DNA of 47,343 bases from a virus (IMGVR_UViG_3300034190_002230:1-47343); one strand, 5' to 3'. Counted from the first letter of the stretch, positions 1 to 47,343 are shown. The notes: generated by a model not told the origin, from the sequence alone. Numbers and translations: made by a program.

Positions 1-152
1 TAGCGGATTCACAGAATCAATCACAGGCGCGAGAGCATGATCCAAATACTGGACAGTTCGTCGCTACACCTGAGACAGTAGACTGGGAACAACGCTACAA
101 AGACCTAGAGGTTCACAACAGTAAGCAAGCTCAAAACCTTGGCCTATATAAG
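1..152. repeat. Terminal direct repeat, left copy
   Basis: Bases 1-152 match 46554-46705 with a single difference (G at 78, A at 46631, a Val/Ile change in the encoded protein). The match stops sharply after 152. This is best read as assembly overlap of a circular or circularly permuted genome, with a unique length of about 46,553 bp. The mismatch suggests strain variation or an assembly error. Confidence 0.9.
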
Positions 153-740
153 AACATGGTCGACGAGTACATTACTAACCCTACACCAGCAACGCCTGTC
201 GTCGAAGAGGCCGTCCCTATCACGGTAGACGACCTATACGACAACCCAGACGAGACCATTCAAAGAGCGGTCGAGTCGCATCCAGCGATACGAGAGGCAC
301 GAGAGCTGAAGGAAGATATGCGGAAGCGAGATATGGAGGAGTCCCTAAAGGGCTTTGAAGTGCGCCACCCCGACTATACTACTCTAGCTACCGACCCCAA
401 GTTTCGTAATTGGGTAGATGAGGAACCAATGCGTGTAGAACTATACGGACGCGCAAACGGTTACGATCTATCTGCTGCGGATGCCTTGTTCAGTCTTTAC
501 AAAGCAGAGAACAACATCACTCAGATGAATAACGAGCAACTGCAAGCACAACAGATCAACGCAGTCTCCCTCGAGGACTCATCTAGTGTCATGGTAACTG
601 AGCCATCTAAGTACAGTCGAACAGAATACATTGACTGGTACAGACGAGCTAGGCAAGGTGACATGGAAGCTGACCGTTGGGTTCAACGGAACGCAGCTGC
701 TTATCGTGAGGCACTGGGCAATGGTAATGTCCGTGACTAA
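1..740 (+). CDS. Scaffolding (capsid assembly)-like protein, C-terminal part, cut by the contig start
   Basis: This is the downstream part of a gene whose beginning lies at 46496-46705. The reading frame is open from base 3, and the first internal ATG (156) is not the true start. Joining the two ends through the 152-bp terminal repeat gives a protein of about 265 residues. It is acidic, rich in Glu, Asp, Gln and Asn, largely helical and without cysteines, which fits a podovirus scaffold. It sits directly upstream of the major capsid gene and downstream of the portal, the usual place for T7 gp9-like scaffolds. I see no enzymatic motif. The function rests on position and composition, not on a specific motif. 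Confidence 0.7.
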   Translation, partial: ADSQNQSQAREHDPNTGQFVATPETVDWEQRYKDLEVHNSKQAQNLGLYKNMVDEYITNPTPATPVVEEAVPITVDDLYDNPDETIQRAVESHPAIREARELKEDMRKRDMEESLKGFEVRHPDYTTLATDPKFRNWVDEEPMRVELYGRANGYDLSAADALFSLYKAENNITQMNNEQLQAQQINAVSLEDSSSVMVTEPSKYSRTEYIDWYRRARQGDMEADRWVQRNAAAYREALGNGNVRD

Positions 741-780
741 ACTTTAACTTTAACTAACCACCACTACAGAGGATTTACAT

Positions 781-1761
781 ATGGCTACTTTATACGCCCC
801 AGATGTAGCGACTAACCCAACGACAGTAACCACAGCAGCTAACTTTATTAAAGAGCTGTGGTCTGACGAGGTTCTCGCAGTCTATAAGGCTAACACCGTA
901 CTTGCCCCGCTCGTACAATCAATGCCGTTCAGCGGTCAGAAGGGCGACACCGTCCATGTTCCGAAACCAACTCGTGGCAGCCTTACGGCTAAGACAGCTG
1001 GTACCGGCGTCACGATTAACGTCGAGACAGCAGGTGTCTTCAATCTGGTCATTGATCAGCACTTTGAATACTCACGCTTGATTGAAGATATTGCTAAGAT
1101 CCAAGCTCTGGATAGCATGCGCTCGTTCTACACGGATGACGCTGGCTATGCACACGCCTTGTCTCTTGACGCTGCTCTTCACTCCGAGGGTATTAACTTT
1201 GACGCACCTTTAGCAACGGCTACTGACGTCACCAACACGCCCGCATACGCACAGTCTGTAATCTCTACGGTTACTGCTGGCGATCTGGTAGCTTGGGACG
1301 ACACGACTGTCGGTAATGGCGTAGCACTTACGGATGCTGGCATTCGACGCGCTATCCAGTACTTGGATGACAACAACGTACCGGCGCGCATGCGTCAGCT
1401 GGTCATCCCGCCTGTTGAGAAGAACAACCTTCTCGGCCTCGCTCGTTTCACAGAGCAAGCGTTCACGGGTGAAGTCGGCGCGGGTAACTCTATCCGTAAC
1501 GGCCTGATTGGTGACATCTACGGTATCCCCGTATACGTGTCTACCAACTGCAACACGCTCTCATCTGTATCAACGGCTAGCGGATTCCGCCAAGTCTTGT
1601 TGTTCCAGAAGGAAGCAGTAGTACTAGCAGAGCAACTGGCACCTCGTGCGCAGTCGCAGTACAAGCAAGAGTTCTTAGCTGACCTCTTCACGACTGACAC
1701 CATCTACGGCCTGGGCACGCCTCGGCCAGAAGCTGGCGTTTCAATCATCGTACCTGCATAA
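781..1761 (+). CDS. Major capsid protein
   Basis: The 326-residue protein has the length and position of a podovirus major capsid protein with the HK97-type fold: after the scaffold and before the tail genes. The N-terminal region has an alternating helix and strand pattern (KELWSDEVLAVYKANTVLAPL, then GDTVHVPKP near residues 57-65), and the C-terminus ends in a strand-rich segment (TIYGLGTPRPEAGVSIIVPA). A strong ribosome site (AGAGGA) lies 7 bases before the ATG. A hairpin follows the gene at 1768-1788, which would set its expression apart from the tail genes. The codon pattern is smoother than in neighbours, as expected for a highly expressed gene. The assignment comes from context and general sequence character. 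Confidence 0.85.
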   Translation: MATLYAPDVATNPTTVTTAANFIKELWSDEVLAVYKANTVLAPLVQSMPFSGQKGDTVHVPKPTRGSLTAKTAGTGVTINVETAGVFNLVIDQHFEYSRLIEDIAKIQALDSMRSFYTDDAGYAHALSLDAALHSEGINFDAPLATATDVTNTPAYAQSVISTVTAGDLVAWDDTTVGNGVALTDAGIRRAIQYLDDNNVPARMRQLVIPPVEKNNLLGLARFTEQAFTGEVGAGNSIRNGLIGDIYGIPVYVSTNCNTLSSVSTASGFRQVLLFQKEAVVLAEQLAPRAQSQYKQEFLADLFTTDTIYGLGTPRPEAGVSIIVPA

Positions 1762-1767
1762 GTTTCC

Positions 1768-1788
1768 GGGGGTGTACTTAACACCCCC
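1768..1788 (+). terminator. Hairpin after the capsid gene, possible partial terminator
   Basis: GGGGGTGT (1768-1775) pairs perfectly with ACACCCCC (1781-1788) around a 5-base loop, 7 bases after the capsid stop codon. The downstream tract (ACCTAATTCTT) is only modestly U-rich, so termination may be partial. T7 places a similar terminator after its capsid gene. Confidence 0.65.
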
Positions 1789-1808
1789 ACCTAATTCTTG
1801 GAGTCGGA

Positions 1809-3917
1809 ATGAGTCGTAGAAGGTTTAAGTTAATAAATGCCGGTAGTGGTGGGGGGCAGACACCGTGGGCATCAGATATTGATGGCGCAGGATTTGGCCT
1901 CGACAATATCGACAGGCTTGAAATTCAAGCACCGGGAATACCCGGCGATACCGCTACGTTCACTCACGATGGTACAGATTTTAATACTGCGTTTACTAAC
2001 ACTGTTAACTGGACGCTAACGGGGTTGACCGGCAATCTTCAACTCGACAATGACGAGATTGAGTTCACCACCAATAACTCTGCTCAGAGAATCAGCGGCA
2101 GGACTGGATCATACATCGAGCTGTACAACGGTAGCACGGGCGACATCGTACTGAACTCTGCAAACAACAACGGCGTGACGGTGAACGGGCCGTTGTCCAT
2201 GGGCGGCTATGGGATAAACAACATTGGTGGAAGCCTAGCTATCGGCTCGAATACAGTCTCTGGAAATAATGGAGCATACTATCAGCCCTACAATGGCGGC
2301 GATGGTGACACTTACATACGAGGGTCCACTTTAGCTAACACCCTACTAGGTGACATCAAGTTTCAGACAGGCGCGACTCCCACTGTCCAGCTCGAAATAC
2401 GCAAGGCAGATGGTAACGTCTATGTAACGAATGACCTTGATGCGGGTAACCTCACCGCTACGACGTTCAATGGAGTAGCACTCACTACTGGCGGGTTAGC
2501 CACTAACTTCCTTAACGAGACCGGCACATACACTGCGGCGGGGGGTGGTGGTACTACGGTAGACGCTGGCACAGCTGATGGGGAGATGCTCATATGGGAT
2601 CAGACTACTGACACTGCATGGGAGCCCACGGACTTCCTAGTTGCAAACCCCGCAGCTGGCACACTGTCATTCAAGAAGACCGGGGATTTCACGAGCCTAG
2701 TGATAACTACCGCAGACACTGATGGCATTAGCAACGTAACAACATTCTCTAATGGCAACGCTGAAGACTTCATGTCCTTCAGGGATGCCAACAGCTTCGG
2801 ACTGATAGAAGTACACGCAAATGATATGCGTTTCGAGGCTAACGATATATCGAGTAACGGTAGCAATCGAATCACGTTCATCAGTACGGGCGGCGGCAGG
2901 GCCGAGATATACCTTACTAACGCTAACGCTCTACGGCTTGATAACTCAACGGGTGCGTTTACCCACGTAGAATCAGTAGAGCCCATCGGCGTACTGACCA
3001 CAACGAAGCCAGTATCATCCATCGAGGGCTTCTTGTTCTGGCAAGAGACGGCTAACACCGCAGGTTGCGGTTACGTCATGAACGATCAGGCCAAGAGCCA
3101 CCCTATCGGTAACATGCAGCACCTCAACTACCGATGGAACAGTCCCAACACAGCAGCAGATCCCGGTCCGGGGTTCTTTAGGCTAGATGCTGCGGGGGGC
3201 TGGACAAGTACTACAGAGCTCTACTTCGCGGACGAGGACTATGGGGATCAGGACGCGGGCCTATGGTTCAGCTTCCTTGCTGTCGGTGACTGCCTACGCA
3301 TAATGGACAGCACTGACCACAGTCGATGGGCGGCGATGGAAGTAACCTCTATCACTGACAACACCGGCTGGTGGACTGTCGGTGTTAACATGCTGGACTT
3401 CGGTGGGTTCGAGCCCATCAACGGACGAGTCTGCGACATCTCATGCGAGAAGTGGTCAGTACTAGGAGCAGTACCTACCTCTATCAGCAGCACACAGACA
3501 TACCTTAGTGGGTCATCATGGGTCGCAGCGAGTGGGGCAACAGCCACCAACGAGTCAGGAGCTACTACACTCTTTGAGTCTGGAGCTATCCTTGAGTTCG
3601 AGGAGCAAGCATCACTGACAGCACCTGCAGCTACGTTCGGTAGGTTATGGGTCAGAGATGATACGCCTAACACACTGGTCTACACGGACGATGCTGGCAC
3701 AGTACATTCCTGCATAGAGCCGGACACACAGTCCATCGTGACTGCTACCAGCACGGAACTACTAGACATAGCTGACGCCATCAACACAGGCGCAGATAAG
3801 GTTGCTGGCTACCAAGTATTTAACACAACTACCACTGCTCCCGTATGGGCGGTGGGAGACACTGACGGTGCAGTTTGGGTAGACGCTACCGGAACTACAG
3901 CACACACACCAGTATAA
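1809..3917 (+). CDS. Tail fibre or appendage-like structural protein
   Basis: A 702-residue protein rich in Gly, Thr, Asn and Asp with repeated short beta-strand patterns and almost no charge clustering, typical of phage fibres. Residues 1-60 look like an attachment region (MSRRRFKLINAGSGGGQTPW). Near residues 600-640 there is the phrase TAPAATFGRLWVRDDTPNTL, followed by VYTDDAGTVH, a motif family common in marine phage fibre proteins. The start has an upstream GGAG. The gene sits between the capsid and tail adaptor genes, an unusual place for a fibre, so a head decoration or head-fibre role is possible. No catalytic motif was seen. Confidence 0.6.
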   Translation: MSRRRFKLINAGSGGGQTPWASDIDGAGFGLDNIDRLEIQAPGIPGDTATFTHDGTDFNTAFTNTVNWTLTGLTGNLQLDNDEIEFTTNNSAQRISGRTGSYIELYNGSTGDIVLNSANNNGVTVNGPLSMGGYGINNIGGSLAIGSNTVSGNNGAYYQPYNGGDGDTYIRGSTLANTLLGDIKFQTGATPTVQLEIRKADGNVYVTNDLDAGNLTATTFNGVALTTGGLATNFLNETGTYTAAGGGGTTVDAGTADGEMLIWDQTTDTAWEPTDFLVANPAAGTLSFKKTGDFTSLVITTADTDGISNVTTFSNGNAEDFMSFRDANSFGLIEVHANDMRFEANDISSNGSNRITFISTGGGRAEIYLTNANALRLDNSTGAFTHVESVEPIGVLTTTKPVSSIEGFLFWQETANTAGCGYVMNDQAKSHPIGNMQHLNYRWNSPNTAADPGPGFFRLDAAGGWTSTTELYFADEDYGDQDAGLWFSFLAVGDCLRIMDSTDHSRWAAMEVTSITDNTGWWTVGVNMLDFGGFEPINGRVCDISCEKWSVLGAVPTSISSTQTYLSGSSWVAASGATATNESGATTLFESGAILEFEEQASLTAPAATFGRLWVRDDTPNTLVYTDDAGTVHSCIEPDTQSIVTATSTELLDIADAINTGADKVAGYQVFNTTTTAPVWAVGDTDGAVWVDATGTTAHTPV

Positions 3918-3927
3918 TAGGATTACT

Positions 3928-4656
3928 ATGACTCAGCTTGAAATGGTAAACAAGATACTCTTAAGGCTACGTGAAGATGACGTATCCACGGTCATTGAGA
4001 ATGACTACGCCAAGTTAATAGCTGCGTTTATCAACGATGCTAAGGCAGACCTAGAGGACATGAATCACTCATGGTCCCAGTACGAGACAGAGATAGACAT
4101 CGCAGTACTTGCAGACGGTACACGCCTGTATGATTTACCTGAGACGAATGATCGCTCGTTCCTCTTACGGTCAGGTCGCCCCGGCTACGATCAAGTACCC
4201 ATGGCATTCGACGTTACGGTTGGTGAGGAGACACAACTGTTTGACTGCGCACTGAAGGACATACGCAGAGAGAGGGCACTGGCAGGGACGACAGCAGACT
4301 CTACCCGCCCATACGTGTTCGCCATCCAAGCAGACAACGATGTAGGTGATGGCTGGAAGATACAACTGCTCTGGGGCTCTAGCACAGCTAGGGACTGGCG
4401 CATGTACTGGTATGTTCCGCAGGTTGACCTAACATTGACAGCCAGTGACGACAACACAGAGATACTCCTGCCTAACCGACCCATTGAGCTACGCGCACTA
4501 GCGTATGCCATCAACGAGCGTGAAATAGCACAGGATCCTGCATCACAGAAGGCATGGGTACGGTCAGTAGACTCTATCGCAGCTGCCTTAGAGACTGACA
4601 TGCAGGTACAGAAGAAATCAGACGAGATCGACATAACAAACCTTGAGTGCCTGTAG
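3928..4656 (+). CDS. Tail adaptor (tail tubular protein A-like)
   Basis: The 242-residue protein begins with the helical pattern TQLEMVNKILLRLREDDVST, typical of podovirus head-to-tail adaptors (T7 gp11-like family), and continues with the conserved theme of Asp-rich helices and a Tyr-Asp-Leu-Pro motif (RLYDLPE). It ends in helices rich in Glu, Gln and Lys. In T7-like virions this protein forms the ring between portal and nozzle. The gene comes immediately before the nozzle gene, and the two are adjacent with no gap (stop at 4656, ATG at 4657). The assignment rests on N-terminal pattern, length and order. Confidence 0.7.
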   Translation: MTQLEMVNKILLRLREDDVSTVIENDYAKLIAAFINDAKADLEDMNHSWSQYETEIDIAVLADGTRLYDLPETNDRSFLLRSGRPGYDQVPMAFDVTVGEETQLFDCALKDIRRERALAGTTADSTRPYVFAIQADNDVGDGWKIQLLWGSSTARDWRMYWYVPQVDLTLTASDDNTEILLPNRPIELRALAYAINEREIAQDPASQKAWVRSVDSIAAALETDMQVQKKSDEIDITNLECL

Positions 4657-6237
4657 ATGCCTACGATCCCCATTAACATCAATACCCCTGCACAGTTCGG
4701 ACTGAACACCGAGCAAGCAGGGTCAATCATAGCTCAGCAATGGGCTACGGTGCTTGATAACGCTGTGTTTGATGCCTCTGGGCGTCCAGCAGCACGCAAG
4801 GGATGGCTAGGACTAACCACCACACCGGGGACGGGCCCCGTCAAGAGGATACACGAGTACTTCCAAGCGGACGGTACTTCAGAGGTCATATACGCAACGG
4901 ACAGCGACATCTACCGGGACACTACTACTGCAACTTCCATTGAGGGGACACTAGGAGTAACTGATGGTAATATTAAGTTCGTTAATTTCAACGATAAGGT
5001 CATTGCATTCGGCATTGGAACAGCTGGGGTCCCCGCTGTACGGACGACTGGTAACTTTGCTAGCATCACTGTTAATAGTGGCACCGCTCCTACTTCTGGC
5101 ATTGGCACTGCTGCTTACGGTAGGCTATGGGGAGTGGACATTGATGGCAAGACCGTCAGGTACTCCGCCATCCTAGATGAGACACGCTGGGATGTTGCAG
5201 ACGGTGGGGGCTTCTTGGATATGTCACAGGTCTGGCCATCAGGTCAGGATAACATCATCGCCATCGAAGAGTTCGGTGGTGACATTGTGGTCTTCGGGTC
5301 CAACAACACAGTCATCTGGACTGACGGTGTAGGGGCAGCTCTGGGTATAGACCCCACGGCCATCTACGTGTCAGACACCATCCCCGGTCAGGGTGCCCTA
5401 AGCCAGTTTGCCATCACGCGAGCGGCAGGTGATCTCTTAGTACTGACCCCTACGGGTGTCATCGGTCTACAGAGGGAGCTCGTACAGAGGTCCACACCTA
5501 TCACTAACATCTCCCAGCACATACAGAGCGAGATCATCGCAAGCATAGAGGCTGAGACTGTCATAGATGACGTCACCATGGAGTACTCTCCTACAGAGAA
5601 CCTCCTAGTGCTCAACTTCCCAGCCAGCTCTAAGCAGTTCACCTTTGACACCAGAGTACCGCTGCCTGACGGGTCTTACAGATCCACCACGTGGTCCTCT
5701 GACCTACAGACGCTGGCGTACGTGCGAGAGAATCGCATACTGCTGGGCTCACTTAAGGCAGTAGCCGGTGAGATATTCCAGTACACAGGAACCACGGACA
5801 ACGGCGCAGCGTTCAACTTCGACTACGAGTCGGGGTGGCTGGAGCTAGGAGAGGAGCTCAACAAGTTCCTCAAGTTCGTCAAGCGTGTGACATCCTTCGT
5901 GCTGATCGGCAAGAACGTCGTTGTCAGCTACAAGGTACAGTACGACTTCGGACTCAAAGAGTTCGTACTGCAGAACTCTGCATCAGGTGGAGTCATCTCC
6001 GAGTGGGGCACGTTCGAGTGGGGCACTAACGGTGTCTACGACAACACTGACGGTACGCTCGTAGCAGGAACAGACATAGCTGAATGGTCCGGTAGCCTAG
6101 CGCTGCGGACTATCGACGCACCGGGCAAGGGCTCGGGACAATACATCAAGGTTGGGCTAGTGCTCGACACTAACTCAGGTGAGTTTGCATTACAGCAACT
6201 CAACCTTTACGCCAAGATTGGGAGACAAGCTACATGA
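4657..6237 (+). CDS. Tail nozzle (tail tubular protein B-like)
   Basis: A 526-residue beta-rich protein opening with MPTIPININTPAQFGLNTEQ. It contains repeated blade-like segments, each with a hydrophobic strand followed by DG or NN turns (IYATDSDIYRDT, DIVVFGSNNTVIWTDG, LLVLTPTGVIGLQRE), consistent with the beta-propeller and nozzle fold of podovirus tubular B proteins. It is shorter than T7 gp12 (about 794 residues). The position after the adaptor supports the role. The 3' end overlaps the next start by 4 bases (ATGA), indicating translational coupling. Confidence 0.65.
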   Translation: MPTIPININTPAQFGLNTEQAGSIIAQQWATVLDNAVFDASGRPAARKGWLGLTTTPGTGPVKRIHEYFQADGTSEVIYATDSDIYRDTTTATSIEGTLGVTDGNIKFVNFNDKVIAFGIGTAGVPAVRTTGNFASITVNSGTAPTSGIGTAAYGRLWGVDIDGKTVRYSAILDETRWDVADGGGFLDMSQVWPSGQDNIIAIEEFGGDIVVFGSNNTVIWTDGVGAALGIDPTAIYVSDTIPGQGALSQFAITRAAGDLLVLTPTGVIGLQRELVQRSTPITNISQHIQSEIIASIEAETVIDDVTMEYSPTENLLVLNFPASSKQFTFDTRVPLPDGSYRSTTWSSDLQTLAYVRENRILLGSLKAVAGEIFQYTGTTDNGAAFNFDYESGWLELGEELNKFLKFVKRVTSFVLIGKNVVVSYKVQYDFGLKEFVLQNSASGGVISEWGTFEWGTNGVYDNTDGTLVAGTDIAEWSGSLALRTIDAPGKGSGQYIKVGLVLDTNSGEFALQQLNLYAKIGRQAT

Positions 6238-7217
6238 CTGATTACACTAAGACGGTTGACTTTGCTGCTAAGGACGGGCTGGCATCGGGTAACCCTGCCA
6301 AGGCCGCCAAAGGTACTGAAGTTGATACGGAGCTTGACAACATAGCCGTAGCCATCGCTACCAAGTACGATGCTAACGACAGAGGCGCAGCTAGTGGTAT
6401 CGCACCGCTAGACTCTGGCTCCTTAGTACCCGTAGCTAACCTACCTATCGCCACTGAGGTTGAGGCAGACGGGCTCATAGACGACACAGTACTCATCACT
6501 CCGCTCAAGCTAGACACAGCAGTAGACACATGGTCCGGTCAGAATGCTGGCATAGTGTTCGACCTGCACGAGCTAGCATCACCGGGTGCTGACCGCATCC
6601 TCTTCTGGGACAACAGTGCCTCAGGAATAGGTGAACTCACAGTAAGTACTGGCCTAACACTATCCACCACGAACCTCACAGCTGACGCTTCAGCGATCAA
6701 CCATAACAGCTTGCTGAACTACGATTCCAACGATCACATAGACCACACCACTGTCACTATGACTGCGGGTACGGGTCTCTCTGGCGGTGGAACCATCGCA
6801 GCTACCCGGACGTTTAACCTAGACATCAGCGGACTGACAGCCATAGAGATCAACGCCATGGCTTCCACCGACGGGTTCCTAGTAGATGACGGTGGTGTAA
6901 TGAAGCGCATGGAGTACACTGACTCAGGTGTACGCTTCCAGACAGTCTCAGGTACGACAGACACACTGGCTACCGCAGACATGAACACCTTCATTGAGTA
7001 CACTAACGCTGGCGCAGTAGCTGTAACGCTGAACACAGGCGTAGGTGTGCAGGGCAACATCGTAATAATTAAGCAGGGTGGGGCTGGCACAGTAACCATC
7101 GGCGGCACCGCAACCGTTGAGACATCAATCGGACTAACTACACGTGACGCGAACAGCGTCATAACCCTCTTCTGCCAAGGCTCTAACGTCTGGGCGCTGT
7201 ACGGAGACACAGCATGA
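6234..7217 (+). CDS. Tail fibre or spike-like protein
   Basis: A 327-residue protein rich in Thr, Ala, Gly and Asp. The N-terminal 45 residues (DYTKTVDFAAKDGL, then AAKGTEVDTELDNI) follow a pattern common at the start of phage tail fibre or virion-attachment proteins. The middle is low-complexity beta (TMTAGTGLSGGGTI), and the C-terminus forms Thr/Gly-rich strands (GAGTVTIGGTATVET). It overlaps the nozzle gene and the next gene by 4 bases each, so the three are probably co-translated. The specific receptor or enzymatic role is not visible. Confidence 0.55.
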   Translation: MTDYTKTVDFAAKDGLASGNPAKAAKGTEVDTELDNIAVAIATKYDANDRGAASGIAPLDSGSLVPVANLPIATEVEADGLIDDTVLITPLKLDTAVDTWSGQNAGIVFDLHELASPGADRILFWDNSASGIGELTVSTGLTLSTTNLTADASAINHNSLLNYDSNDHIDHTTVTMTAGTGLSGGGTIAATRTFNLDISGLTAIEINAMASTDGFLVDDGGVMKRMEYTDSGVRFQTVSGTTDTLATADMNTFIEYTNAGAVAVTLNTGVGVQGNIVIIKQGGAGTVTIGGTATVETSIGLTTRDANSVITLFCQGSNVWALYGDTA

Positions 7218-7660
7218 TACCATTACTGCTTGCGGCGGCTTCTTCAAGCGCTCCTCTCGGTGACGTTGTCTTGACGGGTGAGCTGGTCAACGCTAGCTCT
7301 ACCAACCCCTCGACAGCTACGGCTGAGATCAGGGTGGACCAAGATGGGAACGTCTACAAGGTTATTAACTTAGGTGGTGACACACAGCTCAGCTCTACCG
7401 ATAACTGGGTACGCCCAACTAGTGGCGCACCCGGTGCGTACCAAGTACGCTTCACCAACGTGGTAGGTACGACGCTAGACATCACCAGCACTACCCTAGA
7501 AGACGTATGGCACCCCATGAAAGACGGTGACTTCCGCATAAGGCACAGCCGCACCAGTGATGGATCAGACAGCTCCACCTTCGACATCGAGATACGTGTA
7601 GGTACAGGCAGCACTGTAGCTAGCGATAATTACTCCCTCATAGCAACGAGAAACCCATAA
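7214..7660 (+). CDS. Small tail-associated structural protein, unknown
   Basis: A 148-residue protein with a hydrophobic, Ala/Ser-rich first 15 residues (MIPLLLAAASSSAPLGD) followed by a beta-sandwich-like body (strands separated by DG, NLGG and SSTDNW turns). It ends in a strand with alternating hydrophobic residues. The short hydrophobic start is not a clear signal peptide. It overlaps both neighbours (ATGA at 7214; the A of the stop codon at 7660 is the first base of the next ATG) and so belongs to the tail operon. I do not recognise the family. A fibre tip or small chaperone is possible. Confidence 0.45.
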   Translation: MIPLLLAAASSSAPLGDVVLTGELVNASSTNPSTATAEIRVDQDGNVYKVINLGGDTQLSSTDNWVRPTSGAPGAYQVRFTNVVGTTLDITSTTLEDVWHPMKDGDFRIRHSRTSDGSDSSTFDIEIRVGTGSTVASDNYSLIATRNP

Positions 7661-7860
7661 TGTCAAACACTCAGCAGACCATAGACAACGTCGCAGTGGT
7701 TGCCGCGTCCTCAGTAGCCGGGTACAACTGGCTCACTGCAGCGAACGACCTAGCTACTCTGGCACTTACATTAATCGTAGGAGTCGGGGCAGTCCTCGCA
7801 GCACTACACAAGTACGAGGCGTGGCAGTCTGCCCGCAAGGAGAATAAAGATGTCGGATGA
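7660..7860 (+). CDS. Holin candidate, T7 gp17.5-like single-span membrane protein
   Basis: A 66-residue protein with one clear membrane segment at about residues 28-48 (LATLALTLIVGVGAVLAALH), a polar N-terminus and a charged C-terminus (KYEAWQSARKENKD). Length, one span and a Lys/Arg-rich end match the class II holin of T7 (67 residues) in architecture. It is placed among tail genes, away from the endolysin at 13.96 kb, much as T7 gene 17.5 follows the tail fibre gene. A second holin-like gene at 15079 leaves open which one acts as the holin. Confidence 0.5.
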   Translation: MSNTQQTIDNVAVVAASSVAGYNWLTAANDLATLALTLIVGVGAVLAALHKYEAWQSARKENKDVG

Positions 7861-9271
7861 ATTTGGACCCGTAGAGGGTAGTGGCACTAGCCCCAATGTA
7901 TTCCAGTCCCTCTTAGGCGGAGCAGGTGGTCTACTAGGTGGCATTCTGGGCGTCAACTCAGCTAACAACACCAACCAACAGCTTGCGGACCTCACATCGT
8001 TTAACCCGCAGGGCTTCACCAGTACCGGAGGCTTCGGCATCTCAGAGGGCGGTAACGTATCTCTAGGGGGTGGGCAAGAGGCACTAATGCAGCAACTGCA
8101 GCAGATGGCTGGCAGCAACCTCGGCGGTGGGCTGTTCAACAACAACCAGTTCCAGAACGCCTTCCAGAACAACGACATTGCTGGCGCACTGCAGAACGCT
8201 AACAACCAGTTCAACCAGCAACTAGGCGCATCACCCTTCGGTCAGCTCGGCAACCTAGCAGGGCAAGCACAAGGACTTAGTGGGCAGTTCGCTAACCAAG
8301 TAGGGCAGGGACCTCAGGATACGAGTGGTGGGCTTATGGCTCAGCTGTTCGGTCAAGGCTTCGGCAACCAGCTTGCAGCGGGTAACCAGCAGGGACTCTT
8401 CAACCAGTCACTGGACACTCAGCGTCAGGCTGCACAAGGTGGTCTACTAGATCAAGCTATCAACAAGTTTAGAAACGTAGGCAGACAGACAGGCCGCTCT
8501 AGCACCTCTGCAGGTGCCGCAGATCAAACAGGGTTCTTGGACTCACTAGCTCGTCAAGACCTCGGCTTCCAGAACAACGCATTCGGACAGGCTCAGGCAC
8601 AGCAGAACTTCTTGGGTAACCTTGGTAGCCAGCAGATCCAGCAGGGTCAGGGCTTCTTAGGTCAGTCCCTTGGACAGTTCAACCAGAACGCGCAGAATGC
8701 ACTAGGATTCGGCGGTCAGGCAGCAGGGCTTGCGGGTCAGCAGTTCGGTCAGAACCTGCAGTCAGGTCAGTTCAATCAGCAGGGTGCTAACGCTCGCTTG
8801 CAGAACGCACTTGGTCTGTTCGGTCAGGGCAACGACATCAGAAACCAGAGCCAGACTCTGGGTCTACAAGGACAGGCTGGTCTTACGGACATCAACTCTC
8901 TGTTCGCAGACACATTCCTCGGGCAGCAGAACGCAGCAGCTAACCGTATCAGTTCATCAGGTCTGCATGCACAGTCTATCGCTAACTCAGGCTCAGAGAG
9001 CGGAGGTCTACTTAGTGGACTCGTCTCAAGCGGCTTAGGGTTGCTGGGGTTCTCTGATGCTAGGCTCAAGGATGACATCGTTAACGTAGCTACTATTGAT
9101 GGGCTGGGGTACAGCACATGGAAGTGGAACGACGAGGCTCATAGAGTAGGCGCTCACAGACAGCCTGAGTTCGGACTCATCGCACAGGACGTCCTTAAGA
9201 CGCACCCTGAGATGGTGACAACTGATCCAGAGAGTGGGTACTACATGATCAATTACGGAGGCATAGCATAA
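7850..9271 (+). CDS. Gln/Asn-rich virion protein with a C-terminal S74-type chaperone motif
   Basis: A 473-residue protein. Residues 1-390 are strikingly rich in Gln, Asn, Gly, Phe and Leu with repeated pieces such as QFNQQ, FGQ and GQAQ. Residues from 402 on match the peptidase S74 intramolecular chaperone core: SDARLKDDI, then YSTWKWN, then FGLIAQDVL, HPEMV and a closing INYGGIA. In tail spikes this domain directs trimerisation and cuts itself off at the conserved Ser-Asp. Here it ends right after the INYG strand, without the usual C-terminal helical part. Its place before the two large internal proteins suggests an ejection or tail-core component rather than a classic fibre. It overlaps the preceding gene by 11 bases. 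Confidence 0.65.
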   Translation: MSDEFGPVEGSGTSPNVFQSLLGGAGGLLGGILGVNSANNTNQQLADLTSFNPQGFTSTGGFGISEGGNVSLGGGQEALMQQLQQMAGSNLGGGLFNNNQFQNAFQNNDIAGALQNANNQFNQQLGASPFGQLGNLAGQAQGLSGQFANQVGQGPQDTSGGLMAQLFGQGFGNQLAAGNQQGLFNQSLDTQRQAAQGGLLDQAINKFRNVGRQTGRSSTSAGAADQTGFLDSLARQDLGFQNNAFGQAQAQQNFLGNLGSQQIQQGQGFLGQSLGQFNQNAQNALGFGGQAAGLAGQQFGQNLQSGQFNQQGANARLQNALGLFGQGNDIRNQSQTLGLQGQAGLTDINSLFADTFLGQQNAAANRISSSGLHAQSIANSGSESGGLLSGLVSSGLGLLGFSDARLKDDIVNVATIDGLGYSTWKWNDEAHRVGAHRQPEFGLIAQDVLKTHPEMVTTDPESGYYMINYGGIA

Positions 9272-10953
9272 TGCAACCTACCACTGACAACAAGGGATTC
9301 CTTGAGAGCATAGGATTCGCTGACCACAACGAGAGCGCTGCCTTAGATCGTAGGAAGGATCGCATGATGTTACGGGGCGGGAACGCCGGTAACCAAGGCT
9401 TCAACCGTGGAGTAGCTCTCGGTAGTCAGGCAGCCCCCCTAGTAAGCGGGTTGCTCGGTGGCGTAGGCGGACTCATCTCAGGTAAGGGTGACGATGGACG
9501 ATCCCTCAAGCAGTTCAAGGCAGACTTCCAGCGCGCAGGTAATGACGCTAGGGACGGTGCCATAGCTGAGGAGATGGGACTGGCAGGTGGCAAGGATGCC
9601 CTCAGGACACGACGCAGAGTCTTCAAGGAGATCCAGTCAGCTCAGGCGAGCGTAGATGACGACGGTAGCGTAAGCTCACGCAAGGCGCTAGCTAACCGTG
9701 TTGCAGAGATTGCTAAGCGCAACGGTGACTTTGCTACTCTCGACAAGGCTATGGCTCAGATGGTTGAGCTGGATAGAGAGGGCCTTGAGCTTAAGAAGCT
9801 CGGCCTAGAGAACGAAGCTACAGAGCATGACCAGGGCCGCAAGCAAGAGCTCGGCGTTAGGGCATGGCACATTGACGCTACTGAGAGGCAAGCTGGTAGA
9901 GCTGTCCGCATAAATGAGGGTGAGGACGCTGGTAGGTACAAGCTGTACGAGCCGGGTAACCCAGACAAGTTCCGCATAGTAGACGGTGGCGAACTAAACA
10001 TACCTTCAGGTCAGCTAGGCGGCAGCGCCCCACGACGCGCTAAGCACGAGACCATGCAGGGTATTGTAGCGGCTAACGGAGCCGGTGGTCCTCGTATCAC
10101 AGAGTTCCGTAACATCCCAAGAGCCATGCAGCAGCAGTCACGCATCATAGATCAGATCTTAGGTAACTTCTTCACACTATCTGAGCAGGGATTCGATCCA
10201 GCTATTGCTCTGGATGCATCTGGTAAGACAGCTATCGCAGCAGACAAGACAATCTCGTTCGTCGACACAGTCAGCACCATGTTCGGCTTCACCGGAACCA
10301 AGGAAGAGCGGAAGGTTACATACGGCGGCAAGGAAACGACTACCGCGAAGCAGCGTGAGCAGTTCATTGAGGCTGGTAAAGCTACCAAGATAGACGCATT
10401 CGCTAAAGAGATGGGCTACTCAGATCGGAACGCGATGCTACCCAGAGAGTTACAGGGCGCGCCAGCACAGGCAGCCGAGTTGTATTGGGCTAACATCATG
10501 GAGCTTGCGTACCTAGATGCTCGTATCCAAGAGCCATCTAACCGTGGTCTCTCCGACAACGATATCATCGCGGCACTGAAGCGCATCGGCGCAGACACTG
10601 CTAACCCACGGAGCTTTGCCATCAGGCAGAGAGAAGTCATCATGAACACACTGATACCTAACCTAGAGAACTTAGGCTCACAGATGTCTACCTTCCGTAA
10701 CGACCGATTCACTCCTCAGGAAGTAGCGGATGAGATCTTCGGTAAGGACTATGTGGCTACGGTACGTGCGGGGCTTGAGGAGACTGTGGCTAAGCTAGAC
10801 ATATTCATAGGTGACGCTAAGCGTAACGCAGATGGCTCACTGCCGAGACAGGCAAGTACAGCACCAGCTGGAGCAGCAGAACCTGCTTCGGATAAGTCAA
10901 TAGCGGACCAGCTCGCAGAAGCACGAGCTGAACGCGCATTATTAGGGGATTAG
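9271..10953 (+). CDS. Internal virion (DNA ejection) protein, predicted
   Basis: A 560-residue, mostly helical protein. It has an early Gly/Leu segment (LVSGLLGGVGGLISGKG, around 50-66) that could insert in a membrane, then long Glu/Lys/Arg/Ala helices (residues 110-220). The C-terminus is Ala/Glu-rich (DQLAEARAERALLGD). Podovirus internal core proteins that form the ejection channel share this size and character, and it sits between the Q-rich protein and the 1005-residue protein just before lysis genes, like T7 gp14-gp16. Its ATG overlaps the preceding TAA by one base. No enzymatic motif was recognised. Confidence 0.55.
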   Translation: MQPTTDNKGFLESIGFADHNESAALDRRKDRMMLRGGNAGNQGFNRGVALGSQAAPLVSGLLGGVGGLISGKGDDGRSLKQFKADFQRAGNDARDGAIAEEMGLAGGKDALRTRRRVFKEIQSAQASVDDDGSVSSRKALANRVAEIAKRNGDFATLDKAMAQMVELDREGLELKKLGLENEATEHDQGRKQELGVRAWHIDATERQAGRAVRINEGEDAGRYKLYEPGNPDKFRIVDGGELNIPSGQLGGSAPRRAKHETMQGIVAANGAGGPRITEFRNIPRAMQQQSRIIDQILGNFFTLSEQGFDPAIALDASGKTAIAADKTISFVDTVSTMFGFTGTKEERKVTYGGKETTTAKQREQFIEAGKATKIDAFAKEMGYSDRNAMLPRELQGAPAQAAELYWANIMELAYLDARIQEPSNRGLSDNDIIAALKRIGADTANPRSFAIRQREVIMNTLIPNLENLGSQMSTFRNDRFTPQEVADEIFGKDYVATVRAGLEETVAKLDIFIGDAKRNADGSLPRQASTAPAGAAEPASDKSIADQLAEARAERALLGD

Positions 10954-10956
10954 AGT

Positions 10957-13900
10957 ATGCCGGGTGAAGGCGCAAGGTTTCTGAGAGAGATCCAGAGGCG
11001 AGAGGGTAGAGACCCTAACATAGCTGAGCAGAACCAAGCCGTTGCTGCGGAACGGGCAGGAATGGGTAAGCCACCTCAAATACCCGGTAACACAAGTAAG
11101 TTTGCAGAGACACTGCAGACGGAAGGCAGCGGTTCCGTGTCCGCAGAAGGCGCACGGATGCAGCGTAGTAACCAGCGCTCTAAAGATGCAGGTGTGACTG
11201 CTGATGACACAGTAGTTGACGGTCAGACCATGCCTCAGTTCATGGAAGCGGCACGTGCAGGGGCGGCTGGTACACGTGAAGGCCGCAAGATACTGCTAGA
11301 CGCAAAGATAGCAAAGCTGGAAGTGCAGGAGGCTAGAAGGATCGAGCTCGACGCAAAGATAGCAGAGCTTGAAGCGCAGGAAGAGGCCGCTAAGGTTGAC
11401 CCTCGCATAGACACATCACCTCTGCCTACTGGCATAGAGCGCATCGACAAGGAAGGCACCTCACAGTTCTTCACTGGTGGGTCAGGTAACCTGTTGGGTA
11501 CTATCAACCACCCAGACCTCGACGATCCAGAGATGTTCGATCACCCTGATACTATACGCAGGAACAAAGCACAGCAAGGCATCGACATGATGTCCGGTCT
11601 GGACTTTAAGATCCGTAAGCAGATAGCTGCGATCCCTAACGTACCAAGTATGCGTAAGGACGCAGTCAAGAACATACTCATGACAGCTCATGAGGAGATG
11701 CCTGATGACATCGGACCTACCATACGGTTTGACCAGACACTAAGTGAGTTCCAGATGCTCATGCCTTCATCCACTGAGGGTAAGTATCGCTGGACCTCCA
11801 TGGATGGTACTGGCGTAGAGATAGGTGACTTCGGTGATATGTTTAACCCAGCCGAGATAGGCGCAGCCATCGGCGGCATGGTAGGCACCACGTTCGGTCC
11901 CGGTAAGCTCAGATACCTCAACATCAAGAAGGCTCAGCCCGGTAAGGGTGGCTTCGGTGGTGCTGTGCTGGGTCGTACTATAGGAGAGACGTTCAACTTA
12001 GTACGTCACTTCAAGGAGACTGGACAAGCACCTACGCATGAAGAGCTACTGTCCCTCACTGGCGGTGGTCTTATGATGGAGTTCATGGCATCCGCACTCA
12101 CAGAGGCGGGCGCTAAGATACTACGTGTAGGATCCAATGCAGTACAAGAGCTGGCTGCCACGGCAGCCGGTAAAGAGGCTGTGCATATAGCCCCTGAAGA
12201 TGTCCCACTGGTTAACGCTCAGTTAGAAGAGTCACGCCAGCTACTTGATGACCTCAACGTCACAGGTATACCGGGCGTTACTGGACAGAAGTTCTCCCTA
12301 ACACGTGGTCAGGCTACGCGCCAGATAGACCTTCTAGCAGAGGAGACTGCGTCACAGACAGCCGCCAGTGCAGAAGTAAAGTCACAGTTCGCTACGGCTA
12401 AGGCACAGAATGATAAAGCACTGCAAGCATACATCGTACGTGAGTTCGACTCAGGCTTAGACCTGTTCGACAGGACGGATGGCATCATCATTGCCGCGAA
12501 CGACTCACTGGGTAACATCGGTGACTTCGCCATCGCACAGACGGCCAACGGCACTGTACACATACTACCTAAACTCGCACAAGAGGGGGGTGAGCATGTT
12601 GGGTTACGCATAGATCCGGGTAAAGATGTATGGAAAGTCAAGGCTAACATAGTGGAAGAGAGCCTACAGGGTCTCGGTCTACGCAGGGACGGACTCATAG
12701 TAGCAGGACAGGAAGCACAGGCACGTGGTGCTGTACTCTCAGCTGGGGACGAACTCCTCGCTGCAGATGCTCAGGTGTGGCGAGAGCTAGACAAGACTGG
12801 TGCATTGGGTCCGCTTACGTGGGCTGATGACATCGTAGATACTGGCGGTATCCTGACTACTCAGTCTGGTGGCCCTGTCGTACGCATGGTAGACCCAGAC
12901 CCCGTGACCCCTAAGCTACTGGAGGCTTTCAACAAGCCCGGTAGAGGTGCGAGTGGCAGGATGGAAGCTAACAAGGACTTCAGAACCTTCATGACGAAGC
13001 CGGGTGTACTGCTCAACGTGGTCTCTAAAGAGATGGAAGGCAGCCCGTACGTGCGGCAGGAGATGAAGGAAGCTATACTCGCTGACTATCAGAAGCAGGT
13101 CAGGAAGAAGGGCAAGTTCAGTGAGGCTAACTACCAAGAGTGGCAGGATTCTACACGCCAAGTAGTAGACGCCGTGTTCTCCCCAAAGGAGCTCGTCAAG
13201 ATACGCAGCAGTCCCCATGCTCTTAAGGAGGTAACGGACGCAGGCCACGAGGCCATGAAGGTACGACGACAGGCACTGAGCAAGAGCTTAGGTATTAAGC
13301 CTGACGACAAGCTACTCAAAGAGGTGGGTCAGAGTAAGCTGCTCAATCAGATTAAGAGCCGCAGCTCACAACAGATACGGCGCACCATGAAGATACTTGA
13401 TGCACAAGGGACTGGCGACGACGTAAGGCGTGTGTACATGCAGGAGCTGGGAGCAGAACTTCTTGCCAAGGGCGGCGGGAAGAACTGGATAGGATTCGAG
13501 GCGTGGATCCACACTCGTCACGAGAACATAGAAGACATCATGGGGAACACCAACTACAACGCCCACCTGCGGACAGTGGCCTCGGTACTCAAGCGTAAGT
13601 CTGACCAAGGCATGACTCGAGGAGCCCGCACAGAGACCAACTCTACTGGACTGGCACTCTTTAGGGTAGCCTTCGGACCACTGTCTAGGGCACAGCGATT
13701 CATATCCGGTGCTAAGAGGGGCCAGATAAGAGCCACTGCAGCTAGTGCTTCAGACCTTATCACTGACCCAGCCATGCTCAAGGAGCTTGTACGACTCATA
13801 CCTATGCAGGTAGAGAGCCGACAGGCAGCCCGTATCATACACTCGACAGGGCTTGCGGAGAAGATGAACTTCCCCGGCTACGACCCAGAGTCAGAAGAGG

Positions 13901-13974
13901 ACCGACAGAAGTTCGCTAACCAGATACTGATCGAACTAGCTCAGGAGAGGTTCGAGGGTGAAGACGTGGAGTAA
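10957..13974 (+). CDS. Large internal virion (ejection) protein, predicted
   Basis: At 1005 residues this is the longest protein in the window. It opens with charged helices (GEGARFLREIQRREGRD) and has a tandem helical repeat near residues 110-145: two similar units of the form LDAKIAKLE and LDAKIAELE, likely a coiled coil. There is a Gly/hydrophobic stretch around 305-345 (AEIGAAIGGMVGTTFGPGK), then mixed alpha/beta and helical regions. I see no lytic transglycosylase signature like that in T7 gp16. Position and length support an ejection-channel protein. It overlaps the endopeptidase start by 17 bases. Confidence 0.55.
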   Translation: MPGEGARFLREIQRREGRDPNIAEQNQAVAAERAGMGKPPQIPGNTSKFAETLQTEGSGSVSAEGARMQRSNQRSKDAGVTADDTVVDGQTMPQFMEAARAGAAGTREGRKILLDAKIAKLEVQEARRIELDAKIAELEAQEEAAKVDPRIDTSPLPTGIERIDKEGTSQFFTGGSGNLLGTINHPDLDDPEMFDHPDTIRRNKAQQGIDMMSGLDFKIRKQIAAIPNVPSMRKDAVKNILMTAHEEMPDDIGPTIRFDQTLSEFQMLMPSSTEGKYRWTSMDGTGVEIGDFGDMFNPAEIGAAIGGMVGTTFGPGKLRYLNIKKAQPGKGGFGGAVLGRTIGETFNLVRHFKETGQAPTHEELLSLTGGGLMMEFMASALTEAGAKILRVGSNAVQELAATAAGKEAVHIAPEDVPLVNAQLEESRQLLDDLNVTGIPGVTGQKFSLTRGQATRQIDLLAEETASQTAASAEVKSQFATAKAQNDKALQAYIVREFDSGLDLFDRTDGIIIAANDSLGNIGDFAIAQTANGTVHILPKLAQEGGEHVGLRIDPGKDVWKVKANIVEESLQGLGLRRDGLIVAGQEAQARGAVLSAGDELLAADAQVWRELDKTGALGPLTWADDIVDTGGILTTQSGGPVVRMVDPDPVTPKLLEAFNKPGRGASGRMEANKDFRTFMTKPGVLLNVVSKEMEGSPYVRQEMKEAILADYQKQVRKKGKFSEANYQEWQDSTRQVVDAVFSPKELVKIRSSPHALKEVTDAGHEAMKVRRQALSKSLGIKPDDKLLKEVGQSKLLNQIKSRSSQQIRRTMKILDAQGTGDDVRRVYMQELGAELLAKGGGKNWIGFEAWIHTRHENIEDIMGNTNYNAHLRTVASVLKRKSDQGMTRGARTETNSTGLALFRVAFGPLSRAQRFISGAKRGQIRATAASASDLITDPAMLKELVRLIPMQVESRQAARIIHSTGLAEKMNFPGYDPESEEDRQKFANQILIELAQERFEGEDVE

Positions 13975-14362
13975 CCGGAGTAAGAAGGTATACGATCAGC
14001 TAGACCGCCGCCTACAGAGGCTGGTGACTAGATTGAGGGATGAGGTAACAGACATCTCACTCGTAACTGGATACCGTGACCGGGAGTTACAGAACACACT
14101 ACAGGAGAATGGATACAGCAAGGTACGCTACCCTAATGGGAAGCACAACAGAAAGCCATCTAAGGCAGTTGACCTACAGCCGTACCCCTACCCGGACTCA
14201 GAGCCTAAGCTCTGGGGAGCACTCGGGTATATAGCAGGACGAGCCCACGCTATCGCGCAGGAAGAAGGGTTCCATATAAGGTGGGGCGGGGATTGGGACG
14301 GTGATGGGGATCTAACCGATCAGCAGTTCGACGACTTGTTTCACATCGAGGTCAAGGAATGA
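13958..14362 (+). CDS. Endolysin: M15-family L-alanyl-D-glutamate-type endopeptidase
   Basis: A 134-residue protein with the zinc-peptidase pattern of the M15 family: KHNRKPSKAVDLQPYP (His63 and Asp72 as zinc ligands) and a C-terminal LFHIEV (His129), with the partner loop WGGDWDGDGD at 109-118. It should cut the peptide stem of peptidoglycan. The length is typical for single-domain phage M15 endolysins of Gram-negative hosts, with no cell-wall-binding domain and no signal peptide, so it needs a holin. The start is GTG with GAGG upstream, inside the end of the preceding gene. Confidence 0.85.
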   Translation: MKTWSNRSKKVYDQLDRRLQRLVTRLRDEVTDISLVTGYRDRELQNTLQENGYSKVRYPNGKHNRKPSKAVDLQPYPYPDSEPKLWGALGYIAGRAHAIAQEEGFHIRWGGDWDGDGDLTDQQFDDLFHIEVKE

Positions 14363-14832
14363 AAACGATGATACTGCTGTGCTTATCTCTTGCGGGATGT
14401 ACCACAGAGGGTGCTGACGAGTGGCTTACTGTCTGCTCACTGTACTCAGGCTTAGCTGGGATAGATGTATGCGAGACACTGCCACCTCCCGTAGTTGTGG
14501 AGGAAGCTATGCCGCATGGTAAGTCAGGCTACTACAGAGGCGGACCTACTATACACATATCCAAAGAACTCAGGGGTGACCGTCGCTTTGGCACACTCGT
14601 ACATGAGATGGTCCATTACATAGACTATCATAAGTTCGGGCTAGAGCTACCGGGCTATGCCCCTGAGCTATGCGCTACAGAGGACATGGCATGGTTCATA
14701 GAGGGTGTATGGTGGGGTAGTATCGGTAAGCCAGAGCTGGCTCAGCCGTCATGGTGGCTTGCGTATCCGCACTGTTGGAGGACGCATGCTGACCAAGAGT
14801 TCTTGGACTACATCAGGGAGATGGTTCAGTGA
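14359..14832 (+). CDS. Lipoprotein with an HExxH zinc-protease motif, in the lysis cassette
   Basis: A 157-residue protein with a lipoprotein signal: a hydrophobic N-terminus ending in LAGC (Cys14 lipidated). The mature part carries HEMVHYIDY (His82, Glu83, His86), the signature of gluzincin metalloproteases, with candidate third ligand Glu108 in CATEDMAW. It would be anchored in the cell envelope, facing the periplasm or surface. The overlap with the endolysin (ATGA) and with the next gene puts it in the lysis operon where a spanin lipoprotein would be expected. A protease there is unusual; it could help disrupt the outer membrane or degrade envelope proteins. I see no coiled coil as in o-spanins. 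Confidence 0.7.
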   Translation: MKTMILLCLSLAGCTTEGADEWLTVCSLYSGLAGIDVCETLPPPVVVEEAMPHGKSGYYRGGPTIHISKELRGDRRFGTLVHEMVHYIDYHKFGLELPGYAPELCATEDMAWFIEGVWWGSIGKPELAQPSWWLAYPHCWRTHADQEFLDYIREMVQ

Positions 14833-15107
14833 GGCGCGCAGTCATTGTGTCATGGGGCGATGCCTTCATAGATACAGAGGACTTCGACCCTGAAGAGGCC
14901 GAGAGTGTAACACCCGTATACAGGAAAACCGTGGGGTTCCTCATTGCGAAGAACCAACACGGCTATGTACTAGCGACAGATACCTATGACCACGAGCCAG
15001 AGGTGTCAGCTAAGATGTTTATACCTCATGGAATGATCACTGAGGTTACTGAATTAATCACACGTGTGAGAAAGACCGATGCCGACATGGATAACAGCAC
15101 TATTTGA
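14829..15107 (+). CDS. Small hypothetical protein in the lysis cassette
   Basis: A 92-residue protein starting at a GTG that overlaps the upstream TGA (GTGA). The body alternates strands (RAVIVSWGDAF, KTVGFLIAKNQHGYVLATDTY) and ends in a polar tail (ITRVRKTDADMDNS). No signal or membrane span is present. It overlaps the next, holin-like gene by 29 bases, and its last codons contain the palindrome TCACACGTGTGA at 15058. I do not recognise the family. Confidence 0.5.
   Translation: MRRAVIVSWGDAFIDTEDFDPEEAESVTPVYRKTVGFLIAKNQHGYVLATDTYDHEPEVSAKMFIPHGMITEVTELITRVRKTDADMDNSTI
15058..15069. promoter_or_regulatory. Palindrome TCACACGTGTGA, copy 1
   Basis: Perfect 12-bp palindrome, the only copy inside a + strand gene. 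It ends 9 bases before the ATG of the holin-like gene at 15079, and marks the end of the late block. Confidence 0.6.
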
Positions 15108-15474
15108 ACCTATCGCAAGCATTATACGCAAGCGACAGGACAGGAAGCTAGCCGCACAGTCAGCTAAGGCTGCACTGATGAAGGGACAGCAGGACAACCA
15201 CCACACCCTTGAGTTAAACAAGGATGAGTGGGAGTCGCTGCAGGTTAAGGGAATGGACAACTCTTGGAAGGACGAATACGTTACTGTATCCGTAGTGTCT
15301 ATCTTTAACCTCATCGTGCTTGGCGGGATACTCTCCGCCTTCGGACATGATCAGCTCTTAACCGGAGTGGCTATAGCGATTACGTCACTGTCTACCGCAG
15401 GTGTAGACGTTGGGTTCTTACTTGAGGCCGCGGTACTAGCCGGACTCGGACTGTCCATCTGGAAGCGCTTCTGA
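15079..15474 (+). CDS. Holin-like membrane protein
   Basis: A 131-residue protein: an amphipathic N-terminal helix (WITALFEPIASIIRKRQDRK), a charged linker containing SWKDEY at about 74-79, and two hydrophobic spans (about residues 80-101 and 105-127) ending in a basic tail (WKRF). The linker-plus-spans layout resembles phage holins of the 3TM type used with M15 or muramidase endolysins, but two strong spans are seen, not three. It is the last gene of the late block, and its 3' end overlaps the convergent early gene by 39 bases. It could be the true holin or an accessory membrane protein. Confidence 0.55.
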   Translation: MPTWITALFEPIASIIRKRQDRKLAAQSAKAALMKGQQDNHHTLELNKDEWESLQVKGMDNSWKDEYVTVSVVSIFNLIVLGGILSAFGHDQLLTGVAIAITSLSTAGVDVGFLLEAAVLAGLGLSIWKRF

Positions 15475-16026
15475 CGACGCCACTTCATTGTTTCCATCTT
15501 CTTTCTCTTGAACTTTGGATGCATTCATCACCTCCACGTATGCTGCAAGGGCCTTGATCTCTAAGTCAAGGCCTTTTGCTATTCTGAGATACTCATCTCG
15601 TCGTCGTCGTATATCATCAAGCTGACTGCTTGGATCTGAGCTGATCGCGGGAGCTGAGCTAAGTGTTGGTACTGACGTTTCCGTAGGTACTTCAGCTGAT
15701 CGGGCATCATTCTGATGTCCGTTGATAAGTCTACCATCTTGACCATCATCCTCGCTAGCACGCGCAGCTGCCTGTGCAGCGCGAGAGGTGACAGCTTCGT
15801 CACCGATTGCACTGTCGACGACATCTCGGATTGACTGTCCCCAGATGGCGGCAGCGTTCCGTCTTGTTTCTGCATTCTTTATCCCCTCAAATATTAGTTC
15901 ATAGTGACCGATCCCATATGGGAGGTCCACGACCTTAGTGATCGTGCCTCCCTCAGTGACTGTACCAGACTGCTCCCAGAGCTTGAAGTCTGATTGTATG
16001 ACAGCGCGTAGTTCATCCTGATTCAC
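15436..16026 (-). CDS. Hypothetical protein, last gene of the early block
   Basis: A 196-residue protein with a mixed N-terminal domain (about 1-75, GIGHYELIFEGIKNAETRR), a Ser/Thr/Asp/Pro-rich linker (80-135) and a C-terminal helix (SQLDDIRRRRDEYLRIAKGL) likely to form a coiled coil. It follows the exonuclease gene with a 4-base overlap, and its end is convergent with the holin-like gene. The family is not recognised. The linker-plus-coil form suggests a partner-binding protein of the replication set. Confidence 0.45.
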   Translation of the reverse strand: MNQDELRAVIQSDFKLWEQSGTVTEGGTITKVVDLPYGIGHYELIFEGIKNAETRRNAAAIWGQSIRDVVDSAIGDEAVTSRAAQAAARASEDDGQDGRLINGHQNDARSAEVPTETSVPTLSSAPAISSDPSSQLDDIRRRRDEYLRIAKGLDLEIKALAAYVEVMNASKVQEKEDGNNEVASSEALPDGQSESG

Positions 16027-16781
16027 TTCAGGACCTGCGGCGATTGTTTGACTGAGCCTTTCATACTCTTCCGTCCTCTTAAGTTAGTGCCACAGCTGTT
16101 ACACTTGTAGCGTTGATATGCAAACACCCCTGTGGTGTCATACTCCTGACCCCTCTTGTGGATGTCTTCACTGGCACAGTTACGGCAGACAGGTTTCTCC
16201 TGATCCTCAACGTACAGCGCCCAGTTAGGATGATTCTTGATCCACCCCTTAAGTTTATCATACATTCGCTCAGTTAGCAAGACGTCTTCTATGTTGTAGT
16301 CGACCATCTTCTGCCACGCCTCGGGATCCCCTTGTAGGCAAGCAGCCCAGAGTCCGAACCCACCAGTGTCGAGCTTATGCTCACCCAGCAGTGCCCCTGC
16401 CACGTAGTCTAACTTGTTCGACGGGAACTTAAAGTTCTGTCGTACCGTTAGGAGCAGGTCTATGTGCGCATAGTTAGTGGGTGGTGTAAGTTCTAGCTCG
16501 ATGAACTCCCTGTTCAGGTGCTTCATGTCGAAGTTCTTACTGTTCCAACCTACTATTGCATCGGCCTCATTGACCAGTTCATAGATAGCATGCACCATGT
16601 CCTCAGCCCCATGATGATGCTCACTTGCCCACATCACCTCGTCCTCTCCATACCACTTAGCACACCATGATAGCATGCGAGTGGGCTTCTTGATGGCTGG
16701 CAGGTATACATTCTGCTGCCACAAGCCCCACACGTACGCATCTATGGGTGATGTCTCTATGTCTACTGTTAAGATCCTCAT
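16023..16781 (-). CDS. DnaQ-like 3'-5' exonuclease with a C-terminal zinc ribbon
   Basis: A 252-residue protein with the DEDD exonuclease motifs: VDIETSP (Asp7, Glu9), VGWNSKNFDMKHL (Asp85) and the third motif near DYNIEDVLL (Asp161 to Asp166). The layout is that of predicted RNase H-like 3'-5' exonucleases found beside phage polymerases. A zinc ribbon follows at the C-terminus: CRNC at 199-202 and CNSC at 227-230. It is separate from the exonuclease domain of the phage DNA polymerase, so it may proofread, degrade host DNA or process recombination ends. It is coupled to the small gene upstream by an ATGA overlap. Confidence 0.8.
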   Translation of the reverse strand: MRILTVDIETSPIDAYVWGLWQQNVYLPAIKKPTRMLSWCAKWYGEDEVMWASEHHHGAEDMVHAIYELVNEADAIVGWNSKNFDMKHLNREFIELELTPPTNYAHIDLLLTVRQNFKFPSNKLDYVAGALLGEHKLDTGGFGLWAACLQGDPEAWQKMVDYNIEDVLLTERMYDKLKGWIKNHPNWALYVEDQEKPVCRNCASEDIHKRGQEYDTTGVFAYQRYKCNSCGTNLRGRKSMKGSVKQSPQVLK

Positions 16782-16927
16782 CCTAAACTCCTTATAAGCT
16801 CTCGTGTAATAGCTATCGTCTCTTCATCTTCCGTGTTAAACAGCTCGGGGTAGTCTTCATAGATAGCGTCTACTATCTGCACCAACTTCCCTAGCCATAC
16901 TACATCAGGCGGGGTTACGTGCTGCAT
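16778..16927 (-). CDS. Small acidic protein, 49 residues
   Basis: A short gene with a good AGGAG site 7 bases before its ATG at 16927 and an ATGA overlap with the exonuclease start. The protein (MQHVTPPDVVWLGKLVQIVD at its start) is acidic in the middle (YEDYPELFNTEDEE) and helical at the end (ITRELIRSLG). It fills what would otherwise be a 120-base gap in a tightly packed operon and overlaps the upstream gene by 23 bases. The function is unknown. Confidence 0.7.
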   Translation of the reverse strand: MQHVTPPDVVWLGKLVQIVDAIYEDYPELFNTEDEETIAITRELIRSLG

Positions 16928-17288
16928 CTTCCAACTCCTTCTGGAGCATAGCCAGCGCTCTCCATGCTACCTTAGTGGTGTGCCGTATCCCATCCGAGTC
17001 TATTGTACCCCTCTCCATGAAGTGGCGCAGTAGAGCATCGCTCTCGTCACCTGACTTGGCGCGGTCCCAACAGATCGGCGTGCCGGGGTTGTGCTGCTGA
17101 TGACCTACTAAGCTACACTCTGCGATAGCAAAGATGGCTTGCGGAAAGTAATCCAGCACCCCTGTAGCTACCGGAGCTGCCTTCCTAGCTGCAGCATTAG
17201 TCTTGAGCTTAGCTGCATCGTCACGGTCCCAACAGATCGGCGTCGCGTCATTCCAGAGTGTGGTTACTCCGTCCTCCTTAGTAATCAT
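16905..17288 (-). CDS. dATP/dGTP diphosphohydrolase N-terminal-like protein (DUF5664-type)
   Basis: A 127-residue protein whose residues from about 40 on follow the phage DUF5664 pattern: PVATGVLDYFPQAIFAIAEC, HNPGTPICWDRAKSGDE, ALLRHFMERG and IDSDGIRHTTKVAWRALA. The conserved Glu/Asp/His positions suggest a MazG-like all-helical nucleotide pyrophosphohydrolase, perhaps shaping the dNTP pool. The N-terminal part repeats TPICWDR, encoded by a 20-bp direct DNA repeat (17062-17081 and 17224-17243). No PurZ or DatZ homologue accompanies it, so there is no sign of 2-aminoadenine DNA. GAGGAG lies 7 bases before the ATG. Confidence 0.6.
   Translation of the reverse strand: MITKEDGVTTLWNDATPICWDRDDAAKLKTNAAARKAAPVATGVLDYFPQAIFAIAECSLVGHQQHNPGTPICWDRAKSGDESDALLRHFMERGTIDSDGIRHTTKVAWRALAMLQKELEDAARNPA
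17062..17243. repeat. 20-bp direct repeat within the DUF5664-like gene
   Basis: CGGTCCCAACAGATCGGCGT occurs at 17062-17081 and again at 17224-17243, in the same frame, so that TPICWDR is encoded twice in one protein. This looks like local duplication or repeat-mediated extension of the N-terminus. Confidence 0.85.
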
Positions 17289-17679
17289 AATCCATCTCCT
17301 CGTCCTCCGACATTATCGTTATCAGACTGTACCCCTGCTGTCCGTAGGGGAGGAATCTCTTCCGCCACGTACCCGTCACAATCCACTTGTCGTCCGATAG
17401 ATACCCCTTCTTCTGTAACATATCGTACAACGCCTTCTCGTAGTTGTCTCCGTCCCCAACCGGAACCCTCAGCTTCGATGTCTTGCTCCTCGGTATCGCA
17501 AACATTACATCCACCTTTATCGGGTGCTCGATCAGCTCGTCGCTGCTCGGTATGGCCAGTGTCGCCTCGTCTATCCATGCCTTATAAGTCTTCGGATAGT
17601 ACGGCTTTCCGTACCGTGGAATCCGAGCCCTTGCTGCTGGTACTGGCTTGAGAGGTATCTTGATTATCAATGGCCGCAC
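17278..17679 (-). CDS. rusA: RusA-like Holliday junction resolvase
   Basis: A 133-residue protein with the RusA signature GDGDNYEKALYDML: Asp76, Asp78, Asn79 and Lys82 match the Asp70/Asp72/Asn73/Lys76 pattern of E. coli RusA, followed by LSDDKWIV (Asp96/97). The N-terminus (LIIKIPLKPVPAARAR) also fits. It should cut four-way junctions during recombination or packaging. I chose the GTG at 17679 because GAGGAG lies about 7 bases upstream. An ATG at 17709 would lengthen it by 10 residues. It overlaps the end of the preceding gene by 98 bases in another frame. Confidence 0.85.
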   Translation of the reverse strand: MRPLIIKIPLKPVPAARARIPRYGKPYYPKTYKAWIDEATLAIPSSDELIEHPIKVDVMFAIPRSKTSKLRVPVGDGDNYEKALYDMLQKKGYLSDDKWIVTGTWRKRFLPYGQQGYSLITIMSEDEEMDYDY

Positions 17680-17935
17680 GTACTTTCTCCTCGTCGGGAC
17701 CCCACTCATCGGGGTAATCGCTGTAGTCCTGTGAGCCGAACCTAGTAGTGACGTTCTTGTTGCGCGTTACGTACGCCCCACTAGGCAGTTGTGTATAGTT
17801 CAGAGCTTCTAGCAGTATAGCTTCTAGCTGCCGTCTGTGCGCAGGGCTATCCCTAAGGAAGCCGGGGTCACTGACAACAGCACGATAGAAGTCACGCGTC
17901 GCTATGTCTGACTGAAGTGTTAGCTTATTTGGCAT
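17582..17935 (-). CDS. Hypothetical protein
   Basis: A 117-residue protein. I use the ATG at 17935 (MPNKLTLQSDIATRDFYRAV) because it overlaps the upstream gene end by only 11 bases, whereas a longer start would run deep into that gene. The N-terminal half is helical (HRRQLEAILLEALNYTQLPS). The C-terminal half is acidic and Ser/Thr-rich and lies in the overlap with rusA. No known family was recognised. Confidence 0.5.
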   Translation of the reverse strand: MPNKLTLQSDIATRDFYRAVVSDPGFLRDSPAHRRQLEAILLEALNYTQLPSGAYVTRNKNVTTRFGSQDYSDYPDEWGPDEEKVRAAIDNQDTSQASTSSKGSDSTVRKAVLSEDL

Positions 17936-18164
17936 TGGTAATCTCCTTGAAGCTCCGTACAAAGCCCTCCGCAATCTCCGGGTTGGAGCGCTCAGCTGAT
18001 GGTGCGTCCTTAATAATAGCCTCGGTCTCATCTATGAGGAGGCGGATTGCGATGATGTTATCCACCACCTTCTGGCTACTCTTAGGCAGCTCCACGGGTA
18101 TGCCGTCGAATGATGGTGCGTACGTGAAGTACAACGGCTGTGTTCTGTCAAAGTAAATGGTCAT
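17925..18164 (-). CDS. Small hypothetical protein
   Basis: A 79-residue protein, with an N-terminal strand pattern (MTIYFDRTQPLYFTYAPSFD) followed by a helix (KVVDNIIAIRLLIDETEAII) and an acidic end. It is coupled to the flap nuclease gene by a 4-base overlap and sits between nuclease genes in the replication operon. No family was recognised. Confidence 0.55.
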   Translation of the reverse strand: MTIYFDRTQPLYFTYAPSFDGIPVELPKSSQKVVDNIIAIRLLIDETEAIIKDAPSAERSNPEIAEGFVRSFKEITNAK

Positions 18165-19072
18165 ACTGGATCTCCATATAGGTCTACTTGTAATTCATTC
18201 TCTAGTGTCATGTGTTCTTCGATCTGTGGTAAGTCCCACATCTCACCGACCTCCCTACGAATCCAGAGTAGTCTACCCTGCTCTATCATGTAGGTCTGCC
18301 AGTCGTCCTTACCTGAGTGTATCTGATACATACGGACACACTCCTCGATCATCTCTTGCTCTGTCTCCATACCATGCAGCGCTTTCTTAGCTTTCCCCGC
18401 TCCGATACCCGGCAGCCCTGGGATGTTATCGGTGGAGTCACCCATCAGCAACTGCGTGTAGAAGTTGTAGATAGCCTCTTGCTCAGTGACGTCGTATCGA
18501 ATGTCGTGCTTGGTGTTATACTTCAAGCCCGGTATCTGATCTAAGTCCTTGTCGATTGATATGATCACACTGTCATGGGGTCCGTACTTAGTCTGTGCGA
18601 TGCCGAGCAGATCGTCTGCTTCCTCACCCTCAGCCTCAGTGGTGTCCCATGTACTCTTGATGAACTCTCGTATCTCTAACTCATAGGTAGGTCGGTGCGT
18701 TCGATCCCTGTTGCCCTTGTACGGGCGGGTGACAGCTACCTCTTTCCTGAAGTTGTCCTTACCTGAGAGGAACATCTTAACATCGAAGTCAGTGCAGTCT
18801 ACGGCCTCTAGTGCCTTGGCTACTGTCCTCTTGACGTTCTGTAGTGCGTGACTCAACGGCTCAAGGTTTATCTCGGCAAACAGTCGATAGTCATCGCCCT
18901 CTTTGCGTGAGTATACCCCCGGCAGTAGGACGTCCAACTTATCCATAGCCTCTCGCTTGTACTCAAAGACACCCGCATATTCCTGCGAGGGTACAGTGAG
19001 GTGCCACTCCTTACGTTCAGCAGCAAAGCCAGATGTGAACACAATGATGTCTCCATCAATTAATGCGTGCAT
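18161..19072 (-). CDS. 5'-3' exonuclease (flap endonuclease-like)
   Basis: A 303-residue protein with the FEN/T5 exonuclease layout: LIDGDIIVF (Asp7), a helical-arch region with basic residues (RKEVAVTRPYKGNRDR, 109-124), the acidic cluster EGEEADDLLG (148-157), ISIDKDLDQIPG (171-182), and the helix-hairpin-helix GDSTDNIPGLPGIGAGKAKK (211-230). It should remove RNA primers and flaps during replication, working with the family A polymerase, which lacks its own 5' nuclease domain. The start follows the preceding stop directly (TAAATG). Confidence 0.9.
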   Translation of the reverse strand: MHALIDGDIIVFTSGFAAERKEWHLTVPSQEYAGVFEYKREAMDKLDVLLPGVYSRKEGDDYRLFAEINLEPLSHALQNVKRTVAKALEAVDCTDFDVKMFLSGKDNFRKEVAVTRPYKGNRDRTHRPTYELEIREFIKSTWDTTEAEGEEADDLLGIAQTKYGPHDSVIISIDKDLDQIPGLKYNTKHDIRYDVTEQEAIYNFYTQLLMGDSTDNIPGLPGIGAGKAKKALHGMETEQEMIEECVRMYQIHSGKDDWQTYMIEQGRLLWIRREVGEMWDLPQIEEHMTLENELQVDLYGDPV

Positions 19073-19357
19073 TTAGCTAGGCACCACATCTTCCGGTGTA
19101 GGGAAGTCAAGTAGTGTCATCTGCCGATCTGCAGGATCCTGTGCTTTAGCAGATTCATCCATCAGGGCAACCAGTGAGTCACTGAATCCCTGTGCTTGGT
19201 AGATAGCTTGCGGCAGGATCTGAGTTGTACACTCAACCTGTGTAGTCTCCTTATTTACCACAGCATAGCCGAGGTGTCCAAGGTCTCCGTCTTCTCCTAG
19301 TGCGTTGTCAGTACTGATTACGTCGTACTTGACAGTCTCATATAATACATTACTCAT
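19073..19357 (-). CDS. Hypothetical protein
   Basis: A 94-residue protein with strand-rich N-terminus (YETVKYDVISTDNALGEDGD) and a helical middle (AIYQAQGFSDSLVALMDESA). Its ATG overlaps the end of the upstream gene (ATGAGTAA). Position between replication genes is the only clue to function. Confidence 0.5.
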   Translation of the reverse strand: MSNVLYETVKYDVISTDNALGEDGDLGHLGYAVVNKETTQVECTTQILPQAIYQAQGFSDSLVALMDESAKAQDPADRQMTLLDFPTPEDVVPS

Positions 19358-19568
19358 TGTCAGACTCCTTGTCTGCTAGTTGTTCTTCTACTACGGCAAC
19401 AGCATCTGCTGCCGCCTCTTCTTCTTCTAGTACATTGATTAGATCTGCTACTGCATTGAATAGCGCATCCATACTACGGGCTGCCGCAGGGGTAACGTTA
19501 TCGTACTTCCCCTTCGAGGCCATGTCCGCTAGTGCTGATACTACCTGTGACGCTCTGATCGCAGTCAT
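19350..19568 (-). CDS. Small acidic, Ala/Glu-rich protein
   Basis: A 72-residue, mostly helical protein (ASQVVSALADMASKGKYDNV, then VLEEEEAAADAVAVVEEQLA) with an acidic end. It is coupled to both neighbours by overlaps. The strong negative charge could mimic DNA or serve as a partner-binding tail, but this is inference from composition only. Confidence 0.5.
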   Translation of the reverse strand: MTAIRASQVVSALADMASKGKYDNVTPAAARSMDALFNAVADLINVLEEEEAAADAVAVVEEQLADKESDNE

Positions 19569-20044
19569 ACCTTGTCCTCCTCTTCTAAGAACTGTGTGGT
19601 AAGCTCACCGATGTAACCTCTAAGCATATCTAACCGCTTACCTTTAGCTAGATTAACATTCCATGGCAGTGCATCTGCTGCGAGTGCTGCTACTATCACA
19701 TTGCATGCATCTCGGCGCGCTGCTTGCCACTGAATCCTCTTACCTATATCCCGTACAGGTGGGGTGCTTACAGTTTCCGTTACAGTATGCACATCGGGTA
19801 ACGATGGTGGTGGTGCATCTACCTGTTCGTCTAACTTCTGTACTGAAGATAGTACGACTTGCAGGTTGTGCTCCTCGAACTTTACCTTCATACCCTTCTC
19901 CAGCGTCACTCCGTCTGCTGTTGCTGGCTCCGTCTTCGCTGTCCTGTACCATCTGCTCTCGCCCTCCAGTTTGAAACTCCATAAGACTACCTTGTTCCAG
20001 CTCTTGTCACTTATCGTGTCAACAACCCCTTCATGCTCTGTCAT
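19565..20044 (-). CDS. Hypothetical replication-block protein
   Basis: A 159-residue protein. The start at 20044 has AGGAGA 6 bases before the ATG, better than an upstream in-frame ATG. The N-terminal 75 residues look like a small beta-barrel (NKVVLWSFKLEGESRWYRT, then KGMKVKFEEHNLQVVLSSV), reminiscent of nucleic-acid-binding folds, followed by a Pro/Thr linker and a helical C-terminus (RRDACNVIVAALAADALPWN). A DNA-binding role is possible but not shown. Confidence 0.5.
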   Translation of the reverse strand: MTEHEGVVDTISDKSWNKVVLWSFKLEGESRWYRTAKTEPATADGVTLEKGMKVKFEEHNLQVVLSSVQKLDEQVDAPPPSLPDVHTVTETVSTPPVRDIGKRIQWQAARRDACNVIVAALAADALPWNVNLAKGKRLDMLRGYIGELTTQFLEEEDKV

Positions 20045-20490
20045 TATATATCTCCTAATCTCACCTGCATAGTCGGGCTGAACTTGACCAGCTTGCCCGA
20101 GTATTTCCATCCTATCCTAAACTCAAAGTATGTTTCATCGTTCACACGTGTGAGGAACCACCACTCACTCTTCAATCCATGCCGCATCCATCTTGTCGCT
20201 GACCTTTGCTGTCCGTTGAATACTATGCGGTCTGGATTAGGTAACTTCTCTGCTGTGGGTTGCTCAAATCTGACACCCCCGGTAGGATTGCGTATTGCCA
20301 TCCACCAGTAGGAGGAACCTTTCCACCATCCGGGTATCTCTTCGACTCTACCGAACCATCTTAATGCTTTCGGGGTCACCTCGTCGTTGATTAGTAAGCT
20401 GACCGCGACCATCACTAAACCTAGTACTATAAGCACCAGTCTCAATAGCAGGGCCGGGACCCATAATAAAATGCTAAGTATATTCATCAT
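20044..20490 (-). CDS. Membrane protein, DUF7338-like
   Basis: A 148-residue protein with a long hydrophobic N-terminal segment (about residues 3-33, NILSILLWVPALLLRLVLIV and on) followed by a soluble domain rich in Trp and aromatic residues (GWWKGSSYWWMAIRNPTGGV). The WWMAIRNP motif resembles a small family of phage membrane proteins near DNA polymerases (DUF7338), of unknown function. It overlaps the end of the polymerase gene by 4 bases and may tether replication to the membrane (speculative). The palindrome at 20142 falls within its codons. Confidence 0.5.
   Translation of the reverse strand: MMNILSILLWVPALLLRLVLIVLGLVMVAVSLLINDEVTPKALRWFGRVEEIPGWWKGSSYWWMAIRNPTGGVRFEQPTAEKLPNPDRIVFNGQQRSATRWMRHGLKSEWWFLTRVNDETYFEFRIGWKYSGKLVKFSPTMQVRLGDI
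20142..20153. promoter_or_regulatory. Palindrome TCACACGTGTGA, copy 2
   Basis: Perfect copy inside the DUF7338-like gene, where it encodes part of LTRV. Confidence 0.55.
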
Positions 20491-22343
20491 ATCATCTTTG
20501 CCTCTCTTGCTGCGTCAATCCATAGCTCCTCCCGAGCTGTGTAGATTCGTTCTCCCATCTTAGAGCCTTTGTCAGCCCACCTCTCCCCGACCATGACACC
20601 CGCGCCTAAAGGCACTGTAAGCTCAACGCCGTAGAGAGCATTTATCAAAGTATAAGTATCCTCTATAAGACATACTTGAGCCACCTCGTGCCATAGCGCA
20701 ATCTCGTCGGGGTGAAGCTCTGCAATAATAGAGTCATGTACAGTATTAACAAGGAACGACTTGAAGTTCGCCATCCGGTGCCAAGCACACACAATAGCGA
20801 TAGGAATAATCTCCGCCGTAGCAAACGCTTGTACTGGGTAGTTATATATGCTCGTTGTGAAGCTGATATACCCACTCTTCTCATTCCTTGTAGATAACGG
20901 CCAGTAGTACTTCATACCCCACTCAGTCGTGAGTTCCTTGTCGTCTGCTACTGTCTCGCACCAACTGTCCTGCGTAGCAGTGATCTGATTGTACTTTCTA
21001 GCAAAGGCCTCGTAATACTTACGCTCTCGCTTAGTTCCAGACTTTCCACCATACAGGGGCTTGAATGTATGAGCTTTCGCGTCTTGACGAGAAACTCCGA
21101 TAATACTAGCTGTATATGCATGGATGTCCTCCCCGGAAAGAATATCTGCAAGTGCCGCTCGGTCCCGTCCGAGGTGAGTGGCGACTCGAAACTCAAGTTG
21201 TGCCCCATCCGCCTCTCCAATAAGCCAGTCATCTTTCCGTGCCTTAAACAGTGGCTTAAATCTGCGGTTGAGATTCTGGAATTGTACTTTCCATTGAAGT
21301 CCTGAAGATGATAGGCGGTGTGTTCTAGTATTGCACTGGTTAAAACTTGCACGTAGAAGTCCTCCAATCTCTGTGCAACACTCTCCAAACTTGCGTAGAT
21401 ACTTGGTAACGTCACTGTGCATGAGTGCCCACTTAGTGTGAAGGTCAAGGAAAGCACGTTGTCGATCATTGGCTGGTTTGAGGCGGGCCAAGACATCAGC
21501 CGCAACCGATGGATCTCCTGTCCTAGTAAGCATAGGCTTTCCTCTATGATCGTTGGGTACTTTGAACTTGAGGTTCCCAAAGATGAACTCCCGCAGTTGC
21601 TTGGGGGAGGAAGGGGATGCCCCCTCACAAAACTCCTGCAAGTCAGCAGTGCTTCGCGCATACTCGTCTTCCATCTCTTCAGTAAGCTCATTTACCTTCC
21701 CTTCATCCAGTTGCATACCCTCAAACTCTATGTCTGCTAGAGCGGGGGTCACTAAGTTACGTTGATAGTTGATCGCCTCTAAGCCCTTGGCGCGCAGATC
21801 AACTAGCTGTGCCCTAAACATCTCCTTGCATGCTGTTACGTCACGATCACAGTACTTCAGGAGCCATGACTCGGGCATGTCAGCCGTGTCTATCTGGGCC
21901 TTGAACATCTTGGCTATTGTATCCCCTTTACCCGGAAATCCCCGACGTTCGAGGGACATCTCGAGTGATAGCTGACGCATCATGAGTGTATTACCAGCAA
22001 GAACGTACTCACCGATCATAGTGTCATAGGTTATTACTTTGCGTAGATCCAGACCACATCTCTTGAGCCATCCAAGCTCAAACTTAGCATTATGCGCCAC
22101 GATGAATGATGCTCTCTCACATGCTTCGACAAGTCGAGACTGCTCATACTCCGTCCCAAAACAACTCTCAACGACGGGGGAAAGTCCTTCTGACCAGCAA
22201 GCAAGGATGATTCTATTCTCTGCGACGAGAGGTGATCCTTTAAGGATTGTAGTTGTTTCAAAGTCAAGTACGACAAAGTCGTCTCTCCAGTATACTGATG
22301 GGTCGGGACGGGCTACCCAAGCGGGTAACCCTCCCAATTCCAT
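20487..22343 (-). CDS. Family A DNA polymerase with 3'-5' exonuclease
   Basis: 618 residues from the ATG at 22343, which follows the SSB stop by one base (an upstream in-frame ATG at 22385 would add 14). Exonuclease motifs: VLDFETT (Asp27, Glu29), AHNAKFELGWL (83-93), Asp107 and YCDRD (Asp166/168). Polymerase motif A is GEADGAQLEFRVATH (Asp379, Glu384), motif B is RQDAKAHTFKPLYGG (Arg419, Lys423, Phe427, Tyr431) and motif C is VHDS (His536, Asp537). Phe427 corresponds to E. coli Pol I Phe762, where T7 has Tyr. Motif C has Ser instead of the usual Glu. It is the replicative polymerase, with no separate 5' nuclease domain. Confidence 0.93.
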   Translation of the reverse strand: MELGGLPAWVARPDPSVYWRDDFVVLDFETTTILKGSPLVAENRIILACWSEGLSPVVESCFGTEYEQSRLVEACERASFIVAHNAKFELGWLKRCGLDLRKVITYDTMIGEYVLAGNTLMMRQLSLEMSLERRGFPGKGDTIAKMFKAQIDTADMPESWLLKYCDRDVTACKEMFRAQLVDLRAKGLEAINYQRNLVTPALADIEFEGMQLDEGKVNELTEEMEDEYARSTADLQEFCEGASPSSPKQLREFIFGNLKFKVPNDHRGKPMLTRTGDPSVAADVLARLKPANDRQRAFLDLHTKWALMHSDVTKYLRKFGECCTEIGGLLRASFNQCNTRTHRLSSSGLQWKVQFQNLNRRFKPLFKARKDDWLIGEADGAQLEFRVATHLGRDRAALADILSGEDIHAYTASIIGVSRQDAKAHTFKPLYGGKSGTKRERKYYEAFARKYNQITATQDSWCETVADDKELTTEWGMKYYWPLSTRNEKSGYISFTTSIYNYPVQAFATAEIIPIAIVCAWHRMANFKSFLVNTVHDSIIAELHPDEIALWHEVAQVCLIEDTYTLINALYGVELTVPLGAGVMVGERWADKGSKMGERIYTAREELWIDAAREAKMI

Positions 22344-22344
22344 C

Positions 22345-22950
22345 TTATTCGTCACTAAAGTCTGTCCACTGTGTACCTGCATCACCGCCAGTAACCAACT
22401 CGAGTACTTGAACTGCTTTCATACGCAGACTCAGACCATACGTGTTGTCGGAGTAGTTAGTGTACGGGACGACTTGTCCACGAATACGAATTACAGAGCC
22501 ATTATATACCGTCTCCTCGACCTTCTCACCAGTCTCGGCGTGTACTACGATAGGCTTCTGGTCAAACGGCTCCCCAGTGCGGGGTGTTACGTGTGCCTTC
22601 AGCTTAAAGCGAAACAGAAGGTTGCCAGTAGGCTCAGGGATGAAGTTGTGCTTGATGTCGGCCTTCTCAGCGTCAGTCATGCCAGCTTCGTACTTGGGCC
22701 GTGTCATTTCCTGCAGATGTACCGGCCATGGCTTAAGCATCCCCTGCTTAGCCAATGGAATAGTAGCCAGCCACTCGTCACGAATGCGATTCAGCTTAGC
22801 TACAAACTCCTCACACAGCTCAGGCGGTATAGCCAGATCGGTGTGATAGACACCATTCGGGTCATGCTTGACATCGGGCGTATTAAGCCACGGAAAGACA
22901 GCTTCGCCGTATGGTGATTGAAATGTTTCTGGTTTTGGATAATTGCTCAT
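22345..22950 (-). CDS. Single-stranded DNA-binding protein (T7 gp2.5-like)
   Basis: A 201-residue protein with a beta-barrel-type core: FRFKLKAHVTPRTGEPFDQK, then VIRIRGQVVPYTNYSDNTYG, and a closing strand GLSLRMKAVQVLELV. It ends in an acidic tail with an aromatic residue (QWTDFSDE), as in T7 gp2.5-like SSBs where the tail recruits helicase and polymerase. GAGGG lies 7 bases before the ATG. The gene lies directly before the polymerase gene. The pattern also fits the phage DUF2815/SSB group. Confidence 0.8.
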   Translation of the reverse strand: MSNYPKPETFQSPYGEAVFPWLNTPDVKHDPNGVYHTDLAIPPELCEEFVAKLNRIRDEWLATIPLAKQGMLKPWPVHLQEMTRPKYEAGMTDAEKADIKHNFIPEPTGNLLFRFKLKAHVTPRTGEPFDQKPIVVHAETGEKVEETVYNGSVIRIRGQVVPYTNYSDNTYGLSLRMKAVQVLELVTGGDAGTQWTDFSDE

Positions 22951-23384
22951 GATAATTCCCTCTTAATCTTGTGTAGTCGTGCATATATTACGTTTGGATC
23001 GACATCCTCTTTCTCTGCTATCTCTCCTGCGTTGTACCCCTCTATGTAGTATCTCAGTGTTCGACCCAGTAAAGGACTCATCGCCGCTGCTCTGTCGAAC
23101 AGTAGGTCTGCTTCCATGTACTTCACCGGGTCCTCAGTGTGGGCGCTGCTATGTAGCTCACGTATATCCTGCTCGTGCTCTATGTCTAGCTCACCCCGTC
23201 GTGCTGCTCTTCGGTATAGATGGATGGTACGGTAGTTGTAGATAGCTGTCATCAGCTTACTCACCTTTGTACCGGCCATGTATCCCTCGGGTTTCTCTAA
23301 AAGGATTTCATAGACATCTTGCTTGACGTCCTCATCCCAGCTCTGCCTTTCTGCAAAGTCGATCATCTCTAATGATATGAACAT
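22947..23384 (-). CDS. Sigma-70/ECF-like transcription factor
   Basis: A 145-residue, all-helical protein. The middle (SKLMTAIYNYRTIHLYRRAA, about 43-62) resembles sigma region 2, and the C-terminal part (SPLLGRTLRYYIEGYNAGEI, then AEKEDVDPNVIYARLHKIKR) resembles region 4, with a helix-turn-helix. ECF sigmas have this size and two-domain layout. As no phage RNA polymerase was seen, it probably redirects host RNA polymerase to late genes, as the phiEco32 sigma-like factor does. AGGGG lies 6 bases before the ATG. A DNA-binding regulator with only the HTH conserved cannot be excluded. Confidence 0.7.
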   Translation of the reverse strand: MFISLEMIDFAERQSWDEDVKQDVYEILLEKPEGYMAGTKVSKLMTAIYNYRTIHLYRRAARRGELDIEHEQDIRELHSSAHTEDPVKYMEADLLFDRAAAMSPLLGRTLRYYIEGYNAGEIAEKEDVDPNVIYARLHKIKRELS

Positions 23385-23408
23385 ATTGTACCCCTACTTA
23401 TATATAGC

Positions 23409-24611
23409 TTAGATAGACATAATCTTACTTAATGATGCCTCAACAGTGCATGCAAAGTACTCATGTCTACCACTTACCTTGTTCTTTGGTAAGCTAAGTA
23501 CTATCTCTCCTGCGGCTATCTGCTCCTCACCTGCACCCAACCCAATCATAACGTCTGCTTGAGAAGGTATGCCGGTGTTGGAAAAGTCCACATCCCCCAT
23601 GTCCAGAACTGCCTTGCCTGTTGCACTATCCCCGGCCTGTGTAACACTAACCACCACGCTAGAGTATCTCTTGCCCCACTGTCTTGCTTGTTTGGCTGCC
23701 TGTTCAAGTGCTAGTACATAGTTGTCGTTCTTCATGTTGAGGTTGCGGAGCTGATCCAACACCAGCACGTGCGGTGAGTACTTCTCAATCAGTCCTGTGA
23801 TCTCTCGTACTGTGCCCGGTGCTAGCGACTTCAGTATGAGTTGCTCGTATCCATTCTGGCGCGCTATTACATCGGCCTTATTGGGTGAGGTCATCACTTC
23901 TAACTTGGTCATTCCACTGAGTCGGTTAACCACGCGCATATTGATGTCATCTATAGGGTCTTCGTTGCCAATGTACAGCACAGTAAGCCCTTGACGCAGG
24001 AATCCTGCCATCATCTCTATAGTCATCATGGTCTTGCCCATCTCAGGTCGTGCAAACAATATAATGTGGTGTCCGGGCTTGACTCCACCATCCAGACGCT
24101 CATTGAGAGAGGCTGGCATCACTTGTATGAGGTTATCTTTGTTGAACCCAGTGGCACATAGCTCCTCTACTGAATAGCCCTGTCGTGCGTCCTCATAGTC
24201 CTCTGCTACGAAAGACTCTGCAGAGAGTAGTTGTTCATACTCAGTGAGTAGAAGAGCAGTTTGCTCTCCCGCCAGTAAGGAGTGCGCCAGTTTATGCCCC
24301 ACCACCTCTCTCTTTGTTTCGAGTAAGTCATCAACGACGTTACGTCCGCTGACGTCAAACGCGTCCAGCGTTGCAACAAGGTTGGTGAACATTTCTTTGT
24401 GCTTGTCTGCCGCAACCTTTCTAGCGATCTTACTACTAAGGATTCCAGCGTCGACATATCCTGCGGTAGAGTCGGCGTCATAGTAGTCACATATGTTTTC
24501 CCAAACGACCCATCCTTGTTCAGAGAAGTCGCTATGCCCCACGTGAGCTGCGACTGACTGGAATGCTTCTCTTGATTTAATGCTGGCACTGAGTATGTGT
24601 TTTTCACGCAC
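23409..24611 (-). CDS. Replicative DNA helicase, DnaB/T7 gp4C-like
   Basis: 400 residues from the GTG at 24611, which has GGGGAG just upstream and overlaps the primase stop. A TTG 33 bases earlier is less likely. It has an N-terminal helical domain (1-150) and a RecA-like motor with Walker A ARPEMGKT (187-194) and Walker B VLVLDQL (282-288), preceded by the DnaB-type LNERLDGGVKPGHHIILFAR region. It should form a hexamer and unwind the fork, loaded with the separate primase. Primase and helicase are separate, adjacent genes, unlike the fused T7 gp4. Confidence 0.9.
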   Translation of the reverse strand: MREKHILSASIKSREAFQSVAAHVGHSDFSEQGWVVWENICDYYDADSTAGYVDAGILSSKIARKVAADKHKEMFTNLVATLDAFDVSGRNVVDDLLETKREVVGHKLAHSLLAGEQTALLLTEYEQLLSAESFVAEDYEDARQGYSVEELCATGFNKDNLIQVMPASLNERLDGGVKPGHHIILFARPEMGKTMMTIEMMAGFLRQGLTVLYIGNEDPIDDINMRVVNRLSGMTKLEVMTSPNKADVIARQNGYEQLILKSLAPGTVREITGLIEKYSPHVLVLDQLRNLNMKNDNYVLALEQAAKQARQWGKRYSSVVVSVTQAGDSATGKAVLDMGDVDFSNTGIPSQADVMIGLGAGEEQIAAGEIVLSLPKNKVSGRHEYFACTVEASLSKIMSI

Positions 24612-25395
24612 GTATCTCCCCTTCAAGCAGTTGTTGTACTTCAATAATGTTCATGTCTTTAATGTCCTTCGGTAAAGGGAGAACCCTTGGGTTATCCCAT
24701 AATAGATTATATCTTTGCTTCATTCTTATTGCCATCCCTGTTGCGTCCTGATCCAAGGCTATGATTATACCTGCTGAGGCATTCTGTGCGATCTCCTCCG
24801 CCCTGTTCGCACCTACACTGGTGCCAAGTAGTGCAACCGCATTCACACCCTGCATAGAAGCTCTCACTGCTGATGGGCAGTCCTCTACTACCACAGTAGG
24901 CGCAAGTTTGTCTACTTTGTACCATGATAATCCCTCCTCTCTGTCGTTAATGTATGTGAGCGCCTTAGTGTGCGCCCTTCCTGTGATGTCCCGCAAGACC
25001 CAACCCCTGTGCATGTACTTAGGGGATCTCACTGACATCGCAATCCTACCACCATACTCATGAGTGTACCACCAGTAAGGGGGATCTGTAATGCCCCAAT
25101 GCTCTGCGATCCACTTTGTGTACCCCTCGCTAAGAGGACACACTTTACCCTCAAAGACCTTGCGCACCTTTACTGACTTAATACTGTGTAAGATGGGTCG
25201 TGATGTACCAGACCCCTTCTTTAGCAGACATTGTGCGCGGAAACATTGGTACATTAGGGACCCGGAGTCACTCAGTGTAACACTTAGAGACTTCTCTGAG
25301 GATGTCCCGCCCTGACAGGCGGGACATACGATCCTCACATTATGGCCTATCTCTAAACCTCCAATCTCTAACGAGATTGCGGCATCATAATTCAT
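24604..25395 (-). CDS. DNA primase (zinc finger plus TOPRIM)
   Basis: 263 residues. I chose the second ATG (25395) because GGAGG lies 7 bases upstream, whereas the ATG at 25401 is only 1 base from it. Zinc ligands are CPAC (24-27) and CFRAQC (51-56). The TOPRIM domain shows VVVEDCPSAVRA (Glu171) and IIALDQDATG (Asp215, Asp217). It synthesises primers for the phage fork with the helicase next door. The zinc finger followed by TOPRIM matches T7-type primase modules without the helicase domain. Confidence 0.88.
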   Translation of the reverse strand: MNYDAAISLEIGGLEIGHNVRIVCPACQGGTSSEKSLSVTLSDSGSLMYQCFRAQCLLKKGSGTSRPILHSIKSVKVRKVFEGKVCPLSEGYTKWIAEHWGITDPPYWWYTHEYGGRIAMSVRSPKYMHRGWVLRDITGRAHTKALTYINDREEGLSWYKVDKLAPTVVVEDCPSAVRASMQGVNAVALLGTSVGANRAEEIAQNASAGIIIALDQDATGMAIRMKQRYNLLWDNPRVLPLPKDIKDMNIIEVQQLLEGEIRA

Positions 25396-25422
25396 GGGCA
25401 TACCTCCGCGATTGCGTGTAGC

Positions 25423-25447
25423 TAAGTAAACGAAGTGAGTTTACTTA
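25423..25447. other. Perfect 9-bp inverted repeat before the primase gene
   Basis: TAAGTAAAC (25423-25431) and GTTTACTTA (25439-25447) with a 7-base loop lie 28 bases upstream of the primase start in the 145-base gap 25396-25540. The rest of the gap is AT-rich, with TATAAT on the - strand at 25520-25525. The repeat could be an RNA processing hairpin or an operator; the AU-rich stem makes a terminator unlikely. Confidence 0.6.
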
Positions 25448-25540
25448 TACTGGTTATAGGATAGTGACTAAACTAGCATAGATACTAGTATATAGTCTGA
25501 GAAGGGGGTTTATTACTTTATTATAGGTGTTATTGTACAA

Positions 25541-25750
25541 TTACACGTCACTGTCTTCACTTGTTCTGAGCTGCTTGAACTCTCTGCGAGATGTTGCCGG
25601 TACAGGACCGATCAATAGAGCCTCTGGTGGTAGCCATCCGTTCTTGAGCCTCCATCGGACAGTAACCATGGGCAGCCCTTCAGGTGCAAGCGCCCGCCAA
25701 GCTGCTGATATAGATTTATAAGTATTCTTTCCTACTTTCAATGGTATCAT
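25541..25750 (-). CDS. Small NUMOD/HTH-like DNA-binding protein
   Basis: A 69-residue protein whose residues 10-40 (TYKSISAAWRALAPEGLPMV, then TVRWRLKNGWLPP) match the helix-turn-helix repeat found beside HNH homing endonucleases (NUMOD1-like) and in small phage DNA-binding proteins. The TVRWRLKNGW end is the recognition-helix signature. AAGGA precedes the ATG. There is no nuclease domain, so it is more likely a regulator than a homing enzyme. It sits 38 bases downstream of a TCACACGTGTGA site, which makes it a candidate binder. Confidence 0.55.
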   Translation of the reverse strand: MIPLKVGKNTYKSISAAWRALAPEGLPMVTVRWRLKNGWLPPEALLIGPVPATSRREFKQLRTSEDSDV

Positions 25751-25788
25751 TTATTCATATCCTTCTATGTTGTTATCTAATATGTTTC

Positions 25789-25800
25789 TCACACGTGTGA
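25789..25800. promoter_or_regulatory. Palindrome TCACACGTGTGA, copy 3 (14-bp form)
   Basis: Lies in the short gap between genes at 25750 and 25807, extended to CTCACACGTGTGAG (25788-25801). It is 38 bases upstream of the NUMOD-like start. Confidence 0.65.
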
Positions 25801-25806
25801 GACTTA

Positions 25807-26256
25807 TCAGTCTTCATCCAAGATAGCCCATAGCCGATCGAGTTCTCCCTGAGTTTCACCCTTCAAGTGAGCGCCCGCCAACTTATTCACATTCTTATTA
25901 TTGGGTATCCACATGCCAGACCTGATCCTGTGACTACCGTTGTAGTTAGGGTTAGAGTTAGACCGCTTCGATAGGTGCAGGTCACCTAGATCATGCTTCT
26001 CCACGTACTCTTTCCACCGCTTAATACGATCGCGCATCTGAGTCAACGAACGAGATGTGTACTTGGTGCCCACTCTGCCTCTATCATAAGCATATGAGAA
26101 GATCATAAACGCCTTTCCTGAGGTTGCTTTGCTGCTCAGCCCAAGCCCGTGGAATCGAGCGTACTCATCCACAAACATCTTAGGCGTCCAGTCCTTATCA
26201 TTGATTCCTATTAACTCTGCGCCACCGCAGCATCCTAAATTTCTGAGATTTATCAT
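25807..26256 (-). CDS. Hypothetical protein next to the ligase cluster
   Basis: A 149-residue basic protein. It begins MINLRNLGCCGGAELIGIND, has a helical basic region (RSLTQMRDRIKRWKEYVEKH) and ends in KLAGAHLKGETQGELDRLWA. AAGGA lies 9 bases before the ATG, overlapping the ATP-grasp stop. I do not recognise the family. Its placement directly after the amidoligase and ATP-grasp genes makes a role in the same pathway possible. Confidence 0.5.
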   Translation of the reverse strand: MINLRNLGCCGGAELIGINDKDWTPKMFVDEYARFHGLGLSSKATSGKAFMIFSYAYDRGRVGTKYTSRSLTQMRDRIKRWKEYVEKHDLGDLHLSKRSNSNPNYNGSHRIRSGMWIPNNKNVNKLAGAHLKGETQGELDRLWAILDED

Positions 26257-26262
26257 TATAAT

Positions 26263-27057
26263 TTATCCTTGTGTACCGTTTCTGCGACGACGATATGCCC
26301 CACCATTGATGGCGGGGAACTGTCGTCTAAATGCGGTGTAGTACCGCTCGAGTGTTGTGCCCTCGAGACCGGGGGCGGTGTTGACCTCGTAGACACAGGC
26401 CGTGTCTCCATGAACGTTGTAGCCAACGTCCACAGCACCGAAGTCAAGATTAAGGGAACACACAGCAGCAATAGCAGCGTCCTCAACACAGCTAGGAACA
26501 TCCACTCCATCACGTGTGAAAACCCAGCCTGTCGTGCTGTTCCTGATCTGGTAGTTAACGTCTTCATTGTCTACTGCTAACCTCTTACGTTTAAGTTGTC
26601 TATCAATTACCTCATCGAATGCCACGTGTATGCGGTATTCATGCGCCTTCTTCACATACTGTGTGTACAGTGGGGCGTGTACTATGTCCTCCACAGCCTC
26701 GGCTAGAACTATGCCTCGTCCCGTGTTAGCTCGTAGGAGCGTCCTACAGAGGACTTTGTGACCTTCCCCTACCCATGCTATTGCTTCATCACGATTGGCC
26801 GTCCACGGTGCTTGTGGTACGCCCCACTCATCGAACTGCTGTATAGCAAACAGCTTATTAGAGGCTATCGCCACTGCTTCGGGTGGATTGATGTAATATC
26901 CATGGAACAGTCGCTTATCACTCCCCCAGTTGATGATGTAGTCGAAGTCGCTGTGCTTACGCACCTGTTTAGATGTAGCCCGCAATATGCCCGCGTACTT
27001 ACCTAGAGCCTTAGCACTGCCTGACCACTGCTTGTAAGGCTGAATCCTTATTGTCAT
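26263..27057 (-). CDS. ATP-grasp ligase (RimK-like), part of the amidoligase cluster
   Basis: A 264-residue protein with ATP-grasp features: the Lys of ASNKLFAIQQF (around 65-75), LCRTLLRANTGRGI (103-116, the Gly-rich nucleotide loop), an adenine-hinge region (QYVKKAHEYRIHV, 133-145) and the metal site DFGAVDVGY (Asp210) followed by CVYEVNTAPG (Glu224, Asn226). This enzyme class makes amide or peptide bonds via an acyl phosphate. With the two COOH-NH2 ligases, glutamine amidotransferase and cyclotransferase it forms one gene cluster. AGGAG lies 6 bases before the ATG. The substrate is unknown. Confidence 0.82.
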   Translation of the reverse strand: MTIRIQPYKQWSGSAKALGKYAGILRATSKQVRKHSDFDYIINWGSDKRLFHGYYINPPEAVAIASNKLFAIQQFDEWGVPQAPWTANRDEAIAWVGEGHKVLCRTLLRANTGRGIVLAEAVEDIVHAPLYTQYVKKAHEYRIHVAFDEVIDRQLKRKRLAVDNEDVNYQIRNSTTGWVFTRDGVDVPSCVEDAAIAAVCSLNLDFGAVDVGYNVHGDTACVYEVNTAPGLEGTTLERYYTAFRRQFPAINGGAYRRRRNGTQG

Positions 27058-27066
27058 ATGTTACTC

Positions 27067-28605
27067 CTAGTGTATTGAGTTTAACAGTTTCATGTCTACT
27101 ACGCAAGCCTCGCATATCAGGTCTTGACCGCCATTTACTACGCTCATGTGATCTACGTCCGCTGCTAGAAGGTTAGCTTGACAGTTTATGCAGCCAGCCT
27201 CTAACAACGGTTTTAACTTTCCCCACTCCACCAAACATCCTTCCGGTCCGGGGACCAACAGATCATTAGCCACGTCTTCACACGTGTGAGGTTCCGGGTC
27301 TGACTCCGCTGCTTCCTTTAGCTCTTTCTGCCTCTTAGCATAGTCCTCATAGTTACAGTGTACCAGCGCACCCAAGATACCACAGTTCTTCTTATCGAAC
27401 TTATGTGCTGGGCATATTCCTATCGGCCTAACTAGCCAGTCTCGGTTCTTGTAGGACTCGTACTGGACAGTCGACACGTTGTGAATCGTCATATCCCACG
27501 GTAGATCGTCCCAGTCCTTATGGTACATCGTGCCGTGTACAGTCCACGTGCCCTTACTATTAGGCCCATTGTTGTTCTGGAATGCCTCAGTAGGTTCAAA
27601 GCGCAGCATATCATTGATACTTAGATACATCTCATCACGCAGCATCATCTGCATTGGTCTAGGCACAGTCTGCATGTGCCCATTGACGTTGACCTTAAGA
27701 CTACTGTACCCACACCCACCGTTTGAGCTGGGCGTGCCACTTCCTGTGACCTTTGCTTCTCGCTCTTTCTGCCAAGCTGCGGTTTGCGCCTGCCACCCTT
27801 TGCTTTGCTGCGGACTCACGTATGAACCACGATTCGTACGCTGCATCGGATGCGTATGATGAAGCGTATGATGGAACTGGCGGACAAAAGGGTTGTACTT
27901 GATGACCTCTGGCTTAGTGTCGCCCTTCTTAAACTTGAGTATCTGGTGTGTGTCTATCTCATATATCGCCCCACCCCTGCTGGGGTGCTGCTTGAAAGAC
28001 TTGTTGATAGCACTCAAGTGCTGCCCATCACTCATAAACCACATGATATTCTTACTTGGGTTGAATGTTATGTGCAGTGGCCTCGCATTGTTCCGCGTCA
28101 TATTGATGCTATTATCGCGGGAGTCTGTCCATAATAGAGCATACGCCCCGTTTACCTTACTTAACACCTTGTCGGCGTCTTTAGGGCTATGCTTGGACAG
28201 AGCGTTAGCGATCTGCATCGAGTCAACCTCACCAATCTCCTTGTCAAACTCATCCAGTGACGCCCCGCCATCGTTCAGTGTACCGTTATGTACCATGGTA
28301 ACTGGCCCGAAGGTAAACGGGTGAGCGTTCTCTATGGTTGTTGCGCCTATAGTAGCCGCTCTATTGTGGCCTATCTGTGCCCAGCCAGTCTTGTGCTTCT
28401 TCTTATACTCCTTAGAGTGTACAAATGCATCGCCCGGTGCCGTTGTCTTCAAAGTACTTACAGTGAAATTACCACCCACTGTTACTATACCAGTCGCATC
28501 GTCGCCTCTAAGTGTATCTAAAGCAAGCGCATACCTCATGAAATGCTCCTTAGCATCCTTATATAAGAGGTCGTTATTACTTACATATCCAATAATACCG
28601 CACAT
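27067..28605 (-). CDS. Class II glutamine amidotransferase
   Basis: A 512-residue protein. It starts MCGIIGYVS, so Cys2 becomes the N-terminal nucleophile after Met removal. Further Ntn-hydrolase motifs are RGDDATG (33-39), GHNRAATIG (79-87) and VHNGTL (105-110, the oxyanion region). Residues 1-230 are the amidotransferase, releasing ammonia from glutamine. Residues 230-512 have no known synthetase domain but include two Cys-rich parts (CPAHKFDKKNC; CINC and CEAC near the end) that may bind zinc. It likely supplies ammonia to the neighbouring ligases or makes terminal amides. AGGAG precedes the ATG. Confidence 0.85.
   Translation of the reverse strand: MCGIIGYVSNNDLLYKDAKEHFMRYALALDTLRGDDATGIVTVGGNFTVSTLKTTAPGDAFVHSKEYKKKHKTGWAQIGHNRAATIGATTIENAHPFTFGPVTMVHNGTLNDGGASLDEFDKEIGEVDSMQIANALSKHSPKDADKVLSKVNGAYALLWTDSRDNSINMTRNNARPLHITFNPSKNIMWFMSDGQHLSAINKSFKQHPSRGGAIYEIDTHQILKFKKGDTKPEVIKYNPFVRQFHHTLHHTHPMQRTNRGSYVSPQQSKGWQAQTAAWQKEREAKVTGSGTPSSNGGCGYSSLKVNVNGHMQTVPRPMQMMLRDEMYLSINDMLRFEPTEAFQNNNGPNSKGTWTVHGTMYHKDWDDLPWDMTIHNVSTVQYESYKNRDWLVRPIGICPAHKFDKKNCGILGALVHCNYEDYAKRQKELKEAAESDPEPHTCEDVANDLLVPGPEGCLVEWGKLKPLLEAGCINCQANLLAADVDHMSVVNGGQDLICEACVVDMKLLNSIH
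27278..27289. promoter_or_regulatory. Palindrome TCACACGTGTGA, copy 4
   Basis: Perfect copy inside the C-terminal third of the amidotransferase gene, encoding HTCE. Confidence 0.55.
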
Positions 28606-29550
28606 TTATTCATCTCCTTGTATGTGCCAATCTAACTCTTCCCATTTGGGTGCTTCTGCTCCAGCTATAAAGCAAGCTGTATCATCCGCATCCTCTTGAT
28701 CGACGTGATCACATGACAGCAGGTTGTACCCCACTGCGTCTAACATCTTTCGTATTCCATCCCGATGATATACCTCGCATATCTTCACAGGGTCGCTATA
28801 CTTAAGAGCTTCCCTGCGAATATTGAGTAATATCTCAGCCCACGCTATTATCTGGCTGGCGCTCAGTGTACTCGGTGCTTGACGAAACTCTAATGTACCG
28901 AACTTAAGCAGCGACGACACGTTGAGTGCCGCGTACTTAGGCGCACTGAGCATACTCAGCTGACTGTACTTAGAAGCTCCCCCAGTGAGATAGTACTTAA
29001 TCCTACTTTGATCATATTCTCCGGCCACAGTAATCCCCGATCTAAGGTTCTTACTGTCCAGATGCAGTGTCTCAGCCAGCTGGGTATTAGACCACATGGG
29101 TGCGCAGAAGTGCGACATCTCCCTACCGCTAGCAAAAGCGGCGAACAGTGTCGGCTCCAGAAACGCATAGTATGTGACCATCTGGAACATCTCCCGCCAA
29201 CTCAGGTCAGTGACGTTCACGTGTACGTGTAGGCCGCATCTAATAGTCGGGATCACTTCGTACTCTCTGGCGTGGGAAATAATACCGTTTACCGAATCTG
29301 CGAGATCAGCACGCTTAGTTGGCTCGCTAATGTACTCGATACCACTATTCCTCAAGCTATGATCTACAGTATGACGCCAACCTTTAGGGAAGCCCTCAAT
29401 ATAACTTTCACCCGCCCCGTAATTAGAGGCGTGTTCATACTCTAGCTCAATGCCCACGTACTCGCCCGCATAATGTGGCTTAGCGAGACAGCGGCCTATG
29501 TTACTGTCAAATGTTACTCTCATTGCGCCCTCTCTAGTTGCTAATCTCAT
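28606..29550 (-). CDS. Amidoligase (Amidoligase_2, glutamine synthetase-like fold)
   Basis: A 314-residue protein matching the putative amidoligase family: GIELEYE near residue 32 (Glu ligands), VDHSLRNSGIEYISEP (62-77), CGLHVHVN (about 106-113), then SAPKYAALNVSS and GTLEFRQAPS. These are the metal and ATP sites of the glutamine synthetase-like COOH-NH2 ligases. It should join a carboxylate to an amine using ATP. It has two possible starts (29550 and 29523), each with an identical GAGAGGG site inside a 27-bp tandem duplication. It is distinct from the other ligase at 30146. Confidence 0.82.
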   Translation of the reverse strand: MRLATREGAMRVTFDSNIGRCLAKPHYAGEYVGIELEYEHASNYGAGESYIEGFPKGWRHTVDHSLRNSGIEYISEPTKRADLADSVNGIISHAREYEVIPTIRCGLHVHVNVTDLSWREMFQMVTYYAFLEPTLFAAFASGREMSHFCAPMWSNTQLAETLHLDSKNLRSGITVAGEYDQSRIKYYLTGGASKYSQLSMLSAPKYAALNVSSLLKFGTLEFRQAPSTLSASQIIAWAEILLNIRREALKYSDPVKICEVYHRDGIRKMLDAVGYNLLSCDHVDQEDADDTACFIAGAEAPKWEELDWHIQGDE

Positions 29551-29571
29551 TACGCCCTCTCTAGTTGCCTA
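29518..29571. repeat. 27-bp tandem duplication carrying a ribosome site and start codon
   Basis: Bases 29518-29544 and 29545-29571 are alike at 24 of 27 positions. On the - strand each copy holds GAGAGGG followed by ATGAGA, so the amidoligase has two in-frame ribosome sites and start codons, and the upstream gene's last codons lie in the first copy. Confidence 0.85.
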
Positions 29572-30149
29572 GTTACTCGACCTGCCAACGGACAGCAGGA
29601 TGATGAGGGTTCGTATGCCCATGCGGTGCTTACATTAGTCAGCCTACCTGCTGGTAAACCACGATAGATCACTAGGAGTGTGTCGGTACTTGATGTCTCC
29701 TCGCTATCAACTAGCAGAATATCCCTACTCACGGCTACAATATTAGCTTCATGCTTATTGTACCTGCTAACCATGCTAATATTTGCAAGCCTGTCGATAC
29801 CTTCTGCAACACCATAGTGATTGGGGCCATCCCGCAATGTTTCCATCGGGATACTAGTATAGCCGTACTTGACAAAGTAATGATCGTCTTGCGTTGCAGA
29901 CTTGCGCATGTTTCGCACTCCCCGCCTCGCAATATACACTCCACCACTGTCCGTATTGTACGCGCCAGCTCTCGGCCACCAGCACTTCAGTGATCTTGCA
30001 GTGCAGGGCATGTACTCCATATCGTCGTCAATCCATACATACATCTTATTACTGGCTACCTGCACCTTACGAGGTACGCCCTTGTGCAGCATCCACGTGT
30101 TATTGTAGTACATACGCCTATCAGCAGTTAACGCATCTGAAGGGTTCAT
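29550..30149 (-). CDS. Unknown protein between the two amidoligases
   Basis: A 199-residue protein coupled to both ligase genes (ATGA overlap upstream, TAATG overlap downstream). It shows many Tyr and Trp residues in the N-terminal half (MYYNNTWMLHKGVPRKVQVA, MYVWIDDDMEYMPC) and a mixed alpha/beta middle; the end is RVTRQLERA. I recognise no enzyme motif. The fixed position between two ligases suggests a substrate, carrier or partner protein for them, but this is inference. Confidence 0.6.
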   Translation of the reverse strand: MNPSDALTADRRMYYNNTWMLHKGVPRKVQVASNKMYVWIDDDMEYMPCTARSLKCWWPRAGAYNTDSGGVYIARRGVRNMRKSATQDDHYFVKYGYTSIPMETLRDGPNHYGVAEGIDRLANISMVSRYNKHEANIVAVSRDILLVDSEETSSTDTLLVIYRGLPAGRLTNVSTAWAYEPSSSCCPLAGRVTRQLERA

Positions 30150-30997
30150 AGGGCTACACCTGCTTTATACGCGGCGGCTATAACTTTCTGGTACAAATCC
30201 ATGGCCTCACCAGTGGACTTATTAGCTGTCATGTACTTCCGAGCAGACACCCACGGAATAGACCGGAAGCAGTGTTGTAGGTCCGCAGCATCTGTGTCCG
30301 TTAAGAACCTAGCACAATTAAGTGCCGCGGTTCCCATCTTCTCTATGCCGCCCACTGACAAGCCCCACCTGTTGCTAGGTGTACGGTACTCGATACCATA
30401 AGGCTTGGGCCTAAATATACCGGGCTTGCCATACCACCGCTTACGTGGGTCACTCACTGTATCCTGAATCTCAGCGAATATGGATATGAACAACTCCGCA
30501 AATAATGCGGCTACAAAGTCGGGGCAATTAAAGTCACCGCCTAAATGTATATGTCCACCTGCTGATCGCATTAAACCGGGTGCAGGAGCCGCTTTACGGA
30601 CCGCCCCAGCTACATAAGCGTCAAAGTCTGCTTCACACCCGATAGTCTGGGCTTGCCTAGAGGTTAACTGCTCGGCTCTGAAGCGGTGGTTGTGCTTGCG
30701 CTGCCACAATGCATAACGATCACCGTGTCGCTTCTGTAGCTCTTTGGTGACCATGCTCTTCCCCTCACGCATCACACGTGTGAATTGTCGGACAGTGTGT
30801 GACGGTGGAACATTAAACTCCACCATCACGTTGTCCTCTTGAATAGCAAATCCCTCAGCTCTACCTTCAGGTCGGTACGGATCTTCCTTTGTACCTTCGA
30901 GGATGCCTACACATGGCACAATCTCGTTTTCAACTGTATCAAACAATAGTAACTCTAGGTCTGACCCTATTGATACTTCGCATGGTTCCTTATTCAT
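30146..30997 (-). CDS. COOH-NH2 ligase, phiEco32-like type 2
   Basis: A 283-residue protein with the motifs of the phage phiEco32-like amidoligase group: SIGSDLELLLFD (9-20, acidic metal ligands), QEDNVMVEFNVPPS (53-66), SAGGHIHLGGDF (the His pair), PYGIEYRTPSNRW and a helical C-terminus. The fold is the glutamine synthetase-type ligase. It probably adds an amine or amino acid to a carboxylate. It sits 3' of the cyclotransferase-like gene and 5' of the unknown gene and the second amidoligase. AGGA lies upstream of the ATG. Confidence 0.82.
   Translation of the reverse strand: MNKEPCEVSIGSDLELLLFDTVENEIVPCVGILEGTKEDPYRPEGRAEGFAIQEDNVMVEFNVPPSHTVRQFTRVMREGKSMVTKELQKRHGDRYALWQRKHNHRFRAEQLTSRQAQTIGCEADFDAYVAGAVRKAAPAPGLMRSAGGHIHLGGDFNCPDFVAALFAELFISIFAEIQDTVSDPRKRWYGKPGIFRPKPYGIEYRTPSNRWGLSVGGIEKMGTAALNCARFLTDTDAADLQHCFRSIPWVSARKYMTANKSTGEAMDLYQKVIAAAYKAGVAL
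30772..30783. promoter_or_regulatory. Palindrome TCACACGTGTGA, copy 5
   Basis: Perfect copy inside the phiEco32-like ligase gene (codons for FTRV). An in-frame ATG with GAGGGG follows closely on the - strand, so an internal start is possible but unproven. Confidence 0.55.
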
Positions 30998-31007
30998 CTA
31001 ACTATCC

Positions 31008-31358
31008 TCACTTAAGTTTAAGGCGGACAAACGTTTCAGGTGTGTATATCTCCCCGATATCTATCGGCTGAAATGTCCGCAAGATTGGTTTATTCATTGG
31101 TGTGAACTTAGACACTTCCTTAACTGGGGGCTTGTGCTTAATTACTGATTTGCCCCAGTCCTCTCTCTTGCTTGTCATACTTGCTACGCCAGTTGCGGGG
31201 TCCATGAGTGTAACCTCAACGACCTCTTTGCCCCACGTGCAGCGACCCATCTCATACACTGCTTCAAGTGCCGCGTGCTCGTTAACGGCATTCAATGTAC
31301 CCGTACGAAGAATCTTTCGATCATTCCTTAGTATGGTAGCTGCGAAGTAGTAGTTCAT
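31008..31358 (-). CDS. Hypothetical protein in the amidoligase cluster
   Basis: A 116-residue protein with an N-terminal alpha/beta domain (MNYYFAATILRNDRKILRTG, helix around NEHAALEAVYEMG) and a strand (EVVEVTLMDP), then a basic, less ordered C-terminus (GKSVIKHKPPVKEVSKF). Its ATG overlaps the stop of the cyclotransferase-like gene (ATGA). No family was recognised. It is probably part of the same pathway by position. Confidence 0.55.
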   Translation of the reverse strand: MNYYFAATILRNDRKILRTGTLNAVNEHAALEAVYEMGRCTWGKEVVEVTLMDPATGVASMTSKREDWGKSVIKHKPPVKEVSKFTPMNKPILRTFQPIDIGEIYTPETFVRLKLK

Positions 31359-31765
31359 TCCGGCGTGTGATGAAGCCAGAATTTAGCCTCATCCTTGTTA
31401 GGGTGCCACAATCCGGTCTGCTTATGAACAGATGACTTATCCCAGTACCTATCGGCCATAAGAAAGTACATCCATGCACGACGATTGTGTATGTCAGTGA
31501 TTAGCTTACGCCTACGGTACAGGTGAGGATGACCTTCAAGCATATCAAGTGATGCAAGACCTTCGGGTGTTGTAGCCCAAAGCTCGCCTCTTATCTTGTT
31601 AGTCTCCTTACGCTGGTCCATAGCCGCAGGTATCGCGCCCATATCCCACAGTCTGAACGGGCCTGTAACAGAGTCATAGCCGATAAACTTACTATCAGCA
31701 CGCTCTAGTAGCCCATGATTCGAGTGGTCCTTCTTCAAAGTGCCATAAACAAGGACACGAATCAT
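31355..31765 (-). CDS. Gamma-glutamylcyclotransferase-like (AIG2/GGCT) protein
   Basis: A 136-residue protein starting MIRVLVYGTLKKD, with the family's YGTL substrate loop at residues 7-10, then GYDSVTGPFRLWDMGAIPAA, and LASLDMLEGHPHLYRR, where the acidic residues of LDMLEG match the family's catalytic region. I chose the ATG at 31765 because the fold begins here; an earlier in-frame ATG (31828) would add 21 residues through the palindrome. Family members cut gamma-glutamyl amides by cyclisation, so it could edit, release or recycle products of the adjacent ligases. Confidence 0.8.
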   Translation of the reverse strand: MIRVLVYGTLKKDHSNHGLLERADSKFIGYDSVTGPFRLWDMGAIPAAMDQRKETNKIRGELWATTPEGLASLDMLEGHPHLYRRRKLITDIHNRRAWMYFLMADRYWDKSSVHKQTGLWHPNKDEAKFWLHHTPE

Positions 31766-31775
31766 GCCCTTATCT

Positions 31776-31787
31776 TCACACGTGTGA
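31776..31787. promoter_or_regulatory. Palindrome TCACACGTGTGA, copy 6
   Basis: Located 10 bases upstream of the chosen start of the GGCT-like gene, immediately before its ribosome site AAGGG. Confidence 0.7.
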
Positions 31788-31821
31788 GACTCGTTATTCT
31801 TTACTAACACGTTGTACTCCT

Positions 31822-32547
31822 TTACCAACTAGCTGCGATAGAATCCACAGCCTCGTCTTGTGTTTTACTGGATGCAAGCTGAACCATCTTATTGATGTAG
31901 TCTCTAAGAAGTTTCTTGCGCGTTTCGAGGAATAATGCACACCCTGCCTCGCTAGGCTCAAACATTGCTGTGCGAACTTTAGCCTTGTGTCCGCCCGGTC
32001 TAGCCTCACTGACGTGTATTATACCTAGCTTGTACTTATCACAATTAGCCAGCAGCCAATCAATCATATGATCGACACTGAATACAGTATTGTACGCGCC
32101 AGCGAACCGAAAGTTCTTATCCAACTTATCCTCGGTTACTCTATCAGCCATAATAAACTGCGCGGCCTTATAACCACCGTAAGCAGTGTTACCGCTATCG
32201 TCAGTCCCGTCTAAATGCTTAACGTACATCAAACTTAACGAGTGCCATGCAGCAACTTCAATGGGAAAGAACATAGGCCGACTAGCGACTTGTGCTCCCC
32301 TGATAAGTTGGTGAACGGTGTAGTTGTTGTTAGACGGGTTTATCTTATCTTTGTCTAAGTTATCGAACTTACTGTTATCCTCGAATGCAGGTCGGTCGTG
32401 TTCAGCTGGGTGCGTAGCCCTAACTTGTTTAAGTATGCCAGTAGAGCAGCATAACTCCATATATGTTGTAGCCGCATTTATGGTGTGTACCCAGTCTTCC
32501 TTGTTGTCAATAAGCTCATCGAAACTCTTTGGATGTTTTAACTTCAT
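31822..32547 (-). CDS. Hypothetical protein upstream of the ligase cluster
   Basis: A 241-residue, soluble alpha/beta protein. The ATG at 32547 (MKLKHPKSFDELIDNKEDWV) has AGGAG 7 bases upstream and is preferred over an earlier ATG. Notable parts are a Cys pair (LCCSTG), SVDHMIDWLLANCDKYKLGI and a basic C-terminal helix (LFLETRKKLLRDYINKMVQL). No family was recognised. It could be part of the peptide-modification cluster or a separate early gene. Confidence 0.55.
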   Translation of the reverse strand: MKLKHPKSFDELIDNKEDWVHTINAATTYMELCCSTGILKQVRATHPAEHDRPAFEDNSKFDNLDKDKINPSNNNYTVHQLIRGAQVASRPMFFPIEVAAWHSLSLMYVKHLDGTDDSGNTAYGGYKAAQFIMADRVTEDKLDKNFRFAGAYNTVFSVDHMIDWLLANCDKYKLGIIHVSEARPGGHKAKVRTAMFEPSEAGCALFLETRKKLLRDYINKMVQLASSKTQDEAVDSIAASW

Positions 32548-32683
32548 CCCGATACTCCTGTAAGTCAATGCGTACGCGCTTGTACGCTGTTTTTGGTGAA
32601 TGTCGCTTGGTACTCTTAGCTAGTCCAAGCCGGTCTTTACGAACTTTCACGTTCATCTGTTCAGCTCGCGTCTTGTGTGTCAC
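32516..32683 (-). CDS. Small basic protein
   Basis: A 55-residue, strongly basic protein (RKDRLGLAKSTKRHSPKTAY, then KRVRIDLQEYRDEVK). The GTG at 32683 has AAAAGGAG 6 bases upstream. A longer ATG start at 32725 would run through the palindrome. It overlaps the next gene by 32 bases. The basic character suggests nucleic-acid binding or a small host-takeover protein. Confidence 0.55.
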   Translation of the reverse strand: MTHKTRAEQMNVKVRKDRLGLAKSTKRHSPKTAYKRVRIDLQEYRDEVKTSKEFR

Positions 32684-32696
32684 ATCATACTCCTTT

Positions 32697-32708
32697 TCAC
32701 ACGTGTGA
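32697..32708. promoter_or_regulatory. Palindrome TCACACGTGTGA, copy 7
   Basis: Ends 13 bases before the GTG start at 32683 and touches the AAAAGGAG ribosome site. Confidence 0.7.
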
Positions 32709-32721
32709 TTTTGTATAACTA

Positions 32722-32901
32722 TCACTCACAGATATCTCTGACCTCTGCAGGCACAGTATCCCATTGAGAGTAGTAATTATAACACTTATTGGGCCGTATG
32801 TCAAGACAGGCAGCCCTATCCTTATGTACAGCTATGTAAGCAAAAGAGCATAACAGCATGGCGACAAGTATCATCCCAATCGTCTGGTTATGCTTATTCA
32901 T
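32722..32901 (-). CDS. Small membrane-anchored protein with a Cys-containing soluble part
   Basis: A 59-residue protein from the ATG at 32901 (MNKHNQTIGMILVAMLLCSF). It has one membrane span (about 8-24) followed by a soluble tail with three Cys (one in KDRAACLDIR, one in NKCYNYY and one in DICE), consistent with an exported, disulfide-bearing part. Its start overlaps the end of the small peptide gene upstream, so it is probably coupled. A role in superinfection exclusion or envelope change is possible but not shown. Confidence 0.55.
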   Translation of the reverse strand: MNKHNQTIGMILVAMLLCSFAYIAVHKDRAACLDIRPNKCYNYYSQWDTVPAEVRDICE

Positions 32902-32992
32902 TGTACACGATCCATGCACCTATGAACCAACCCGCGAGGAATCCCCACGGTCCGAACATAACAGCGCCCGCAAATGCAAGTAATATGATCAT
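32894..32992 (-). CDS. 32-residue membrane peptide
   Basis: ATG at 32992 with an AAGGA about 9-10 bases upstream. The peptide (MIILLAFAGAVMFGPWGFLA at its start) is almost entirely hydrophobic with aromatic and Gly residues and ends IVYNE. It overlaps the next gene by 8 bases (AATGAATAA arrangement). It follows a terminator hairpin at 33020-33061. Confidence 0.6.
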   Translation of the reverse strand: MIILLAFAGAVMFGPWGFLAGWFIGAWIVYNE

Positions 32993-33019
32993 AATAATTT
33001 ATTCCTTTGTAAAAGGGGG

Positions 33020-33061
33020 AAAAAGCAGCCCATAGCCCCACCAAACATCGGGGCTTGGGCT
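33020..33061 (-). terminator. Rho-independent terminator (minus strand)
   Basis: On the - strand, AGCCCAAGCCCC pairs with GGGGCT-A-TGGGCT (12 pairs, one bulged A, 10-base loop) followed by GCTTTTT. It lies between the gene ending at 33100 and the peptide gene at 32992, so it should limit transcription from the first early genes into the rest of the block. Confidence 0.8.
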
Positions 33062-33099
33062 AAACGTGTTACCCTTATGGGCAGCTCAGCGTGTTTCTC

Positions 33100-33300
33100 T
33101 CAAGTGTTGATCTTTGTCGTGCCGGGATCCCGATAGTGTACTTTGGCCATTTGTTTATCGCGTCTAAACGAACTGCAATAACATCCGGCTACGTTACATC
33201 CCGCTTCGTAGTACTTATGTACGGACATATCGCGTGTGGCTTCTTCTTCAGTCATCACACGTGTGAAGAAGGACGGTGCTCCTGTAGTGATGTATTTCAT
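33100..33300 (-). CDS. Small early protein, Cys-containing
   Basis: A 66-residue protein with GAGGG 8 bases before the ATG at 33300. It has EAGCNVAGCYCSSFRRDKQM, with three Cys in seven residues. The palindrome lies in its early codons (FTRV), directly before an in-frame ATG (MTEEEATRD) that could be an internal start. No family was recognised. Confidence 0.5.
   Translation of the reverse strand: MKYITTGAPSFFTRVMTEEEATRDMSVHKYYEAGCNVAGCYCSSFRRDKQMAKVHYRDPGTTKINT
33255..33266. promoter_or_regulatory. Palindrome TCACACGTGTGA, copy 8
   Basis: Perfect copy within codons 12-15 of the gene at 33100-33300, immediately before an in-frame ATG. Confidence 0.55.
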
Positions 33301-33533
33301 AGTTGTACCCTCTTTGTTTTGGATCCTACAGGGCGCCCTAACTTACGGACTACCCTATATTGCCAGTACTTGAAGTTCCATGATGGCGTTGTAGTGACGG
33401 GCTTCCACGGGCCTTTACGATATGCAAGCCCATGCCTTGTGTACTCGATTGGATACCCTTGTGTCCACGCATACATAACCTTTATGTATTCCTTTGTCTG
33501 TTTATGGCGCGTACTCAGCCCGTCAAGACTCAT
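33297..33533 (-). CDS. Small basic early protein
   Basis: A 78-residue protein, rich in Lys, Arg, Tyr and Trp (KGPWKPVTTTPSWNFKYWQY), ending in a basic tail (RKLGRPVGSKTKRVQL). An AGGTGG precedes the ATG. The basic tail is of a type often seen in DNA-binding early proteins. It overlaps the genes on both sides by a few bases. Confidence 0.5.
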   Translation of the reverse strand: MSLDGLSTRHKQTKEYIKVMYAWTQGYPIEYTRHGLAYRKGPWKPVTTTPSWNFKYWQYRVVRKLGRPVGSKTKRVQL

Positions 33534-33708
33534 GGAACCACCTACTCTCGTAGGAATCGACTTCTTTCCAACGCTTTATGTAGGAGGGATCGGGATCGGT
33601 GTACATTATGATCTCCATATCGCCGTTGGTTTGTACCTTGCGCACTATGACGTGTTGCGGGCCTAGTGGGTTTCGCACTATTTCGTAAGTTTGATTACGC
33701 GAAATCAT
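33523..33708 (-). CDS. Small early protein
   Basis: A 61-residue protein from the ATG at 33708 (MISRNQTYEIVRNPLGPQHV). An earlier ATG (33747) would overlap the preceding gene by 53 bases without a ribosome site. The body is beta-rich (HVIVRKVQTNGDMEIIMYTD) and the end is aromatic and acidic. The function is unknown. Confidence 0.45.
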   Translation of the reverse strand: MISRNQTYEIVRNPLGPQHVIVRKVQTNGDMEIIMYTDPDPSYIKRWKEVDSYESRWFHES

Positions 33709-33877
33709 GGTTGTATACCCAATGCCAGAAACAAATGTTATCCTCATCGAACGCTTGAGATGTTGTACCGCGCTCGTTTGTATTCTCCCTATGTTGTACT
33801 AGGGTGTTGTACTCAATGCCTGAGCAGTTAAACCGGGCCACTTTAGGGAGTACGATTGTCTGTTCGTTAATTTGCAT
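33695..33877 (-). CDS. Small early protein
   Basis: A 60-residue protein with GAGGA upstream of the ATG and a palindrome copy 20 bases before the start. The N-terminus is strand-like (QINEQTIVLPKVARFNCSGI), the rest polar, ending WHWVYNHDFA. Its last 14 bases overlap the next gene. The function is unknown. Confidence 0.5.
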   Translation of the reverse strand: MQINEQTIVLPKVARFNCSGIEYNTLVQHRENTNERGTTSQAFDEDNICFWHWVYNHDFA

Positions 33878-33897
33878 GATGATTCCTCAATGATTTA

Positions 33898-33909
33898 TCA
33901 CACGTGTGA
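33898..33909. promoter_or_regulatory. Palindrome TCACACGTGTGA, copy 9
   Basis: Intergenic, 20 bases upstream of the start at 33877 and beside the strong GC hairpin at 33915-33938. Confidence 0.7.
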
Positions 33910-33914
33910 GAATC

Positions 33915-33938
33915 GCCGGCGGCATCATAACCGCCGGC
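33915..33938 (+). terminator. GC-rich hairpin at the end of the first early gene
   Basis: GCCGGCGG (33915-33922) pairs with CCGCCGGC (33931-33938), loop of 8. On the + strand it is followed by TTTT; on the - strand it lies between the stop at 33965 and the next start, without a good U-tract. It may act as a transcript-end stabiliser or attenuator for the early gene on the - strand. Confidence 0.55.
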
Positions 33939-33964
33939 TTTTCAGTTTCCGCTTTGGCGATTGC

Positions 33965-34738
33965 TTACCCGTTCGCGACCATGAATTCGACCGTGTTCAT
34001 GTTCAAGGCTTCATCGTGAGCCGCAAGGATCTTAGCAGTATCGGTCTGGCCTTCAATGGCAGCGTTAGCCGTGGCTTGCTCGGAAAGAGCGATCTCGGCC
34101 AATTCGCGAAGGTCGGTCAAGTCGCGGGTGAGATCGTCAATCAAACCAGTATCGCCAGTCTCAAAGATGACAGAAGCCAGCTCCTTAAAAGCCTCACGCG
34201 CTGCGCTCTTAGCCTCGTTCAACTGAGCCAGTTCAGGATTAAGAGAGTCGCGCCTTTCGGCTCTCAAGCCTTCGACCGCCTTTCTGACTGAGCGGTACGA
34301 CACGCCGTCTTCTTCGGTCACGCAATCGGCAGTGACGACACCGAAGTCGACAACGCCCTTGGCAATGCTCAGGACGTTCTGGCCTGTGCCTGTGAGCTTG
34401 GCGGTTGTCTCGCCTTTGGCATTCTCAGCAAGTTCAGCGAATGGTGAGCCGGCCTTGGCCAACTCCATTGCAACGATGGCCATATTTGACTTCCAGTCTT
34501 TCAGGACTGTTGACGTATCGCCATTACATTGGTCGTGAGCCGCCACACCGTAAGACTCAGCGAGCTGGACTATCTCAGGTGAGGCGTTACCACTCTCACT
34601 CTTTGCGCCGTCTTCTACGCTCTTAGAATCGGCCAACCGATTGATCGCCGCTATAGTGTCGGTCTTATTGAAGGTCGTGATTATCGTTTGGTTAGCAGTC
34701 TGAAGCGCCTTGTTGTCTGCACTCTTGTTCGTAGCCAT
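33965..34738 (-). CDS. First early gene, helical acidic protein, unknown
   Basis: 257 residues from the ATG at 34738 (AGAAGGA ribosome site). A longer ATG start upstream would run through the palindrome. The protein is helical and Ala/Glu/Asp-rich with Lys (NKSADNKALQTANQTIITTF, then SEQATANAAIEGQTDTAKIL). It reads with clearly more GCC, GAG, CTC and TCG codons than its neighbours. It is the gene nearest the control region, with two palindromes and a promoter-like sequence upstream, so it should be expressed first and strongly. The family is not recognised. It may be a host-takeover or DNA-binding structural protein. Confidence 0.6.
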   Translation of the reverse strand: MATNKSADNKALQTANQTIITTFNKTDTIAAINRLADSKSVEDGAKSESGNASPEIVQLAESYGVAAHDQCNGDTSTVLKDWKSNMAIVAMELAKAGSPFAELAENAKGETTAKLTGTGQNVLSIAKGVVDFGVVTADCVTEEDGVSYRSVRKAVEGLRAERRDSLNPELAQLNEAKSAAREAFKELASVIFETGDTGLIDDLTRDLTDLRELAEIALSEQATANAAIEGQTDTAKILAAHDEALNMNTVEFMVANG

Positions 34739-34755
34739 GATTGAATCCTTCTTCT

Positions 34756-34767
34756 TCACACGTGTGA
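34756..34767. promoter_or_regulatory. Palindrome TCACACGTGTGA, copy 10
   Basis: In the leader of the first early gene, 17 bases before its ATG and immediately before the AGAAGGA ribosome site. Confidence 0.7.
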
Positions 34768-34810
34768 TCGGGCACGTGAGGCCCGTCGCTGGGATAGACC
34801 AGCAACACAT

Positions 34811-34839
34811 ATTATCGCATGAATGACAATGCAATGCCA
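34811..34839 (-). promoter_or_regulatory. Candidate early promoter (host sigma-70 type)
   Basis: On the - strand TGGCAT and GATAAT are separated by 17 bases between the two palindromes upstream of the first early gene. An alternative pairing, TTGCAT with TATGTG, also has a 17-base spacer. The -35 match is weak, so this is only a candidate. Confidence 0.35.
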
Positions 34840-34867
34840 CTACATTGAGCCATTACACCTATGATTC

Positions 34868-34879
34868 TCACACGTGTGA
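34868..34879. promoter_or_regulatory. Palindrome TCACACGTGTGA, copy 11 (14-bp form)
   Basis: The outermost copy, extended to CTCACACGTGTGAG, about 130 bases upstream of the first early gene and at the edge of the iteron region. With copy 10 it brackets the candidate early promoter. Confidence 0.7.
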
Positions 34880-34925
34880 GTCTCATGCTACTTAACATAA
34901 GCTGTTATTTAGGCACTCAATCCAC

Positions 34926-34953
34926 TTGACATTCAATAACTCCTTATATATCA
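34926..34953 (+). promoter_or_regulatory. Candidate rightward promoter at the origin edge
   Basis: A perfect TTGACA (34926-34931) is followed at 17 bases by TATCAG or at 15 bases by TATATC. It points toward the iterons and the late genes. It might drive a primer transcript or late leader. The -10 match is only moderate. Confidence 0.35.
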
Positions 34954-34989
34954 GTGACTTACGAGCATCATGCTGGTCAAGCACAATAA

Positions 34990-35080
34990 CCTCAATGATA
35001 TCAATGACTTACACACGCTACTCATCATCCATGCACATACCATGCCAACTAACTAAATCCTCAATGATATCAATCACTTA
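34990..35080 (+). repeat. Direct iterons
   Basis: Two 22-bp copies, at 34990-35011 and 35059-35080, differ at one base (core TCAATGATATCAATGACTTA). A shorter related copy is TATATCAGTGACTTA at 34947-34961. Confidence 0.85.
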
Positions 35081-35093
35081 GCCTGTGCATAAG

Positions 35094-35102
35094 TTATCCA
35101 CA
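35094..35102 (+). promoter_or_regulatory. DnaA box TTATCCACA, copy 1
   Basis: Perfect match to the bacterial DnaA-binding consensus, 14 bases after the second full iteron. Confidence 0.7.
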
Positions 35103-35136
35103 AGGTGCCCAACTAGACACACGTACTCCCCCCCTG

Positions 35137-35270
35137 TAAGTCATTGATTTCATTAGAGTTTCTCAAAGTTGGCACGATTCTTGACGCGCAAATCATGCGA
35201 AATAAGACTTGACTTTGAGTTATACATGAGTTATCCACAGGCAGAGCGCTCGTAAGTCGTTGATTTCATT
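35137..35270 (-). repeat. Inverted iterons
   Basis: Reverse-oriented copies TAAGTCATTGATTTCATT at 35137-35154 and TAAGTCGTTGATTTCATT at 35253-35270 match the direct iteron core with one or two changes. They place two opposed iteron groups around the DnaA boxes. Confidence 0.8.
35231..35239 (+). promoter_or_regulatory. DnaA box TTATCCACA, copy 2
   Basis: Perfect match, between the two inverted iterons. Confidence 0.7.
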
Positions 35271-35283
35271 GGATTTTCCGGTG

Positions 35284-35303
35284 TTATCCACAAGTTATCC
35301 ACA
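35284..35303 (+). promoter_or_regulatory. DnaA boxes TTATCCACA, copies 3 and 4 (tandem)
   Basis: Two perfect boxes at 35284-35292 and 35295-35303, in the same direction, spaced 11 bases start to start (about one helical turn). Confidence 0.75.
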
Positions 35304-35410
35304 GGCCCTACCCCCCTGCATTATGTTAAGTTCGACGGTGGGCGGGTGGGGTGCCCTCGTGAGTACAATATAGAGGAAAACGGCCTGAAATGGCATATAA
35401 TGGGGCTAGA

Positions 35411-35432
35411 TAGGGGGTATATAGGGGGTATA
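35411..35432 (+). repeat. Tandem 11-bp repeat with G-runs
   Basis: TAGGGGGTATA occurs twice without a gap, next to other G-runs. It directly precedes the cloverleaf-like fold. It might form a four-stranded G structure. Confidence 0.7.
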
Positions 35433-35491
35433 GGCCGTAAGTGCGGCTCAGAGCGAAGCTCGTGCCCGAAGGGAGAGACGGGCCTACGGCC
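35433..35491 (+). other. Cloverleaf-like inverted repeats, possible structured RNA or DNA
   Basis: An outer stem GGCCGTA (35433-35439) with TACGGCC (35485-35491) encloses two hairpins: GAGC-GAA-GCTC (35451-35461) and GCCCG (35464-35468) with CGGGC (35479-35483). Together they give a multi-branched fold of 59 bases. It lacks tRNA features (no T-loop, no CCA). It could be a structured leader RNA or a protein-binding DNA site. Confidence 0.5.
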
Positions 35492-35917
35492 CTACTGGGA
35501 GAATAGCGACATATATACTAGGTCATTCGACATACAAGATAGGTCAACGCTAAAAGGAGTGCAATGAGGGGTAATTCATGAAATCTACAGGGATATTACA
35601 GAGATTCGCATATATTTACTTATAATAAACTAAGAACAGGTATCTCAAAGCTATATATAGATAGGGGCCGATACATTTAGTTTCTCTTCATAGATCTACA
35701 TCGGACAGGTAAATCAAACAATCATTATCGAAGATTACTTTCCAACGTTGCAAGTGGGGAGAAACCAGTAGAGATCTAACCTACCCCATACAAAGAACAC
35801 CAAACATAACACCAAACCTATGGCGCGCCTCTTCGGAGGACCCATTTATTCCAACCTTCTGCGTATGCGGGAGGTATGACTTCCAAGGGGTGTAACCTTA
35901 AATGGCCTTCTGGCCAC
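35492..35917. other. Leader region with little recognised content
   Basis: This AT-rich stretch holds two tiny reading frames (35564-35625), a TATAAT at 35621 that lacks a convincing -35 partner, and a possible 19-codon frame at 35820. Otherwise I see no gene, repeat or recognisable site here. Confidence 0.5.
35564..35625 (+). other. Two overlapping mini-cistrons after a strong ribosome site
   Basis: AAAAGGAG (35552-35559) precedes ATG at 35564, which opens a 5-codon frame ending in TGA (35579-35581). A second ATG (35578) overlaps it (ATGA) and opens 15 codons (MKSTGILQRFAYIYL). They might be leader peptides, or chance. Confidence 0.35.
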
Positions 35918-35956
35918 GAGATCGGGTATCGGTGCCCCCTTCCGGTGCCCGGTCTC
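35918..35956 (+). promoter_or_regulatory. 15-bp RNA hairpin in the leader of the late operon
   Basis: Bases 35918-35932 pair with 35942-35956 around a 9-base loop. All 15 positions pair in the + strand RNA, three of them as G-U wobbles that would be mismatches on the other strand. It ends 20 bases before the first late ATG. No U-tract follows, so it is more likely an RNase III-type processing or stability element than a terminator. Confidence 0.7.
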
Positions 35957-35976
35957 ACCTTATTCGGAGATTACCC

Positions 35977-36216
35977 ATGCCAACTGTATTTGAAGCTGCG
36001 AATGCCATTAAGGGCCGCAGAGAGTCCATAAAAGGTAAGGTTGATAAGGCCACTAAGAAAGGACCTAAGAAGCCAACTCCTGCACCTAAGAAGGGTGGGG
36101 TTACTGCTGCGCAAGCTAAGAGATCAGAGCGCAAGGGTAAGTCTGGAGAGAGAGCGTTCGGTACACCCATGCAAGGGTCTGCCTTTGATAATCAATCCAC
36201 TGATTCCAACCAATAA
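35977..36216 (+). CDS. Small basic Lys-rich protein, first late gene
   Basis: A 79-residue protein from the ATG at 35977 with GGAG just upstream; an earlier ATG would run into the leader hairpin. The middle is very Lys/Pro-rich (KKGPKKPTPAPKKGGV), the end polar (RAFGTPMQGSAFDNQSTDSN). A DNA- or RNA-binding structural role is possible. The stop overlaps the next ATG (TAATG). The family is not recognised. Confidence 0.55.
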   Translation: MPTVFEAANAIKGRRESIKGKVDKATKKGPKKPTPAPKKGGVTAAQAKRSERKGKSGERAFGTPMQGSAFDNQSTDSNQ

Positions 36217-36545
36217 TGGCCAATAAGACCAAGTTCACGTGGATCGCACCCACGGAGAACACTGATGGCACCCTCATTGACTACTCCCTTGCGTATGAGC
36301 TGGGGGTACAAGATGCACAAGATGAGCTACAAGCTATATCGGTATTCCCTGGTACACTTAACCCAGATGGTAATTACTCTGCGCTGTTAAGTGAATTTCC
36401 TGTCTTTAACGACTTCAAACAATACACTATATCCCTGCGGTCTATTAACACCGTAAACTCGGCTTCGAGTGACTGGGCAGCGAGTATATCCTTTACTCTG
36501 TCTGCGGAGGTCCCGAAGCCCCCTTTGGCATTGGCCGCAGAGTAA
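36216..36545 (+). CDS. Small fibronectin type III-like protein
   Basis: A 109-residue protein with an Fn3-like strand order: TKFTWIAPTENTDGTLIDYS, then YELGV, then YTISLRSINTVNSASSDWAA and SISFTLSAE, where the conserved Trp and Tyr positions of the fold are seen. It probably decorates the virion or binds a carbohydrate. It is the second gene of the late operon, before the small-terminase-like gene. The assignment rests on pattern only. Confidence 0.5.
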   Translation: MANKTKFTWIAPTENTDGTLIDYSLAYELGVQDAQDELQAISVFPGTLNPDGNYSALLSEFPVFNDFKQYTISLRSINTVNSASSDWAASISFTLSAEVPKPPLALAAE

Positions 36546-36564
36546 GGGCGGCACTGAGACGATT

Positions 36565-36933
36565 ATGGATGATAGTAAAGAGGGTGTTCTCGTTCGGACA
36601 GAGACGGGGCAGTTCATAGCCGGTACGTCTGGTAACCCCAACGGCAGACCCAAGGGATCCAAGAACAAGGTAACCCTACTTAAGCTAGCTGCTGAGGAGG
36701 CTTTCCGTGACCGCAACCAGAACGCTATAGACGCTGTACTAGACCAGATACTCGGAGCTGCCCTTGAGGGCGATACTGCTGCGCGTAAGATGGTCTGGGA
36801 TGCGTGTATGTCTAAGGCTCAAGTAGCTGAAGATAAGAGCGCTGGGGGCAAGCAAAGTATTACCGTACATCGCATGAGCGTCGTACAAGGTGATAAAACC
36901 ACAACTATAGATGAGGATTTAACCGATGAGTGA
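36565..36933 (+). CDS. Small terminase-like protein (DUF5681-type N-terminus)
   Basis: A 122-residue protein from the ATG at 36565. The N-terminal phrase SGNPNGRPKGSKNK (about 20-33) is the DNA-binding motif of the DUF5681 group, often found in small terminase-like proteins. A helical middle follows (LLKLAAEEAFRDRNQNAIDA), then a short acidic tail. In other podoviruses the small terminase lies a few genes before the large one, and here TerL is 5.8 kb downstream with fibre genes between, which is unusual. An alternative is a general DNA-binding protein. Confidence 0.55.
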   Translation: MDDSKEGVLVRTETGQFIAGTSGNPNGRPKGSKNKVTLLKLAAEEAFRDRNQNAIDAVLDQILGAALEGDTAARKMVWDACMSKAQVAEDKSAGGKQSITVHRMSVVQGDKTTTIDEDLTDE

Positions 36934-37075
36934 CACTAACACTGGTAAGCAAGGTGGCGCACCGTCTCTTCCCAATAACTTCCAAGGCGCTAAGCCTGCG
37001 GATGCTAAGGCACCGGGCGGTATTGAGGGTAAGGTCGATAGCCATGAGCGTGGCAAAGACGGCACACAGAAGTAG
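36926..37075 (+). CDS. Small protein, 49 residues
   Basis: An ATG at 36926 overlaps the end of the preceding gene by 8 bases. The protein (MSDTNTGKQGGAPSLPNNFQ, then KVDSHERGKDGTQK) is Gly/Lys-rich and polar. It resembles short linker-like phage proteins. No function is recognisable. Confidence 0.55.
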   Translation: MSDTNTGKQGGAPSLPNNFQGAKPADAKAPGGIEGKVDSHERGKDGTQK

Positions 37076-37079
37076 ATAG

Positions 37080-37406
37080 GTGCAAGTTAATTCGCATCTA
37101 CCTCGCGGGGTCGACGGGCAGACTATACAATGCCTTCGCCCCGACGAGGATACTGTACAACAAGCATCAATCGGAGCTACACAGCAGAGGATCACACTAC
37201 CCGCTGAGACAGATGTGGTAGAAGTGACGGTTACTGCTGACTGTAGGATTAAGTTCGGTGGAAGCACCGTTGTAGCAGACGGTAACAGTAGGGCACTCTT
37301 GAGGGGCACCTATGTCTATTCGGCTATTAAGGCCGTGACACACGTATCTGTCCTCCAGCTAACTGGCTCTGACAGTGGTAACTGCACAGCAGCAAGGCTA
37401 TTATGA
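37080..37406 (+). CDS. Small hypothetical structural protein
   Basis: A 108-residue protein from a GTG at 37080 without a strong ribosome site. It is beta-rich (RITLPAETDVVEVTVTADCR, then STVVADGNSRALLRGTYVYS) and ends in a Ser/Gly segment. The next gene overlaps by 4 bases. A small virion decoration or fibre-linked protein is plausible. Confidence 0.5.
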   Translation: MQVNSHLPRGVDGQTIQCLRPDEDTVQQASIGATQQRITLPAETDVVEVTVTADCRIKFGGSTVVADGNSRALLRGTYVYSAIKAVTHVSVLQLTGSDSGNCTAARLL

Positions 37407-37993
37407 AGACATCTACTAAGATACGTCATTGGCTCCATAGAGCTAAGCAATCAATCAAGTACGCTCTAAGGCTCTCTAAGAGAGGCCCCACTGCGCGTAA
37501 CAAGCGAGAGATGGATGCACTTAAGGCTAAGGGCCTTGTGACGTTCACAGCGGCTCTAAGGGCTCGTAAGATATATGGGGACGGTAGAGTACACAGATTT
37601 GAGGATTATGGTGTTGTTAGCGAGAAGCTCGTTACTGACGCCTTTATAGAATACCTAGTAGATGAGATGCAAGCATCTACCGGGGGTATCTCTGGATTCA
37701 GTTATCATGGTTCAGGTATATCCGCTACAGCCGAGAGCGCTACAGACACTACTCTGGTATCAGAGATAGCTTTAAGTCGTGCTAACGGTACGCAAGGGGA
37801 AGGGCTAAGTGCTAACATATACAACGCAATGGGCACACAGTTCTATGATGGAGCCTATGCTGTAGTTGAGCATGGTCTATTTAACGCCGCTTCAAGCGGA
37901 ATACTCATGGACCGATCCACCTTCGCTGCAATCAATGTTGGTGATGGCGATGCGATTGAGTTCACTTACGAACTAACTATAACAGGATCATAA
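37403..37993 (+). CDS. Hypothetical structural protein
   Basis: A 196-residue protein with a basic N-terminal region (RHWLHRAKQSIKYALRLSKR, then PTARNKREMD), a helix around VSEKLVTDAFIEYLVDEMQA and a beta-rich C-terminus (AVVEHGLFNAASSGILMDRS). The N-terminus may bind nucleic acid, or the head; the rest resembles small virion proteins next to fibre genes. No family was recognised. Confidence 0.5.
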   Translation: MKTSTKIRHWLHRAKQSIKYALRLSKRGPTARNKREMDALKAKGLVTFTAALRARKIYGDGRVHRFEDYGVVSEKLVTDAFIEYLVDEMQASTGGISGFSYHGSGISATAESATDTTLVSEIALSRANGTQGEGLSANIYNAMGTQFYDGAYAVVEHGLFNAASSGILMDRSTFAAINVGDGDAIEFTYELTITGS

Positions 37994-37996
37994 ACT

Positions 37997-39769
37997 ATGG
38001 CTTGGGTAGCAGCAGACTGGAAGATCACTCGATCCTCTAAAGAAATTGAATACATCGGAGACCTTCACGCGGGCACGTCGCCTAGCTATGTGACAGGTAT
38101 TGAACTTCACAGGGCCCTAGCAGACTTGGCGGATGCACCGTCAGACTCCGGGGATGACCAGATCGCAATCATTGATCTCGTGCCCTCACAGAGATTGGGT
38201 GCGGATACTAACATCACGCTCCTTAACGGCTATACACTGACTTCAGCTACGGCTGAGGATCCACAGGAACACATCTACGATACTTCTATCACCTACAATG
38301 GTGGTGCTGACATCTATGATGGTATCCAAGTGTTCGGTAACGCTACAAACATTCAGGTCATTCAAAACGGCATCCGTGTCGTAAATGACTTCTGGAACCA
38401 ACCTAAGATGCTTACAGCAGTAGAAGATACTGCATCGTCTACGACACACAGGTTCCTCATTAAGACTCGTACGGCAGGTGCTGACATCGACGGACGACGT
38501 CTTATCGGTACACAGCGCGAGCTGGGTACGGTCTATACCGAGTTCTCCATTGGTGGTGGTACTAACCGTGGTAACAACGTACTGGCACTCACAGCTAACA
38601 CTGACTTGAACAACACGACAGACGCTACAACCATCTCGGGATGGGATACGATTGCGAACGCAAGTGAAGGCTACATTGGTCTCGACGCTAACGCTGACAC
38701 GACTGACGAGTTCTATTACTCTGATTGGACTATCGCTACGTTTACTATCAACCAGTTCTACGAGCGAGCTAAGTGGATACAAACTCGTGTTGCAGGCATT
38801 GGTGTTGATACACCCGCCCGTGATGCAGATCAGTCTCTCTACGGCTTACCGGGTGATGTCTTCAGAGGTATCACGCACTCAGTGGCCCTCTCAGCTGGTG
38901 CAGGTGTTTGGGTAGAGCCAGAGTCCCTATCATGGGGATCGGGCGCTACAGCAGGTACTGGGCAGCTCCTAGCAGTAGATAACAATGCTGGCGTATCTGC
39001 TACCATCATGTACCTTCAGCTGCTTACAGGTGTCCCACCTAATGCTAATACCATCACAGGTAATGGCGGAGCAACTGGTACAGCAGGAACAGTAACATCA
39101 CAGCTGATCTCACTGCCGTTCGTAGGTGCCTCTACTGGCTCAGCCATCATTGGTGCATACGGCTTAGGTATACTGCCAGCTGACCTCGCGGTCAACGACA
39201 GCGTAACCTCTCTTGACGGTAACCCACTCAGCCCACCTAACAACGTCGTCTTCAGTGTTACTGGCCTCGACATCACTGGTGGACAGGAAGACTACGTCAT
39301 GGTAGGCCCTGAGTCTGCTGGCGCACTTGACCTCGCCTTCGACACTGTTGTTGGACCGATCAATGGTGCAACAGTAACGTCCATCGTGGCAACTACGGCT
39401 ATCCCTACCGATACACCGGCTACGGGCTCTATACGGCTGCAGAACGATGAGGGTCGCTACGTTAAGATTCCTTACACCAGCTACAGCGGCTCAACGTACA
39501 CCATACCCTCCTACGACTTCAGTGGTTCGGGCGATAACGACTCTGTCGCTAACCTGAACAACTTCTTCCCTACATGGTTAGACGAAGCTGCAGTGACGGC
39601 AACTGAGAGCGTTACGGTTGTATACGACGCTGATCGTAACTTAGTAGTCCGGGTGCGTAACGGTAACACTGGAACACCTGCAGTTAACCCAATCGTAGCA
39701 TTCGAGGCAGTCGCTATTCTTGGCTCCGCTGGGGGCTCACAGGCAGCATCTCGCGTACTTGATCTGTAA
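37997..39769 (+). CDS. Large appendage or fibre protein
   Basis: A 590-residue protein rich in Gly, Thr, Asp and Ser with beta-strand periodicity throughout. The N-terminus (WVAADWKITRSSKEIEYIGD) is followed by a long section of repeats with DN, GG and GT turns. There are no long helices. It lies with the next gene between the small-terminase-like gene and TerL, forming a module of virion appendages. A receptor-binding or capsid-decorating role is inferred. Confidence 0.55.
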   Translation: MAWVAADWKITRSSKEIEYIGDLHAGTSPSYVTGIELHRALADLADAPSDSGDDQIAIIDLVPSQRLGADTNITLLNGYTLTSATAEDPQEHIYDTSITYNGGADIYDGIQVFGNATNIQVIQNGIRVVNDFWNQPKMLTAVEDTASSTTHRFLIKTRTAGADIDGRRLIGTQRELGTVYTEFSIGGGTNRGNNVLALTANTDLNNTTDATTISGWDTIANASEGYIGLDANADTTDEFYYSDWTIATFTINQFYERAKWIQTRVAGIGVDTPARDADQSLYGLPGDVFRGITHSVALSAGAGVWVEPESLSWGSGATAGTGQLLAVDNNAGVSATIMYLQLLTGVPPNANTITGNGGATGTAGTVTSQLISLPFVGASTGSAIIGAYGLGILPADLAVNDSVTSLDGNPLSPPNNVVFSVTGLDITGGQEDYVMVGPESAGALDLAFDTVVGPINGATVTSIVATTAIPTDTPATGSIRLQNDEGRYVKIPYTSYSGSTYTIPSYDFSGSGDNDSVANLNNFFPTWLDEAAVTATESVTVVYDADRNLVVRVRNGNTGTPAVNPIVAFEAVAILGSAGGSQAASRVLDL

Positions 39770-39772
39770 GAT

Positions 39773-41602
39773 ATGGCTACCGCTGTATACGCCACAGATC
39801 TATCACTTATAGATGATGCACAAGCCGTCGGTAGCTACACAGCTACTGGCGGCGGTGCTTCTGCGCTCAATGATGAAACCGATTACTTCATCAACGATAC
39901 GCAGTGTATCAGTAAGAACGGTTTTACCGCTACACAGAAGGGGATTCTTCACGATGATGTGAGTGCTCCGACTATCGCTGCGGGCGATGCCGTATTTATC
40001 TGGGGCCGTCAGGCTAACCGTAACATCCTAGACACAGTCGCCAACTCCGGTGGCGCAGTCATCATGGGCACGTCTAACACCACGTTCGCTGGCTTCAACG
40101 TAGATGGCAGCGACGTTCCGGGCTCTAACCTCCTGTCTTGGGTAACCTACGCAGTAGACCCGACACAGACTAACTCTTATGTTTCGGGCTCTCCTGGTGC
40201 AGCAAGCACGTGGGACCACTTCGGAATGGAGTGGAAGATACTTGGGTCTGGCTCTCTTAAAGGAGCTCCGAACGCCGTAGGTAACATCAGGCATGGACGA
40301 GAGCTGCAGATAACGGAAGGCTTCACAGTAGCTGCAGGAACCTTTGAGGGTGCTGCTACTACTGACGCTACTATCACGAACCGCTGGGGTATACTTACTC
40401 CGGTAGCTGGCGGCTACCAGTTCCACGGCGCATTCGTCATGGGTACGGTAGCTACGGCTGTGGACTTCGAGGACGCTGATCGCAGTATTTCGGTTTTAGA
40501 CGACGTCTTCCTGCCAGCCGGGTTTAACGAGTTCGAGATACGGAATGCATCATCAACCGTGTCATGGACTAACATCATCATCAGTCACTTGGGAACGAAT
40601 ACTCCCGCTGTACTGACGCTAGATGTCGGTACGTTTACGGGGGACGCTTGCCAGTTCAACGGCTTTAGCACCACCGTGTTTAACTCGTCTAGTACGTGTA
40701 ACGCTGCATGGACCAGTTGCGGAGCAGTAACAGCAGCAGGAGCTGACCTAAGCGGGTCTAGCATCCTCACGCCTAACGTAACAGCTAACAACTCTGGCCT
40801 GATCTGGAACGTCAACACTGACACTACAGGCTTGCTGGACAACATGACGTTCACCAAGACCTCAAGTGTTGCGCACCACGCCATAGAGTTCGGCACTGAC
40901 ATCCCAACATCTAACATCACACTCAACGGATGTGACTTCGGAACTGACTTCTCTGCGGGTCTTGACACCACAGTAGGGGACGAGACGTTCCACTTCCTAG
41001 ATACCACGGGCACCATCACACTCAACCTAGTTGGCTGTACTGGTAACAAGGGATACCGCTCAGAGGGCGTAGTAGTCACCATCGTCGATGATCCTGTAAC
41101 CACATCGTTCACTGTCACTGACACGGACGGCGCAGCCATCTCAGGCGCACGAGCCCTCATCGAGACATCTGATGGCACTGGACCCCTTCCCTTTGAAGAG
41201 GCAGTCACCATCGTACAGACAGCTGGTACAGCTACTGTGACACACACCGCACATGGCATCCCTGACGGAACCAATGTGGTCATACGCGGAACAACGCAGA
41301 ACGAGTATAACAAGGTAGCTACTATCACAGTAGTCAATGCCAACAGCTACACGTACGCTGTTGACTCAGGGGCAGTAAGCCCAGCCACAGGCAGCCCGGT
41401 AGCATCGGGCGTATTAATATCAGGAACAACTAACGGCTCGGGCCTAATATCGGACACACGAGTTCTTAGCTCGTCCCAGCCGTTCAAAGGAACTATCAGA
41501 GATTCGTCAGGCTCTCCGTATCATCAGCCAGCTACGTTAACCGGAACGGTCAGCAATACAGCTGGTTTCTCCGCGATTGTGGCTCTACTATCGGACGAAT
41601 AA
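39773..41602 (+). CDS. Large fibre or beta-helix-like protein
   Basis: A 609-residue protein with the phage fibre composition and several beta-solenoid-like turns around 290-420 (TNTPAVLTLDVGTFTGDACQ, then NITLNGCDFGTDFSAGLDTT), suggesting a right-handed beta helix as in some spikes. The C-terminal 150 residues contain an Ig-like or repeat segment (TAGTATVTHTAHGIPDGTNV). It could be a depolymerase spike, but I see no catalytic motif I could name. Confidence 0.5.
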   Translation: MATAVYATDLSLIDDAQAVGSYTATGGGASALNDETDYFINDTQCISKNGFTATQKGILHDDVSAPTIAAGDAVFIWGRQANRNILDTVANSGGAVIMGTSNTTFAGFNVDGSDVPGSNLLSWVTYAVDPTQTNSYVSGSPGAASTWDHFGMEWKILGSGSLKGAPNAVGNIRHGRELQITEGFTVAAGTFEGAATTDATITNRWGILTPVAGGYQFHGAFVMGTVATAVDFEDADRSISVLDDVFLPAGFNEFEIRNASSTVSWTNIIISHLGTNTPAVLTLDVGTFTGDACQFNGFSTTVFNSSSTCNAAWTSCGAVTAAGADLSGSSILTPNVTANNSGLIWNVNTDTTGLLDNMTFTKTSSVAHHAIEFGTDIPTSNITLNGCDFGTDFSAGLDTTVGDETFHFLDTTGTITLNLVGCTGNKGYRSEGVVVTIVDDPVTTSFTVTDTDGAAISGARALIETSDGTGPLPFEEAVTIVQTAGTATVTHTAHGIPDGTNVVIRGTTQNEYNKVATITVVNANSYTYAVDSGAVSPATGSPVASGVLISGTTNGSGLISDTRVLSSSQPFKGTIRDSSGSPYHQPATLTGTVSNTAGFSAIVALLSDE

Positions 41603-41603
41603 T

Positions 41604-42167
41604 ATGGCTATCAGCATAGACGAGGCCACTAAGGTAATCTCAGTGGGCCAGTCCGATCTAACACTAGTTAGTGGCACCCTGTATGAGCTAGACACGAACG
41701 CCTTCCGCATAGCGGTAAAGGCGCTCCTAGCCTCAGAGCGCTACATCTGGATGCCAGTCGCCATAGCACATAACGGTGAGGTAACAGTAGCAGGTACTAC
41801 GTTCGCTAGAGCCATCGAGCTCATCAACGGGTACAGCATCACCTTCGAGAACCTCTCCTACAGTGTGAGACTCGCAGGTAGCAACAACAACCTATTCGAC
41901 ATCGACGGGGGTATCTTGAATCCCAGTGCCCTAGTCACGGTCATAGCTCAAAACTCAGCGGGACTGATAAGCTCACCTGACATCACTGTCATCAGGAAGT
42001 TGATACAGAATGAGCAGTACACGAACCCTGTGACCAACAAGATGGAAGTACAGAACGATACGAGTACCGGCATTGAATTTGAAGCCGACGTCTGGGAAGA
42101 TGATGGAACGACAGCATGGGACGGCACAGGTCCTATCGTGCGTCGGGATAGACTGGATGCAGTATGA
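41604..42167 (+). CDS. Hypothetical structural protein
   Basis: A 187-residue protein from the ATG at 41604 (MAISIDEATKVISVGQSDLT), 1 base after the preceding stop. It is beta-rich with one helical stretch (TNAFRIAVKALLASERY). The C-terminus (WEDDGTTAWDGTGPIVRRD) is polar. It overlaps the next gene by 4 bases. It is probably an appendage or chaperone subunit of the preceding fibre gene. Confidence 0.5.
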   Translation: MAISIDEATKVISVGQSDLTLVSGTLYELDTNAFRIAVKALLASERYIWMPVAIAHNGEVTVAGTTFARAIELINGYSITFENLSYSVRLAGSNNNLFDIDGGILNPSALVTVIAQNSAGLISSPDITVIRKLIQNEQYTNPVTNKMEVQNDTSTGIEFEADVWEDDGTTAWDGTGPIVRRDRLDAV

Positions 42168-42391
42168 GCTTCCTAGTAACGAGGGGACTCGGGGCTGGCA
42201 ATCTAGTAACCTTCGGGTTAGCCGTCTCTCTGGGAGTAACCACCCCCGTATCAACAGCAGGAGCGCTAGCACTCAGTGGAATACTTATCACGACGTTCAT
42301 ACCGGCACCAGCCAGTGATGAACCAGCAAACTCCTACGGGCGTAGGTTCTTTGGAAGTTTCTACGGACCAGTTGGAAAGGGGCACAGATAG
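42164..42391 (+). CDS. Small protein with two hydrophobic stretches
   Basis: A 75-residue protein with two hydrophobic stretches (GAGNLVTFGLAVSLGVTTPV, then STAGALALSGILITTFIPAP) and a polar, Arg/Gly-rich tail (YGRRFFGSFYGPVGKGHR). The stop codon is directly adjacent to the TerL ATG. It may be a membrane-associated or internal head protein. Confidence 0.5.
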   Translation: MSFLVTRGLGAGNLVTFGLAVSLGVTTPVSTAGALALSGILITTFIPAPASDEPANSYGRRFFGSFYGPVGKGHR

Positions 42392-43738
42392 ATGGACATT
42401 TACCTCCATGAGAAGCAGAGTATACTTGATGCTGATGAACATCGCTTTCAGGTGTGTGCAGCTGGCCGGAGGTTCGGCAAGTCCTACTTCGCTGCCTACA
42501 AGCTATACGCAGCAGCAAGTCTCCAAACTAAGGTGCGCTCCGATGGCACCGAGATTGACCTAACTAACGAGGTCGTCTACTATGTTTCACCCACGTTCAA
42601 GCAGGGACGAGAGAACCTCTGGAACGTAATGATGGACATCGGCTCACAAGCCGGTATCGTAAAGAATGTCCGTCAGAATGAAGGCGAAATCCAGCTAACT
42701 AATGGCAGGATCATTCGGTTCAAGGGAGCCGACGACCCAGACTCCTTGCGAGGGGTGGGTCTCCACTACGTCGTAATGGACGAGTACGCCTTCATGAAGC
42801 CATCAGTCTGGGAATACATTATACGACCAGCACTAGGGCGGGCCGAGGGTGGGGCCTTATTCATCGGTACGCCAGACGGCAAGAACCACTTCTACGATAT
42901 GTGGCTGAAGGCTTCCAAGGGGTTAGATCCCGCATCGGAAGAGCCATCAGACCAGTGGAAGGCATTCCAGTTTAAGACAGCGGACAACCCGCACCTGACT
43001 GGCGACGAGATACTGGCGATGCAGGGCTCCATGTCCGCAGATGCCATCAAACAAGAGATGGAAGCGAACTTTGAAGCAACGGGCGGAAAGGTATTCAGCT
43101 ACGATATGTTTCCTGTCGTACCTTGCATCAAACAAGGTGAGTATGTCATCGCCTGTGACCTTGCAGGCTTTAGTACAGCAGAGGGAAAGAACAAGTCAAA
43201 GGTGGTACTTGACGACCACGCCATCGTTGTGGCAAGAATACATGACAACGGCTGGCACATCGAAAGGATCATCCACGGACAGTGGGACGTAAGAGAGACC
43301 TGCCTACGCATCATCAAGGCATGGCGTGACTACGGGAACCCCACAGTAGGTATCGAGAAGGGCATGGCTAAGAACGCAGTATGCGGAGATGATGGCATGT
43401 CGGGCTACATGGGTGAGCTGATGCACAAGTATGGATACTTCACCGTACAAGGACTCACACACGGTAACCAGAAGAAAGAAGACCGCATTAAATGGGCTCT
43501 CCAAGCGAGAGCAGATAAGGGCCAGATCACATTAGAGCCTGACACCAACCTACCGATAGAAGAGAAGTGGATCGGCAAGTTACTCAGCCAAGCTGTTGAC
43601 TTCCCAAACCCACTCGCACATGACGATCTCATTGACGCTCTGGCGTATGTAGATCAGATGGCAGATGCCACGGCAGGATGGAACAGCGTCACACTCTATG
43701 ATGAATGGACACCTCTTGACGACGAAGTAGGATACTAG
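42392..43738 (+). CDS. terL: Large terminase (ATPase and nuclease)
   Basis: A 448-residue protein with the packaging motor motifs: Walker A AAGRRFGKS (23-31), Walker B VVMDE (127-131), then the RNase H-like nuclease with ACDLAG (Asp256), GIEKG (Glu322) and AHDDLIDALAY (Asp411, Asp412, Asp415). It should cut the concatemer and drive DNA into the prohead with the portal. It lies immediately before the portal gene. The length (448) fits the shorter podovirus/VpV262-like group. Confidence 0.92.
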   Translation: MDIYLHEKQSILDADEHRFQVCAAGRRFGKSYFAAYKLYAAASLQTKVRSDGTEIDLTNEVVYYVSPTFKQGRENLWNVMMDIGSQAGIVKNVRQNEGEIQLTNGRIIRFKGADDPDSLRGVGLHYVVMDEYAFMKPSVWEYIIRPALGRAEGGALFIGTPDGKNHFYDMWLKASKGLDPASEEPSDQWKAFQFKTADNPHLTGDEILAMQGSMSADAIKQEMEANFEATGGKVFSYDMFPVVPCIKQGEYVIACDLAGFSTAEGKNKSKVVLDDHAIVVARIHDNGWHIERIIHGQWDVRETCLRIIKAWRDYGNPTVGIEKGMAKNAVCGDDGMSGYMGELMHKYGYFTVQGLTHGNQKKEDRIKWALQARADKGQITLEPDTNLPIEEKWIGKLLSQAVDFPNPLAHDDLIDALAYVDQMADATAGWNSVTLYDEWTPLDDEVGY

Positions 43739-45694
43739 ATGGCAAATATTAGCATAGATGAACCGGGCAACGCTAACGTAACAAAGGCTAAGTTCGGTGG
43801 CGGTCTTGTCGCACACATCATGGAAGTGGTGCGTGACAACCGCGCTGTCCGTGACCGACTCTACAAGCGTAAGTGGGATCAGTATGAGAGGACCTTCCGT
43901 GGGATGTACTCGGGCTCAGACAAGACGAGAGACGGAGAGCGCTCCCGCTTAGTGTCACCTTCACTGTCAGCAGCTATTGAGAGCACCTCAGCCACCATCG
44001 AGGACGCTATCTTTGCACGAGAGCAGTGGTTCGACACATCAGATGATGTCAGCGACCAGCAGAAGGATGACGTCGGAGTAGCACATCAGCTACTTAAAGA
44101 GGACCTCGAGATCGCTGGAGTCCCTGACTCTATCGCTAAGATCGTCCTTAACGGCTGCATCTACGGCACAGGCATCGGCAAGATCAATGTGATCCGTAAA
44201 GAGATACGCTCCTACGACGAGCGAGGTAACATCAAGAAAGAGTTCCGACCACTAGTCACCCTAGAACCTATCCCACCGTGGGAGTTCGTGATTGACTCAC
44301 AGGCACGTGACCTAGAGTCTGCGTACTTCGTTGCGCATGAGACCCACGTACCACGTAACAAGATCTGGTCTAAGATCAAAGCAGGAACGTACCGCAAGGT
44401 TAACATCATGGGTAACAACTCCTCTACTACGGCTAGCCCCGCTGGTGAAGAGACACCCACAGGTGACACCAAGTCTAATATGTTCGATGGCTCAGTCTTC
44501 GTGACCGAGTACTACGGGCTTGTCCCTGCCGCATCCCTGAGGGGATTGGTAGACGTACCCGCAGATGCCATCCAAGGCAACGGGCACGTAGAGGTGATCG
44601 CCACCATAGCCAACGAGCTAGAAGTCTTGCGAGTAGTTATCAACCCATTCGCGATGAAGGATCGTCCTATCATTGCATACCAGCATTCAGTAGTACCCGG
44701 TAAGTTCTGGGGTAGAGGCGTTGCAGAAGCAGGGTGGAATGCCCAGCGCGCACTAGACGCAGAGCTTCGTGCTCGTATGGATGCCCTCGGACTCCTAACA
44801 AGTCCTATGATGGGTGCAGACATCACTAGGCTACCGAAGAACCCTGACATGCGGGTACGCCCCGGTAAGGTCTGGCTAACACGTGGACGTCCTAGTGAAG
44901 TCCTAGAGCCAGTCATCTTAGGCAACATCGACCCGAACACCTTCAACCAGTCCTCTGAGATGGAGCGCATGGTACAGGTCGGTACGGGTGCAATCGAATC
45001 TAACGCCCCACTCAACACAGACCGTAGGAACGAGACAGCCTCAGGTATCAGCATGATCCAGTCGTCTGCGCTTAAGCGTATGCGTCGGACTATGTGGAAC
45101 GTAGAGCGTCAGTTCCTCAACCCGTTCATCCGTAAGGCTTATCATCGGTACATGCAGTTCAACCCGAACCGCTACCCTATGAAGGACCTTAACTTCGTGA
45201 TCAGAGGCACCATGGGCATTGTAGCCCGTGAGTTTGAGCAGAGTAACCTGACATCACTACTGTCTGTTATACCGCCAGAGGCTCCTGAGTACAAGCTCAT
45301 ACTACAGAGCATCATTGAGCTGAGTAACTCCCCTAAGAGGGACGAGCTGCTCAAGCAGATAGAAGCCTCCAAGAAGCCGGATCCTGAAGCAGAGCAGAAG
45401 CAGAAGCTGATGGAACAGATCCAGCTGGAAGCTGCTAAGGAAGGCTTGAAGGAAGCAGTGCTAGAGAACCAGAAGACACAGGCAGAGATCGCCCTACTAC
45501 AGATGCAGGCCGAGCAGGTCCGCGTTGAGACAGCGCTCGCTGACGAGCAGATGGACATACAGGCTGCTAACACAGTAGTCGGTAAGGAGAAGATACGACT
45601 TGGCTTTAAGCAAGACGCTACCAACAACCGCAAGATCGAGTCAGAGGAGCGCATCAAGAAAGCACAGGCCAAAGCTGGGCGTAATAGCAAATGA
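43739..45694 (+). CDS. Portal protein (head-tail connector)
   Basis: A 651-residue protein. It opens with helical motifs and conserved phrases of podovirus portals (WDQYERTFRGMYSGSDKTRD, then RLVSPSLSAAIESTSATIED), has VTLEPIPPWEFVIDS and YAEAGWNAQRALDAELRARM-like crown and clip regions (AEAGWNAQRALDAELRARMD at about 327-346), and ends in a long Gln/Glu/Lys/Ala helix (540-640), likely a barrel coiled coil. The position right after TerL supports it. The stop overlaps the next ATG (ATGA). Confidence 0.88.
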   Translation: MANISIDEPGNANVTKAKFGGGLVAHIMEVVRDNRAVRDRLYKRKWDQYERTFRGMYSGSDKTRDGERSRLVSPSLSAAIESTSATIEDAIFAREQWFDTSDDVSDQQKDDVGVAHQLLKEDLEIAGVPDSIAKIVLNGCIYGTGIGKINVIRKEIRSYDERGNIKKEFRPLVTLEPIPPWEFVIDSQARDLESAYFVAHETHVPRNKIWSKIKAGTYRKVNIMGNNSSTTASPAGEETPTGDTKSNMFDGSVFVTEYYGLVPAASLRGLVDVPADAIQGNGHVEVIATIANELEVLRVVINPFAMKDRPIIAYQHSVVPGKFWGRGVAEAGWNAQRALDAELRARMDALGLLTSPMMGADITRLPKNPDMRVRPGKVWLTRGRPSEVLEPVILGNIDPNTFNQSSEMERMVQVGTGAIESNAPLNTDRRNETASGISMIQSSALKRMRRTMWNVERQFLNPFIRKAYHRYMQFNPNRYPMKDLNFVIRGTMGIVAREFEQSNLTSLLSVIPPEAPEYKLILQSIIELSNSPKRDELLKQIEASKKPDPEAEQKQKLMEQIQLEAAKEGLKEAVLENQKTQAEIALLQMQAEQVRVETALADEQMDIQAANTVVGKEKIRLGFKQDATNNRKIESEERIKKAQAKAGRNSK

Positions 45695-45771
45695 TCAATA
45701 CAATCATCGGCTGGACAATAGTTATCGTACTCATCGGCCTAATCGTTGGGTACATAAAGACACGTTACTAA
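45691..45771 (+). CDS. 26-residue membrane peptide
   Basis: ATG at 45691 overlapping the portal stop. MINTIIGWTIVIVLIGLIVG is one hydrophobic span, followed by a basic end (YIKTRY). It is too short for most gene finders. The function is unknown, perhaps in head assembly at the membrane or lysis control. Confidence 0.65.
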   Translation: MINTIIGWTIVIVLIGLIVGYIKTRY

Positions 45772-45781
45772 GGAGAGGAAT

Positions 45782-45925
45782 ATGGTTATCGAAGGAACAA
45801 GCATCGCAGTAGGAGTCATCGTAGTTATCTTAGGATTGCTGGCGTGGCGCTTCATCGCTAAGCGTAAAGAGAATGGCGGAAGTGTTTGGAATGCTCCGGG
45901 CAAGACACAAAACCAGAAGAAGTAG
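45782..45925 (+). CDS. 47-residue membrane protein
   Basis: A strong AAGGAGAGG site lies 5 bases before the ATG. Residues 7-24 (IAVGVIVVILGLLAWRFI) form a membrane span, with a Lys/Asn-rich cytoplasmic tail (KRKENGGSVWNAPGKTQNQK). With the 26-residue peptide it forms a pair of single-span proteins in the portal to scaffold interval. The function is unknown. Confidence 0.65.
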   Translation: MVIEGTSIAVGVIVVILGLLAWRFIAKRKENGGSVWNAPGKTQNQKK

Positions 45926-45939
45926 AGTAGGAGAAGGGG

Positions 45940-46179
45940 ATGACACAGAACGAGTTTAACAATGCAGTACTCAGCATCACAGGTGGACCCGACTGGGACA
46001 TCGTGAAGCAGGGACTCAGCAACGACATATACCAAGTACAGGCCGGAGCGTTAGACGCTAAGAACTGGACGGAAGTATGTGAGGCACGAGGCTTCGCCTC
46101 AGGATTAGCTTACCTCATCAACCTTCGTGAGAACACGATCATGATGATGGAGCAAGGTGATTTAGATGCCGACATATGA
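45940..46179 (+). CDS. Small hypothetical protein between portal and scaffold
   Basis: A 79-residue, acidic helical protein (TQNEFNNAVLSITGGPDWDI, then NDIYQVQAGALDAKNWTEVC) with GGAG upstream. Small acidic proteins of this type often stand between the portal and scaffold genes in marine podoviruses. It overlaps the zinc-ribbon gene by 14 bases. The function is unknown. Confidence 0.55.
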   Translation: MTQNEFNNAVLSITGGPDWDIVKQGLSNDIYQVQAGALDAKNWTEVCEARGFASGLAYLINLRENTIMMMEQGDLDADI

Positions 46180-46411
46180 TTACAGATGCTCCACTTGTGG
46201 GGTGTTTGAACTAAACCGACCGATGGTTGACCGAGCAAAGGGCGCATGCCCCACCTGCTCATCTGACTGTCCGAAGGTAATCCTGACCGCACCCACTCTC
46301 GACAACACCGCTATGGCTAATCAAGGCTACCCCGGTGCGATAGAGAAGCAAGGGAACGATCTGGAGAGACGACACCGAGCCGTACCACAGGCTCATACCA
46401 AGAGGGGATAG
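46166..46411 (+). CDS. FmdB-type zinc ribbon protein
   Basis: An 81-residue protein starting MPTYDYRCSTCGVFELNRPM with the FmdB family's CxxC (CSTC), then CPTCSSDCPKVI as the second pair. The C-terminal half is polar (GAIEKQGNDLERRH). FmdB-like zinc ribbons are putative regulatory or nucleic-acid-binding proteins found in bacteria and in some phages. The position before the scaffold gene suggests a role in head assembly or gene control, but it is unproven. Confidence 0.75.
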   Translation: MPTYDYRCSTCGVFELNRPMVDRAKGACPTCSSDCPKVILTAPTLDNTAMANQGYPGAIEKQGNDLERRHRAVPQAHTKRG

Positions 46412-46441
46412 CTCTACACCCGGTTCCTCGGGGCGAGCTAT
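46408..46441 (+). promoter_or_regulatory. Two-stem hairpin in the scaffold leader
   Basis: ATAGCTC (46408-46414) pairs with GAGCTAT (46435-46441), with an inner stem CCCG (46419-46422) and CGGG (46429-46432). It begins in the last codon of the zinc-ribbon gene and ends 54 bases before the scaffold ATG, so it may act as a processing or attenuation site. No U-tract follows. Confidence 0.55.
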
Positions 46442-46495
46442 TAACACACCCTACACCACATTCCGTGGAGGGGTTAAACTAGAGGAGTCATTGAC

Positions 46496-46711
46496 ATGGC
46501 GTACAAAGATTACTTACCGGGAGGTGAGAAAGCAGGCGGGTTAGACACAGAGATAGCGGATTCACAGAATCAATCACAGGCGCGAGAGCATGATCCAAAT
46601 ACTGGACAGTTCGTCGCTACACCTGAGACAATAGACTGGGAACAACGCTACAAAGACCTAGAGGTTCACAACAGTAAGCAAGCTCAAAACCTTGGCCTAT
46701 ATAAGTGCTAA
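46496..46711 (+). CDS. Scaffolding-like protein, N-terminal part (gene continues at 153)
   Basis: ATG at 46496 with GAGGAG upstream starts MAYKDYLPGGEKAGGLDTEI. The frame continues through the terminal repeat to 46705 (70 codons) and then, in the real genome, to 153-740. In the contig it instead meets the foreign segment and hits a stop at 46711. The joined protein has about 265 residues. It is described further at 1-740. Confidence 0.8.
   Translation: MAYKDYLPGGEKAGGLDTEIADSQNQSQAREHDPNTGQFVATPETIDWEQRYKDLEVHNSKQAQNLGLYKC
46554..46705. repeat. Terminal direct repeat, right copy
   Basis: Matches bases 1-152 with one mismatch (see left copy). The end of the match (46705) is the point where the contig switches to unrelated sequence. 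Confidence 0.9.
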
Positions 46712-47261
46712 AAGAAGAGATGCTGCTCAATCATGGGGAGTATGGACACAATATTTAGGTGCTAATACTAAAGAGTTACAAATAGATTCTGCTAGTGCTC
46801 AACAAGCTTCTAGTAATGCTTGGTATCAAGATGGTATGACTACCAGTTTTATAGGTATAGGTTCTGATAGAAATGTTAGTACTTCTACTAATGTAGCATA
46901 CGTTTGGGCAGATGTTGAAGGCTTTCAAAAGTTTGGAACTTATAGAGCAAATCATAATGCTGATGGAGCATTTTGTTATACAGGATTCAGACCACGAATG
47001 GTATTTGTTAAATTTTTAACTGGTACAGGCGAATTTTATGTTTTTGATACAGCTCGTGACCCTTTCAATACAGTATCAGGTGGATTGGAATGGACTACAG
47101 CTAATTTAGCTGAAGCACATGGTGTAAATGATAAAATAGAATTTTTTGGCAACGGTTTCAAAATTAGAGGCGGAGGTGGAGGAAGAACTAATGAACTTAC
47201 TGGTGATTATATGTATGGTGCTTGGGGCGATGTGCCTACGAAGTATGGCAACGGATTCTGA
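46706..47261 (+). CDS. Foreign tail-fibre C-terminal domain (DUF7483-like), 5' truncated at the junction
   Basis: The frame is open from the junction and ends at 47259-47261. Residues such as GFQKFGTYRANHNADGAFCY, then FRPRMVFVKF, FDTARDPFN and FGNGFKIR follow the DUF7483-like pattern seen at the C-terminus of tail proteins of marine phages (pelagiphages, cyanophages). The sequence is far more AT-rich, with A/T-ending codons, than the rest of the window. The upstream part is missing; the in-frame TTG at 46692 arises only from the fusion. I treat it as a chimera, not part of this phage. Confidence 0.75.
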
Positions 47262-47343
47262 TGTCAAAAACAAAAGACATAATAGATGAAGCATTAGGTG
47301 CAGTAGAACTTGCAAAGTCCGAACCTGTGCAAAAGAAAGTTAT
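47261..47343 (+). CDS. Start of a foreign gene, truncated by the window end
   Basis: ATG at 47261 overlaps the preceding TGA (TGATG) and gives MSKTKDIIDEALGAVELAKS plus 7 residues before the window ends. AT-rich like the segment it belongs to. The product is unknown. It continues the operon of the other phage. Confidence 0.6.
   Translation, partial: MSKTKDIIDEALGAVELAKSEPVQKKV

Follow-up and report, generated by a model that had tools for sequence, protein, structure and literature searches.

What does a phage make with a run of enzymes predicted to form amide bonds, and why does it keep beside them an enzyme of a type that removes gamma-glutamyl groups? The question is raised by a 47,343-base virus record from IMG/VR (the window, meaning the whole stretch of DNA analysed), which comes from a tailed phage encoding major head, portal and terminase proteins. 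Positions 26263-31765 of its minus strand carry seven tightly packed genes, all of them open and with catalytic motifs intact:

31355..31765, minus strand: GGCT, a gamma-glutamyl(amine) cyclotransferase of the AIG2/GGACT family (PF06094, 1.7e-18)
31008..31358, minus strand: a 116-aa orphan without Pfam, PHROG or NCBIfam match
30146..30997, minus strand: COOH-NH2 ligase type 2, 283 aa, YbdK/glutamate-cysteine-ligase-like in its predicted fold (PF14395, model)
29550..30149, minus strand: U199, 199 aa, a core protein without known function (conserved family, model)
28606..29550, minus strand: Amidoligase_2, a GS-like ligase, 314 aa (PF12224, 1.6e-11)
27067..28605, minus strand: class II glutamine amidotransferase (GAT-II), 512 aa (GATase_6, 2.4e-11)
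26263..27057, minus strand: RimK-like ATP-grasp ligase, 264 aa (phrog_2599, 2e-64)

GGCT (best start, the ATG at 31765; a longer TTG frame extends to 31828) overlaps the 116-aa gene by 4 nt; a 10-nt gap leads to the COOH-NH2 ligase, which overlaps U199 by 4 nt; U199 sits between the two ligases and overlaps Amidoligase_2 by 1 nt; Amidoligase_2 and GAT-II abut directly; and the ATP-grasp gene follows after 9 nt, not the 10 bases given in the initial annotation. Otherwise the gene content reported there holds, the genes being open and in place, their families recovered by HMM and PHROG searches and the quoted sequence motifs all present. Pfam and PHROGs together identify the four core enzymes of a single operon (COOH-NH2 ligase, Amidoligase_2, GAT-II, ATP-grasp), whose shared strand and near-zero gaps support the co-transcribed amide-bond-forming set that had been proposed.

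The individual enzymes are consistent with such a set. The COOH-NH2 ligase exceeds the Pfam cut-off (COOH-NH2_lig, 1e-6) and belongs to phrog_3815 (2e-36). Its profile finds no match in the PDB by sequence alone, but a structure search does: with the predicted model (pLDDT 92.3), Foldseek places YbdK nearest (7e-6 to 7e-5), followed by glutamine synthetase and plant glutamate-cysteine ligase (7e-3) and, more weakly, by Dop. Acidic, His and Arg residues are conserved on the GS-like fold of the model, by which the protein is a GS/GCL-fold carboxylate-amine ligase. Amidoligase_2 has the ExE, HxH and ExR residues of GS/GCL-fold ligases (E35, E37, E72, H108, H110, E221 and R223, conserved at 97-99% in the alignment of relatives), and is assigned to the class by these residues. 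The ATP-grasp protein, weakly matched in Pfam but clearly in PHROGs, gives a profile that best matches RimK structures (1.5e-16); K68, E140, R142, K156, D210, E224 and N226 are at least 98% conserved among 145 relatives and include the Mg-binding D, E and N of RimK-type ligases. Membership of the R2K clade was rejected, since R2K_2 reaches 13.8 bits, below its cut-off of 26.2 bits, and RimK fits better. The nearest relatives of the COOH-NH2 ligase and of the ATP-grasp protein are, for the most part, enzymes acting on the glutamate carboxylate. The ligases keep their ATP- and metal-site residues, which the initial annotation had singled out for checking, both across relatives and in the window; for the two GS-like ligases, the metal-type and Arg residues are kept across up to 145 relatives.

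GAT-II, also matched in PHROGs (phrog_4736, 5e-53) and to GlmS (1xff), has its N-terminal Cys directly after the Met, and its glutaminase residues C2, R82, N107, G108 and D128, all present in the window, are conserved at 92-97% among up to 145 relatives, which fits the earlier suggestion that glutamine is the nitrogen donor. The C-terminal region is Cys-rich and zinc-ribbon-like, with CxxC..CxxC past residue 200 in 94/138 homologues. A small zinc-ribbon ORF, considered as a separate core member, was set aside: it occurs in only part of the loci and is partly fused into GAT-II.

This cluster is a genuine, intact copy of an already known phage cassette predicted to make amide bonds. It is not new: the cassette is published and present in hundreds of phages, so its novelty had been overstated. 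Searching annotated phage records with tblastn finds relatives of Amidoligase_2 in 302, of the COOH-NH2 ligase in 306 and of the ATP-grasp protein in 310. PaP3, an Alcaligenes phage, A24, ctOsX528, phiEco32 and Rembedalsseter have the order COOH-NH2 ligase, a protein of ~190 aa, Amidoligase_2, GAT-II and ATP-grasp, while the cassettes of CVT22, TC6, RIO-1 and Leptolyngbya phage Lbo-JY46 are rearranged; the same gene set is listed for UFV-P2 (PMC3890496). One paper, which names RIO-1, PSA-HP1, phiEco32, PaP3, LUZ24 and tf as carriers, interprets the seven genes as a putative 'peptidoglycan modification' cassette and hypothesises that they prevent superinfection (PMC5498523); this and other papers credit the prediction to Iyer et al. 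In PaP3, the block ORF22-56 that includes the cassette shows middle expression (PMC4707531). The large genes that precede the COOH-NH2 ligase in PaP3, A24, phiEco32 and Rembedalsseter match no family of known function. Among the matches listed, most named hosts are Gram-negative; a cyanobacterium and a planctomycete also occur.

The window differs from these cassettes only in detail. Its proteins are <60% identical to every annotated phage record. PaP3 and phiEco32 share its enzyme families and their order and have GGCT nearby, but after ATP-grasp, whereas in the window it lies upstream of the ligases; RIO-1 has the same gene set with GAT-II moved; and the 116-aa orphan sets the window apart from cassettes of the RIO-1/phiEco32/PaP3 type.

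Linkage was assessed in IMG/VR, where 357 stretches encode relatives of the COOH-NH2 ligase and >500 relatives of the ATP-grasp protein. The best 80 of each were scanned with profiles derived from the window, a sample biased by having been picked for similarity to it. Of the loci that extend 6 kb or more to either side of the COOH-NH2 ligase, 40/41 have Amidoligase_2, GAT-II and ATP-grasp on the same strand; around ATP-grasp, Amidoligase_2 and GAT-II are found in 40/40 and the COOH-NH2 ligase in 30/40. Median intergenic gaps are 2, -4, -14 and -1 nt, as expected for coupled translation. The linkage is thereby confirmed to lie beyond chance, as the initial annotation had expected of related phages.

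U199 proves to be a conserved sixth core member of the cassette. Its family is divergent, yet 124 loci encode it between the two ligases, and a profile built without five named phages (phiEco32, TC6, RIO-1, Rembedalsseter and the phage of Planctomycete ZRK32) still finds it there in the same place (E 2e-8 to 6e-24). The AlphaFold model is confident (pLDDT 91.5) and matches nothing in the PDB at E<=1e-3, where it shows no more than a weak fragment likeness to SH3/KOW-like domains. Significant viral matches that bear a name are proteins of CW02, Vp_R1 and an uncultured phage; a weaker one is from RIO-1. No obvious catalytic set appears in the alignment of relatives, R75 and R79 being the best conserved residues, and we infer that U199 serves as a non-catalytic adaptor or substrate-binding subunit. 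Neither U199 nor the 116-aa product has a Pfam match; weak, part-length matches of U199 to Cas12f (NCBIfam, PADLOC) are taken as chance. The 116-aa gene has no homologue among about 180 loci. The idea that the ligases act on a peptide made from one of these genes is therefore not supported, the 116-aa protein being an orphan and U199 a conserved protein whose confidently modelled fold is not that of a precursor peptide. A graspetide/RiPP precursor was rejected for the same reasons, together with the absence of any short conserved precursor gene next to ATP-grasp.

In GGCT, the YGxL motif and a catalytic-type Glu are invariant among relatives and present in the window, and the family profile matches the GGACT structures 3jub/3juc (gamma-glutamylamine cyclotransferase family). 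When neighbouring genes are clustered, one further family, about 228 aa long, emerges as tightly linked; Pfam assigns it to Peptidase_C26. Its Cys-His-Glu triad is conserved, and among solved structures it lies closest to lin1909, to entries deposited as probable glutamine amidotransferases, and to PuuD (6vtv). C26 is absent from the window, which carries GGCT. In most relatives, however, GGCT is replaced by the PuuD-like C26 hydrolase; PA11/TC6, CVT22 and ctOsX528, for example, have the core enzymes and U199 as in the window, with the C26 protein in place of GGCT. In a set of 88 complete cassettes, none identical, GGCT occurs alone in 26, C26 alone in 50, both in 10 and neither, within the available stretch, in 2, and all five held-out phages carry exactly one of the two. 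One or the other is thus found in 86/88 complete cassettes, a near-universal presence that points to gamma-glutamyl chemistry and lends weight to the editing or release role foreseen for the cyclotransferase.

How strict the exclusion is between GGCT and C26 is a separate matter. The Fisher test gives p 5e-12, a value inflated by shared ancestry and therefore meaningless as a probability. On a tree of three of the cassette enzymes, GGCT-only and C26-only states need at least three switches, and a test on independent pairs is not significant, with too few pairs, so exclusivity is weakly tested. What is robust is that an enzyme of the gamma-glutamyl-amide-cleaving type is kept through the switches. 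Loci seeded with C26 hold all four ligase-set enzymes in 42/43 cases, marking a C26 clade dedicated to the cassette; GGCT is less cassette-specific (8/33), occurring also in phages that lack the full set. One caution is that Peptidase_C26 also holds amidotransferases, and some records label the protein 'glutamine amidotransferase', so C26 could be an ammonia donor rather than a gamma-glutamyl hydrolase. No description of the alternation was found in the searchable literature; together with the conserved U199 and the dedicated C26 clade, it is what is new here.

What, then, does the cassette make? The reading we favour, as probable on balance, is a middle-expressed operon whose enzymes build gamma-glutamyl-type amides and later trim them, probably on an envelope precursor or a small metabolite. 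The COOH-NH2 ligase and Amidoligase_2 would activate a carboxylate with ATP, probably the gamma-carboxylate of glutamate, and couple it with an amine; an alpha-linked glutamate or similar residue would be attached by the RimK-like ATP-grasp enzyme; ammonia from the class II glutaminase would finish a carboxylate as an amide; and GGCT, or the C26 PuuD-like hydrolase in relatives, would take off or edit the gamma-glutamyl group. U199 would act as a non-catalytic adaptor or substrate-binding subunit, and the acceptor would most likely be a host-envelope precursor in the cytoplasm, in line with the published reading, or a small metabolite. The meeting of an amide-making YbdK/GCL/GS fold with two unrelated cutting families (GGACT, PuuD) suggests a pathway of gamma-glutamylation in which removal or editing is obligatory. 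This logic has precedents: PuuA/PuuD in putrescine use and BtrJ/BtrG in butirosin synthesis load a gamma-glutamyl group and remove it. The cassette shares with them the pairing of a ligase with a gamma-glutamyl-cleaving enzyme, but it draws on other ligase families, adds GAT-II and ATP-grasp and comes without redox enzymes.

Envelope precursors and small metabolites are the leading substrate options. Modification of peptidoglycan or another envelope precursor, with unusual stem-peptide amide links that block superinfection, may be the biological role of the gamma-glutamyl pathway and is a serious candidate, though short of an even chance. It is the reading published for RIO-1-like (PMC5498523), LUZ24-like (PMC11945000) and OM43 phages (PMC10580990), it suits the predominance of Gram-negative bacteria among the named hosts, and it has a host precedent in the amidation of D-iGlu by MurT/GatD (PMC3267633). 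The likeness to MurT/GatD extends to glutamine-dependent carboxylate amidation; however, MurT is a relative of Mur ligases and GatD a glutamine amidotransferase of another class, and neither type was found in the window. No Mur ligase, amino-acid racemase or export gene was recognised among the recurring neighbour families, most of which were identified by eye, and the searchable literature yielded no experiment on the envelope reading and no biochemistry or experimental test of the cassette enzymes.

GGACT and PuuD, moreover, act on small gamma-glutamyl amines, which speaks against an envelope substrate; both cleaving families of the cassette are typical of such compounds. A small amide metabolite, including one that counters host defence, or the scavenging of nitrogen or polyamines in the manner of PuuA/PuuD, is accordingly possible, if somewhat doubtful. 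In A24 and Leptolyngbya phage Lbo-JY46, phosphoribosyltransferase genes with an NAD-synthesis annotation are found a few kb from the cassette, and the full cassette occurs in the phage of Planctomycete ZRK32; on the other hand, no PuuB/PuuC-like oxidoreductase was recognised and PADLOC gave no relevant match. In a further proposal, which we offer tentatively, the gamma-glutamyl group loaded by the GS-like ligases would have to be cleaved off by an interchangeable GGCT or C26, U199 would be a carrier or scaffold with a new fold, and the product would be a phage-specific amide conjugate for host takeover or evasion of defence; if true, such a protect-and-release pathway would be previously undescribed.

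Protein modification appears unlikely; here the RimK-like enzyme would attach glutamate to a protein of the host or the phage, and the remaining enzymes would make or edit the tag. RimK S6-glutamate ligases are the best solved relatives of the ATP-grasp protein, the COOH-NH2 ligase has a distant structural relative in Dop, and middle expression in PaP3 (PMC4707531) would suit a protein target, but RimK acts alone on S6, making six linked genes excessive, and the cassette holds no conserved Pup-like gene. Hypermodification of phage DNA bases, raised by the resistance of the Gordonclarkvirinae (phiEco32 group) to restriction without a known pathway (PMC11990801), is very improbable, because Pseudomonas phage Rembedalsseter carries the full cassette and shows no modification motif when Nanopore reads are compared with amplified DNA (PMC11780129), and neither a thymidylate or cytosine hydroxymethylase nor another base-activating enzyme is among the scanned window proteins. 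Of the initial interpretation, the amide-forming set, glutamine as nitrogen donor and the editing or release role are supported; the precursor peptide is not, and a DNA base is unlikely.

With the alternation of GGCT and C26 and the dedicated U199, what was a general prediction becomes specific and testable. Phages that carry the cassette include some of E. coli and P. aeruginosa that are under consideration for therapy.

The sequence TCACACGTGTGA is a perfect 12-bp palindrome, and the window holds 11 mismatch-free copies of it, when only 0.17 would be expected even allowing one mismatch.

Copies of TCACACGTGTGA by position in the window
15058, 20142, 25789, 27278, 30772, 31776, 32697, 33255, 33898, 34756 and 34868: palindrome copies, 12 bp each

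All of these copies fall within, or on the border of, the minus-strand early/middle unit; some stand immediately upstream of start codons while others are intragenic, for example within the COOH-NH2 ligase and GAT-II genes of the amide-ligase cassette. Taken together, the set looks like a distributed operator, putatively for a phage regulator. Among the 184 loci scanned, the palindrome is absent from 179, and the records of three relatives (L012, L014 and L093) carry 13, 4 and 4 copies, respectively.

Elsewhere in the window, a 145-aa protein (22947-23384) shows a weak, below cut-off likeness to sigma-70 region 4 / HTH. Sigma factors are annotated in two phages that have the cassette: in CVT22, and in RIO-1, where the putative sigma factor adjoins replication genes.

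Close to both window ends lies a 152-nt direct repeat (1-152 and 46554-46705; 99% identity), the second copy being followed by 638 more bases on its 3' side. The ends may reflect an imperfectly trimmed circular assembly or a strain-variable one.

Some cassettes are adjoined by multiple copies of one neighbour family (family 28; L055, L045 and L177), repeated proteins of 224-267 aa with a CRDFLGD-type motif. In Leptolyngbya phage Lbo-JY46 (L010, 7007-15494), annotated PncB and PrsA genes lie upstream of one cassette that combines the cyclotransferase GGCT with three Peptidase_C26 (PuuD-like) proteins.
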